Shown: one piece after another, positions 1 to 40,137 of the stretch
Position numbering within the stretch: the first letter of the stretch is position 1
Layout: every line of letters starts with the position of its first letter
Assembly: GCA_022775385.1 (NCBI GenBank)
Contig: JALFIV010000020.1
Coordinates: 1-40,137 of the forward strand
Direction of reading: 5' to 3'
DNA from: Clostridiales bacterium
GTDB taxonomy: Bacteria > Bacillota > Clostridia > Oscillospirales > Butyricicoccaceae
DNA length: 40,137 nt
Notes under the pieces: model-generated
Told to the model about the DNA's origin: nothing
Database searches by the model: none
What the model saw: the letters and a program-made list of their open reading frames with translations, nothing else
Translations under genes and position numbers: made by a program

Positions 1-216
1 GGAAGCGATGCGGAACCGCTGTGCGAGCGCCGGTTCCTCATCGATATTCACCTTCGCCACCGCGATCTCCGGATGCTTGTCCGCGATGTCCTCGATCATC
101 GGGGAAATCTGACGGCACGGTCCGCACCACGACGACCAGAAGTCCACCAGCACCGGTTTGTCCGACGCGAGTACCTTTTCGTCAAACTGTGCTTCTCCGA
201 CGGAGAATACTGCCAT
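1..216 (-). CDS. trxA: Thioredoxin (3' end lies outside the window)
   Basis: General protein-disulfide reductase acting in the cytoplasm. The 72 visible residues begin MAVFSVGEAQFDEKVLASD and contain the redox site W-C-G-P-C in the context FWSSWCGPCRQISP, followed by the usual thioredoxin strand VAVAKVNIDEEP. The ATG at 216 is preceded by an AAGGAG ribosome binding site, so the start is secure; the C-terminal third is cut off by the window edge. The WSSWCGPC context is that of TrxA rather than a thiol oxidase or a membrane-anchored thioredoxin. Its own promoter is not obvious: only a CATACT-like -10 is seen in the upstream 60 bases. Confidence 0.95.
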   Translation of the reverse strand, partial: MAVFSVGEAQFDEKVLASDKPVLVDFWSSWCGPCRQISPMIEDIADKHPEIAVAKVNIDEEPALAQRFRIAS

Positions 217-328
217 TCCTACCAACTCCTTTTGTAAGCTACTCAAAGCTAGTATGTCCGGACGGGTGGGATTCTATTTTTCACCGCTGTTTTTTCTCTT
301 TCTGATAAAAACCCCTATTTCGCAGCAG

Positions 329-359
329 CGCCTCCCGCAGGATTATCCCACGGGAGGCG
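329..359. terminator. Inverted repeat, possible terminator
   Basis: A perfect 9-bp stem (CGCCTCCCG / CGGGAGGCG) with a 13-base loop lies 15 bases downstream of the secreted-protein gene. The T-tract (TTTT) is on the plus strand, while both flanking genes are read on the minus strand. On the minus strand the next T-run is about 15 bases away, so as a terminator of the minus-strand gene it is imperfect. Confidence 0.4.
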
Positions 360-374
360 TTTTCTGACTTCATT

Positions 375-1004
375 TTACATTCTCACACCGGTCGACGAAT
401 ATTGGATGGACGTAATCACATAGCCGTAGTAAGAAGACGATGATTTCTTCATACGCATGGTGGTCACACCGGTCTTTTTCTTGGCATTGGTGTCATAGGA
501 ATACAGGTAGTTGGTAATCTTGACGTCATAGACGCCGGTCTTTACCTTCGTAATCTTGGTAATGCTGTATTTGGGTGCGTAATTTCCCCAGTCTCCGCCC
601 GTGTAAATATAGGAAGAGGCGGTCTTTCTCCGCATATTCCAGCCGGATTTGATGGTTTTCGGCACAGCAGACAGGTCGACAGAGGTACCGAAAAAGTTCT
701 TGCTGCGCGTCTTTACCTTGCTCGACGAATAAGACGACGAACCCAGCCAGTCATAGCTGGTCTTCGCGATGTAATTGATCTTCGTCTTATTGCTCAGTGT
801 CATCGTCTTGGTACTGTGAGATTTCTCCGATGTCTGTTTTATGACCATATAGGAATTGGTGTACTTGGCAAGCTTCACGACGCCGGATTTCTTTTTCATG
901 GATGCCGTGACATCCGTGGCCGCGAACGCGTTGCCTACCAGCATCGGAATCGCAAGTGCGACCAATAACAGGAGCGAAATTACTCGTTTTTTACTCGATT
1001 TCAT
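375..1004 (-). CDS. Small secreted protein of unknown function
   Basis: A 209-residue protein with a clear Sec signal peptide: KKR at the N-terminus, the hydrophobic run VISLLLLVALAIPMLVG, and a likely signal peptidase I site at AFA-A (about residue 28). The mature part is rich in Lys, Ser, Thr and Tyr, has no cysteines and no motif I recognise, and is probably an extracellular beta-rich protein. The ATG at 1004 has a GAGGTGAT ribosome binding site. It is monocistronic, with its own consensus promoter at 1051-1079. Imperfect TGTTA repeats (1031-1046) just downstream of the -10 recall the box near the secreted gene at 15670. I do not recognise the family. Confidence 0.8.
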   Translation of the reverse strand: MKSSKKRVISLLLLVALAIPMLVGNAFAATDVTASMKKKSGVVKLAKYTNSYMVIKQTSEKSHSTKTMTLSNKTKINYIAKTSYDWLGSSSYSSSKVKTRSKNFFGTSVDLSAVPKTIKSGWNMRRKTASSYIYTGGDWGNYAPKYSITKITKVKTGVYDVKITNYLYSYDTNAKKKTGVTTMRMKKSSSSYYGYVITSIQYSSTGVRM

Positions 1005-1050
1005 ACGATCACCTCAAGAAGAAACGGTAGTGTTAAAATCTGTTATATTC

Positions 1051-1079
1051 ATAATAACAATGCCCACGTGTTTTGTCAA
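1051..1079 (-). promoter_or_regulatory. SigA-type promoter for the secreted-protein gene
   Basis: On the minus strand: -35 TTGACA (1074-1079), 17-bp spacer, -10 TATTAT (1051-1056), 47 bases upstream of the ATG at 1004. TGTTAA-AATC-TGTTAT follows the -10 directly. Confidence 0.75.
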
Positions 1080-1116
1080 GCGAGGAGAATTCGATCAATC
1101 ATGCACGGCATGGAGC

Positions 1117-1148
1117 AAAAAGAAGAACCGGCAGATGCCGATTCTTCT
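1117..1148 (-). terminator. Orphan intrinsic terminator
   Basis: Read on the minus strand: AGAAGAA stem, inner CGGCA/TGCCG stem, TTCTTCT, then TTTTT. No protein-coding gene ends upstream of it; cysK has its own terminator at 1329-1365. Confidence 0.65.
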
Positions 1149-1185
1149 ACGTCATTCCGGGGTCAGTCCTTTCCGATTGATTTCA
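1117..1185 (-). ncRNA. Candidate small RNA (about 70 nt)
   Basis: Between the cysK terminator and the promoter of the secreted gene lies a possible promoter, TTGGAA (1216-1221) and TACAAT (1191-1196) with a long 19-bp spacer, followed about 40 bases later by the strong terminator at 1117-1148. Only very short reading frames (under 10 codons) fit between. The 5' end is estimated. No known RNA family is recognised. Confidence 0.3.
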
Positions 1186-1311
1186 CCTGTATTGTATCAC
1201 CTGCATTTTGAAAATTTCCAATGTTATTTTTTAATTTCTCGATTTTTCGTCATTTTTACGCACGATAAACGAATATATCATGCGTATTTTGCACAAAACT
1301 AAACTTTCTCA

Positions 1312-1327
1312 AAGAAAGCGCTTTCTT
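1312..1327. promoter_or_regulatory. 16-bp perfect palindrome resembling a cre site
   Basis: AAGAAAGCGCTTTCTT is self-complementary over 16 bp. It matches the CcpA cre pattern WTGNAANCGNWNNCW at all but one fixed position. It sits just past the cysK terminator and about 310 bp upstream of the secreted gene, an odd place for a repressor site, so its role is uncertain. Confidence 0.35.
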
Positions 1328-1328
1328 C

Positions 1329-1365
1329 AAAAAAAGACATGCACGGATGCTCCATGCATGTCTTT
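1329..1365 (-). terminator. Intrinsic terminator of cysK
   Basis: Minus-strand hairpin AAAGACATGCA / TGCATGTCTTT followed by TTTTTTT, 20 bases after the cysK stop codon. Confidence 0.85.
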
Positions 1366-1384
1366 CGGATTATCTGTATTCTGA

Positions 1385-2317
1385 TTAGTCAGCGAACAGT
1401 GCGGTGGACAGATAGCGGTCGCCGGTATCCGGCAGCAGTGCTACGATGGTCTTGCCCTTGTTCTCCGGACGCTTTGCCAGCTCGATGGCCGCCCACAGCG
1501 CCGCACCGGAGGAGATACCAACCAGCACACCCTCGCTGCGTCCGATCGTCTTTCCGGTGGCAAATGCATCCTCGTTCTTGACCGGAATGATCTCGTCATA
1601 CACACTGGTGTCCAGAACATCCGGCACAAAGCCTGCGCCGATACCCTGAATCTTGTGCGAACCTGCCTTGCCCTCGGACAGGACCGGAGAGGATGCCGGC
1701 TCAACTGCGACGACCTTGACCGACGGATTCTTCGACTTCAGATACTCACCGACGCCGGTGACCGTACCGCCCGTGCCGACACCTGCGACAAAGATATCGA
1801 CCTGGCCGTCCGTATCCTCCCAGATCTCCGGACCGGTGGTCTCACGGTGTGCCTGCGGGTTTGCTGGGTTGACAAACTGACCCGGGATAAAGCTGTTCGG
1901 GATCTCCTTCGCCAGCTCATCCGCCTTGGCGATAGCACCCTTCATGCCCTTGGCGCCTTCCGTCAGCACCAGCTCCGCGCCATATGCCTTCATCAGCTGA
2001 CGGCGCTCGACGCTCATCGTCTCCGGCATGACGATGATGATGCGGTATCCGCGCGCGGCGGCGACGGATGCCAGACCGATACCGGTGTTGCCCGAGGTCG
2101 GCTCGATGATGACCGAACCCGGCTTCAGCAGGCCTTTTTCCTCGGCATCGTCGATCATCTTCTTGGCGATGCGGTCCTTGACCGATCCCGCCGGATTGAA
2201 GTATTCCAGCTTCGCCAGAATGCGGGCATCCAGGTTCTCAGTCTTCTCTACGTGGGTCAGTTCCAGCAGCGGGGTCTTGCCGATCAGCTGGTCTGCGGAT
2301 GTATAAATCTTGCTCAT
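1385..2317 (-). CDS. cysK: Cysteine synthase A (O-acetylserine sulfhydrylase)
   Basis: PLP enzyme that makes cysteine from O-acetylserine and sulfide in the cytoplasm. The 310 residues are full length for CysK. The PLP-binding lysine is K47 in NPAGSVKDR, the substrate-binding loop PTSGNTG is near residue 73, and the PLP-phosphate glycine loop [12 protein letters not shown] is near residue 176. The ATG at 2317 is preceded by TAGGAGGAACATGCT. A consensus promoter at 2385-2413 and a terminator at 1329-1365 make it monocistronic. The Rrf2 regulator gene just upstream in the same direction is the likely controller. CysK rather than CysM or cystathionine beta-synthase is supported by length and the lack of extra domains. 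Confidence 0.97.
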
Positions 2318-2384
2318 AGCATGTTCCTCCTAAACGGGCGTGTCGTCCGGTTTATTTTCCTATTTGTTTAGTGGGTATGTTGGT

Positions 2385-2413
2385 ATTATAGACCTGTTTT
2401 CCCAGTATGTCAA
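2385..2413 (-). promoter_or_regulatory. cysK promoter with candidate Rrf2 half-site
   Basis: Perfect consensus on the minus strand: TTGACA (2408-2413), 17-bp spacer, TATAAT (2385-2390). The -10 runs into TATAATACCAACATACCC. ATACC half-sites are typical of CymR-type Rrf2 operators and would block RNA polymerase here; the operator is inferred. Confidence 0.8.
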
Positions 2414-2437
2414 TAGGAAATAAAAAATTTTCTACGG

Positions 2438-2869
2438 TCAGATCACAAAGTCGTTGCCGGGGATATCCGGATGGATCAAGTCGGACAGATAGATATTGTC
2501 GAGATAATCCGTAATCCGGTCGTACAGTCCCTTCCACATGGACAGTGTCCGGCAATCCGCCGCTTGCTCGCACTCCATCGTCGGCTTGCTCAGACAGGAT
2601 ACCGGCGCAAGGCTTCCCTCGGTCAGACGAAGGATATCGCCGATGCGGTACTGATCCGGCGAACGGGTCAGCTTGTATCCGCCGCCCTTGCCGCGCAGTC
2701 CGCTCAAATATCCCTCCTGCGTCAGGATCTTGATAATGCTCTCCAGATATTTGACAGAGATACCCTGCCTCTCCGCAATCGCCTTGAGCGGAATAAAGCC
2801 TTCGCTCGGGTGTTCTGCAAGGTCGATCATCACGCGCAGCGCGTACCGGCCTTTGGTTGAAATCATCAT
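2438..2869 (-). CDS. Rrf2 family transcriptional regulator (IscR/CymR type)
   Basis: A 143-residue winged-helix regulator with the family N-terminus ISTKGRYALRVMIDLA, recognition helix ISVKYLESIIKIL and wing LRGKGGGYKLTR. Three cysteines follow the dimer helix (C92, C100, C106), in the region where IscR holds a [2Fe-2S] cluster, though the spacing C-X7-C-X5-C differs from IscR C-X5-C-X5-C. It probably senses Fe-S or cysteine status and controls cysK downstream and its own gene. The start is ATG 2869 or the adjacent ATG 2866, behind AGGGAGGG. Its own promoter is at 2915-2943. Confidence 0.92.
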   Translation of the reverse strand: MMISTKGRYALRVMIDLAEHPSEGFIPLKAIAERQGISVKYLESIIKILTQEGYLSGLRGKGGGYKLTRSPDQYRIGDILRLTEGSLAPVSCLSKPTMECEQAADCRTLSMWKGLYDRITDYLDNIYLSDLIHPDIPGNDFVI

Positions 2870-2914
2870 GCAGTTCCCTCCCTATCTCACGATAATTGTC
2901 ATACTCTATTCCCT

Positions 2915-2943
2915 ATTATACCGGAAGGTTATCGGGATTTCAA
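2915..2943 (-). promoter_or_regulatory. Promoter of the Rrf2 gene
   Basis: Minus strand: TTGAAA (2938-2943), 17-bp spacer, TATAAT (2915-2920). The -10 is embedded in CCGGTATAATAGGG, so a GGTAT half-site overlaps it, as at cysK. This fits autoregulation. Confidence 0.75.
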
Positions 2944-3003
2944 GCGCGTCCGAAAACAAAATTGTCCTGTTTTTCATTCCGTACAGTTCTCCCGCGGCAG
3001 AAA

Positions 3004-3041
3004 CAAAAAAACACCGCCCTGCGTTTCCACAGAGCGGCGTT
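3004..3041 (-). terminator. Terminator of the acylation operon
   Basis: Minus-strand hairpin AACGCCGC / GCGGTGTT with an inner CTG/CAG pairing, followed by a run of seven or more Ts, 10 bases after the thioesterase stop codon. It closes the transcription unit that starts at the promoter at 11516-11544. Confidence 0.85.
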
Positions 3042-3050
3042 CCAGCTCAC

Positions 3051-3758
3051 TTATTCTATGTGTTCTGCCGCGCGGTTGATGATGCGCGCGACCTGTTCCG
3101 GACAGTTCTTGAGGAAGAAATGATTGTCTCCCAGCTCGACAAACTCGCTCCCGGCATGGCAGAATGATTCCCATCCGTGTACCAGCTCCGCAGGGATATC
3201 CTGCGGAGAATACAAGACGGTGACATCCATATCAAATCGTCCGCGATGATTGGCGGGATAGGTACCGAGCAGGCGGTAGTCCGCACGCAGCGGCTCAAAG
3301 TACAGACGGCGGAAAAACCGGTTGTGCATGAGCTTGTCGTTCGAATCGTCAAAGCCGCCGAACTGCTTCATGGTCTCCCACATCTCTTCGTCCGACATGT
3401 CCTGATAGCGCTTGCTGTCCCAGTGTCCGTCCGGCGCCTCATGCGACGCCAGAAACACATGGCAGGGTGTACGATCCAGCATGCCGCGCGCGATCATCTC
3501 ATATACGCCGATCGTGCCCATGCTGTATCCGAACAGCATCAGCTCGTGATCCGGCAGAAGACGGGCGTTGATGTACGCCTGCGCGTCGTCCGCCAGCGCG
3601 GCAAAGTCGGGATAACACGGCTCCTTGATGCGCTTTCCGTGTCCGGCGTACTCAAACGCATCCAGCGTGATGCGCGCATCCAGATGATCACGCAGTACCT
3701 GAAAGAAATCCGGTCCGCCGCCGGCGTACGGCAGACAGAACAGCTGTATCGGTTTCAT
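3051..3758 (-). CDS. Type II (external) thioesterase, GrsT/RifR-like
   Basis: An alpha/beta hydrolase of 235 residues, the normal length for the type II thioesterases that clear wrongly loaded carrier proteins in peptide and polyketide synthesis. The family start LFCLPYAGGG is present, followed by the nucleophile elbow GYSMG (S79) and the catalytic histidine in ELGDNHFF (H213). It is the last gene of the operon; its ATG overlaps the acyltransferase stop by 4 bp (ATGA), so the two are probably translationally coupled. No peptide synthetase is nearby: the only visible carrier protein is the ACP at 9688, so I infer that it hydrolyses misacylated or stalled acyl-ACP. The specificity is unknown. 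Confidence 0.9.
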   Translation of the reverse strand: MKPIQLFCLPYAGGGPDFFQVLRDHLDARITLDAFEYAGHGKRIKEPCYPDFAALADDAQAYINARLLPDHELMLFGYSMGTIGVYEMIARGMLDRTPCHVFLASHEAPDGHWDSKRYQDMSDEEMWETMKQFGGFDDSNDKLMHNRFFRRLYFEPLRADYRLLGTYPANHRGRFDMDVTVLYSPQDIPAELVHGWESFCHAGSEFVELGDNHFFLKNCPEQVARIINRAAEHIE

Positions 3759-4888
3759 ATGTCGTCCTCCCTCACAGTCGGTATGGGTTGGGTCTGCTCA
3801 AATACCTCCTCCGGCAGATCCGGAATCGGTTCGGTCGTCTGACGGAGCGGCTCCGACGGCTCTCCCGCCGGCTGTTTCGCAAGCGGTGGAACCGTAATCC
3901 GGCGCACCAGCCAGTCAAACGGACGCAAGCCGAGCACAATCGTAATCAGCAGCGCAATCAGCAGCATCCATCGCAGTGCAGAATCCTCCGGAAGTTCGTT
4001 CAGCAGATAGAACTTCACATGGTGCTTGCCGATCTTGATGCCGCTGCACACAATCATGATAATACAGTAATGCAGTGCGTAGATCGACATGGTTCGGCTG
4101 CCGAGCTTGGACCAGAAGCCGCGCAGAGACGGGACAAGCACAATAACCGCAAAGGTCATGAGCAGAGCGACGACATACACAGCAAGGCGGTACAGGCCGC
4201 CGTATACAAACAGATCTTCATCGAGATTGCGGTAGGAAAATCCCTTGAGAACCGGGACAATCCATTCCAGATCATCATAATACAGCGCGCTCACAACGCC
4301 CGCCGCGATCAAAACCGCCGCGCCGAGCAGCTTGACCCAGATCTTCCGGCTCATTTTGAGCAGGGTATCCTGCTCCATCCAGAATCCCAGCAGGAAAAAC
4401 GGATAGAACGAACACGCGCGCGCCAGCACCATCTGTCCGCCGAGCGTCAGGTCATAGCCCGCCATACAGCCGAAGAATACCGAGATCAGCAGAACATAGC
4501 GCCTGTCAAACTTCTGCAGGAACATGGTCACGAGATAGAACAAAAAGATGACAAAGGCATACCAGTCGACACCGATGGTGGAGAACAGCTTGAATGCCGC
4601 CTCGCGGGACAGCGCGACGCGGGTCAGAAACAGGGCAAACTTGATGAGAAAATACAGCGCCAGAAAGGTGAACGCTTTATCATACCGGTGACCTCGCACC
4701 GCGCGCTTGGAAAACAGGCCGGACAGAAAGACGAACGCCGGCATGTGAAAGGCATAGATGAACAGATAGATTCGATTGAGCAAATCCGCATCCCGCTCCA
4801 CATAGTTGATGATATGGCCGAGTACCACGCAAAAAATCAACAGCAGACGGATATTGTCCCATTTTGCAATTCGTTTGGTTTCTGTCAC
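3755..4888 (-). CDS. Acyltransferase family 3 membrane protein (OafA/NodX type)
   Basis: An integral membrane O-acyltransferase of 377 residues. The N-terminus KRIAKWDNIRLLLIFCVVLGH has the family pattern of a charged start followed by a first helix ending in the conserved His. About ten hydrophobic helices follow (for example IYLFIYAFHMPAFVFLSGLF and MSIYALHYCIIMIVCSG), ending in a Pro/Glu-rich cytoplasmic tail. I place the start at GTG 4888, behind GGGGGA, because the longer frame would run far into the upstream gene. It probably moves an acyl group to an extracellular glycan and is the second acyltransferase in the operon beside the MBOAT protein. Donor and acceptor are unknown. Confidence 0.88.
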   Translation of the reverse strand: MTETKRIAKWDNIRLLLIFCVVLGHIINYVERDADLLNRIYLFIYAFHMPAFVFLSGLFSKRAVRGHRYDKAFTFLALYFLIKFALFLTRVALSREAAFKLFSTIGVDWYAFVIFLFYLVTMFLQKFDRRYVLLISVFFGCMAGYDLTLGGQMVLARACSFYPFFLLGFWMEQDTLLKMSRKIWVKLLGAAVLIAAGVVSALYYDDLEWIVPVLKGFSYRNLDEDLFVYGGLYRLAVYVVALLMTFAVIVLVPSLRGFWSKLGSRTMSIYALHYCIIMIVCSGIKIGKHHVKFYLLNELPEDSALRWMLLIALLITIVLGLRPFDWLVRRITVPPLAKQPAGEPSEPLRQTTEPIPDLPEEVFEQTQPIPTVREDDI

Positions 4889-4910
4889 GGATGTTCCCCC
4901 ATTCTGTCTC

Positions 4911-6407
4911 TCATCGGTCCGGAACGAAATTGGCGCGGAGGACACCGTCCGGACAGCGGGCAATCGTACACTCCTCGGCAATGACATTCTGTGTGTTGTC
5001 ATACAGCAGCAGGTTCAGACCGAACCCGGTATAGTTTCCGCTCGTTCCTCCCGCTTTGATCTCCGCATCCTTCTGCCGGTTCTCCTTCGGCGCGGAGACC
5101 GCCTCCAGTGTGCCGCCGTTGGTCATCGTTCCGGTCAGCACCAGCTCACGCGATGTGCCGGTCTTTTCCTCTGTCGTTCCATTGGCGATATAAGCAGCGT
5201 AGGTCTTTCCCTCGAGCGAGGCAATGTCGGTCTCAAATCCGCAGGACTCGAATGCCTCCTGCATCTCCTCTGTCCAGAGCGAGCAGACCGTATCGTCGGT
5301 CAGCTGCAGGATCACATCGTAGTCTCCGGTAGACAGATAATCCTCACTCAGCTGCGTGAGATAGGAGACGACGTCGCTCTCGGTCTTGAAATATGCCTCG
5401 CGCTTGACCGCATGGTATTTCTCCAGCACAGCATCGTCCATCGGACTTGCCTCGCGGAAATCCGTCAGGTCATAGTGCTCGGTCAAATAGGCGCCCAGCG
5501 CATCCGACAGCTTGTCCGCGCCCCGCAGATTGAGATGCTGCGGGTCTTTGAAATCTGTGTAGAAATCCAGTCCCAGCTCGCGGCAGCCCTCCGCCGCGGC
5601 ATAGTCCAGCAGCGGGAGGTTCATCTCCTCCGCCAGCTCCTTCATCTGCGACTGATAGGATTCCGTCCAGTCCTCCTTCGGGGTTTTAAACAGCACGAGT
5701 GCGATGCCATTCTCGTCGCAGTATGCTTGAATCAGCCGGAGCGCCTCGACAGACTGCTCCTCCAGCAGGGTTTCGTCCGTCTCTCCCGGCTCGGTTTTCA
5801 TCAGCGCGTTATAATCGGTAAAGGAATAGTTGTAATCGGTCGGGAAATTGCCGCGGTACAGCGGACTGTCCTCCACCGTGTAGCGGAAATCCGTGCGCGT
5901 CAGCTCCTCCCACCGCGCGTGGTATTTGACCAGCGGACAGAGATAGCTGAACAGAGAATCCGCATCCTCGTTCTCGGCGAGATGCCGGCGGACGATGTCG
6001 ATTTTGTTCCACGACAGACGCATCGGGTCGATTGCCTGCCGGTAAAAGCTCTCTCGGTTGATCTCGGTCATCTGGCTGACATCCAGCAGACAGACCTTGA
6101 TATTCTGCCGCTTGTCCAGCTCACGCAGCCAGCCGAGGGAGCACAGGATGGACTGATTGGGCGATCCGGTCGAATAGGCGGAGATGCCGTATTTCTCATA
6201 CAGCTCCATGCCGCTGATGCCAAATGCAATCTGACTGCTGCCGCAGACCGCAACCTCCACACTGTTCTCCGGCAGTTCATACAGCGTATCCGCCATATAG
6301 GTCTGCCGGTTGTCTGTGACGAACTTCTCCTTGAAGATGCGGTTCGCCGTGAGAAAAACAACAACGCAGAGAAGGATGAACAGTGCAACTTTTGAGAGTT
6401 TCTTCAT
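4911..6407 (-). CDS. DltD-like SGNH-fold acyltransferase/esterase, copy 2
   Basis: Membrane-anchored extracytoplasmic protein of about 498 residues. One N-terminal helix (VALFILLCVVVFLTANRIF) is followed by an SGNH-type domain: nucleophile block VAVCGSSQIAFGIS, the block KVCLLDVSQM, and the C-terminal Asp-His block DFKDPQHLNLRGADKL. DltD carries a comparable GSS and D..H arrangement. A C-terminal region of about 190 residues follows and is not part of classical DltD. It is a close paralogue of the adjacent gene at 6449. ATG 6407 is preferred over 6413 because GGAGG abuts the earlier ATG; it also aligns with the paralogue's start. Likely role: final acyl transfer to a wall or surface polymer. 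Confidence 0.82.
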   Translation of the reverse strand: MKKLSKVALFILLCVVVFLTANRIFKEKFVTDNRQTYMADTLYELPENSVEVAVCGSSQIAFGISGMELYEKYGISAYSTGSPNQSILCSLGWLRELDKRQNIKVCLLDVSQMTEINRESFYRQAIDPMRLSWNKIDIVRRHLAENEDADSLFSYLCPLVKYHARWEELTRTDFRYTVEDSPLYRGNFPTDYNYSFTDYNALMKTEPGETDETLLEEQSVEALRLIQAYCDENGIALVLFKTPKEDWTESYQSQMKELAEEMNLPLLDYAAAEGCRELGLDFYTDFKDPQHLNLRGADKLSDALGAYLTEHYDLTDFREASPMDDAVLEKYHAVKREAYFKTESDVVSYLTQLSEDYLSTGDYDVILQLTDDTVCSLWTEEMQEAFESCGFETDIASLEGKTYAAYIANGTTEEKTGTSRELVLTGTMTNGGTLEAVSAPKENRQKDAEIKAGGTSGNYTGFGLNLLLYDNTQNVIAEECTIARCPDGVLRANFVPDR

Positions 6408-6448
6408 TCTCATCCTCCTCTGCGGTGTTAAAAATTGTCTGTGATTGT

Positions 6449-7999
6449 TTACTGATGGCGGTTCTCAAACGGACGGAACAGCTTGAGCGTGCCGTCGGCG
6501 TCCAGCGCAACCGTTGCGAGATCGAGAACCCGGTCGGTCGTGCTCTCATAGAACACGATGTTGACGCCGCGTCCGGTGAACTTCTTGCGCACGCCGTTGA
6601 GAATCAGCGCCGGCGTTGCGGCATCCTCAGACAGCGGAGTCGCCTCAAACGAATACGGAATGCCGTCTGCGAACTTGCCCTTGACCTCCGCGCTGTCGCC
6701 GCTGACCTTTTCCTTGACCTTGCTGTTTGCGATATTCGAGCCGGCATAAGCCTTGCCCTTCAGGTCGCGCAGGTCGGTCTCAAAGCCGCAGGACGCGAGC
6801 GCCTCCTGCATCTCGTCCGTCCAGTACGGCAGAATGCTGTCGTCGGTCAGACCGACAAGGATGTCGTAGTCCCCGGTCGAGAGATAGGCCTCGCTCATGT
6901 TGCTCAGATAGGAAGCAACGTCGCCGTCGGTCAGCTGATATGCCATGTCGCGCGCGGTGTGGTACTTGCTCATGTACGCCTCGTCGTGCAGACCGCTCTC
7001 GCGGAAATCGGTCAGGTCATAATTCTCATGCAGATACTTGCCGAGTTCGTCGGCGACCTTGTCCATGCCGCGGACGTTCATGTGCTCGGAGTCCTTGAAA
7101 TCCGAGTGGAAATCAATTCCCAGCTTCTCACACTGCTCCTCATTGGAGTAGTTGATGTAGGTGATTCCCAGCTCGTCCGCCAGTTCCTGCGTCTTGCGGT
7201 CCTTGGTCGCGGTCCAGTCGGACTTCGGCGTCTTGATGAGCAGCATCTCGATGCCGTTTTCGTCGCAGTACTCCTTGTACTTGATCAGACTGTCGCGCTG
7301 ATAGCCGACGATCGTGAGATCCTCCTCGGTCAAGTCATTCTCGTCCACAACGAGATTATCATAGCCGGTAAACGAGCTGACATAGTCCGCCATGCGCGTA
7401 CCCATGAACATCGGACTGTTCTCGGTGGAGAACGTAAAGTCGTCCTTGGTCAGCTCCTCCCAACGCGTGTGGTACTTCATGATCGGGAAGATATAGGTCA
7501 GCATCGGATCTGCCTCTTCCACCGTGGTCTTTCTGCCTTCCTCGGCGCGCAGACGCTCGGTCTCGTCGATGTGCTGCTGTACAATGTCCAGCTTGTTCGC
7601 CGACAGCTTCATGGTGTCCAGTGTCTGGCGGTAATCCGCCTCGCCGATGCGCTCAAACAGCTGGCTGGCGTCCAGCACTGCGACCTTGATGTCCTGCGTC
7701 TTGTCGATCTCACGCAGCCAGCCCAGCGAACACAGGATGCCCTGATTCGGGGAGCCGGTGCCGTAGGCCGAGATGCCGTAGTCCTCATACAGCTTCATGC
7801 TGGAGATGCCGAATACCATCTGGCTGCTTCCGTTGAACACAACCTCGATGCTGTTGTCCGGCTGTTCATACAGCTGCGCCGCCGTGTAGGACTGGCAGTT
7901 ATTGTCGATGAACTTTGCCGTAAAGACTTTGGTCATTCCGGTCAGAATTACCGCAAACAAAACGACAAAGGCGATAATTTTACAGATTGTTTTCTTCAT
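6449..7999 (-). CDS. DltD-like SGNH-fold acyltransferase/esterase, copy 1
   Basis: Membrane-anchored protein of about 516 residues with the same layout as its neighbour: helix IIAFVVLFAVILTGM, nucleophile block VVFNGSSQMVFGISS, block KVAVLDASQLFE, and Asp-His block DFKDSEHMNVRGMDKV. The paralogues share long stretches such as GTGSPNQGILCSLGWLRE versus STGSPNQSILCSLGWLRE. It directly follows the MBOAT gene, the position DltD holds after DltB. The start is uncertain (ATG 7999 or 8008, weak ribosome binding site). I chose 7999 because MKK then aligns with the MKK start of the paralogue. Seen: fold motifs and paralogy. Inferred: the role in acyl transfer outside the cell. Confidence 0.83.
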   Translation of the reverse strand: MKKTICKIIAFVVLFAVILTGMTKVFTAKFIDNNCQSYTAAQLYEQPDNSIEVVFNGSSQMVFGISSMKLYEDYGISAYGTGSPNQGILCSLGWLREIDKTQDIKVAVLDASQLFERIGEADYRQTLDTMKLSANKLDIVQQHIDETERLRAEEGRKTTVEEADPMLTYIFPIMKYHTRWEELTKDDFTFSTENSPMFMGTRMADYVSSFTGYDNLVVDENDLTEEDLTIVGYQRDSLIKYKEYCDENGIEMLLIKTPKSDWTATKDRKTQELADELGITYINYSNEEQCEKLGIDFHSDFKDSEHMNVRGMDKVADELGKYLHENYDLTDFRESGLHDEAYMSKYHTARDMAYQLTDGDVASYLSNMSEAYLSTGDYDILVGLTDDSILPYWTDEMQEALASCGFETDLRDLKGKAYAGSNIANSKVKEKVSGDSAEVKGKFADGIPYSFEATPLSEDAATPALILNGVRKKFTGRGVNIVFYESTTDRVLDLATVALDADGTLKLFRPFENRHQ

Positions 8000-8017
8000 A
8001 ATGCCCATACCCAATTC

Positions 8018-9616
8018 TTAGAACGCCATGTATACGAACGATGCCGCATCATAGCCCGGACCGTAGATGCCGAATACCGCGATGACGATCATCGCCGCAA
8101 AGTAGATCATCCAGCGGACGACCAGATTCTGACGGCTGATCCTATCGCGGACCGAACCGCGCACCTGCAGCTGGCTGACCACAAAGAATACCAGAATTGC
8201 GGCGATTGCCACACAGATATTCAGCAGATCGAGTCCATGGCTCGTCAGCGTGCCGTCAAAGAACACCCACGGGTTAAAGGTAATCAGAATATTTTTGCAG
8301 ATATACCATGTGTTAGCCAGCGATCCCGGGCTGGTGAGCAGGCGTCCGCCGGCAAAGATCAGCGTCGTGCGCGCCGCCTGAATGAACCGCCAGGAGGTCG
8401 TGTCATAGTTGATGTGCAGCTTGGTGCCGAGGCGGGTCAGATCCTCGCCGAACGATACCGACATCAGGATCATAAACGCATAGTAGAAGCCCCAGCAGAC
8501 ATAGCCCAGACCATTGCCGTGCCAGGTGCCCGTCAGAACCCAAGTGATCGTAACCGGAATCGCCGTGATCAGGACACGGGAGACACGCGGCGGAATCTTG
8601 CTCGTGCGCGCCTTTTTGTTCAGGTTTTTGACCAGCTTGGAGGTGCTGACCGGATAGTATACGTAGTCCTTGAACCAGGAACCCAGAGACATGTGCCACC
8701 GTCTCCAGAACTCAACCACGCTCTTGGAGCCGAACGGATGATTGAAGTTCAGGTCCAGCTCGACGCCAAACAGGTCGGAAGCGCCGCGCGCGATATCCAT
8801 ACAGCCGGAGAAGTCCGAATAGATGTAAACGACATCCAGCAGCGCCGCAATGATGTAGACAAAGCCGCCGTTCATTCCCTGCTCGATGCTGTAAACCGAC
8901 TGGATGAAAATATTCAGGCGGTCTGCGATAACGAGCTTCTTGAAATAGCCCCACAGCATGAGCTGAAGGCCGTACGAGCAGCGGTGCGCATCAAAGCGCA
9001 GCTCCTGCTTGAGGCGCTGACCCAGACGGCCGTAGCGCTCAATCGGTCCCTGCAGGATGTGTGGGAAGTAAATCGCATACAGCAGGAAACGTCCGTAGTT
9101 GGTCTCATAGTCGACCTTCTTCCAGAATACGTCCAGCAGATAGCTGAGGGTGGAGAAGGTGTAGTACGAAATACCCAGCGGGACGATGATCATCGCCGCA
9201 CTGAAGGTCGCACCGCTTCCGATCATCGCAAGGAAATCGTTGATCGGATTGACCAGAAATCGGGTGTACTTGCTGATGCACAGAATCGCAAGGTTGAATA
9301 CCAGACAGGCGATCAGATACTTCTTCGCATCCTTCTTCGCCTGCTCGCGCAGTGCCTTTTTCGCCTTCCGATCGATTGTCTTATCCGTGCTGATGGTCTC
9401 ATCCAGCTGTGCATAGATCCGGCCGATTTTACGCCCGGCCAAAAAGACGCTGAACGAGGTAATCAAGATAAACGGAAGGTACTTCACACCGGCGATCATA
9501 TAAAAGACAATGCTGATCGCGAGCAGCATCTTCCAGCGATGCTTTACCGGGCAGATGTAGAACAGTGCAACACTGATCGCAAGAAATGCCACAAAGTCAA
9601 GTTGAATAAAAGTCAT
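8018..9616 (-). CDS. MBOAT family O-acyltransferase (DltB/AlgI-like)
   Basis: Polytopic membrane acyltransferase of 532 residues. The MBOAT signature is complete: FWRRWHMSLGSWFKDYVYYP, then the invariant active-site histidine in GTWHGNGLGYVCWGFYYA. GPIERYGRLGQ and the helix YIYSDFSGCMDIARG are also typical. The RRWH...DYVYYP block is nearer to the AlgI/PatA branch than to classical DltB as I recall it. It probably accepts the acyl group from the ACP (9688) at the inner face and passes it across the membrane to the DltD-like proteins. Its ATG has an AGGGGAAA site, and a 9-bp stem-loop (9631-9659) separates it from the ACP gene. Confidence 0.93.
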   Translation of the reverse strand: MTFIQLDFVAFLAISVALFYICPVKHRWKMLLAISIVFYMIAGVKYLPFILITSFSVFLAGRKIGRIYAQLDETISTDKTIDRKAKKALREQAKKDAKKYLIACLVFNLAILCISKYTRFLVNPINDFLAMIGSGATFSAAMIIVPLGISYYTFSTLSYLLDVFWKKVDYETNYGRFLLYAIYFPHILQGPIERYGRLGQRLKQELRFDAHRCSYGLQLMLWGYFKKLVIADRLNIFIQSVYSIEQGMNGGFVYIIAALLDVVYIYSDFSGCMDIARGASDLFGVELDLNFNHPFGSKSVVEFWRRWHMSLGSWFKDYVYYPVSTSKLVKNLNKKARTSKIPPRVSRVLITAIPVTITWVLTGTWHGNGLGYVCWGFYYAFMILMSVSFGEDLTRLGTKLHINYDTTSWRFIQAARTTLIFAGGRLLTSPGSLANTWYICKNILITFNPWVFFDGTLTSHGLDLLNICVAIAAILVFFVVSQLQVRGSVRDRISRQNLVVRWMIYFAAMIVIAVFGIYGPGYDAASFVYMAF

Positions 9617-9630
9617 ATTTTTCCCCTAAA

Positions 9631-9659
9631 CTGGGCGGCACAATGTCTGCGCCGCCCAG
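9631..9659 (-). other. Intercistronic stem-loop between ACP and MBOAT genes
   Basis: Perfect 9-bp GC-rich stem CTGGGCGGC / GCCGCCCAG with an 11-base loop, ending 15 bases before the MBOAT start. No U-tract follows, so it is more likely an RNA-processing or stability element that sets the ligase/ACP to membrane-protein ratio than a terminator. Confidence 0.55.
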
Positions 9660-9687
9660 TCCTCTCGTGAATCTGAATTGTTTCCGA

Positions 9688-9912
9688 TTAGTCCATCAGT
9701 TCCTGAACCATCGCCCACATTGCCTCGACAGAATCGAAATTCTCCGGAATGATGTATTCCATGCTGATTTCGATATCAAAGGTATCCTCCAGCTCTGCGA
9801 GGATCGAGGTCATATCGATCGAATCAATGATCTTGTTGGTGTAAAGACCGGTCTGTCCAGCGTAGTCAATATTCGGGTTGACGCGCTTCAGTGCTTCTAA
9901 CAGTTCATCCAT
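9688..9912 (-). CDS. Acyl carrier protein (DltC-like)
   Basis: Small acidic four-helix carrier of 74 residues. The phosphopantetheine attachment serine is S31 in IIDSIDMTS, followed by the helix ILAELEDTFDIEIS typical of carriers; the usual D-S-L is D-S-I here. Length and the position between an AMP-forming ligase and an MBOAT gene match DltC rather than the fatty-acid AcpP, which would sit with fab genes. It is presumed to be loaded by the ligase at 9981 and unloaded by the MBOAT at 8018, with the thioesterase at 3051 as an editor. The ATG has a TTAGGAGG site. Confidence 0.92.
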   Translation of the reverse strand: MDELLEALKRVNPNIDYAGQTGLYTNKIIDSIDMTSILAELEDTFDIEISMEYIIPENFDSVEAMWAMVQELMD

Positions 9913-9980
9913 TGTGGTAACCTCCTAAAAATCAATGTATATACTTTCATCGCCTGTGCTCCGGCGATAACGATATCGGT

Positions 9981-11387
9981 TTACTGCGGAAGATCCTTGT
10001 AGAGGACCTTGCCGGCCTCGTTCTTCGGGATTTCATCCACGATGCGGACGGTGTATGCGCGCGGATTCAAATGGGTGCGCTCGTGAATCAGCTCCATAAC
10101 CTCATCCTTGTGTGCCTCGTTGGTGATGAAAATCTGCATCAGATCATCGTTGCCGGTGCTTGCGCAGTCGAGGTCCTCGAACTCCGCCTTGACCATGCGG
10201 TCGATCTCATCCAGATTGACACGGTTGCCGAACAGCTTGAGGAAGCGCTTCTTGCGTCCGACAATGTAGTAGTAGCCGTCCGCGTCCATCTTCGCCATGT
10301 CGCCGGTCTCCAGACGGCCGCCGCGCTCGTCGCCCTTGATCAGGTCGGCACCGCACTCCGCATAGCCCAGTGTGACGTTGTCGCCCTCGTAGACCAGCTC
10401 GCCGACGACGTCCGGCTCGGTGATCGGGTTGTCGTTGATGTCGCGCAGGATGAACTTGCCGCCCGGGATGACCTTGCCCATGCTGCCGAACTTCTCGAGC
10501 GCCTTGTCATACGGCAGATAGCCCATACGCGCGGTCGCTTCGGTCTGTCCGTACATGACGACAAAGTGCTTGCCGGTCTTTTCGGCATACTCGGCGAATT
10601 CCTTGTGCAGCTGCGGTGCAAGCTTGCCGCCCGCCTGCGTAAACGTGCGCAGATCCGGCAGGTCCATGCGGAAGAAACGGATGCGCTTGAGCATCTCATA
10701 GGTGAATGGCACACCGCCGAACGAGGTCGCCCTGTTGTCCTTCATGAAGCTCCAGAACTCCTTGGAGACAATCGGCTGGGTGGTCAGCAGCATGGTCGCG
10801 CCGACCAGCGCATGGCTGTTGATGATGGACAGGCCGTATGTATAGTTCATCGGCAGCGTCGTCACCGGACGCTCGGTCTCATCCAGCTCGAGGTATTCGA
10901 CAATCGCCTCGGCGTTGGACTGGATGTTGGTGTAGCTCTGACGAACCAGCTTCGGACTTCCGGTCGAACCGGAGGTGGTCAGCAGCAGCGCCAGCTGATC
11001 GTTCAGCGGGTAAACCGTCTCATAATTCGTCCTGACCAGCGAATAGCCGAAGCGGGAGAGGACGACCGGATACGGATACTGCTCAAGCAGTTCGTCCGGC
11101 AGGTACAGATACGACGGGCTGTAGACATCCAGCAGATGCTGTGCAAGCACGTCGTTGATCTTGGCGTCCACCATCAGCGGTACAATCTTGTTGTACAGGA
11201 AGCTGAGATAGCCCGCCGCAGAGCCGATTGCGTTCTTGCAGAAGCTGAACACCAGGCACCGCTCCGGAACCGCTTCCCCCAGCTCCTTTGCAAACGCCTC
11301 GAGCTGTGCATAGCTCAGTGTTTCGCCGTCCTCCTGGAGAAATGCGGTTTTATCCCCAAATTTTCCAAAACTATCGTAGTAACTCAT
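9981..11387 (-). CDS. AMP-forming acyl/aminoacyl-ACP ligase (DltA-like position)
   Basis: ANL-superfamily adenylating enzyme of 468 residues. It shows the ATP loop TTSGSTGSPK (137-146), motif VVMYGQTEATARMGYLP, the ATP-binding aspartate in RLETGDMAKMDADGYYYIVGR, hinge/C-terminal block RKKRFLKLFGNRVNLDEID, and the catalytic lysine near the end (NEAGKVLYKDL). It is shorter than typical DltA, and its A8 block (FLKLFGNRVNLDEID) differs from the DltA form, so D-alanine is not assured. An acyl or other amino acid substrate is possible. It is the first gene of the operon, with a weak ribosome binding site and a leader of about 125 nt. Confidence 0.88.
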   Translation of the reverse strand: MSYYDSFGKFGDKTAFLQEDGETLSYAQLEAFAKELGEAVPERCLVFSFCKNAIGSAAGYLSFLYNKIVPLMVDAKINDVLAQHLLDVYSPSYLYLPDELLEQYPYPVVLSRFGYSLVRTNYETVYPLNDQLALLLTTSGSTGSPKLVRQSYTNIQSNAEAIVEYLELDETERPVTTLPMNYTYGLSIINSHALVGATMLLTTQPIVSKEFWSFMKDNRATSFGGVPFTYEMLKRIRFFRMDLPDLRTFTQAGGKLAPQLHKEFAEYAEKTGKHFVVMYGQTEATARMGYLPYDKALEKFGSMGKVIPGGKFILRDINDNPITEPDVVGELVYEGDNVTLGYAECGADLIKGDERGGRLETGDMAKMDADGYYYIVGRKKRFLKLFGNRVNLDEIDRMVKAEFEDLDCASTGNDDLMQIFITNEAHKDEVMELIHERTHLNPRAYTVRIVDEIPKNEAGKVLYKDLPQ

Positions 11388-11515
11388 ACGTCATTCACTT
11401 TCTTTCTGTATTTGATCGTTAAATGAACCGGTTTTTCGGGTAAAAGTATTCGGCGCGGCTGTGGGTATATTTCAACATTTCAGCCGTTTTTTCGCCCGAA
11501 TTATAATCGTTTTTT

Positions 11516-11544
11516 ATTATATCACAGCACATTTTTTCCGTCAA
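11516..11544 (-). promoter_or_regulatory. Promoter of the seven-gene acylation operon
   Basis: Minus strand: TTGACG (11539-11544), 17-bp spacer, TATAAT (11516-11521). The transcript would carry a leader of about 125 nt in which CGGCTG and CAGCCG can pair. I recognise no riboswitch family in the leader. Confidence 0.85.
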
Positions 11545-11563
11545 CCGGACGCTTTCACAAATT

Positions 11564-11579
11564 CGGTACCGAAGCACCG
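11564..11579 (-). terminator. UUCG-tetraloop hairpin downstream of the CoA-transferase gene
   Basis: CGGTGC-TTCG-GTACCG forms a 6-bp stem (one G-U pair) capped by a stable UUCG tetraloop. Only AATTTG follows, so as a terminator it is weak. Confidence 0.4.
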
Positions 11580-11605
11580 GATAAATTATGCAAAAAGAGT
11601 GCGCG

Positions 11606-12940
11606 TCATCGCCGGTTGGAGCGGCGCCAGATATGCTGTTCCTGTGCCGCGGCAATCAGCTCCTCGCGGAAGTCCGGATGGGCGATGGAAATCAGCAGTT
11701 CCGCACGCTCCCACGTCGAGCGTCCCTCCATGTTGACCACGCCGTATTCGGTCGCGAGGAAATACACCTGACTGCGCGGCGAGGTGATGATATCCCCCTC
11801 AAAATGCGGAAGAATGCGCGAACGGCGCACGCCGTTTTTGTCCCGGTGTGTGGACGGCATACAGATAAATGCCTGTCCGCCCTTGGATGCCGACGCACCG
11901 ACCAGAAAATCCAGCTGTCCGCCGGTTCCGCTGATCTGCCGCATGCCCGCGCTCTCGGACGAGACCTGTCCGAACAGGTCAATCGCCACACAGCCGTTGA
12001 TGGAGACCATGTTGTCAATCTGACCGATGACATTCGGGCTGTTGACATACTCGAGCGGATAGGACGCCACGCTCGGATTGTTGTCCAGCCAGTCGTACAG
12101 CTCGTGCGAGCCGATCGCCACACCGAGCACGCCCTTGCCGCGGTTGACGTTTTTGCACTTGTTGGTCAGTTTTCCCGCTTTGAACAGTTCGTAATAGGCA
12201 TCCGAACACAGCTCGGTGTGCATGCCGAGATCCTTGAGATCCGAGTCCGCCAGCAGATGTCCCACCGCGTTGGGCAGGCTGCCGATGCCGAGCTGCAGGG
12301 TCATGCCGTCGCGCATATACGGGAGCAGATGTCCCGCAATCTGAATATCCGTCTCGGTCGGCGGTGCAATCGGCACCTCCGGCGGCGGTGTGTGCTCCCC
12401 CTCGACGATATAATCCACTTCGGAGATGTGGATGCACTCGTCATAGCCGCCCAGCATGTGCGGCAGATGCTCGTTGATCTCGACAATCACGATATCCGCC
12501 TTGCGCAGAATCGGCGCGGCAACGCCGGTCGATGTCGAGAAATTGAAATAGCCGTGGCGGTCCATCGGCGTCACGCTGATCATCGCCACATTGACCGACA
12601 GGAAATAATGGTAGTACGCCGAATTGTTGTGAAAAACCATCGGGATATAGTAACACAGTCCGCGGTCGCACAGTTTGCGCTCGTAGGCAGAGCAGTGCCA
12701 GGTGTGGTAGGTAAAGTGCTCCTGCGTCGGATCGCACTCCGCGGTCTGAATCGGACCGGGAATCAGGTTTCCCCGGATCTTGACATCCGTCAGCTCATCG
12801 CGCCGGGCTGCCAGTGCACGGTCGAGCAGCGGCGGAAATCCCAGAGAAGTCGTGTAGTCAATCCAGTCCCCGTCCTTGACCACGCGGACCGCTTCCTCCG
12901 GTGTGCGCAGCTTGCTTCGGTACTCGGTTAATACATCCAT
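11606..12940 (-). CDS. Acetyl-CoA hydrolase / CoA-transferase family protein
   Basis: Family I CoA-transferase of 444 residues, related to butyryl-CoA:acetate and 4-hydroxybutyrate CoA-transferases. The catalytic glutamate is E243 in LGMHTELCSDA, and the CoA-binding loop GIGSLPNAVG is near residue 218. The C-terminal GTGGQLDFLVGASASKGG and TEYGVVNMEG blocks are family hallmarks. It swaps CoA between short-chain acids in the cytoplasm. In a gut clostridium this could be the terminal step of butyrate formation, but propionyl-, succinyl- or hydroxybutyryl-CoA specificity cannot be excluded. It is monocistronic and divergent from the oxidoreductase at 13179. Ribosome binding site: GTGAGGTGGCGAC. 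Confidence 0.9.
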   Translation of the reverse strand: MDVLTEYRSKLRTPEEAVRVVKDGDWIDYTTSLGFPPLLDRALAARRDELTDVKIRGNLIPGPIQTAECDPTQEHFTYHTWHCSAYERKLCDRGLCYYIPMVFHNNSAYYHYFLSVNVAMISVTPMDRHGYFNFSTSTGVAAPILRKADIVIVEINEHLPHMLGGYDECIHISEVDYIVEGEHTPPPEVPIAPPTETDIQIAGHLLPYMRDGMTLQLGIGSLPNAVGHLLADSDLKDLGMHTELCSDAYYELFKAGKLTNKCKNVNRGKGVLGVAIGSHELYDWLDNNPSVASYPLEYVNSPNVIGQIDNMVSINGCVAIDLFGQVSSESAGMRQISGTGGQLDFLVGASASKGGQAFICMPSTHRDKNGVRRSRILPHFEGDIITSPRSQVYFLATEYGVVNMEGRSTWERAELLISIAHPDFREELIAAAQEQHIWRRSNRR

Positions 12941-12975
12941 GTCGCCACCTCACTTTGTGTCGCATTCTTACCTCT

Positions 12976-13003
12976 AGTATACACGATTTTGCCGAAAAAC
13001 CAA
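12976..13003 (-). promoter_or_regulatory. Putative promoter of the CoA-transferase gene
   Basis: Minus strand: TATACT (12976-12981) with a weak -35 TTGGTT (12998-13003) at 16-bp spacing. Confidence 0.5.
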
Positions 13004-13083
13004 ATGACAATATCGGGTAGAAATTGTGTTTTTTACCGTGTGGAGCTGTGAGTTGTTTTTATGCATTTTTTCCAAAAAATCCA

Positions 13084-13144
13084 TCGACATCTGCCCCTTT
13101 CCCGTGATATGATAAAAGTAACCGGAATTTTGGAAACCGGAATT
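13084..13144 (+). promoter_or_regulatory. Promoter and direct repeat upstream of the iolG-like gene
   Basis: TCGACA (13084-13089), 18-bp spacer, TATGAT (13108-13113). Just downstream are two copies of ACCGGAATT (13121-13129 and 13136-13144) with a 15-bp period, positioned like a repressor site around +1. The regulator is unknown. Confidence 0.55.
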
Positions 13145-13178
13145 GAGAAAGAGATAGAGAATAAAGGAGGATTATCCT

Positions 13179-14189
13179 ATGATTCGTATTGGACTGATCG
13201 GATGCGGCGCCATCGGCCGCCAGCATGCCCACCGTCTGCACTGCGAGACCGCCGGCGTCACGCTGACCGGTGTCGCAGACTTCCTGCCGGAGGCCGCACA
13301 GAAAGTTGCCGCTGACCTCGGTGTCCGCGCGTTCGCCTCGGGTGAGGAGCTGATCGCCTCTCCGGACGTCGACGCCGTTTTCGTCACGACGCCGGACGCC
13401 TTCCACGCACAGTATGTCCTTGCCTCCATCGAGGCCGGCAAGTACTGCTTCTGTGAGAAGCCGCTCGCACCGACGGTTGAGGAGTGCCTCAAGATCATGG
13501 ACGCCGAAGTCCGCCACGGCAAGCGTCTGGTTCAGGTCGGCTACATGCGCCGCTATGACAAGGATTACATGGAGATGAAGCGTCTGCTCGACGAGGGTTC
13601 GGTCGGCCGTCCGCTCATCCTGCACATGGCACACCGCAACGTCAGCCAGCCGGATTGGTTCCGCACCGAGATGGCAGTCAGCAACAGTGCTATCCACGAG
13701 ATTGACATCTGCCGCTATCTGACCGGCGAGGAGTTCGTCAGCGGTCAGGTGCTCAAGGTTCGTCAGAGCACCGAGAGTGCGGACAAGCCGTATGAAAACC
13801 CGCAGATCATGCTGCTCGAGACCGAGAGCGGCGCCCGTCTGGACATCGAGTACCAGTGCGGCGAGTGCTATGGCTACGAGGTTGAGTGCCGCATCGTGTG
13901 CGACAGAGGCATGCTCGAGCTGCCGCAGCCGTCCACGGTCATCAAGCGCAGCAAAGACACCCACAGCTGCAGTACGGACATCATGCAGGACTGGTCGGTC
14001 CGTTTCATCGACGCCTATCCGGTGGAGTTCGCCGCATGGGTGCGTGATCTGGAGAACGGCAAGCTCACCGGTCCGTCCGTCTGGGACGGCTACGCAGCCT
14101 GCCAGGTTGCCGACTCGCTCAACGCGTCTCGCGGTACCGGCAAGTTCATGCCGATCAAGATGGTCGAAAAGCCGGATCTGTATCGCTGA
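13179..14189 (+). CDS. iolG: Gfo/Idh/MocA oxidoreductase, inositol 2-dehydrogenase-like
   Basis: NAD-dependent cytoplasmic sugar/inositol dehydrogenase of 336 residues. The Rossmann motif GLIGCGAIG is at the N-terminus. The catalytic-lysine signature CEKPLAPT (E93-K94-P95), the block VQVGYMRRYDKDY and the helix NSAIHEIDICRYLTG are characteristic of IolG, which oxidises myo-inositol to scyllo-inosose. No other iol genes are visible, so the substrate could be another cyclitol or hexose; the symbol is by similarity. Strong AAAGGAGG site. Codon use is markedly C-ending (GTC, CTC, GCC), suggesting good expression. It ends in a strong terminator at 14215. Confidence 0.85.
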   Translation: MIRIGLIGCGAIGRQHAHRLHCETAGVTLTGVADFLPEAAQKVAADLGVRAFASGEELIASPDVDAVFVTTPDAFHAQYVLASIEAGKYCFCEKPLAPTVEECLKIMDAEVRHGKRLVQVGYMRRYDKDYMEMKRLLDEGSVGRPLILHMAHRNVSQPDWFRTEMAVSNSAIHEIDICRYLTGEEFVSGQVLKVRQSTESADKPYENPQIMLLETESGARLDIEYQCGECYGYEVECRIVCDRGMLELPQPSTVIKRSKDTHSCSTDIMQDWSVRFIDAYPVEFAAWVRDLENGKLTGPSVWDGYAACQVADSLNASRGTGKFMPIKMVEKPDLYR

Positions 14190-14214
14190 TCCCCATTTTC
14201 CCAAACAACAGCAA

Positions 14215-14249
14215 AAGCGGTCGGACACCTGTCCGGCCGCTTCTTTTTT
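14215..14249 (+). terminator. Intrinsic terminator of the iolG-like gene
   Basis: AAGCGG-T-CGGACA / TGTCCG-G-CCGCTT hairpin followed by TTTTTT. Confidence 0.9.
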
Positions 14250-14316
14250 CTAGATTTGACTTTTCCGCCGCATCGTGCTTTGATAGAATCATTCTGAAAC
14301 ACAATCGAGGTGTGTT

Positions 14317-15687
14317 ATGTCCCCATCTGTCTCCCATCACAGCCGCGACCTGACCCGCGGTCCGCTGCTCTCGTCCCTGCTGTGGTTTTCTCTGCCGATT
14401 CTGATCGGCAATCTCTTTCAGCAGCTGTACAACATTGTCGACACCGCCGCCGTCAGCCATCTGCTCGGCGAGGATGCGCTCGCGGCGCTCGGCTGTACCG
14501 GATCGCTGTACAGCGTCGTGCTGTGCATCGCCACCGGCATGACCGCCGGATTCTCCATCGTCGTCGCGCAGACCTTCGGCGCCGGTCAAACCGACCGTCT
14601 GCGCCGCACCGTCGCGAGCGTCGTTCGTCTGACGATTGTCATTTCGATCGTTCTCACTGCGGTCAGTCTGCTGTTCAGCCGGACGTTCCTCACCGCCCTG
14701 CACACACCGGCGGAGATTCTCGGCCCGTCGCTCGTCTACATCCGAACGTTCTTCGCCGGCATCTTCTTTACGATGGCATACAATGCGATGGCAGGCATCC
14801 TGCGCGGCATCGGCAACAGCCTGTATCCGCTCCTGTTTCTCATTCTCTCGTCCGTTCTAAACGTCGGACTGGATCTGCTGTTCCTCGCGGTCTTTCACTG
14901 GGGTATCTTCGGCGCGGCGGTGGCTACCGTCCTCTCACAGATGGTCTCCGCTTCCGCCTGTCTGATCTATATCCTGCGCTGCTGTCCGCTTCTGCATGTC
15001 CGCCGCCGCGATTTCCGTCTGGATTCCGCTCTGACCGCAGAGCTTCTGCTCACCGGTCTTGCCATGGGGCTCATGCAGTCCACCGTCTGCTTCGGCACGA
15101 TGATCATGCAGTCCGCCGTCAACCATCTCGGTACCGCCACCATCGCGGGATACACCGCCGCACGGAAAATTCACTGCATGCTGCTCGCCGTGCTGTTTGC
15201 GTTCGGCAACACCGCCTCCACCTTTGCCGGACAGAATCTCGGCGCGGGAAATATCCGGCGCATCTTCTCCGGCATCCGCGTCCTCGTCCTGCTCGGACTG
15301 GGCTGGGTCGTGCTGGTCAATCTGCTGATCGCCTTCCGCTGTGAGGGACTCGCCGTTCTGGTCACCGGCAGCAGAGACGCCGCCGTCCTGTCCGCCGTCA
15401 CCCGCTACCTCCGCATGGATGTCCCGTTTTACTTCGGGATCTCCGTCCTCATCATCCTGCGCTATGCCCTGCAGGGTCTGGGCGGCAAGCTCGCCGCCGT
15501 CGCGGAGGGTATAATGGAAATGGGCGGAAATATTCTTTCCGCCCTGATTCTCGTACCGCGGCTGGGGTACCTCGGTGTCTGCCTGTGTGAGCCGATCACC
15601 TGTACCGCCTGCGCCGTGATGATAGTATTCGCTTTTCTTGTCACCGGTCGCCGTCTGCGGCGCTCCGCATCAGGTGCGCTTGACTAA
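14317..15687 (+). CDS. MATE family multidrug/cation antiporter
   Basis: Inner-membrane exporter of 456 residues with twelve predicted helices in two homologous halves. The N-terminal RGPLLSSLLWFSLPILIGNLFQQLYNIVDT is the MATE hallmark (P..I..L...LY...D), and a repeat of the pattern occurs near residue 235. It probably exports drugs or cationic metabolites using a Na+ or H+ gradient; the substrate cannot be told from sequence. The ATG at 14317 has a GAGGTG site. Its last 18 bases overlap the end of the convergent gene at 15670, and no terminator lies between them. The promoter is unclear: TTGACT at about 14256 has no well-placed -10. Confidence 0.93.
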   Translation: MSPSVSHHSRDLTRGPLLSSLLWFSLPILIGNLFQQLYNIVDTAAVSHLLGEDALAALGCTGSLYSVVLCIATGMTAGFSIVVAQTFGAGQTDRLRRTVASVVRLTIVISIVLTAVSLLFSRTFLTALHTPAEILGPSLVYIRTFFAGIFFTMAYNAMAGILRGIGNSLYPLLFLILSSVLNVGLDLLFLAVFHWGIFGAAVATVLSQMVSASACLIYILRCCPLLHVRRRDFRLDSALTAELLLTGLAMGLMQSTVCFGTMIMQSAVNHLGTATIAGYTAARKIHCMLLAVLFAFGNTASTFAGQNLGAGNIRRIFSGIRVLVLLGLGWVVLVNLLIAFRCEGLAVLVTGSRDAAVLSAVTRYLRMDVPFYFGISVLIILRYALQGLGGKLAAVAEGIMEMGGNILSALILVPRLGYLGVCLCEPITCTACAVMIVFAFLVTGRRLRRSASGALD

Positions 15688-16548
15688 GTAATAGTAGTTG
15701 CACGCCGCACCGACTGCCGATCTGTCCACAATGATCTTGCCCCTGACGTTGGTCTGGGTGACGCATGCTCTGCGCACGCTGTTGCCAGTCCACTTGCCGG
15801 CGTAGTAATACGGATCCGCAACGACCAGTCTGCTGCCGCTTGTTCCCATGATACCGACGAAATGACCGCCGTTCGAGAACAGAGAGAGCGGGCCGCTGTA
15901 GCCGCCGGTGGTATGTGCAACCGCCATGCCGCCCGATTTGATATGCTTGAGCATCTCGCTGTCGGATGTCGTATACGAATAAGTAAATCCGCCCCACTTG
16001 GACTTTGCCGCCTTGAGCAGCGGTGCAACCGAGGTGCCGCCATCATAGCGGGCGCCGCACTGAGTTGCGAGGGTGCAGACGTTTCTCGTCGTTGCCTGAC
16101 TGATACCGCACAGATTGCGCAGAATATTGCCGACCGTGGTCGGGCAGCAGCCGCCGGAATAAATGGTCGCTCCCGCCGGACGTCCGTTCTTGTCACGATA
16201 CGGAACACCCGCATAGTTGGTCTGCAGGTCGATGTTCATGTCGCTGACGCTGACCGCCGGCTTTTTGTTCGAAGAGCTGGACGCCGTCTTGACATACTCC
16301 TTGGTGACATAGCCGGACTTGCCGTTTACCTTGACCTTGACCCATTTTCCGTTCTTGGAGGTCTTGATCACCGTGCGCGTCCAACCCTTTTTCATGACTG
16401 TGAGAACGCGGCTGGAGGTATTTGCCTTCTTTCTGACGTTGATGTTTGCTGTCGCGGTGACCTTTGCGGCAAATGCGCTGGTCGCCAGAAGTGTGCACAG
16501 CAGCGCCGCAGTCAGTGCCAGACGGATCCATTTCTTGTGATTGTGCAT
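15670..16548 (-). CDS. Secreted SH3-domain protein with C39-like papain-fold domain
   Basis: Exported protein of 292 residues: signal peptide (LALTAALLCTLLATSAFA-A), a bacterial SH3 domain at about 29-88 (INVRKKANTSSRVLTVMKKG ... KSGYVTKEYV), then a C39-like peptidase/amidase domain at about 105-292. Candidate catalytic residues are C134 or C135 (SGGCCPTTVG), H229 (NGGHFVGIMG) and D245 (VADPYY). SH3 plus a Cys-His-Asp hydrolase domain suggests a cell-wall-bound peptidase or peptidoglycan amidase; the substrate is unknown. The promoter at 16632-16660 is consensus and a WalR-type box sits at the transcription start, which fits a cell-wall role. Ribosome binding site: GGGAGAAG. Confidence 0.82.
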   Translation of the reverse strand: MHNHKKWIRLALTAALLCTLLATSAFAAKVTATANINVRKKANTSSRVLTVMKKGWTRTVIKTSKNGKWVKVKVNGKSGYVTKEYVKTASSSSNKKPAVSVSDMNIDLQTNYAGVPYRDKNGRPAGATIYSGGCCPTTVGNILRNLCGISQATTRNVCTLATQCGARYDGGTSVAPLLKAAKSKWGGFTYSYTTSDSEMLKHIKSGGMAVAHTTGGYSGPLSLFSNGGHFVGIMGTSGSRLVVADPYYYAGKWTGNSVRRACVTQTNVRGKIIVDRSAVGAACNYYYLVKRT

Positions 16549-16612
16549 GTGAATTCTTCTCCCACTTTTCTCTGTCCGCTGTTTTCCCCCGCAGACAGGC
16601 TCATGCTTGTTT

Positions 16613-16629
16613 TGTTACCGATCTGTAAT
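16613..16629 (+). promoter_or_regulatory. Perfect WalR(YycF)-type box
   Basis: TGTTAC-CGATC-TGTAAT fits the WalR consensus TGTWAH-N5-TGTWAH exactly. It begins 3 bases downstream of the -10 of the SH3/C39 gene, so it would overlap the start of transcription and repress. That WalR acts here is inferred. Confidence 0.5.
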
Positions 16630-16631
16630 CT

Positions 16632-16660
16632 ATTGTATTACAAATTTGTAACTTTGTCAA
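16632..16660 (-). promoter_or_regulatory. Promoter of the SH3/C39 gene with palindromic spacer
   Basis: Minus strand: TTGACA (16655-16660), 17-bp spacer, TACAAT (16632-16637). The spacer contains a perfect 14-bp palindrome, TTACAAATTTGTAA (16638-16651), a second candidate operator. Confidence 0.8.
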
Positions 16661-16670
16661 TAGCAATTTA

Positions 16671-16717
16671 AAAAGCAGGGAACACCGATGATTTTGTCGA
16701 TGCTCCCTGCTTTTTTT
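16671..16717 (-). terminator. Terminator of the DUF1847 operon (bidirectional)
   Basis: Long hairpin with arms GCAGGGA / TCCCTGC extended by A/T pairs. T-runs are present on both sides: five on the minus strand and seven on the plus strand. Confidence 0.8.
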
Positions 16718-16732
16718 ACGCAGAAAGTGGGG

Positions 16733-17395
16733 TTATACGGTTTTTTCGTCGAGCAGGCGGCGGTAGTAGAATCGGGACTGATACAGCGCGCCCACCGGAT
16801 TGTGCGCCATCACGCGGTCCTTGGTAACCAGCGTCGTGGTGGTCGCCTCGGCATACTTGTAAAACAGGCTGTCGTGTCCGACACACAGACCGACAACGAC
16901 GTTGAGATCGGTTTTTGCCTTGTTCAGCAGTTTTGCCTGCAGAATCGGGTTGCACATGACACAGCCGGTGTTTTCGGTGACCTCCTCCGGAATGCCGACC
17001 GAGACCTTGTCCATCGAGCCGACCTTACAGCCGACACCATAGACATCAAAGCCGTTTTTTCGCAGGATGCGGGCGAAAATGCGGCTCTCCTCCAGCAGAC
17101 CGACGCATGTCGCAATGCCGATGCGGTGATAGCCCATGCGCTTGGCAAACTGCATGATCTCCTCAACGCGCGTCCAATGGCCGTAGCCCGCGCTCTCGAC
17201 GGTCGCGGAGGCAACCGTGATGCGCTGATTTTCCTCGTTGTCGGTGTACAGCTTGGCAATCTCGTCCAGCTCCGCCTCGGTCAGCTTGGTTGTGACGCAG
17301 AATGCCGGTGCGTTTCCGTTCCGCTCCTGACAGTCCACGACGCCGCAGTCGATACAGCTGTGCGGGTATCCGTTGTTCTCTGTCTTATTCATCAT
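16733..17395 (-). CDS. DUF1847 cysteine-rich protein
   Basis: A 220-residue cytoplasmic protein with an N-terminal metal-binding pattern (SCIDCGVVDCQERNG...FC) and further cysteines at CVGLLEE, GCKVG, GCVMCNP and GLCVGHD. This matches DUF1847, a family of anaerobes with no assigned function. Several conserved Cys and His residues suggest a zinc or iron-sulfur site. The last gene of a two-gene unit, it starts 20 bases after the membrane-protein gene; the start may be either ATG of the MM pair, behind AGAGGATAT. I do not assign a reaction. Confidence 0.85.
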   Translation of the reverse strand: MMNKTENNGYPHSCIDCGVVDCQERNGNAPAFCVTTKLTEAELDEIAKLYTDNEENQRITVASATVESAGYGHWTRVEEIMQFAKRMGYHRIGIATCVGLLEESRIFARILRKNGFDVYGVGCKVGSMDKVSVGIPEEVTENTGCVMCNPILQAKLLNKAKTDLNVVVGLCVGHDSLFYKYAEATTTTLVTKDRVMAHNPVGALYQSRFYYRRLLDEKTV

Positions 17396-17415
17396 TTGAT
17401 ATCCTCTTTCCCAGA

Positions 17416-19182
17416 TTATTTCAGCGATGCCGGACAGATCGCTCCCTCTCCGGCGACCTCCAGTTCGACGGCGTCTCCGACATTCAGCAGGACGGCCGCC
17501 TCGTCGTCCGAGGCGCTCAGAGAATAATAGACCTCGCTGTCCTCCAGACGGAGATAATAGTAGGTCGTGCCGTCACGCACGGCCTCACGCAGGTCGATAA
17601 TCTTGCCGCGCACCGTCCGCTCCGCTTCCTTGGGCGCTTCCTCCTCGGTCAGAATGCCGTCGTCAATCAGCATCTGCCGGTAGTTCGCCTGACACTCCTT
17701 GATGGTCTTTCCGGTCGCAACATTCTGATACTGCGACATATTGACCATGCCGTACATCTTGACCAGACCGGCGTTGTCCTTGAGCGCGACCGTGTAGGTC
17801 GGCTGTCCCTCGATTTCAAGCAGCAGCGGGAAGGTCGCACGATAGTTCAGGTGCTGTACCACGCCCTCGGCGCTCTCCATCGCGGAATACTCCTCCGCGC
17901 CGGCGATCTCATAGTAATCTGTCTCGCGCGTGCGCATGTCCGAGAAGATAAATGCGATGTTGCTCTCGTCACTGATGACGCTCGTCACACCGGTGTAGCA
18001 GTAGACGTCGTTGTCCTTCGGGATGTAGTTATATCCCTCGGTTGTCTTGACAACACCCTTCTGTCCGATGATGGAGTTCCAGAATCCGTTGTGGTATCTG
18101 CCATACCAGTCGTACTGCTGCATGATCAGCCCTGCGCTGTATACGTTGTCGATCCAGTCCGGAATCTCGCCGAGCGCATAGTACTGTGTCTCACCGGTGA
18201 CAGGATCACAGGTCACAACGCCCTTGACATCCGTACCCGCCAGCATCATGATGCGGTGTCTGAGCACCGGAACAACCCAGTACGGATTGCCTTCCTCATC
18301 CAGCTCAAAGCACGCCTCGTCAAACATTGCCGTCGGATAGGCAAAGCGCAGATGGCGGCTCAGGTTCTCGTTGAAGTACGCACTCGGCGAATAGCGCATG
18401 CCCTGCTTGAGGCGGACAATCTTCGTGTTCTGCGTCTTCATATCCACCGTGATATACGCCGGAATGCCGGTATCACGGTTCAAAAACCACTTGATAAAGC
18501 CGACATAGCCCAGCGGCTGTACGCGCACCGGTGCACGGTTGATCGTGACCTGCGTGCTCTCACCCAGCTCAAACTGGGACACCTCGTCGACCAGATTGCC
18601 GAGTGCACGGTTAGACAGGCGCATCGCGCTGTCCTTGTCGAGAAGCGGAACATTGTCAATCGTCGGGGTGTATTCCGAAATATCCTTGACTGTGACGGAG
18701 TCCTGAATAATGGACGAATACGCCTTTGCCTGAAAAATCGGGCTGGACAGCAGCGAGCACAGCAGATAGACCACAATACCGACCGCCAGCACAATCGACA
18801 GCAGCTTGCGCAGTGTGAACGTTTTCTTTTTCTGTACCGGTTTGCCGTCCGGTCCGAAGACATTATCCTCCCTGCCGTTCGAGACAGTCGTCAGCATCGC
18901 AAACGCAAAGACGACTGCGATGAGCGCAAAACTCCAGAACTGGCGCGACTGCGGATTGATCGGCGGCAGTGTGACATAATACACCAGACCCATCACCGCG
19001 AGATAAATCAGCAGACGGATCAGCTTTCCTTTTCTGCTTGTCTTTTTCCGCGGCGGCGGAGGCGGCGGCGCCGGACGCTCGCCCGTCTCCCCGTTCTCTC
19101 CCGCTCCGCCGAACATCGACGCAAACGGATTGAACGGATTATGATTCCCCGGTCCGAACGAACCGAATTGATAAAACTTCAT
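17416..19182 (-). CDS. Large membrane protein with extracytoplasmic domain, unknown function
   Basis: A 588-residue protein. A Gly/Asn/Phe-rich start and a six-proline run followed by RKK precede three hydrophobic helices at about 54-72 (LIRLLIYLAVMGLVYYVTL), 81-98 (WSFALIAVVFAFAML) and 123-142 (LLSIVLAVGIVVYLLCSLL). The remaining 440 residues have mixed beta content, no catalytic motif I recognise, and end in a small strand-rich domain. Similar proteins occur in many clostridia without an assigned role. I chose ATG 19182 because AAGGAG lies 6 bases upstream. It shares a unit with the DUF1847 gene, with its own promoter at 19225-19254. Confidence 0.8.
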   Translation of the reverse strand: MKFYQFGSFGPGNHNPFNPFASMFGGAGENGETGERPAPPPPPPRKKTSRKGKLIRLLIYLAVMGLVYYVTLPPINPQSRQFWSFALIAVVFAFAMLTTVSNGREDNVFGPDGKPVQKKKTFTLRKLLSIVLAVGIVVYLLCSLLSSPIFQAKAYSSIIQDSVTVKDISEYTPTIDNVPLLDKDSAMRLSNRALGNLVDEVSQFELGESTQVTINRAPVRVQPLGYVGFIKWFLNRDTGIPAYITVDMKTQNTKIVRLKQGMRYSPSAYFNENLSRHLRFAYPTAMFDEACFELDEEGNPYWVVPVLRHRIMMLAGTDVKGVVTCDPVTGETQYYALGEIPDWIDNVYSAGLIMQQYDWYGRYHNGFWNSIIGQKGVVKTTEGYNYIPKDNDVYCYTGVTSVISDESNIAFIFSDMRTRETDYYEIAGAEEYSAMESAEGVVQHLNYRATFPLLLEIEGQPTYTVALKDNAGLVKMYGMVNMSQYQNVATGKTIKECQANYRQMLIDDGILTEEEAPKEAERTVRGKIIDLREAVRDGTTYYYLRLEDSEVYYSLSASDDEAAVLLNVGDAVELEVAGEGAICPASLK

Positions 19183-19224
19183 GGTTGCTCCTTCCCCCAA
19201 AATTGTGTGGATTTGTTACTTTCC

Positions 19225-19254
19225 ATGATACCCCATTGCACGCCGGACTGTCAA
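19225..19254 (-). promoter_or_regulatory. Promoter of the membrane protein/DUF1847 unit
   Basis: Minus strand: TTGACA (19249-19254), 18-bp spacer, TATCAT (19225-19230). The -35 lies just past the mntP stop codon. Confidence 0.75.
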
Positions 19255-19256
19255 TC

Positions 19257-19847
19257 TCACCCCAGAATACCGCTGATAAAAATCTCCAGACCGATGGCGA
19301 TCAGGATGACGCCGCCCAGCGCTGACGCCTTGCCGGACAGCCAGGTGCCGAACCGCTTACCGATCACGAGTCCCGCCATACAGATGACAAACGTGACCAC
19401 ACCGATAATCGCCGCGCAGGCGGCCGCCATCAGGACACCGTATCCCGAAATCGTAAAGCCGACCGAGAGTGCATCAATCGAGGTGGCGATGCCCTGCACG
19501 AGCAGTGCCGCCGCGCCGACCGCCGCACCTTCTCCATCCTGATCTTCTCCCCCGCGCAGTCCCTCGATCAGCATCTTGCCGCCGATATATCCCAGCAGTG
19601 CGAGCGCAATCCACGGGATAAACCGCTCAAACGCCTGAAATGCCTGCACAATCGTGTGGACGCAGATCCAGCCGATCATCGGCATCGCAAACTGAAAGCC
19701 GCAGAATACCCCCGCGATGACGCACATGCGTCCGCTCTTCATCGCCGGCTCATTCAGTCCGTTCGCCATGGACACCGAAAACGCATCCATCGCCAGACCG
19801 ACGCCGAGCAGAATGCTGTTGATGACAAAAACCAAATTCCACTCCAT
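19257..19847 (-). CDS. mntP: Manganese efflux pump MntP
   Basis: Six-helix inner-membrane Mn2+ exporter of 196 residues, normal length for the family. Two family signatures with the metal-binding aspartates are present: GLAMDAFSVSMANG in helix 1 and GIATSIDALSVGF in helix 4. A hydrophilic loop (GGEDQDGEG) separates the halves. The gene lies behind a complete yybP-ykoY manganese riboswitch and terminator (19880-20066), so high Mn2+ should switch it on. This regulation supports the MntP call over other LysE-like transporters. Ribosome binding site GGAGGAGAAG. No terminator is seen before the next promoter at 19249. Confidence 0.96.
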   Translation of the reverse strand: MEWNLVFVINSILLGVGLAMDAFSVSMANGLNEPAMKSGRMCVIAGVFCGFQFAMPMIGWICVHTIVQAFQAFERFIPWIALALLGYIGGKMLIEGLRGGEDQDGEGAAVGAAALLVQGIATSIDALSVGFTISGYGVLMAAACAAIIGVVTFVICMAGLVIGKRFGTWLSGKASALGGVILIAIGLEIFISGILG

Positions 19848-19879
19848 TGTTTCTTCTCCTCCGTCTGTTCCCGGAAATA

Positions 19880-19914
19880 GAAAAACTCAGGCACAGCGTC
19901 TGCCGTGCCTGAGT
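19880..19914 (-). terminator. Riboswitch expression-platform terminator of mntP
   Basis: Minus strand: ACTCAGGCAC / GTGCCTGAGT, a perfect 10-bp stem, followed by TTTTTC, 33 bases before the mntP ATG. It would stop transcription unless the aptamer binds metal. Confidence 0.9.
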
Positions 19915-19934
19915 ATGCAGTCAAAGATCAAACC

Positions 19935-20066
19935 CGCTCAAGGGCGCACTCATGCACAGAAGCTCTGTGTTTCCCATGAGTCTCGCATATTAAAGCAAGC
20001 CAGACCGGCGGTCAGTATGTTGACTTGCTGCATGCCGGACCGGCATGCTTGCTACTCCCTCAAACG
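19935..20066 (-). ncRNA. yybP-ykoY manganese riboswitch aptamer
   Basis: Minus strand. P1 pairs CGTTTGAGGG (20066-20057) with CCCTTGAGCG (19944-19935), including wobble pairs. The conserved L1 element GGGAGTAGC begins inside P1. A stem with arms GCATGCCGG / CCGGCATGC follows, then AGTCAACATACTG, GCGAGACT, and a closing stem ACTCATG / CATGAGT capped by CACAGA / TCTGTG. These are the diagnostic parts of the yybP-ykoY class, and a MntP gene lies directly downstream. Confidence 0.92.
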
Positions 20067-20084
20067 ATATGTTATGTTTTGCTT

Positions 20085-20114
20085 AGTATATCCTTTTCGC
20101 TTGCGATTAGTCAA
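20085..20114 (-). promoter_or_regulatory. Promoter of the riboswitch-mntP transcript
   Basis: Minus strand: TTGACT (20109-20114), 18-bp spacer, TATACT (20085-20090), starting RNA about 15 bases before aptamer P1. Confidence 0.85.
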
Positions 20115-20152
20115 GAACAACTCTCATTCATTTGATTTCTACTCGATTTTCC

Positions 20153-21013
20153 TCAAAAACCAAGCTGAATATTGCGGAACTGTTTGGAAAACATGCCGCG
20201 GTTTTCAATCTCATAACCGCGGGTCGCCGCCTTGACCCAGCCATAACGGCCGTTGTACTTCACACGGAACCGCATGTAGTATTTGTTCCAATAGCACTTG
20301 TCGATCCGAACAGATTTCCCCGCAGGGATGGTGAACGCCTTCCGGTCAGAAGTCTGGCTCTTATACGCTGTCAGCTTGATACGGGTTGTCAGCGACCGCG
20401 GCGCCGTCTTGAAGCCGATTTCCCAGAAGCTTCCGATGCTGGAGGTTCTCTTGAGTGTTCCGTTTGTATACTTATAGTAGTAGCGTACCCGCGCCTGCGA
20501 GAACGAATAGGTCTCCAGACCGTAGTCTGCAATGAACGTATTTCCCTTGACCTTCACATCGGCGCCCTGTCCTTCTCCGCACTTCAAAGCGACCTTATGG
20601 AAATCCACAACCTGTTTCAGCGCGCCGCTTTGATACCGGAACAGTCCGCACGCTGTGACGCCGTAGTCATCCGACGTTGCATCGATATAAAGGAACGTTT
20701 TTCCGTTGTCCAGCGTATACAGCTTCGTCTGCAGATAGAAGTAGAAATCATTCAGCGCGTACACCTGTTTTCCGTTCACCAAAACACGCATTTCTTTATA
20801 AACACCGGTGTCCTCTCCCTCATACAGATGTTTCTTCTGAGAGATCACAATCGTATCCGGCTTTTTGTCTCCGGTGATGTCGTAGGATTTATAGGTTTTC
20901 CCCGGCTTGAGCGTCACGGATGTCGGATTCGCCGCGAATGCACTCGCCCCGATTCCCACCGCGCAGATCAGCGTCAGAATCATCGCTGCAAACAGTTTGC
21001 TTGTCTTTTTCAT
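20153..21013 (-). CDS. Secreted protein with C-terminal SH3-like domain
   Basis: Exported protein of 286 residues: signal peptide MKKTSKLFAAMILTLICAVG...SAFA-A, a middle region beginning LKPGKTYKSYDITGDKKPDT with a calcium-dockerin/VCBS-like feel, and an SH3-like end (TIPAGKSVRIDKCYWNKYY ... YNGRYGWVKA). ATG 21013 is chosen for the GGGGGAA site and because the signal peptide starts there; a longer frame exists but overlaps the upstream gene. It is the third gene of an XRE / reductase / secreted unit with gaps of 17 and 25 bases. The function is unknown; surface attachment is inferred. Confidence 0.78.
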   Translation of the reverse strand: MKKTSKLFAAMILTLICAVGIGASAFAANPTSVTLKPGKTYKSYDITGDKKPDTIVISQKKHLYEGEDTGVYKEMRVLVNGKQVYALNDFYFYLQTKLYTLDNGKTFLYIDATSDDYGVTACGLFRYQSGALKQVVDFHKVALKCGEGQGADVKVKGNTFIADYGLETYSFSQARVRYYYKYTNGTLKRTSSIGSFWEIGFKTAPRSLTTRIKLTAYKSQTSDRKAFTIPAGKSVRIDKCYWNKYYMRFRVKYNGRYGWVKAATRGYEIENRGMFSKQFRNIQLGF

Positions 21014-21038
21014 ACAGAATTCCCCCTTATCCGTCTTT

Positions 21039-21575
21039 TTACAGTCTGCGGATTGCCTCCGCAAGCAGGTTTTCCCGCTGATTCGGATCAATGTCCATTC
21101 CTTCGATGATGTACGGCACACAGGTCGGAATGCCGAGCATTGCCGCCAGCGCCTTCACATAGTGGAATCCGAGATGATTCCCGCCGACAAAGCCGCCGCA
21201 GGTCGAGAAAAACAGCACGCGGTCCGCCTTGCAATAGCCGACGCAGTCGCTTCCCTCATAGCCGAATGTCAGACCGGCGACACACACCTGCTCGAGATAC
21301 ACCTTGAGCAGCGACGGAAAGGACAGATCCCACAGCGGGGCGGCAATCAGAATCTCGTCCGCCTCCTTGAACTGTCTGGCATAGCGGAACAGCTCATCGT
21401 CGAACGGCACTGCATCCCGCCGTGCGAGATCCGCAGCGGTGAGCGGCGCGATATCCTGTTCCATCAAATTGAGTATGGTCACCGGTGTGGAGGCAGGAAG
21501 CGTATTCAAATATGCCTGATAGTATCGTCTTGTTGCAGACTCCTCTCCTCGGATGCAGCAGTCAATTACCAGCAT
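21039..21575 (-). CDS. Flavodoxin-fold NAD(P)H-dependent oxidoreductase
   Basis: A 178-residue protein of the FMN-binding NADH dehydrogenase / azoreductase group: opening strand MLVIDCCIRGEESATRRYY, the FMN loop APLWDLSFPSLLKVYLEQV with the P-x-W/Y-x-x-x-x-P pattern of AzoR-type enzymes, and FFSTCGGF later. It likely reduces quinones, azo or nitro compounds with NAD(P)H in the cytoplasm. ATG 21575 (GGGAGGAAAAGACC upstream) is preferred over the earlier ATG 21596 that overlaps the regulator stop. Its operon with an XRE regulator suggests inducible stress or xenobiotic control. Confidence 0.85.
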   Translation of the reverse strand: MLVIDCCIRGEESATRRYYQAYLNTLPASTPVTILNLMEQDIAPLTAADLARRDAVPFDDELFRYARQFKEADEILIAAPLWDLSFPSLLKVYLEQVCVAGLTFGYEGSDCVGYCKADRVLFFSTCGGFVGGNHLGFHYVKALAAMLGIPTCVPYIIEGMDIDPNQRENLLAEAIRRL

Positions 21576-21592
21576 GGTCTTTTCCTCCCTGT

Positions 21593-22090
21593 TCATTCCG
21601 CCTGTCCGAACAGTACGGGATCAATTTCTCCGTTTGTCACCGCCTGCTTGATCCAAAGCTGCAGAGAATCGATAATCAGCGACATCTGCTCCAGCTGTTT
21701 CTGGATGGCCAGAAAATCCGGCACTTCATCCTCGGTGATTCTGCCGTCCACCGTGATCTCAATCAGACGGTCCTTTTCCTTTGCCAGCGCATTGAGCGAC
21801 GCGAGCATCTCCAGTGTAATCTGTGACAGTTCCTTCATCTCGACCTTCGGCACATATTTCTGACCGATTTCACAGAGATGACAGCAGTAGTCGTTACAAA
21901 GCGCCGGGTTTCGATAGCACTCCGCCATCTTGAGCACCTCATCCGGATGCGGACGGCTTCCGTTCTCGATTTTCTCAATCCGCGATGCCGACATGTACAG
22001 CTGCTCGGATGCGGCCGCGCGCGTCAGCCCCGCCTGTTCGCGGCTGCGCTGATAGATATTTTTGTTTTCCTTCGTCGACAGTTTTCCCAC
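21593..22090 (-). CDS. XRE family transcriptional regulator
   Basis: A 165-residue DNA-binding protein. An HTH-XRE domain spans about 9-62 (YQRSREQAGLTRAAASEQLYMSASRIEKIENG), followed by NDYCCHLCEIGQKYV and a helical C-terminal half (ITLEMLASLNALAKEKDRLIEIT) likely used for oligomerisation. The C-C-x-x-C cluster could sense redox state or bind metal. The start is GTG 22090 behind AGAGGAG. It heads the reductase/secreted operon. The divergent gene at 22252 starts about 160 bases away, and the two candidate -10 boxes (TATAAT minus 22189-22194; TATACT plus 22193-22198) overlap, so this regulator may control both directions. Confidence 0.88.
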   Translation of the reverse strand: MGKLSTKENKNIYQRSREQAGLTRAAASEQLYMSASRIEKIENGSRPHPDEVLKMAECYRNPALCNDYCCHLCEIGQKYVPKVEMKELSQITLEMLASLNALAKEKDRLIEITVDGRITEDEVPDFLAIQKQLEQMSLIIDSLQLWIKQAVTNGEIDPVLFGQAE

Positions 22091-22251
22091 GCAGTCACAC
22101 TCCTCTTATGATCGTCCGGAATTCTCCCGTCCAGCGGAATTACGCACCGCTATTTCCCTCCGCCGGCGGTTTATTTTATGTTACTCCTATTATATACTAG
22201 AGGCAACACAAAGGAAAGCTTCAGCTAAAAACAAAAACGGGGGTGACTGAT

Positions 22252-22467
22252 TTGCTGACGCTGATTTTTATGATCCTCATGATCTCGGTATTTGGAAAAC
22301 TGCTCTGGTTCGCGGTAAAAGCCGCCTGGAGCGTGACAAAAATTCTGGTAACCATCGTATTTCTTCCGCTTGTGCTCATCGGCATCGCGGCATCCGGGCT
22401 GCTGTCCGTCGCCTTTTTCGGCGTGCTCGCCGTGGGCGCGGTATCGCTGTTTCTGCCCGCCCGATAA
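22252..22467 (+). CDS. Small two-helix membrane protein
   Basis: About 71 residues, almost wholly hydrophobic: helix 1 LTLIFMILMISVFGKLLWFAV, a short basic linker AAWSVTK, then a long hydrophobic stretch ILVTIVFLPLVLIGIAASG ... AVGAVSLFLPAR. I prefer a TTG start at 22252 because GGGGGTG, fully complementary to the 16S end with wobble pairs, lies 6 bases before it. A GTG at 22243 is possible but is itself part of that site. The gene is followed immediately by the small gene at 22489. The family is unknown; similar small membrane proteins of clostridia have no assigned function. Confidence 0.65.
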   Translation: MLTLIFMILMISVFGKLLWFAVKAAWSVTKILVTIVFLPLVLIGIAASGLLSVAFFGVLAVGAVSLFLPAR

Positions 22468-22488
22468 ATGGGAAGCGGGGTGGTTCCT

Positions 22489-22665
22489 GTGACCGTACAA
22501 ACCAGAATTGCACTGTGCCGGCTGATTGAAAAGATGGACCGGCAGAAGGCGTACTGTGAACAGCTCGGACTGGTCAATCGGTCGGCGTGGAATCCGGCAG
22601 AAAAGCCGGACATCCCGGCCGTCAATCCAAGTGGCATTTCACAGCATTCCGGAAAAACCATTTAA
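22489..22665 (+). CDS. Small hypothetical protein
   Basis: A 58-residue polar protein (TVQTRIALCRLIEKMDRQKAY ... EKPDIPAVNPSG). The first half is a probable amphipathic helix and the second half is Pro-rich and disordered. GTG 22489 is chosen because GGGGTGG lies 5 bases upstream; an in-frame ATG at 22468 abuts the previous stop codon and has no ribosome binding site. A GGAAAAACC / GGTTTTCC hairpin (22651-22673) overlaps the stop. No family recognised. Position suggests cotranscription with the membrane gene upstream. Confidence 0.55.
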   Translation: MTVQTRIALCRLIEKMDRQKAYCEQLGLVNRSAWNPAEKPDIPAVNPSGISQHSGKTI

Positions 22666-22690
22666 GGTTTTCCATTTCATTTATTTGAAA

Positions 22691-22706
22691 CGGTATACAA
22701 ATACCG
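22691..22706. promoter_or_regulatory. Inverted repeat upstream of the 38-residue gene
   Basis: CGGTAT-ACAA-ATACCG: perfect 6-bp arms with a 4-base centre, 64 bases before the ATG at 22770. It could be an operator; the GGTAT/ATACC halves recall those at the two Rrf2-side promoters. Confidence 0.35.
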
Positions 22707-22769
22707 ACACCATATACAACCAATGATCAATGATATCTTCCGACAGCATCGAAAGGAGCCCTGGCAACT

Positions 22770-22886
22770 ATGAGTGACGTTTTATATTATCTGTTTGTGT
22801 GGCCGATTAAGATTATGCTTTTGGCTTGTCTGTTTATTGTGGTTCTGCCCGTTGCAGTTATCCTGCACGTCGCGGGATGCATCTGA
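22770..22886 (+). CDS. 38-residue single-helix membrane peptide
   Basis: A tiny frame encoding MSDVLYYLFVWPIKIMLLA... and ending in HVAGCI: one transmembrane helix (about residues 5-33) and a C-terminal cysteine near the end. AAAGGAG lies 11 bases before the ATG and a strong terminator (22893) begins 6 bases after the stop, so the unit looks complete. It has no identifiable family. It could be a regulatory membrane peptide or a type I toxin-like peptide; no antisense RNA is evident. Confidence 0.55.
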   Translation: MSDVLYYLFVWPIKIMLLACLFIVVLPVAVILHVAGCI

Positions 22887-22892
22887 TATCAG

Positions 22893-22931
22893 AAAACCAC
22901 CCTGTTCACTCTCTTGTCAGGGTGGTTTTTT
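22893..22931 (+). terminator. Terminator of the small membrane-peptide gene
   Basis: AAAACCACCCTG / CAGGGTGGTTTT, 12-bp stem, ending in a T6 run. Confidence 0.9.
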
Positions 22932-22972
22932 GATGCGGTTTTCTGCTGTTTGACACAATCTGCGCGGGAAAG

Positions 22973-23006
22973 AAAAAGACCTGATTTCAAAACGAAATCA
23001 GGTCTT
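22973..23006 (-). terminator. Terminator of the tRNA-Ser pair
   Basis: Minus-strand stem AAGACCTGATTTC / GAAATCAGGTCTT followed by Ts, 6 bases after the CCA end of tRNA-Ser(GCU). Confidence 0.9.
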
Positions 23007-23011
23007 GTCTT

Positions 23012-23101
23012 TGGCGGAGAAGGAGGGATTTGAACCCTCGCGACACTTTCGCGCCCTACTCCCTTAGCAGGGGAGCCCCTTCACCACTTGGGTACTTCTC
23101 C
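23012..23101 (-). tRNA. tRNA-Ser, anticodon GCU (GCT)
   Basis: Class II tRNA with acceptor GGAGAAG / CTTCTCC, discriminator G and encoded CCA. The anticodon loop reads CT-GCT-AA, there is a long variable arm (GGGCGCGAAAGTGTCGC) and T-arm GGTTCAAATCC. It is read from the same promoter as the upstream tRNA-Ser(UGA). Confidence 0.97.
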
Positions 23102-23219
23102 ATTTCAAGCTGTGTGCAGACAATGTGGATGCACACGGCGTTCCAAGGTATTATGCGTGACGGCAGGACGGACAGAGACCGGTGATGGTTCATCCGTTTC
23201 TCTGCCGCTCGCGTTGTTG

Positions 23220-23308
23220 TGGCGGAGAGGGTGGGATTCGAACCCACGCGCCCTTTCGGACAAACGGTTTTCAAGACCGCCTCGTTATGACCACTTCGAT
23301 ACCTCTCC
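23220..23308 (-). tRNA. tRNA-Ser, anticodon UGA (TGA)
   Basis: Class II tRNA: acceptor GGAGAGG / CCTCTCC, discriminator G, encoded CCA, anticodon loop CT-TGA-AA, long variable arm and T-arm GGTTCGAATCC. First gene of a two-tRNA unit. The 118-base spacer to the second tRNA contains nothing I recognise. Confidence 0.97.
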
Positions 23309-23335
23309 GTATCGAATCCGTGTTACGCAAGTGGT

Positions 23336-23365
23336 ATTATATCATGTGCATTTCGCTTCTGTCAA
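23336..23365 (-). promoter_or_regulatory. Promoter of the tRNA-Ser unit
   Basis: Minus strand: TTGACA (23360-23365), 18-bp spacer, TATAAT (23336-23341), 28 bases before the mature 5' end of tRNA-Ser(UGA). Confidence 0.85.
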
Positions 23366-23397
23366 CCCTTTTTCCCAAATCTCTTATCCGTTATCTC

Positions 23398-24210
23398 TCA
23401 TCGTCCGAGTTGCCAGAACGCCACCGCGCTTGCCGCCGCAACATTCAATGAGTCCACGCCGTGCGACATTGGGATGCATACGGTATAGTCGCTGTCCGCA
23501 ATTGTTGATGCCGCCAAGCCGTCTCCCTCCGTTCCGAGGATAATGGCAAGCTTGTCCTCCGCCATCAGCTGCGGGTTGTCTATGCTGACAGACTCATCGC
23601 TCAGTGCCATCGCGGCAGTGCGGAATCCGAGCGAGCGGAGCATCGCAATGCCGCCGTCCGGCCAGGAATCCACAAACGTCCACGGAACCTGAAACACCGT
23701 GCCCATGCTGACACGGATGGCACGGCGGTACAGCGGATTGCTGCAGGCGGGCGTAAGCAGGACGGCATCCATATTCAGCGCCGCAGCAGAGCGGAAGATC
23801 GCACCGATGTTGGTCGGATTCATCACATTTTCCAGAACCGCAACCCGGCGTGCACCGCAGCAGATCTTCTCCGCAGACGGAAGCGGCGGACGGCGCATCG
23901 CGCACAAAACTCCGCGGGTCAGCTGAAATCCGGTCAGCTGTGTCAGAACATCGAACTCCGCCGTGTAGACCGGAATATCGCCGCAGCGGGCAATTACGTT
24001 CTTTGCCTCTCCCTCGATGTGCTTGCGCTCCAGCAACAGAGAGACCGGCTGATATCCTGCATCCAGTGCACGTTCGACAACCTTCGGGCTCTCTGCAATA
24101 AACAGTCCCTTCTCCGGCTCCTGCCGGTTGATCAGCTGATTTTCTGTGAGACGGGCGTAGACATCCAGTTCCGGCGCATCAAAGTCGGTGATGGGTATGA
24201 TGTTTGGCAT
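23398..24210 (-). CDS. SpoU/TrmH family RNA 2'-O-methyltransferase
   Basis: SAM-dependent RNA ribose methyltransferase of 270 residues. An N-terminal L30e-like substrate-binding part (about 1-95, with GLFIAESPKVVERALDAG) is followed by the knotted SPOUT domain. Its motif 1 is NVMNPTNIGAIFRSAAAL, motif 2 is ILGTEGDGL and motif 3 is IPMSHGVDSLNVAAASAVAFW. It modifies rRNA or tRNA; the exact nucleotide is unknown. ATG 24210 is chosen because the conserved domain begins there; the ribosome binding site (AAAGGAT) is 12 bases away. The possible promoter at 24284-24312 is only fair. Divergent from fruK. Confidence 0.92.
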   Translation of the reverse strand: MPNIIPITDFDAPELDVYARLTENQLINRQEPEKGLFIAESPKVVERALDAGYQPVSLLLERKHIEGEAKNVIARCGDIPVYTAEFDVLTQLTGFQLTRGVLCAMRRPPLPSAEKICCGARRVAVLENVMNPTNIGAIFRSAAALNMDAVLLTPACSNPLYRRAIRVSMGTVFQVPWTFVDSWPDGGIAMLRSLGFRTAAMALSDESVSIDNPQLMAEDKLAIILGTEGDGLAASTIADSDYTVCIPMSHGVDSLNVAAASAVAFWQLGR

Positions 24211-24283
24211 AACGGTATGATATCCTTTTCTTTTGCATCTGATTCGTAAGATACCGCACAGTGCGGCTTCTGTTTTCCTCCTG

Positions 24284-24312
24284 ATTGTATCAGAAACCGC
24301 GGCAAAAATCCA
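24284..24312 (-). promoter_or_regulatory. Possible promoter of the SpoU gene
   Basis: Minus strand: TACAAT (24284-24289) with a weak -35 TGGATT (24307-24312) at 17 bp. The rest of the 314-base divergent gap to fruK holds a possible TATACT (about 24413) but no convincing -35. Confidence 0.45.
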
Positions 24313-24524
24313 CTCTGTCGGACAGCGTCCGTCCACAGTTACCATACGCCCTGTCCAATTTTGAATATACGGTAAACTTTTGAGAAATCCCGTGCACCTT
24401 TTTGGATAGTATGTTATACTGAATCCAGAAAGACCAACTTGTCTTTGTGCAATTTATGGGTTTCTGATTCGCATGACCGACCGGTTTCTCTATTACTATT
24501 ATATTGATCAGGAGGTCTACCCCT

Positions 24525-25451
24525 ATGATTTACACTGTTACATTGAACCCCTGTCTGGACTACATTGTCTCGGTGCCGGATTTTCGAGCCGGCCGCGTCA
24601 ATCGTGCAAAATTCGACCGCATTATTCCGGGCGGCAAGGGAATCAATGTTTCCTATGTACTGAATATTCTCCACGAGGAAAACCTTGCACTCGGCTTTGT
24701 CGCCGGCTTTACCGGTGACGAAATCCGCCGCATTATGGATCGCGACGGCGTGAACAACAACTTTGTCGAACTCAAAAGCGGATACAGCCGCATTGATGTC
24801 CAGATGATTCTCGGACTCGAAAGCTCGATCAACGGCGTTGGACCGAAAATTACGCAGGAGGATCTGGATCAGCTGATTGAACAGCTGCAGGTCCTTCAGG
24901 ACGGCGACACGCTCGTGCTCTCCGGAACCACCCCGCGCGGCGCACGCGATACGGTCTATGCCGATCTGCTCGCCACGATTGCGGACAAGGATATCGACAT
25001 CGTCGTGGATGCCAAGGGTCCGCTTCTTCTCAATACGCTCAAATACCGTCCGTTCCTCATCAAGCCGAACCGGCAGGAGATTATCGACATCTTCTATGCC
25101 AAGCCGGACAGCATTGAGGATATCATCAAATACGCCAAAAATCTGCAGTCGATGGGTGCGCGCAATGTGCTCGTATCGCTCAGCTCGGAGGGCGCGATCC
25201 TGATCACCGAGGACGGCGAGGTCTACCGCCACAGCGCAATGCAGGGCGAGGTCCGCAACACCGTCGGCTGCGGCGATTCGATGATTGCCGGATTCCTCAG
25301 CGGTTATGCCAAAAACCAGGACATGATTGAAGCCTTTCAGTATTCTCTGGCGGCGGCATCGGCCAACGCGTTTCAGGATGGACGCGGAAGCTACGAAGAC
25401 ATTCAAAAACTGCTCCGCATTCTGCAGAATGAAATATCCGACTGGCACTGA
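24525..25451 (+). CDS. fruK: 1-phosphofructokinase (PfkB family)
   Basis: Cytoplasmic sugar-phosphate kinase of 308 residues. It carries both ribokinase-family signatures: IIPGGKGINVSYVL near residue 36 and NTVGCGDSMIAGFLSGYA near residue 250, whose aspartate is the catalytic base. The opening MIYTVTLNPCLDYIV is characteristic of FruK/LacC enzymes. It phosphorylates fructose-1-phosphate (or tagatose-6-phosphate) to the 1,6-bisphosphate. The usual fruR and fruA (PTS) partners are absent, so fructose-1-P supply must be encoded elsewhere and LacC remains an alternative. The start has AGGAGG; a terminator at 25472 ends the unit. Confidence 0.9.
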   Translation: MIYTVTLNPCLDYIVSVPDFRAGRVNRAKFDRIIPGGKGINVSYVLNILHEENLALGFVAGFTGDEIRRIMDRDGVNNNFVELKSGYSRIDVQMILGLESSINGVGPKITQEDLDQLIEQLQVLQDGDTLVLSGTTPRGARDTVYADLLATIADKDIDIVVDAKGPLLLNTLKYRPFLIKPNRQEIIDIFYAKPDSIEDIIKYAKNLQSMGARNVLVSLSSEGAILITEDGEVYRHSAMQGEVRNTVGCGDSMIAGFLSGYAKNQDMIEAFQYSLAAASANAFQDGRGSYEDIQKLLRILQNEISDWH

Positions 25452-25471
25452 TTCATCAGCACAATCCAATG

Positions 25472-25507
25472 AAAACGCGCAGGTCATTTGGGCTTTGCGC
25501 GTTTTTT
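25472..25507 (+). terminator. Intrinsic terminator of fruK
   Basis: AAAACGCGCA / TGCGCGTTTT hairpin ending in TTTTTT. Confidence 0.9.
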
Positions 25508-25532
25508 GTTTGACCCAAAAAGGAGGACTTCT

Positions 25533-26144
25533 ATGTATCCCATCATCACCATCAGCCGCGAATTCGGCAGCGGCGGTCATTCCATCGGACAGAGCGTTGC
25601 GGAGGCGCTTGATATCCCGTTCTATGACAGCGCTATCGTCGAACAGGTCGCGCAGGAGAGCGGCATCGACAAGGACATCATCGCCGAGCAGGGCGAACAA
25701 GCCACCCGCACCAGCCGTCTGTTCATCGGCTTTACGCTGGGTGCCGGACAGTATTATGAAAATCCGCAGGACCAGATTTACCGACTGCAGGCGGGCGTCA
25801 TCCGGCGGGTGGCGGAGGACGGTCCCTGCGTCATTGTCGGCCGCTGTGCGGATTACATCCTGCAGAACGCCGGTCATGTCACACTGAATGTATTCATCCA
25901 CGCTCCTCTCAACTGGCGCGCGGATTACATCCTCAACCGCTACGGCGCGACTGAGGTCAGCATTCAGAAGCGTCTGGAGAAAAAGGATCGCAGCCGCCGG
26001 CTGTACTATAACTACTACACCGACCGCGAATGGGGCGACTACCGCAACTATCATCTCGCCCTCGACAGCGCCATGCTCGGACGGGAGACCTGTGTCCAGC
26101 TCATCCTGCAGGCGGCTGAACGGCTCAACCAACGGGTGTTCTGA
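25533..26144 (+). CDS. Cytidylate kinase-like family protein
   Basis: A 203-residue P-loop NTPase of the cytidylate-kinase-like group common in clostridia. The N-terminal ITISREFGSGGHSIGQSVAE replaces the classical GKG of nucleotide kinases with GSGGHSIG, so the invariant P-loop lysine is missing. Later blocks VIVGRCADYIL and RLEKKDRSRRLYYNYYTDREWGDYRNYHLALDS fit the family. It is probably not the housekeeping Cmk, which is longer (about 220) and has GKGTVAK-type loops; substrate and activity are unknown. ATG 25533 has AAAAGGAGG. No promoter is recognised between it and the fruK terminator. Confidence 0.85.
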   Translation: MYPIITISREFGSGGHSIGQSVAEALDIPFYDSAIVEQVAQESGIDKDIIAEQGEQATRTSRLFIGFTLGAGQYYENPQDQIYRLQAGVIRRVAEDGPCVIVGRCADYILQNAGHVTLNVFIHAPLNWRADYILNRYGATEVSIQKRLEKKDRSRRLYYNYYTDREWGDYRNYHLALDSAMLGRETCVQLILQAAERLNQRVF

Positions 26145-26229
26145 TTTTCCTCCCGCCGGTTCACCTCTTTTTTCGACATCGCATAAGATAAGAGCAGAGC
26201 CAACCGGCTCTATGCAAGGAGGGAATACC

Positions 26230-26448
26230 ATGGCGGAACACGCAACCACTTCCACACCGCCGGCTTCCGGTGAGGACGGCTTTCGCGAGATCCCGCAGCA
26301 GCTGCTTGCGCTCGCGATGGGATTCGTCCCGAGCCAGATCTGGCAGAACATCTACGAACCCAATGTCGCGCTCGCACGCGGAACCATCTTCGCCGATCTC
26401 GACAAACCGTTTATCGGAGAGGAGGCCGTCTGCAATGACAGAACGTGA
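26230..26448 (+). CDS. cotJA: Spore coat protein CotJA
   Basis: A 72-residue spore-coat-associated protein with the family core LALAMGFVPSQIWQNIYEPNVALARGTIFADLDKPF. In Bacillus, CotJA, CotJB and CotJC form a coat subcomplex made in the mother cell. ATG 26230 follows CAAGGAGGGAATACC. The gene overlaps cotJB by 14 bp. A possible SigE-like -10 (CATAAGAT, 26182-26189) lies upstream, but no clear SigE -35 is visible. A small AGAGCC-AACC-GGCTCT hairpin precedes the ribosome binding site. Confidence 0.9.
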   Translation: MAEHATTSTPPASGEDGFREIPQQLLALAMGFVPSQIWQNIYEPNVALARGTIFADLDKPFIGEEAVCNDRT

Positions 26449-26683
26449 ACACGCCGCGCACAAGGTGCAGAAGCTGTCCTTTTCCATGCTGGACGCCGCG
26501 ATGTTCCTGAACAGTCATCCGTCGGACAGCGCCGCGCTGAACTTCTTCCGCAAGACACGGCAGGAGTATCAAAAGGCGGCCGCCTCGTATGAACAGCATT
26601 TCGGTCCGCTGTCCCTCATGTCCGCAGGAGGAAGCTCATGGGACTGGGTCTGCGGTCCGTGGCCGTGGGAAGGAGTGAAGTGA
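26435..26683 (+). CDS. cotJB: Spore coat protein CotJB
   Basis: An 82-residue coat protein. The family end SSWDWVCGPWPWEGVK (W-x-W-x-x-GPWPWE) and the YQKAAASYEQHFGPL block are diagnostic of CotJB. ATG 26435 follows GAGAGGAGG inside cotJA. It ends 1 base before cotJC and is cotranscribed with both neighbours. Confidence 0.92.
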   Translation: MTEREHAAHKVQKLSFSMLDAAMFLNSHPSDSAALNFFRKTRQEYQKAAASYEQHFGPLSLMSAGGSSWDWVCGPWPWEGVK

Positions 26684-26684
26684 G

Positions 26685-27314
26685 ATGTGGGAGTATCGGA
26701 AGATCCTGGAGTATCCGGTCAACATCAAGAATCCGGATCCGACCGCAGCCAAACTGATTATGAGCCAGCTGGGCGGTCCGGACGGAGAGCTCGGCGCGTC
26801 GATGCGCTACCTCAACCAGCGCTTTGCCCAGCCGTATGACATCGGAAAGGCGACGCTGACCAGCATCGGCACCGAGGAACTGGCACATCAGGAGATCATC
26901 GCCTCGATGATCCATCAGCTGACGCGGAATCTGACACCGGAGCAGATCCGCAGCGGCGGCTTTGACGCCTACTTTGTGGATCACACCACCGGTGTCTATC
27001 CGCAGTCCGCAGGCGGCACGCCGTTCTCGGCAGAGATGATTCAGAGCACTGGCGATCCGATCGCCGACCTGTTTGAGGATCTCGCGGCGGAGCAGAAGGC
27101 GCGGCTGAGCTATGACAACCTGCTCCGTCTGATCGACGACCCGGATGTGCGCGACCCGCTCAAGTTTCTGCGCGAACGCGAAATCGTCCATTTTCAGCGG
27201 TTCGGCGAGGCGCTCGAAAACGTACAGGAGAACCTCGACGCCAAAAACTACTATGCGTACAACCCCGCGTTCGACACCCGCTGTACTAAGTTCAAAAAGA
27301 ACAATCGGGGCTGA
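26685..27314 (+). CDS. cotJC: CotJC, manganese-catalase-like spore coat protein
   Basis: A 209-residue ferritin-fold protein homologous to Mn catalase. Candidate di-metal ligands are E35 (PDGELGASM), E65 and H68 (TEELAHQE), E136 (AAEQKARLSY) and the E-x-x-x-H of REREIVHF (H169), so the site appears complete. In spores it probably protects the coat against peroxide. The last gene of cotJABC, it ends in a terminator at 27327. Full length for the family; start ATG 26685 behind GAAGGAG. Confidence 0.95.
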   Translation: MWEYRKILEYPVNIKNPDPTAAKLIMSQLGGPDGELGASMRYLNQRFAQPYDIGKATLTSIGTEELAHQEIIASMIHQLTRNLTPEQIRSGGFDAYFVDHTTGVYPQSAGGTPFSAEMIQSTGDPIADLFEDLAAEQKARLSYDNLLRLIDDPDVRDPLKFLREREIVHFQRFGEALENVQENLDAKNYYAYNPAFDTRCTKFKKNNRG

Positions 27315-27326
27315 ACCGCCCAAACC

Positions 27327-27361
27327 AACCCACGCTCGGAACGTGTCCGGGCGTGGGTTTT
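27327..27361 (+). terminator. Terminator of cotJABC
   Basis: AACCCACGC / GCGTGGGTT hairpin with an inner CGGA/TCCG pairing, followed by TTTT. Confidence 0.8.
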
Positions 27362-27369
27362 CTGTTCTC

Positions 27370-28200
27370 TCACTCCCGCAGACATGCCGCCGTACTCGTG
27401 CGGAACAGCGGATTGCAGGCGGATGGATCCATCCCCATCTGTTTCGCTAGACTCCTCAGCGCCTCCGGCGTCAGTGTATCCGGCGTCAGTCCGCTCTGTC
27501 TGACACAACGGTACAGCCGGTCGAGCAGATTCAGCGCACTTTGCGCCGCGCGCTCGATTTCCGCGCCGGCATAGGCTCTGTCCCATGCGGGACAGCAAAG
27601 ACGCAGATCATTCTCCTGAAGAATCCTATGGACAGACTGCCGGCTCTGCTTCCAGTCCACCAGAATCGGGAGGTCATCCGCCATCGGGATGGCATCCCCG
27701 CAGAATACCGCGTTTTGCTTCGTATAACCGTACGACACCGATCCGCACGAATGCCCCGGCGTCTCCAGCACGGAAAGGGTAATACCCGGCTCCGGCGCGA
27801 TGATATCCCCCTGTTTGACCACTGTATCCACCGTGACGGATGCTCCGGCGAGCGCATGGAAATTCGGAATCGGACGCTCCCGGAACTGCCGGTCGATATC
27901 CTCAATCCACGGCCGCTCCGCCGCCGAGGCATAGACAGTACAGCCGGTCAGCCGCTTGAGCGCCGCCGCGCCGCCGATATGATCCGGATGGGAATGTGTC
28001 AGAAAGACCGCTCTGATGTCCGAAAGCGGCCGGCCGAGCCGATGCAGATACCGCTCGATCACGATTTCACTCCCCGCCGTTCCGGCGTCGATCAAATAGC
28101 AGTCCCGCCCTTCGATCAGATAGACATAGACATACCGCCGCACCTCCGGCGTGACGTAGAAGTCGATGCGGATCTGATGGATCGTATTGCAAAGTTTCAT
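27370..28200 (-). CDS. MBL-fold metallo-hydrolase
   Basis: Metallo-beta-lactamase-fold hydrolase of 276 residues. Zinc ligands: THSHPDHIGG (H-x-H-x-D-H), the distal histidine in ETPGHSCGSV and the bridging aspartate in FCGDAIP. The C-terminal third, with LLDRLYRCVRQSG and LRSLAKQMGMDP, is helical and may form a lid. Such proteins hydrolyse thioesters, lactones or phosphodiesters; the substrate is unknown. Its ATG overlaps the DUF1330 stop (ATGA, 4 bp), so the two are translated together, and both appear to lie under the TetR-type operator at 28509. Confidence 0.9.
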   Translation of the reverse strand: MKLCNTIHQIRIDFYVTPEVRRYVYVYLIEGRDCYLIDAGTAGSEIVIERYLHRLGRPLSDIRAVFLTHSHPDHIGGAAALKRLTGCTVYASAAERPWIEDIDRQFRERPIPNFHALAGASVTVDTVVKQGDIIAPEPGITLSVLETPGHSCGSVSYGYTKQNAVFCGDAIPMADDLPILVDWKQSRQSVHRILQENDLRLCCPAWDRAYAGAEIERAAQSALNLLDRLYRCVRQSGLTPDTLTPEALRSLAKQMGMDPSACNPLFRTSTAACLRE

Positions 28201-28493
28201 TGTACTCCCTCCACAATCATGGCGCGGCTGCGCACCGAATGTTCCCGTTTCTTTCGGATTCTCCGGTATTCATCCGAGGAAAAACACGCCTCCAACCGCT
28301 CCCGCGAGTCCCACTCGATGAGAATCATGCGGTCGGGACAGTCTCCCTCCTGCATCGGAATCACCTGATCCGTCCGCACCAGATACCGTCCGCCGTACCG
28401 TTCCACAATCGGCCTGACCTGCGCGATATATTCCGCGTATGCCGCCGGACGAACCGCCTGATCCTGCTCAATCAGCACAAGAAAATATACCAT
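28197..28493 (-). CDS. DUF1330-like small dimeric alpha/beta-barrel protein
   Basis: A 98-residue ferredoxin-like-fold protein: MVYFLVLIEQ strand, PAAYAEYIAQVRPIVERYGGRYLVR (typical DUF1330 YGGRYLVR), DRMILIEWDSRERLEACFSS and EYRRIRKKRE. Members bind small ligands or act as monooxygenase-like dimers; function here is unknown. AAGGAGG lies before ATG 28493, and the 18-bp inverted repeat at 28509-28526 lies directly upstream of it. Confidence 0.8.
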   Translation of the reverse strand: MVYFLVLIEQDQAVRPAAYAEYIAQVRPIVERYGGRYLVRTDQVIPMQEGDCPDRMILIEWDSRERLEACFSSDEYRRIRKKREHSVRSRAMIVEGVQ

Positions 28494-28508
28494 CGTATCC
28501 CTCCTTGA

Positions 28509-28526
28509 TGCAAGTAACCGCTTGCA
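28509..28526. promoter_or_regulatory. TetR-type operator, site 1
   Basis: TGCAAGtaaccgCTTGCA: perfect 6-bp arms. The same arms recur at the tetR promoter (29149-29166). It would block transcription into the DUF1330/MBL pair. Confidence 0.65.
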
Positions 28527-28535
28527 TTCCAGTGA

Positions 28536-28567
28536 TAAAATAAATGGTACGGTCGTACCACTTATTT
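28536..28567 (-). terminator. Terminator overlapping the tetR stop codon
   Basis: Minus strand: AAATAAGTGGTACG / CGTACCATTTATTT, stem GGTACG/CGTACC plus A/T pairs, followed by a T-rich stretch. It partly separates tetR from the DUF1330 gene. Confidence 0.6.
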
Positions 28568-29131
28568 TTTGATTCCGTTGACAAACACCCGAACCGACTG
28601 CCGGATATAGTCGTGTTTATCCAAATGTGTGAGTTTGTCTCCAAACGAGGCGTCCAGAAAGACAAAGCCGAAATTCATGGACAGCACCATCATCGCGAGA
28701 CTCTCATAGTCCGTCGTGTTGAGCTGATCTTGCATCGCGGAAAAATACTTACGCAGGACGGTTTTAAAGGTCCGCGGCACGTTGAGAATCCCCTCCGCCG
28801 TATCCGGATACAGCTCCGGTGTGCGCAGTCCGATGGAGAGCTTGACCATTTTCGGGGTGATCCGCTCCATATAGGTCTCGGAAAACGCGCACAGATCGTG
28901 CTCCAGATCCCCTGTGAAGGGAAACAGATCCTCCGACAGAGACGGATTCCATTCCGGGTGCTTCATCGCTTCCAATACAATCTCTTTTTTCCCGTGGAAT
29001 TTCCGAAAGATCGTGCATTCGTTCACACCCGCCCGCCGCGCAATATCCTTTGTCGTGGTCGAGGCATATCCCCGCTCCATAATCAGCTCCATTGCCGCTG
29101 TGATGATTTTTTCCTGTGTGCCGTCGAGCAT
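28562..29131 (-). CDS. TetR family transcriptional repressor
   Basis: A 189-residue regulator. The N-terminal HTH (about 8-52) reads TQEKIITAAMELIMERGYAS and TTKDIARRAGVNECTIFRKFHGKKEIV, close to the AcrR/TetR consensus; the helical ligand-binding domain follows. ATG 29131 is behind GGGGAGGA. Its promoter -10 abuts TGCAAGtgtttaCTTGCA and a matching repeat precedes the next gene, so it probably represses itself and the DUF1330/MBL pair. The inducer is unknown. Confidence 0.92.
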   Translation of the reverse strand: MLDGTQEKIITAAMELIMERGYASTTTKDIARRAGVNECTIFRKFHGKKEIVLEAMKHPEWNPSLSEDLFPFTGDLEHDLCAFSETYMERITPKMVKLSIGLRTPELYPDTAEGILNVPRTFKTVLRKYFSAMQDQLNTTDYESLAMMVLSMNFGFVFLDASFGDKLTHLDKHDYIRQSVRVFVNGIKK

Positions 29132-29148
29132 AGAATCCTCCCCCCTAT

Positions 29149-29166
29149 TGCAAGTGTTTACTTGCA
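29149..29166. promoter_or_regulatory. TetR-type operator, site 2
   Basis: TGCAAGtgtttaCTTGCA, same 18-bp size and same 6-bp arms as site 1. It lies against the -10 of the tetR promoter, covering the transcription start. Confidence 0.7.
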
Positions 29167-29194
29167 TTATATCCGGCTGTTCCACCCCTGTCAA
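29166..29194 (-). promoter_or_regulatory. tetR promoter
   Basis: Minus strand: TTGACA (29189-29194), 17-bp spacer, TATAAT (29166-29171), immediately upstream of operator site 2. Confidence 0.85.
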
Positions 29195-29212
29195 GAAAAA
29201 CCCGTACAGACA

Positions 29213-29240
29213 CAAAAAAACCGGCGGAACTCTCCGCCGG
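29213..29240 (-). terminator. Terminator of the ybaK-MFS-macro-mutT-yjbR operon
   Basis: Minus strand: perfect 8-bp stem CCGGCGGA / TCCGCCGG with a 4-base loop, then T7, 15 bases after the yjbR stop. Confidence 0.9.
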
Positions 29241-29254
29241 CTGTTTTGTTCTTC

Positions 29255-29638
29255 TCACGCGTTCGGCATCTGAATATCCGAACGGTCTGCATCCCTGTTT
29301 TTTCTTGTTTTTGGCGCGGTCAGCGCATAGCTGTCCCCGATCAGCCGTCCGACCTCCTCATCCGTCATACTGCCGTCGAGAATGATGCTGATCCAGTGTT
29401 TCTTATTCATGTGATAGGCGGGAATCACGGACGGAAAGGTCTGTCTCCAAAAGTCGCCCCACTGCGGATCCGCCTTGACATTGATCCAGATTTTCCCCTC
29501 CCGCGCGAAAATCGCGGCGAAGATCTTCCGGTTTCCTCTGTGGCGCATGCAGACCCAGTTGTTATCATCAAACGGCGTGTCGGCATAGGTCAGCGGAAAT
29601 GCAAGGCAGAACGCGGCCGCCTCCTCCCGCGTCAGCAT
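29255..29638 (-). CDS. MmcQ/YjbR family protein
   Basis: A 127-residue protein of the CyaY-like-fold YjbR family. It begins LTREEAAAFCLAFPLTYADTPFDDNNWVCMRH and continues with KIFAAIFAREGKIWINVKADP and VIPAYHMNKKHWISIILDG, the usual family blocks. A DNA-binding role has been proposed for the family but is not established. Last gene of the operon; its start overlaps mutT by 7 bp. The C-terminal tail (APKTRKNRDADRSDIQ) is charged and extends beyond the fold. Confidence 0.88.
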   Translation of the reverse strand: MLTREEAAAFCLAFPLTYADTPFDDNNWVCMRHRGNRKIFAAIFAREGKIWINVKADPQWGDFWRQTFPSVIPAYHMNKKHWISIILDGSMTDEEVGRLIGDSYALTAPKTRKNRDADRSDIQMPNA

Positions 29639-30027
29639 TGCGGCGCTCCACGTCGGCGGAGTTCATCCAAAATGACCTCATCCGCCGGACAGAATGCGAG
29701 TTCGTCCATTTCTTGGATCGTGACCCAGCGCAGGTCGTTGTGCTCCAGCATCTGCGGTGTTCCGTCCGCAATCGCGGCGTGGAACAGGGTCAGGTGAACG
29801 GTCAGATCGGGGTATTCGTGCGTGACCTCCATGAAAATGTCACCCACCCGCACGGTGACCGCCAGTTCCTCCCGGCACTCGCGGATGAGCGCCTGCTCCC
29901 GGGTCTCTCCCGGTTCGACCTTGCCGCCGACAAACTCCCACAGTAGTCCCCGCGCCTTATTCGCCGGACGCTGACACGCCAAAAAGCGGTCTCCGTCCCA
30001 GATCAATGCCGCTGCTACCTCTGTCAT
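29632..30027 (-). CDS. mutT: MutT-type Nudix hydrolase (8-oxo-dGTP diphosphatase)
   Basis: A 131-residue Nudix enzyme. The Nudix box GKVEPGETREQALIRECREE is present at about 35-54 with the metal-binding RE..EE residues; the box glycine after EE is Ala here. CQRPANKARGLLWEFVGG resembles MutT-type substrate recognition. It sanitises oxidised nucleotides or a related pyrophosphate. GTAAGGAGG precedes ATG 30027, 33 bases after the macro gene. Substrate by similarity only. Confidence 0.88.
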   Translation of the reverse strand: MTEVAAALIWDGDRFLACQRPANKARGLLWEFVGGKVEPGETREQALIRECREELAVTVRVGDIFMEVTHEYPDLTVHLTLFHAAIADGTPQMLEHNDLRWVTIQEMDELAFCPADEVILDELRRRGAPQC

Positions 30028-30060
30028 ATCCGCTGTGCCTCCTTACTATCCACGCCGTCG

Positions 30061-30528
30061 TCAGCCTCTGCCAAACAGGACAAGGGAAACTTCCATCTCA
30101 TTGTCTTCCAAAAATGCCCGGATCGCGTCCTCCGCGACGCGCAGCGCCTCCTCCTTCGGATATCCGTAGATACCGGCGGAGATCAGCGGAAACGCAATCG
30201 AAGTGCATCCGTGTTCTTTGGCGACATTCAGCGCGCTCGTGTAACAGCTGCGCAGAAGTTCCTCCTCATTCTGCTGTCCGCCGTGCCAGATCGGACCGAC
30301 CGCGTGAACGATGTATTTCGCCGGCATGCCGAAGCTCGGCGTGATGACCGCCTGTCCGACCGGACAATGTCCGATTTTGCGGCAGGCGAGATCGAGCTTG
30401 TGATAGTCCGAGGCGGAAAAAATCGCGCCGCAGACGCCGCCGCCCGGTGCAAGTCTGCTGTTCGCCGCGTTGACAATCGCGTCAGTCGCCATGGTGGTGA
30501 TATCCCCATGAATTACGGTAAATGACAT
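30061..30528 (-). CDS. Macro-domain ADP-ribose/O-acetyl-ADP-ribose hydrolase
   Basis: A stand-alone macro domain of 155 residues. It has the ADP-ribose-binding motifs TDAIVNAANSRLAPGGGVCGAIF and AFPLISAGIYGYPKEEAL, as in the MacroD-type deacetylases of O-acetyl-ADP-ribose and mono-ADP-ribosyl-protein hydrolases. The ATG at 30528 follows GGAGAGGAGACA and overlaps the end of the MFS gene by 16 bp, so translation is coupled. Cytoplasmic signalling or damage-repair role. Confidence 0.92.
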   Translation of the reverse strand: MSFTVIHGDITTMATDAIVNAANSRLAPGGGVCGAIFSASDYHKLDLACRKIGHCPVGQAVITPSFGMPAKYIVHAVGPIWHGGQQNEEELLRSCYTSALNVAKEHGCTSIAFPLISAGIYGYPKEEALRVAEDAIRAFLEDNEMEVSLVLFGRG

Positions 30529-31736
30529 ATTGTCTCCTCTCCTTCCAAAATGGTCTCCGTCTTTTCTTGTATCTGCGGTCCGCGGTTGATGATCGAAAGG
30601 ATCAGCAGAAGAACCGCCGGAACAAACAGCGTAAACATACCCAGCCGGATGCCGGTCACCTCGGCGACGCTGCCGACAATGGTCGGCGTGATGATGGAGC
30701 CGAAGCCCGAGATTGTAATGAACACACTCATTGCAAACGGGAAACGGGTGAATACATCGCCGGCGTTGGCAATTGCCGTGCCGTACATGCCGGAGAGAGC
30801 GAATCCCAGACCGGCGGTCGCAATCAGCATGGGCACCAGATTGCGGCTGAGCAGCAGCATCGCAAGGAATGCCAGAATACCGATGCTCATCACGCGGATC
30901 ATCGTCGTGGAGGACACCCGTCCGCCGATCACACTGCAGGCAAACCGTCCGATCAGAATGACACCCCACAGCAGGGAGGTGAGCAGCTGTGCCGCACTCT
31001 CCTGTACCACGCCGCTGTCGACAAAGTACGTGACCATCCATCCCATGAGCGTGCCCTCCACACAGAGGTAGAGGAACAGGATAAGGACGCTGATCCAGTA
31101 CAGCTTCTCCCGCAGGAAACCGAGCGAATGCCCACTCTCCCTCGGCTGTTCCCATGAGATGCTGTCCATCTTCATAAACGCCGAGCTGACGGTAGAGAAT
31201 GCGCCGAGAAGAATGACGATCAGCACCGCCGTGCGCCATCCGCTGTTCCCGTTTCGGGTGCACGCGAGCACAAGCACCGGCGAGATCACTGCACCGACCG
31301 CAAAAAAGCCCTGCAGGGCATTCAGCGGTGCGGGAGAACCCTCCGACAGCACACTCGCCGCCTGATTGCTGTAATTGGTCACGGCGCCGCATCCGATGCC
31401 GGTGAGCAGCATGCCGAAGATCAGCAGGTAGGGGTTGCCCGTGACCAGCGCGATGGCAAAGCCGATGAACGGTGTCGCATTCAGCCACAGCACCGACCGT
31501 TTGAGTCCGATCACCATCGGAATCAATCCTGCGAGCAGTCCCGCCGCCATGTTGCCGATCGAATGCGCCGAGATCATCAGGCCGCCGACCTGATAGCTCA
31601 GTCCGTACTCCTCCTTCATCATCGGAAGCACCGATCCGATGAGCAGGACGAAAATACCCTGTATCAAAAACAGAAAAAACAAATTGCCGACCATGTAGCG
31701 GTCTCTGCCGCTCAGTCTCTGAAAAAACTCCCTCAT
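30513..31736 (-). CDS. MFS transporter, copy 1
   Basis: Major facilitator of 407 residues with about twelve helices. It opens MREFFQRLSGRDRYMVGNLFFLFLIQGIFVLLIG and shows LNALQGFFAVGAVISPV and LSGMYGTAIANAGDVF, blocks shared with the second copy at 32405. The substrate is unknown; the fold is that of FucP/YfkF-like sugar or metabolite carriers. It lies between ybaK and the macro gene (33-base gap and 16-base overlap), so it is part of that operon. Ribosome binding site: AGAGAAG, moderate. Confidence 0.9.
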   Translation of the reverse strand: MREFFQRLSGRDRYMVGNLFFLFLIQGIFVLLIGSVLPMMKEEYGLSYQVGGLMISAHSIGNMAAGLLAGLIPMVIGLKRSVLWLNATPFIGFAIALVTGNPYLLIFGMLLTGIGCGAVTNYSNQAASVLSEGSPAPLNALQGFFAVGAVISPVLVLACTRNGNSGWRTAVLIVILLGAFSTVSSAFMKMDSISWEQPRESGHSLGFLREKLYWISVLILFLYLCVEGTLMGWMVTYFVDSGVVQESAAQLLTSLLWGVILIGRFACSVIGGRVSSTTMIRVMSIGILAFLAMLLLSRNLVPMLIATAGLGFALSGMYGTAIANAGDVFTRFPFAMSVFITISGFGSIITPTIVGSVAEVTGIRLGMFTLFVPAVLLLILSIINRGPQIQEKTETILEGEETICHLP

Positions 31737-31769
31737 CCCAATAATCTTCTCTCTTTTCGTTTCTCTGTG

Positions 31770-32270
31770 TTATTCGCTCTCCGTCACCGGTTCGTCGCTC
31801 TCGATGTCCGCAAACTTGCCGCGGATCAGATCTACCAGTGTCTGCGGTGCGAGTTCGACCTGTGTGCCGATCCGTCCGCCGGACACGATGATCGCATCGA
31901 GTCCCTGTGCACTGCTGCTGACCACCGTCGGGAACTGCTTTTTCATGCCGATCGGGCTGCATCCGCCGCGGATATAGCCCGTGATTTGATTGATCTCCTT
32001 GACATGGATCATCTGCACGGACTTCTCTCCGACTGACTTTGCCGCCCGCTTGAGATCCAGTTCTGCCGCGACCGGAATGACAAAGACAAAATAGCCGCCG
32101 CTCTTTCCGCGTGCGACCAGCGTCTTGTAGACGCGCTCCAGCGGCTGTCCCATCTTGTTCGCCACTGTGATGCCGTCGACCTTATCCCCCGGCTCATAGG
32201 TGTAAAACCGGTACGGCACCTTCGCGCGGTCCAGAATCCGCATTGCATTTGTCTTGACTTCCTTGCCCAT
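31770..32270 (-). CDS. ybaK: Cys-tRNA(Pro)/(Cys) deacylase YbaK/EbsC family
   Basis: A 166-residue trans-editing enzyme that removes cysteine misloaded on tRNA-Pro. It shows MGKEVKTNAMRILDRAKVPYRFYTY, DGITVANKMGQPLERVYKTLVA, the conserved VIPVAAELDLKRAAKS and the substrate-pocket block GYIRGGCSPIGMKKQFP. Full length for YbaK; the acidic tail DIESDEPVTESE is extra. ATG 32270 has GGAGG at 10-base spacing. First gene of the five-gene unit, with the promoter at 32308-32336. Confidence 0.95.
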   Translation of the reverse strand: MGKEVKTNAMRILDRAKVPYRFYTYEPGDKVDGITVANKMGQPLERVYKTLVARGKSGGYFVFVIPVAAELDLKRAAKSVGEKSVQMIHVKEINQITGYIRGGCSPIGMKKQFPTVVSSSAQGLDAIIVSGGRIGTQVELAPQTLVDLIRGKFADIESDEPVTESE

Positions 32271-32307
32271 TGTGACAACGCCTCCACAGTCCATGAATTT
32301 ATCTCTC

Positions 32308-32336
32308 AGTATACACAATTTCTCCGCACTTTTCCA
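32308..32336 (-). promoter_or_regulatory. Promoter of the ybaK operon
   Basis: Minus strand: TGGAAA (32331-32336), 17-bp spacer, TATACT (32308-32313). The 15 bases AATTGTGTATACTGA are identical to those at the araC promoter (34817-34845), with the same spacing. Confidence 0.65.
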
Positions 32337-32351
32337 CACCCAAAAGCAGAA

Positions 32352-32388
32352 AATCCCCGTGCTCCGCGCAATGCAGAACACAGGGATT
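32352..32388 (-). terminator. Terminator of MFS copy 2
   Basis: Minus strand: AATCCCTGTG / CACGGGGATT with a T-G pair, then TTTTCTGCTTTT; the plus strand has T6, so it may be bidirectional. Related in sequence to the terminator at 34865. Confidence 0.7.
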
Positions 32389-32404
32389 GTTTTTTCTATT
32401 GTTA

Positions 32405-33610
32405 TCAGTCGGCCGCAGGAACCGCTTCGCGGCACGCCACATCCCGCGGTCCTTTGTTCAGCAGTGCGAGCACGAGCAGAACCACCGCCGGAATCAGCAG
32501 GACTCCCATGCCGAACCGGATGCCGGTGCTCTCCGCAACGGCGCCGACAATCGACGGCGTGATGATCGAGCCGGGGTTGGTCAGCGTGATAAAGATGCTC
32601 ATCGCAAGCGGATACCGTCCGAACACATCGCCGGCGTTGGATACCGTCGTACCGTACATGCCCGAGAGCGACAGTCCCAGACCGATCGTGCCGATCAGCA
32701 TAGGAACAAGACTGCGGCTCATAACCAGAACCACAAGGAACACCACAATGCCGGTGCTCAGCATGCGGATCAGCTTCGCCGACGACATACGTCCGCCGAG
32801 CGCGCTGCATCCAAACCGTCCGAGCAGAATGACAATCCACAGCAGGGATGTCAGCAGCTGTGCGGAGCTCTCCTGTACGACACCGCTGTCGGTATAGTAG
32901 GTGACCATCCATCCCATGATAGATGCCTCGACACAAAGATAAAAGAACATGATGAAAATCGTGTGCCAGAACAGCTTCTCCTTCAAAAATCCGAAGGAAT
33001 TGCCAGAGCGCTCGGATTTCTCATACGAAATGCTGTCCATCTTCATAAAGCCCGACGTGATGATCGAGACAACGCCGAGCGCGATGACAACATAGAGTGC
33101 AGCGCGCCATCCGCTGTTTCCAAACAGCCGGCTGCAGATCAGCGCGAGGAACGGTGCGGTAACCGCACCGATGGCGAAAAATCCGTGCAGTGCGTTGAGC
33201 GGGGCGGACGAGCCGCCGGACAGTGCGCTCACCGCGTGGTTGTTGTAGTTGCTGACCGAGCCGCGTCCCAGTCCGGTGAGCAGGAGGGCAACGATCAGTA
33301 CATACGGATTGCCGGTCACGAGGGTAAGAGCAAATCCAATGAACGTCAGCGGATTGAGCACCATCAGTGAGCGCTTGAGTCCGATGGTCAGCGGAATCAG
33401 TCCCGCAAACAGTCCCGCCGCCATGTTGCCGACGGAGTGCGCCGAGATCAGAAAGCCGCTGATCTGATAGCTGAATCCGTATTCCTCCTTCATCATCGGA
33501 AGAATTGAGCCGATCAGAATGACAAAGATGCCCTGAATCAGATACAGGAAAAACAGGTTGCCGATCATATACTGATCGTTCCTGTTCAGGCTTTTGAAGA
33601 ATTGTTTCAC
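32405..33610 (-). CDS. MFS transporter, copy 2
   Basis: Major facilitator of 401 residues, a close paralogue of the MFS at 30513 throughout (shared IGSxLPMMKEEYG, GNSGWR, FMKMDSIS, SAQLLTSLLW, SGMYGT, NAGDVF). I place the start at GTG 33610, behind AAGGGA, because VKQFFKSLNRND then aligns with MREFFQRLSGRD of copy 1; an ATG at 33619 sits directly on the ribosome binding site. The promoter region has a GATAAT -10 but no good -35, as expected for activator dependence. The AraC regulator upstream is the likely activator. Substrate unknown. Confidence 0.88.
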   Translation of the reverse strand: MKQFFKSLNRNDQYMIGNLFFLYLIQGIFVILIGSILPMMKEEYGFSYQISGFLISAHSVGNMAAGLFAGLIPLTIGLKRSLMVLNPLTFIGFALTLVTGNPYVLIVALLLTGLGRGSVSNYNNHAVSALSGGSSAPLNALHGFFAIGAVTAPFLALICSRLFGNSGWRAALYVVIALGVVSIITSGFMKMDSISYEKSERSGNSFGFLKEKLFWHTIFIMFFYLCVEASIMGWMVTYYTDSGVVQESSAQLLTSLLWIVILLGRFGCSALGGRMSSAKLIRMLSTGIVVFLVVLVMSRSLVPMLIGTIGLGLSLSGMYGTTVSNAGDVFGRYPLAMSIFITLTNPGSIITPSIVGAVAESTGIRFGMGVLLIPAVVLLVLALLNKGPRDVACREAVPAAD

Positions 33611-33877
33611 CGAATTCATTCCCTTCTGGTTTTCTGTCCCTATTATCGCGCAGAATGATGGTTTTTTCTTTCACAATCCAGCTGAAATCTTCTTCGGATT
33701 TATTTTCTTTTCATCAAATTTTCATGCGCTTTTAACGCGACTCTTGTTTTGAAATTCGGTTATTTCAGCAAATTTCCCCGTGTTCCCTTCACAGTTTCTT
33801 TTATCGTTCCCCTTTTCTGTTTCCCTTGGCTTGTGAAAAATTTTTTAATATTTTTGCACACATCTGCTGTATCCCAC
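33611..33877. other. AT-rich intergenic region upstream of MFS copy 2
   Basis: 267 bases, much more AT-rich than the genes around it. It holds a possible -10 GATAAT on the minus strand near 33645 and the small inverted GCGTTAAAAGCGC. No ORF with a ribosome binding site is seen. Probably the AraC-controlled promoter region. Confidence 0.4.
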
Positions 33878-34780
33878 TCATTCTTCTCCGTCCGGCTTTC
33901 TTTCCTCCTCCGGATTCGGGATACCGCCGCGCTGGTAGTTTTTGCGGAATCGGCTGGGTGAGATGCCGACATACCGGCTGAACCGCTGGTTGAAATGGCT
34001 CTGCGAGTCGTATCCCACCATCTGCGCGATGCGCGTGATGGAGTAGTCGGTCGAAATCAGCAGTGTCTGTGCCTCTCCGATCCGCCGGCGCAGGACATAC
34101 TGCATCGGCGAGTAGCCCAGCATCCTTTTAAATTCGTGCGAGACATACGATTCGCTCAGATGGAGTGCCGCACTGATGCGTTTCAGCGTGAGCGGCTCGC
34201 GGAAATGCCCGTCGATATAGGACTTGATCACCTGTCCCATCAGATATTCGTTTTGTGTCTGCCCGTTCGGCTGTTCCGCATGGATGACCCGCCAGATGAT
34301 CTCGAGCAGCGCCTGTGTATCGTACTGCATCACACACGAGCTCCAGACGCCGCCGTGCTCCATCTCACGCAGCATATCCTGACACAGCTGCAGAATCCGG
34401 TCAAATCCGTCCGTGACATGCAGCACGGGACTGGCATCATCCGGAATCAACGCATTCGGACGCAGCCCCGGAACGCGAATATCCCCAATGGCAAAGAAAT
34501 AGCTGCCAATCTGATTGTGCAGGCCGGACAGCTCATCATGCACCGCATGGCTGTTGTAAATCAGGATATCTCCCGGCTGAATGAGCTGTTTTTTGTTCTG
34601 AATCAGATATTCGCTTGTGCCGCTGTAAATAATGCTGATTTCCACATGATCCTCATGGGCATGGAGGATGCGGGGATAGCTGCTGATCTGCGGCGTGATG
34701 TTTCCCAGATAATACAGCTTCGGGCTGGTCTCGGAGCGAAATGCCGGAACATATTGATCTTTGATAAAATACTGAACCAT
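33878..34780 (-). CDS. AraC family transcriptional regulator
   Basis: A 300-residue regulator. An N-terminal cupin-type sensor domain (about 40-110: ILHAHEDHVEISIIYSGTSEYLIQ, PGDILIYNSHAVHDEL) is followed by the AraC double HTH at about 195-285 (LTLKRISAALHLSESYVSHEFKRMLG and ITRIAQMVGYDSQSHFNQRFSRYVGISPSRFRK). It likely binds a small sugar or metabolite and activates the MFS gene downstream on the same strand. ATG 34780 is chosen for AAAGGGGAG 6 bases upstream; the longer frame has no ribosome binding site and runs through the promoter. Confidence 0.92.
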   Translation of the reverse strand: MVQYFIKDQYVPAFRSETSPKLYYLGNITPQISSYPRILHAHEDHVEISIIYSGTSEYLIQNKKQLIQPGDILIYNSHAVHDELSGLHNQIGSYFFAIGDIRVPGLRPNALIPDDASPVLHVTDGFDRILQLCQDMLREMEHGGVWSSCVMQYDTQALLEIIWRVIHAEQPNGQTQNEYLMGQVIKSYIDGHFREPLTLKRISAALHLSESYVSHEFKRMLGYSPMQYVLRRRIGEAQTLLISTDYSITRIAQMVGYDSQSHFNQRFSRYVGISPSRFRKNYQRGGIPNPEEERKPDGEE

Positions 34781-34816
34781 CCGCCACTCCCCTTTCTGCC
34801 GTATGATTTTGATTTC

Positions 34817-34845
34817 AGTATACACAATTCTGTTCCCGTTTTCCA
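34817..34845 (-). promoter_or_regulatory. Promoter of the araC-type gene
   Basis: Minus strand: TGGAAA (34840-34845), 17-bp spacer, TATACT (34817-34822), same form as the ybaK promoter. Confidence 0.65.
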
Positions 34846-34864
34846 GCGCGCAAAACAGAGAAAT

Positions 34865-34899
34865 ATCCCCGCGTTCCGCAAGACACAGAACACGGGGAT
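34865..34899 (-). terminator. Terminator of the feo operon
   Basis: Minus strand: ATCCCCG-T-GTTC / GAAC-G-CGGGGAT hairpin, followed by ATTTCTCTGTTTT. It lies 19 bases after the Cys-rich peptide stop. Confidence 0.7.
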
Positions 34900-34917
34900 G
34901 GTATCCGATTACAGGGG

Positions 34918-35058
34918 TCAATGGCAATGACTGCAGTGCGAGCAGTTTCCGTCACAGCCGTCGATGCTCTTGCCCTGCTTGACATTGCGCACCATACGCC
35001 GGATGTTGAGGATCAGCGCCACTGCAATGATTGCTCCGACAACGACTGTTGCAACCAT
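34918..35058 (-). CDS. FeoB-associated Cys-rich membrane protein
   Basis: A 46-residue peptide: one N-terminal helix (VATVVVGAIIAVALILNI), a basic stretch RRMVRNVKQGK, then a C-terminal metal-binding tail CDGNCSHCSHCH with cysteines as C-x3-C-x2-C-x2-C and two histidines. This is the pattern of the FeoB_associated family, found next to feoB in clostridia and Bacteroides, thought to help ferrous iron transport. AAAGGAGGG precedes ATG 35058. Last gene of the feo operon. Iron binding by the tail is inferred. Confidence 0.9.
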   Translation of the reverse strand: MVATVVVGAIIAVALILNIRRMVRNVKQGKSIDGCDGNCSHCSHCH

Positions 35059-35090
35059 ACCAAAATCCCTCCTTTATTTCACGAAACAGG

Positions 35091-35201
35091 TCAGTCTTTT
35101 TTGAAAAATCCGAAGATCGTGCGCACCGCCAGAATCATCAGCACCAGCAGGATGAGCAGAATGACCACATCCACGGTGTTGACCGTCAGATTCACTGTCA
35201 T
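35091..35201 (-). CDS. 36-residue single-helix membrane peptide downstream of feoB
   Basis: A tiny frame reading MTVNLTVNTVDVVILLILLV, then LMILAVRTIFGFFKKD: one long transmembrane helix, no cysteines, and a basic C-terminus. The ATG lies 3 bases after the feoB stop, with GGGAG in the end of feoB, so it is translationally coupled. The stop is 32 bases before the Cys-rich peptide gene. It resembles in size the FeoC or small Feo subunits of other systems but I cannot assign it. Confidence 0.65.
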   Translation of the reverse strand: MTVNLTVNTVDVVILLILLVLMILAVRTIFGFFKKD

Positions 35202-35204
35202 CGA

Positions 35205-37355
35205 TTATACTCCCGCGCCGACCGGAACAGCATCCGCCGACCGCTTCTTGTTCGGGTCCGGACGAAGCAGCAGGAACAGGAATACGATCAGGACGATGAT
35301 TGCCGCGACGGTGCCGATGCCGAAGCTCAGCTCTCCGGTGAACAGTCCGCCGAACTGATAGACCATCAGGGTCAGGCAGTACGCGAATACATTCTGAAAA
35401 ATCAATGCGAATGCGACGCCCTTCTTGGACTTCATCTCACGCGCCAGCGTCGAAATTGCCGCGAGGCACGGGGAGTCAAACAGGTTGAAGAACAGGAAGG
35501 AGATTGCCGCGATCGAGGTCGGGAAGAATGCTGCAAACGCGTCGTGCATACTCATCGCATACTCCTCTACCTCGCCGAGACCGGCAAGCACACCCATGGT
35601 GGAGACGATACCCTCCTTGGCGACGAAGCCGGACAGGGAGGATGCAACCGCCTGCCAGGTGCCGAAGCCGAGCGGTGCGAAAATCCACGCGACCAGTCCG
35701 CCGATGTCGGACAGGAAGCAGTTCTCCGTGTCAACCATACCGAACGCACCGTCCTGAATGCCGAACGAGCCGAGGAACCACATAACCGCACAGCAGACGA
35801 ACAGAACGGTTCCTGCCTTCTTGAGGAATGCCCAGACACGCTCCCACACGTGCAGGAGAACGGTCTTGACACCCGGGACGTGGTACTGCGGCAGCTCCAT
35901 GACAAACGGAGCCGGATCTCCGGCAAACAGCTTCATCTTCTTGAGCATGATGCAGGAAACAATGACGGATGCAATGCCGGCGAAGTACATCACCGGAGCA
36001 ACCCACCATGCGCCGCCGATCAGGAAACCGGCGATCAGCGCGATAACCGGCAGCTTTGCGCCGCACGGGATAAAGGTCGTGGTAATCATGGTCATCCGGC
36101 GGTCCTTCTCGTTCTCAATCGTGCGGGTACCCATGATGCCCGGTACGCCGCAGCCCGAGGAGATCAGGAACGGGATAAACGATTTGCCGGACAGGCCGAA
36201 CCGGCGGAAAATCCGGTCCATAATGAAGGCGACACGCGCCATGTATCCGCAGTCCTCCAGAATGGTGAGGAACAGGAATACGATTGCCATCTGCGGGGCA
36301 AATCCGATCGGTGCTGCGACACCACCAATGATACCATCAACAACCAGAGAAATCAACCAATCCGCCGCGCCGACGCCGACCAGCAGGCTCTCCACACCCG
36401 GCTGAATCCACTCGCCGAACAGCGTGTCATTCGTCCAGTCGGTGACTACGGTTCCCAATGTGGACACCGAGATGTAATAAACCAAAAACATGACTGCGGC
36501 GAAAATCGGCAGTGCAAGCACACGGTTGGTCACAATGCGGTCGATCTTGTCCGAGGTGCTCAGACCGGTCGCCTTCTTCCTGACGCATTTTGCAATCAGC
36601 TTGCCGATATAGTCATATCGTCCGTTGGTGATCAGGGACTCCGAATCGTCGTCCAGTGCGGTCTCCGCCGCCGCGATGATCGGCTCGAGCTTGTCGCTGT
36701 CCAGATTGTACTGGGAGAGAATCTCCTCGTCGCGCTCAAACACCTTGACCGCGAACCAGCGCAGACTGCGAACCGGAACCGCGCCGCGGATCTCCTCCGT
36801 GATGGCATCCAGCGCCTGCTCAACCGGCTTTGCAAACCGGTACGACAGCGCTGCCGCCTTGCCGCTCTCCGCCGCCGAAACCGCCTGACGGGTCAGCTCC
36901 TTCAGATTCTCCCCCTTGAGTGCCGAGATTTCCACCACCGGACAGCCCAGCTCCGCGGACAGCTTTTTGGTGTCAATCCGGTCTCCCCGCTTGCGGACGA
37001 TGTCCATCATATTGAGTGCGACGACCACCGGCAGTCCCATCTCGACGACCTGCGTGGTCAGATAGAGATTTCGCTCGATATTGGAGGCGTCTACGATGTT
37101 GATAACCGCATCCGGATTCTCCTCCGTGATGTATTTGCGGGTGACTACTTCTTCCAGTGTGTACGGCGAGAGCGAGTAGATACCCGGAAGATCGGTAAGG
37201 ATCACCTCCTTATCGTCCTTGAGCCGTCCCTCTTTCTTCTCCACGGTGACACCCGGCCAGTTTCCGACGTATTGGTTGGAACCGGTCAGCGCATTAAACA
37301 GTGTCGTCTTGCCGCAGTTTGGATTTCCGGCAAGGGCAATTTTGTATTCTGCCAT
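35205..37355 (-). CDS. feoB: Ferrous iron transport protein B (FeoB)
   Basis: Inner-membrane Fe2+ transporter of 716 residues. N-terminal G domain: G1 AGNPNCGKTT (9-18), G2 region NWPGVTVEKKEG, G3 DLPGIYS, G4 NMMD, G5 near EISALKG. The membrane part has two Gate domains; the signature SSGCGVPGIMGTRTI and TTTFIPCGAKLPVIALIAG are intact. ATG 37355 follows GAGGGACAACG; a longer frame exists but runs into the feoA region. It follows two feoA genes, and two small membrane peptides follow it. Iron control is implied by the boxes at 38045-38195. Confidence 0.97.
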   Translation of the reverse strand: MAEYKIALAGNPNCGKTTLFNALTGSNQYVGNWPGVTVEKKEGRLKDDKEVILTDLPGIYSLSPYTLEEVVTRKYITEENPDAVINIVDASNIERNLYLTTQVVEMGLPVVVALNMMDIVRKRGDRIDTKKLSAELGCPVVEISALKGENLKELTRQAVSAAESGKAAALSYRFAKPVEQALDAITEEIRGAVPVRSLRWFAVKVFERDEEILSQYNLDSDKLEPIIAAAETALDDDSESLITNGRYDYIGKLIAKCVRKKATGLSTSDKIDRIVTNRVLALPIFAAVMFLVYYISVSTLGTVVTDWTNDTLFGEWIQPGVESLLVGVGAADWLISLVVDGIIGGVAAPIGFAPQMAIVFLFLTILEDCGYMARVAFIMDRIFRRFGLSGKSFIPFLISSGCGVPGIMGTRTIENEKDRRMTMITTTFIPCGAKLPVIALIAGFLIGGAWWVAPVMYFAGIASVIVSCIMLKKMKLFAGDPAPFVMELPQYHVPGVKTVLLHVWERVWAFLKKAGTVLFVCCAVMWFLGSFGIQDGAFGMVDTENCFLSDIGGLVAWIFAPLGFGTWQAVASSLSGFVAKEGIVSTMGVLAGLGEVEEYAMSMHDAFAAFFPTSIAAISFLFFNLFDSPCLAAISTLAREMKSKKGVAFALIFQNVFAYCLTLMVYQFGGLFTGELSFGIGTVAAIIVLIVFLFLLLRPDPNKKRSADAVPVGAGV

Positions 37356-37428
37356 TCGTTGTCCCTCTTTCTTGTTGGATTGGAATTGTATGTTTGTTTC
37401 CGCTAACTTAAATACAGCATTTCCTCTG

Positions 37429-37650
37429 TCACCGAACTTCAATCCGCTCCGCTTCGCTGCGGCGGATGGACAGCTCATAGCCGCGGACAGTCACTTCAAT
37501 CGGATCTCCGAGCGGCGCAACTTTGCGTATGGTAACTTCCGTCCCTTTGGTGATGCCCATGTCCATCATTCTGCGGCGCAGTGCGCCCGCACCGGTGATC
37601 TTTGCCACAACCACCGTCTCACCGACGGCGCATTCACGCAGTGTTTTCAT
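37429..37650 (-). CDS. feoA: FeoA domain protein (second in operon)
   Basis: A 73-residue SH3-fold protein: MKTLRECAVGETVVVAKITGAGALRRRMMDMGITKGTEVTI, ending in DPIEVTVRGYELSIRRSEAERIEV. This is the standard FeoA layout. It probably stimulates the FeoB G domain in the cytoplasm. ATG 37650 follows GAGGAGAAA. A TTAGCGGAAAC stretch in the 73-base gap before feoB resembles one half of the iron boxes upstream. Confidence 0.95.
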   Translation of the reverse strand: MKTLRECAVGETVVVAKITGAGALRRRMMDMGITKGTEVTIRKVAPLGDPIEVTVRGYELSIRRSEAERIEVR

Positions 37651-37750
37651 ACTTTTTTCTCCTCTCCGCGGCGCTCTTTCCAAACGTCAGAGTCCGCTGT
37701 GATGTATTATCTTATCCCTCTCAGGAAAATGATCGATGCTGCAGTGCCGT

Positions 37751-38029
37751 TCACCGCACAAGAATTCTGGATGCCATCGCGCGGCTGACCGCAACTCTGG
37801 CGCCCTTGACCGCGACTATCAGATTTCCGCCGAATTCACTGATAATCTGCACGGATTCCTGCTCGATAAATCCCATATTGTTCAGAAAGCGGCGGATTTC
37901 ATCCTTTCCGCGGATACAGCAGATTGTCCGCGTCTCCCCCTGTCCCGCCATTGTCAGCGGCATTGTGCCGGATACCGGCATAGGGGTTTTCGCGCTGTAA
38001 TTTCGTGTCATAGTTTGTGCTCCTACCAT
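37751..38029 (-). CDS. FeoA domain protein (first in operon)
   Basis: A 92-residue protein with an FeoA-like core (LNNMGFIEQESVQIISEFGGNLIVAVKGARVAVSRAMASRILV) and a longer N-terminus (TMPLTMAGQGETRTICCIRGKDEIRRF) including a CC pair. Two feoA genes before feoB are common in clostridia; the divergence suggests different partners. ATG 38029 (GGAGGG upstream) and ATG 38011 (AGGAG upstream) are both plausible; I give the longer form. First gene after the leader. Confidence 0.9.
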   Translation of the reverse strand: MVGAQTMTRNYSAKTPMPVSGTMPLTMAGQGETRTICCIRGKDEIRRFLNNMGFIEQESVQIISEFGGNLIVAVKGARVAVSRAMASRILVR

Positions 38030-38044
38030 ACGAGATCCCTCCTT

Positions 38045-38060
38045 AGTTAGACTTACCTAA
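38045..38060 (-). promoter_or_regulatory. DtxR/IdeR-like iron box 3 (feo leader)
   Basis: Minus strand: TTAGGTAAGTCTAACT, close to the IdeR/DtxR box TTAGGTTAGSCTAACC. It lies between the leader hairpin and the feoA ribosome binding site, in the transcribed region. Confidence 0.5.
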
Positions 38061-38072
38061 CTCGCTGTGGTG

Positions 38073-38104
38073 AAAAAAGCGGGTCGGAATCCGTTCCGCA
38101 CCGC
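38073..38104 (-). terminator. Terminator-like hairpin in the feo leader
   Basis: Minus strand: GCGG-tg-CGGAA / TTCCG-ac-CCGC, then TTTTTT. It starts only about 30 bases after the expected transcription start and precedes the first feoA, so it would act as an attenuator. Confidence 0.7.
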
Positions 38105-38106
38105 AT

Positions 38107-38122
38107 AATTAGTTTTCGCTAA
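38107..38122 (-). promoter_or_regulatory. DtxR/IdeR-like iron box 2
   Basis: Minus strand: TTAGCGAAAACTAATT, just downstream of the transcription start. It shares the pattern TTAGNNAANNYTAAYT with boxes 1 and 3. Confidence 0.5.
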
Positions 38123-38138
38123 TCTTTTCTCTGCTCCT

Positions 38139-38168
38139 AGTATATCCGCTGTTCCCCGTTTGTGTCAA
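38139..38168 (-). promoter_or_regulatory. Promoter of the feoAAB operon
   Basis: Minus strand: TTGACA (38163-38168), 18-bp spacer, TATACT (38139-38144), flanked by iron boxes 1 and 2. Confidence 0.85.
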
Positions 38169-38179
38169 TGCTTTTTTCA

Positions 38180-38195
38180 AGTTAACTTTTGCTAA
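38180..38195 (-). promoter_or_regulatory. DtxR/IdeR-like iron box 1
   Basis: Minus strand: TTAGCAAAAGTTAACT, 11 bases upstream of the -35. Confidence 0.5.
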
Positions 38196-38430
38196 TATTT
38201 TTATCTCGACTTGGTTCAGTTTTATGAAAGATGTCCTACAGTGTGTCGGACAGAGGCAGACGCACCAGCACACATCCCCGGATACTCCTCTTGGATATCA
38301 GAGACCAAAATCGTATGAACCTGCTTAAACATCCACCCCAGTTCCCGCTCCGACCTCTTCCAAAAACGTCATTTTTTACTCAAATTTTACCTGTATCAGT
38401 GAGTTTTCTTGCGATTTTTTCATTTTTTCT
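38196..38430. other. Intergenic region between feo and carD
   Basis: 235 bases with no ORF that has a ribosome binding site (a frame on the plus strand from 38231 lacks one) and no RNA family I recognise. The sequence becomes T-rich toward carD. Confidence 0.5.
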
Positions 38431-38482
38431 CTGTTTTTTGGACAAAACAGCTATGACAATCGTTCGACAAACATGATATACT
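38431..38482 (+). promoter_or_regulatory. carD promoter and upstream inverted repeat
   Basis: ATGACA (38453-38458), 18-bp spacer, TATACT (38477-38482). The perfect repeat CTGTTTT-TTGGAC-AAAACAG (38431-38450) ends 2 bases before the -35 and could bind a regulator. Confidence 0.6.
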
Positions 38483-38543
38483 ATATGTAACAGTTGCAGT
38501 GTCCTCCACTCAGCTGATTCTCATATTGTAAGGAGTTGATTCC

Positions 38544-39056
38544 GTGTTTCATGTCAATGACTGGGTTGTCTACGGCACGTCCGGTGTCTATTGTGTCGTC
38601 GACACCGACCTTCCGGATCCCACCGGCAGCGACAGCGAACGCCGCTACTATGAGCTGCAGTCTGCCAAGCAGAAATGCCGCACCTATGTCCCCATGGATT
38701 CTGCGGTGCGTATGCGTCCGATCCTCTCCAAAGAGGAGGCGGAAGATCTGATTCGCCGGATTCCCGAGCTGGATACCCCGCTCTGTGCGGAACACGGCAA
38801 GAATGCGGCGGAAAAATATTACCGCGACCTGCTGCAGCACGGCGACTGTGCAGCCATCATCGGTGCGGTACACAAGCTGTCCGAACGCCGGCGCAGTCTG
38901 ATTCAATCCGGACGACATATGAGCTTTACCGAGGAAAAATTTCTGCGCCGCGGACGCGAGCTCCTCGACAGCGAGTTTTCCATCTCCCTCGGGATTCCCC
39001 CGGAGAAGGTCGCTTCGTTTATTCGTCAGACACTGACAAAGCATCCGAATTGTTGA
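38544..39056 (+). CDS. CarD family transcriptional regulator
   Basis: A 170-residue RNA-polymerase-binding protein. The N-terminal CarD_CdnL_TRCF domain (about 1-62) starts FHVNDWVVYGTSGVYCVVD and contains YYELQSAKQKCRTYVPMDS; the C-terminal helical domain (about 75-165) includes LSKEEAEDLIRRIPELDT and KLSERRRSLIQSGRHMSFTEEKFLRRGRELL. CarD stabilises the open promoter complex. The start is GTG 38544 behind AAGGAG. Monocistronic with a terminator at 39065. Confidence 0.93.
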   Translation: MFHVNDWVVYGTSGVYCVVDTDLPDPTGSDSERRYYELQSAKQKCRTYVPMDSAVRMRPILSKEEAEDLIRRIPELDTPLCAEHGKNAAEKYYRDLLQHGDCAAIIGAVHKLSERRRSLIQSGRHMSFTEEKFLRRGRELLDSEFSISLGIPPEKVASFIRQTLTKHPNC

Positions 39057-39064
39057 GTATTTCC

Positions 39065-39096
39065 GATAAAATCCGGTAAGCCGCTTTTATCTTTTG
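39065..39096 (+). terminator. Probable terminator of carD
   Basis: GATAAAA / TTTTATC stem with an inner CGG-TAAG-CCG, followed by TTTT. Confidence 0.65.
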
Positions 39097-39108
39097 GCAG
39101 TTTGCCCA

Positions 39109-39137
39109 TTGTTCAACCGCATTTTAATCAATGTAAT
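39109..39137 (+). promoter_or_regulatory. Possible promoter upstream of the symporter remnant
   Basis: TTGTTC (39109-39114), 17-bp spacer, TGTAAT (39132-39137). Confidence 0.45.
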
Positions 39138-39156
39138 GAGATTGTATTTCATATCC

Positions 39157-39192
39157 AAGACTCCAAAGGCGGACGCTTTTGGGGTCTTTTTG
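39157..39192 (+). terminator. Terminator hairpin in the symporter leader
   Basis: AAGACTCCAAAG / CTTTTGGGGTCTT (one bulge, one wobble) followed by TTTTT, 61 bases before the ATG at 39253. It would stop transcription from the promoter at 39109. Confidence 0.75.
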
Positions 39193-39252
39193 TTTTGTCT
39201 GGAAAAATCCCCTTTTTTTCAGACAACCGCCATCTCACGAAAGGATGATTGT

Positions 39253-39678
39253 ATGAACAAACTTCTCAAAAACAGCACCTTCCAGATCTTCCTCGTGATG
39301 ATTCTGGGTATGGTCGCAGGCGCCATCGTCCCGAACATCATGGTTTCGACCAAGTTCGTCGGCGAAATCTTCCTCCGTCTCATCCAGATGTCCGTCGTCG
39401 TACTGGTCATGGGTTCGGTCATCGAGGCGGTCGGTTCGCTCAGGCGCAAGGAAATCGGCGCACTGGGCGGAAAGGCATTTATCGGCTTCGCCTGCACGAC
39501 GCTGGTTGCCGGCACAGTCGGCATCATCGGCGCGAATCTGGTCAAGCCGGGCTCCGGCATCGACTGGTTCTCCGGTATGTTCCGCACCACGCTGAACGTC
39601 ATCGACGATGTTCTGGTCGCTCTGGTTGTCGTCAAGCAGGAGGGCGAATTTGATCGTCAGATCTTTGACCGCGACTGA
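39253..39678 (+). CDS. SDF-family dicarboxylate/amino acid:cation symporter, internally deleted (probable pseudogene)
   Basis: The frame encodes 141 residues, while the family is about 400. The first ~105 (FQIFLVMILGMVAGAIV ... EIFLRLIQMSVVVLVMGSVIEAVGSL ... LVAGTVGIIGANLVKPGSGIDW) match the N-terminal helices 1-3. They then jump straight to FRTTLNVIDDVLVALVVVKQEGEFD, which is the family C-terminus (N-V-x-x-D-V helix 8). The middle ~250 residues, with the re-entrant hairpins and substrate site, are missing without a frame break. It cannot transport. Start ATG 39253 behind AAAGGATGA; a terminator follows at 39700. Translation may still occur. Confidence 0.75.
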   Translation: MNKLLKNSTFQIFLVMILGMVAGAIVPNIMVSTKFVGEIFLRLIQMSVVVLVMGSVIEAVGSLRRKEIGALGGKAFIGFACTTLVAGTVGIIGANLVKPGSGIDWFSGMFRTTLNVIDDVLVALVVVKQEGEFDRQIFDRD

Positions 39679-39699
39679 TTAAAACCGGCAATTCTCCAT

Positions 39700-39746
39700 A
39701 AAACGGTTCGGAATCGAAGGAATCCCCTCGGTTCCGGACCGTTTTT
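39700..39746 (+). terminator. Terminator after the symporter remnant
   Basis: AAAACGGT-T-CGGAA / TTCCG-G-ACCGTTTT hairpin followed by Ts. Confidence 0.85.
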
Positions 39747-39847
39747 CCTCGTTTCAGACAGCAGTTACATCCCGTTGTCATCGCCACTTTTGCTTGACCA
39801 CTTTGCACAATTGTAAATAATCTATAAATATATTTTGAAATTTCATG

Positions 39848-39876
39848 TTGCATTCTATAAACTGGTTTGTTATTAT
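39848..39876 (+). promoter_or_regulatory. Promoter of the sodium:solute symporter gene
   Basis: TTGCAT (39848-39853), 17-bp spacer, TATTAT (39871-39876). It lies in an AT-rich 280-base gap; the leader is about 80 nt. Confidence 0.7.
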
Positions 39877-39960
39877 ATGTTAGGACTCTGTCCGTCCATC
39901 TATGCCGTGATCCGGAACATGGTACAGATGGGGAGAAAAGAAATAAAGGAGAATATTGAG

Positions 39961-40137
39961 ATGGATCTTACTATCACTGTTGTTGAGTTCCTGTTGTTCA
40001 CGATCTTCGTAGCAGTTCTGTCCTGGTACAAGACGCGTGACGAGAGACTGGACACCGAGGAAGGTTACTTCGTCGCAGGTCACAGCCTCCCGGGTATTGT
40101 CATCGCAGGCTCGCTGATGATGACAAACCTTTCCGCA
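39961..40137 (+). CDS. Sodium:solute symporter (SSS family), 5' part only
   Basis: The first 59 residues of a membrane transporter. The opening helix VVEFLLFTIFVAVLSWYKTR is followed by GYFVAGHSLPGIVIAGSLMMTNLSA, the N-terminal signature of SglT-type SSS carriers (YFVAGRSLPG...GSLLLTNLSA). It would take up a sugar or similar solute with Na+. ATG 39961 has AAAGGAGAATATTGAG. The gene runs off the window at 40137, so the rest and the substrate are unseen. Confidence 0.88.
   Translation, partial: MDLTITVVEFLLFTIFVAVLSWYKTRDERLDTEEGYFVAGHSLPGIVIAGSLMMTNLSA

Follow-up and report, generated by a model that had tools for sequence, protein, structure and literature searches.

The operon considered here raises a testable question, namely whether an MBOAT acyltransferase with a fused shuttle motif, or an AT3 membrane protein, takes its acyl group from a carrier protein. 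It lies in a window of 40,137 nt (the whole stretch of DNA that was analysed) from a gut Clostridia bacterium, and an ORF check of this window verified seven minus-strand genes at the positions given in an earlier sequence-only reading, which had also described a promoter and a terminator around them. Both were found again by pattern matching only, the promoter-like site agreeing with the consensus at 11 of 12 positions. The features are the following.

11516..11544, minus strand: sigma-70-type promoter-like site, TTGACG-17-TATAAT with TG before the -10 (extended -10)
9981..11387, minus strand: AMP-forming carboxylate ligase (LIG), 468 aa, Pfam AMP-binding above cut-off
9688..9912, minus strand: acyl carrier protein (ACP), 74 aa, Pfam PP-binding above cut-off
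8018..9616, minus strand: MBOAT acyltransferase, 532 aa, Pfam MBOAT above cut-off
8021..8038, minus strand: acyl-shuttle hexapeptide FVYMAF with Tyr529, the final six MBOAT codons
6449..8014, minus strand: SGNH1, DltD-like, candidate starts at 8014, 8008 or 7999
6452..6967, minus strand: C-terminal ILEI/FAM3-like domain of SGNH1, putatively glycan-binding, from relatives and fold matches
4911..6413, minus strand: SGNH2, same architecture as SGNH1
3755..4888, minus strand: AT3 membrane protein, 377 aa from the GTG at 4888, Pfam Acyl_transf_3 above cut-off
3051..3758, minus strand: type II thioesterase, Pfam Thioesterase above cut-off
3008..3043, minus strand: intrinsic terminator-like hairpin, 16-pair stem and T-run

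The AT3 frame at its longest begins at 5002, and the AT3 and thioesterase genes share a 4-base overlap.

The core order ligase-ACP-MBOAT-SGNH was found again in at least 12 other genomes at ligase identities of 51-93%, which excludes a chance grouping. It is kept in L008, L011-L016, L019, L021, L033, L061-L063 and L097 (L-numbers label the compared relative loci or rows), and L009/L010 hold the same gene set, but dispersed. With few exceptions the relatives place the ACP gene between those of the ligase and the MBOAT, and a carrier gene belongs to the cluster at each of the 20 class-wide loci retrieved for this MBOAT. The seven-gene order is therefore conserved in its core, and the AT3, the thioesterase and the number of SGNH genes (1-4) vary among the related operons. 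This SGNH copy number does not track any other feature examined and so lends no support to the earlier proposal that two SGNH proteins imply two acceptors. The idea that SGNH2 is the partner of the AT3 was ruled out by L012-L016, with 2-4 SGNH copies and no AT3 seen, and by L011 and L021, where an AT3 stands alongside a single SGNH. About half of the LIG relatives occur in other settings (LuxE/LuxC, transketolase, sugar loci), and envelope acylation can therefore not be predicted from the ligase by itself. A search for LIG in a same-genus genome gave no match, and literature searches for operons of this type retrieved nothing.

LIG possesses the A10 lysine (K460), and a Pfam search of it gave no match to PF13193. 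In the tree, the LIG clade (27 rows) stands apart from the DltA-like ligases, with support of 100/100 for each, so the grouping with DltA that might have reduced the operon to a known system was not found. Furthermore, among proteins of known structure LIG comes closest to oxalate-, o-succinylbenzoate- and malonyl-CoA ligases, a search at 1e-20 matched no DltA, and the DltA models are not in the best 25 NCBIfam matches of LIG, while they rank second to third for the control ligase L103. In the alignment, Thr183 occupies the column of the amine-binding Asp of amino-acid adenylating enzymes, a column that holds Asp in most DltA-like ligases and Thr in most LIGs. T183, Y184, S187 and R287 are what we take to be the equivalents of GrsA positions 235, 236, 239 and 331. 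Because the α-amine-binding Asp is replaced by Thr183, an aminoacyl cargo appears unlikely by analogy with these enzymes; of the acyl or aminoacyl transfer proposed earlier, the acyl part is retained. Arg287, invariant across 27 Clostridia relatives, suggests from sequence conservation that the acid carries a further group, polar or anionic. The pocket was also considered as a guide to the identity of the acid, and its residues do not distinguish aryl from hydroxy acids. Butyrate was considered as well, as a butyryl-CoA:acetate CoA-transferase gene (TIGR03948) lies directly upstream of the operon; it was not supported, since this gene is missing at the closest locus, L008, and searching the literature for LTA butyrylation in Butyrivibrio turned up no relevant paper. 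As a separate observation, some DltA-like ligases (L114, L034) carry Ser instead of the amine-binding Asp, and its loss argues against an α-amino acid by analogy only.

The ACP carries its phosphopantetheine site at Ser31 in IDSIDM, scores 23 bits against the DltC model (cut-off 68) and is weakly similar to cispentacin AmcB. The thioesterase (PF00975, 75 bits) has the active-site motifs GYSMG and GDNHF, and is related to RifR (1e-17) and to the surfactin TEII, SrfA-D (4e-12).

The MBOAT scores 129.9 bits against the DltB model TIGR04091, whose equivalog cut-off is 375, and no other MBOAT was found in the genome. The sequence-only reading had held its signature to be unlike that of DltB, which did not stand: it belongs to the DltB fold family, both histidines, His308 in WRRWH and His366 in GTWHG, align with DltB, and the true difference is a fused shuttle motif. 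In the dlt system the shuttle hexapeptide sits on a separate protein, DltX, and in PatA-type MBOATs at their own C-terminus; its tyrosine is auto-acetylated in PatA, and DltX acts likewise (PMC12148441). The hexapeptide is at the exact C-terminus in all 38 MBOATs examined, including every one of the 36 carrier-linked ones, which represent three ligase types. A scan of the window for FxYxx[FY]-stop matched the MBOAT C-terminus alone and found no DltX. The window-type MBOATs group together in a single clade (15 rows, 100/100), congruent with the ligase type. Known non-dlt MBOAT-SGNH pathways draw on an acyl-CoA donor and lack both carrier and ligase (PMC12148441, 2025), and the combination of a dedicated carrier with a cis shuttle is absent from them according to that source. 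PatA/PatB (peptidoglycan O-acetylation) and AlgI/AlgJ-type systems share with the operon the C-terminal FxYxxF tyrosine on the MBOAT and a separate SGNH protein, whereas the window operon has its own ligase and carrier.

SGNH1 consists of one N-terminal membrane helix, an SGNH domain (GSSQ, DSEH) and a C-terminal domain, and SGNH2 (GSSQ, DPQH) is 45% identical to it. Neither has a match in Pfam or NCBIfam, and Pfam DltD (PF04914) is present neither in them nor in the genome. In spite of this, the earlier description of DltD-like proteins with extra C-terminal regions was right, as DltD is the top Foldseek match of the predicted SGNH1 structure (pLDDT 87). The C-terminal domain resembles carbohydrate-binding ILEI/FAM3 domains, as judged from relatives and weak structural matches. 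It has no Pfam match of its own in the window, but ILEI (PF15711) exceeds the Pfam cut-off in the SGNH proteins of L061-L063, FAM3C/A are its top profile matches, and its best fold match is TMEM2 (Z 6.3, next 3.0; rmsd 2.8 over 104 residues); Foldseek by itself gave no significant match. GlcNAc and mannose are known ligands of FAM3-like domains (PMC9802357).

The AT3 and the thioesterase had been regarded as foreign to a dlt-type system. Both are accessory, not defining, in related operons, and the AT3 proved less foreign than supposed because elsewhere the LIG family, a carrier and an AT3 domain are fused in Actinobacteria and Rhizobium (Arthrobacter, Mycolicibacterium and Rhizobium etli, with Rhodococcus similar). 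These fusions share the ligase family, the carrier domain and the AT3 membrane domain with the operon, and differ in being a single polypeptide without MBOAT or SGNH. BLAST of the window AT3 against the LIG-fused AT3 domains detected no similarity. A review of AT3 proteins gives the donor as acyl-CoA, not ACP (PMC9558356). The fusions, the MBOAT hexapeptide and the likely identity of the SGNH C-terminal domain go beyond the sequence-only reading.

Taken together, the operon probably charges its carrier with a non-amino acid and passes the acyl group via the tyrosine of the MBOAT tail onto an extracellular wall or capsule polymer. LIG would adenylate a small carboxylic acid and attach it to the phosphopantetheine of the operon's own ACP, from which the type II thioesterase may remove wrong primers. 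The MBOAT would accept the acyl group from acyl-ACP on the cytoplasmic side and move it through its pore to Tyr529 of its own hexapeptide, outside. The active-site serine of the SGNH proteins, held by a one-helix anchor, would then receive the acyl group and esterify a glycan or polyol-phosphate polymer, which the ILEI/FAM3-like domain may hold. The presence of two SGNH copies probably reflects two acylated positions or two acceptor polymers, and the AT3 may attach a further acyl group to that polymer, either acetyl or the acyl carried by the ACP. Observed directly are the gene set and its conservation, the motifs, the clade of the ligase, the folds and the lack of DltX in the window; the reactions, the acid and the acceptor are what we infer, a glycerol-phosphate or teichoic-like polymer being our best guess for the last. 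The earlier proposal of carrier-dependent acyl transfer to an extracellular target, distinct from dlt, is supported, with LIG apart from DltA.

Compared with dltABCD-X (Bacilli, C. difficile), the operon shares the functional order ligase, carrier, MBOAT and SGNH, the DltB-type MBOAT and the DltD-like fold, whereas DltA has the amine-binding Asp and LIG belongs to another clade without it, the hexapeptide is fused to the MBOAT instead of residing on DltX, the SGNH proteins occur in multiple copies with an added ILEI-like domain, and an AT3 and a type II thioesterase are added. The system is dlt-like in its logic, yet it is not dlt, as the parts are combined differently. A divergent teichoic acid D-alanylation operon, with LIG still specific for D-alanine and lineage drift behind the differences, would fit the MBOAT type (130 bits), the SGNH fold, the teichoic-like neighbours at L009 and L011 and a genome without another MBOAT or Pfam DltD. 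It is nevertheless improbable given the separate ligase clade with Thr for Asp, a DltB score well under the cut-off (130 vs 375) and the lack of DltX in the window; moreover, L009/L010 have, alongside the LIG set, a DltA-like one that bears the Asp, in line with two different substrates. We hold a similarly low opinion of the proposal that the MBOAT-SGNH pair uses acyl-CoA like PatA/AlgI and that ligase and ACP belong to another pathway. PatA-type fused hexapeptides have so far been demonstrated only with acyl-CoA donors (PMC12148441), but the ACP gene is flanked by those of ligase and MBOAT in almost every relative, the MBOAT clade follows the ligase type, and the carrier gene accompanies the MBOAT at every class-wide locus retrieved. 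A dlt-like system for a non-amino-acid carboxylate, with a PatA-like cis shuttle, appears likely.

For the acceptor within this dlt-like system, the gene neighbourhoods of relatives offer a guide. The L011 operon continues into a glycerol-3-phosphate cytidylyltransferase (TagD, above cut-off) and a YfhO-type glycosyltransferase, and L009 adjoins Glyphos_transf. CDP-glycerol polymer genes of this kind suggest that the acceptor is teichoic-like. A capsular or exopolysaccharide sugar, held by the lectin-like SGNH domains with the mechanism unchanged, is a possibility to be taken seriously, if not the one we favour: in Parabacteroides and Rhizobium, LIG relatives belong to capsule loci that also contain acyltransferases of the PglD type, downstream of the L033 operon lie sugar genes (CDP-glucose, RfbH), and the sugar binding of FAM3-like domains (PMC9802357) would suit it, but the TagD and Glyphos_transf neighbours count against it and the window operon adjoins no sugar locus. 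Very improbable is a secreted metabolite or surface iron-binding group as the target; Fe(3+)-type ABC importers adjoin LIG relatives in Metabacillus, Rhodococcus and Mycolicibacterium and the ACP is weakly AmcB-like, but the window operon contains no importer, the DltD-like SGNH proteins are membrane-anchored with a glycan-binding-like domain, and polymer genes adjoin L009 and L011.

Wall-polymer charge and acyl decoration govern antimicrobial peptide resistance and host recognition. Systems of this kind may replace dlt in gut commensals, and dlt models would miss them; no complete dltABCD was found for such commensals in one part of a published table (PMC10877564).

We give even chances to a broader view, in which Clostridia possess a widespread modular class of carrier-fed MBOAT-SGNH systems with a cis shuttle, at least three ligase types (amino-acid, FadD-like and LIG) supply one common export machine with different acids, the LIG type attaches a carboxylate lacking an amino group to a polymer that is teichoic-like or capsular, and the ligase-carrier module also feeds AT3. 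If true, the LIG type would make a hitherto unknown envelope modification, and the view of acyl-CoA as the donor for AT3 and non-dlt MBOATs would be contradicted. None of the papers in the library that was searched describes the Clostridia four-gene sets of DltA-like ligase, ACP, MBOAT and SGNH (e.g., L100-L112). These sets share with the operon an MBOAT of ~530 aa, the fused hexapeptide and a linked carrier, and differ in an Asp-bearing NRPS-like ligase and in a short SGNH protein (~350 aa) without the extra domain.

The seven genes of the window operon lie on the minus strand (11387 to 3051), and pattern matching placed two sites at its ends:

11544-11516, minus strand, strong promoter-like site
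3043-3008, minus strand, terminator-like hairpin

A family profile search recovered an AMP-binding ligase, a carrier protein, an MBOAT, an acyltransferase-3 membrane protein (AT3) and a thioesterase, and gave no family match for the two DltD-like proteins SGNH1 and SGNH2. The genes named in the sequence-only reading are present and conserved, and its proposal of a dlt-like operon distinct from dlt holds: in function the operon resembles dlt, yet four of the features tested set it apart. Among MBOAT-SGNH systems for envelope acylation it represents a new variant, whose acid, acceptor and individual reactions we infer. The host genome (a 2.14 Mb draft of 142 contigs, the window being contig 63) encodes one LtaS-like sulfatase, and a search of it found no MBOAT besides that of the window and no Pfam DltD. 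Directly upstream of the operon lies a butyryl-CoA:acetate CoA-transferase (TIGR03948; 11606-12940, minus strand) that scores 513 bits, under the cut-off of 675; L008, a related locus from another genome, is without it.

The ligase had been suspected to depart from DltA, and its specificity residues do differ. In a tree of 63 ligases, the 27 members of its clade (LIG) group together with 100/100 support, separately from 21 DltA-like ligases of related Clostridia operons, which form another 100/100 clade. At the column of the amine-binding Asp, the alignment has Asp in nearly all DltA-like ligases and Thr in most LIGs, including that of the window. Among solved structures, the best relatives of LIG are enzymes that join oxalate, o-succinylbenzoate or malonate to CoA, and DltA is absent from the matches at 1e-20. 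Y182, Y184, S187 and R287 are invariant in all 27 Clostridia LIGs; plasmid-borne relatives of other phyla keep R287 and S187, and all but one keep Y184. Judged by sequence, the window ligase is not DltA. Taken together, the Thr, the separate clade, the CoA-ligase relatives and the invariant pocket residues suggest that the ligase probably activates a small carboxylate other than an amino acid, which may carry a second polar group.

The MBOAT provides a further difference, because the C-terminal tyrosine hexapeptide (shuttle) that dlt carries on the separate protein DltX (PMC12148441) is here fused to the MBOAT, which ends in FVYMAF; no other stop-terminated shuttle motif was found within the window. 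Moreover, MBOAT-SGNH pathways other than dlt operate without a carrier protein (PMC12148441), whereas the window operon has a dedicated carrier gene. The motif [FL]xYxx[FY] occurs at the C-terminal end of all the MBOATs compared (38/38), 36 of which come from clusters with a carrier gene. Window-type MBOATs form one clade (100/100), and MBOAT clade follows ligase type, a correspondence that speaks for ligase, carrier and MBOAT acting as one system. Across the class, an MBOAT was matched at 1e-60 in 95 of 391 genomes, and each of the 20 loci retrieved had a carrier gene and an SGNH gene; their ligases are mostly DltA-like, with LIG in L097, a FadD-like type in L098 and L113, and no ligase within the range examined in L107.

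LIG itself was matched in only 7 of the 197 genomes of the order, the window's own included (1e-40), so its distribution is patchy; among GTDB genomes, a close relative occurs at 27 loci. The search for the seven-gene order upheld its core, since LIG, ACP (the acyl carrier protein), MBOAT and SGNH occur together at L008, L011-L016, L019, L021, L033 (ligase truncated by the contig end), L061-L063 and L097; the remainder of the order varies between loci. SGNH copy number ranges from 1 to 4, AT3 is present in the window, L008, L011, L019 and L021, and the thioesterase in the window, L008, L011 and L033, absences being soft where contig ends cut the loci. In L009 and L010 these genes are scattered around a second set. 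The remaining LIG relatives sit in sugar loci. The other ligase-carrier arrangements are:

L009:10581-15864 and L010:11717-17003, second dlt-like set (amino-acid ligase, PF00551, ACP, MBOAT, SGNH)
L098:7347-12037 and L113:4373-10582, MBOAT-SGNH-ACP sets whose ligase, FadD-like and with both AMP-binding and AMP-binding_C, is of a third type
L018, L022, L024-L029 and L121, sugar loci in which LIG relatives stand with ACP, SDR, LuxE, LuxC and often transketolase halves
L119, L120, L122 and L123 (match from 9001 on), single proteins with LIG, carrier and AT3-like membrane domain

The second set of L009 and L010 combines a formyltransferase (PF00551) and an MBOAT ending in FIYQQF with a ligase whose closest match is LgrA, a linear gramicidin synthase; this combination suggests that a formylated aminoacyl group is passed to the envelope. 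The sets with SDR, LuxE and LuxC may perhaps convert acids to aldehydes for surface sugars by a route not yet described.

AT3 and the thioesterase had been regarded as foreign to dlt; their presence in the operon stands, and AT3 occurs elsewhere fused to LIG and carrier. Arthrobacter and Mycolicibacterium plasmids encode the three domains in one protein, with AT3 over the cut-off, as does R. etli, with AT3 just under it; the Rhodococcus protein joins LIG and carrier to a membrane region without family assignment. These fusions tie AT3 to the ligase-carrier module, although no similarity between the window AT3 and the LIG-fused AT3 domains was detected by BLAST. A review considers acyl-CoA a more likely AT3 donor than ACP (PMC9558356), which makes the ligase-carrier-AT3 link a testable exception. 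The Rhodococcus and Mycolicibacterium fusion genes adjoin Fe(3+)-type ABC importers, and a Metabacillus plasmid carries ACP-LIG-MBOAT(FIYGGF)-SGNH beside an iron-type importer. The window thioesterase falls among the type II enzymes with an editing role, as would suit an operon that has its own carrier.

Both SGNH1 and SGNH2 contain the active-site serine and DxxH, and the AlphaFold model of SGNH1 (pLDDT 87) has DltD as its best Foldseek match. In the predicted structure, the C-terminal 170 residues of SGNH1 form a separate domain, unlike most DltA-like sets, whose short SGNH proteins (about 350 residues) are without it. Three lines, ranging from weak to strong, point to an ILEI/FAM3-like domain: a profile search of the PDB placed FAM3C and FAM3A on top, weakly (E 0.07-0.9); the best fold match is TMEM2 residues 295-413 (Z 6.3, the next 3.0), a stretch annotated as a GG-type lectin domain; and Pfam ILEI exceeds its cut-off in the SGNH proteins of L061, L062 and L063. 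Sugar binding has been described for FAM3C and for the stem of POMGnT1 (PMC9802357).

Our best guess for the acceptor is a polyol-phosphate polymer. The main rival, a capsule, would agree with L033, where the operon runs into CDP-glucose sugar genes, whereas L011 has a glycerol-3-phosphate cytidylyltransferase after the thioesterase (187.5 bits, cut-off 165.4) and L009 adjoins a Glyphos_transf protein. L011 also continues with a YfhO/PgfM-type glycosyltransferase.

Downstream of the window operon, an Rrf2-type regulator (2438-2869, minus strand) lies upstream of a cysteine synthase gene (1385-2317, minus strand), and by eye the two look like a CymR-cysK pair. Two tRNA-Ser genes (GCT, TGA) are adjacent at 23012-23308, minus strand.
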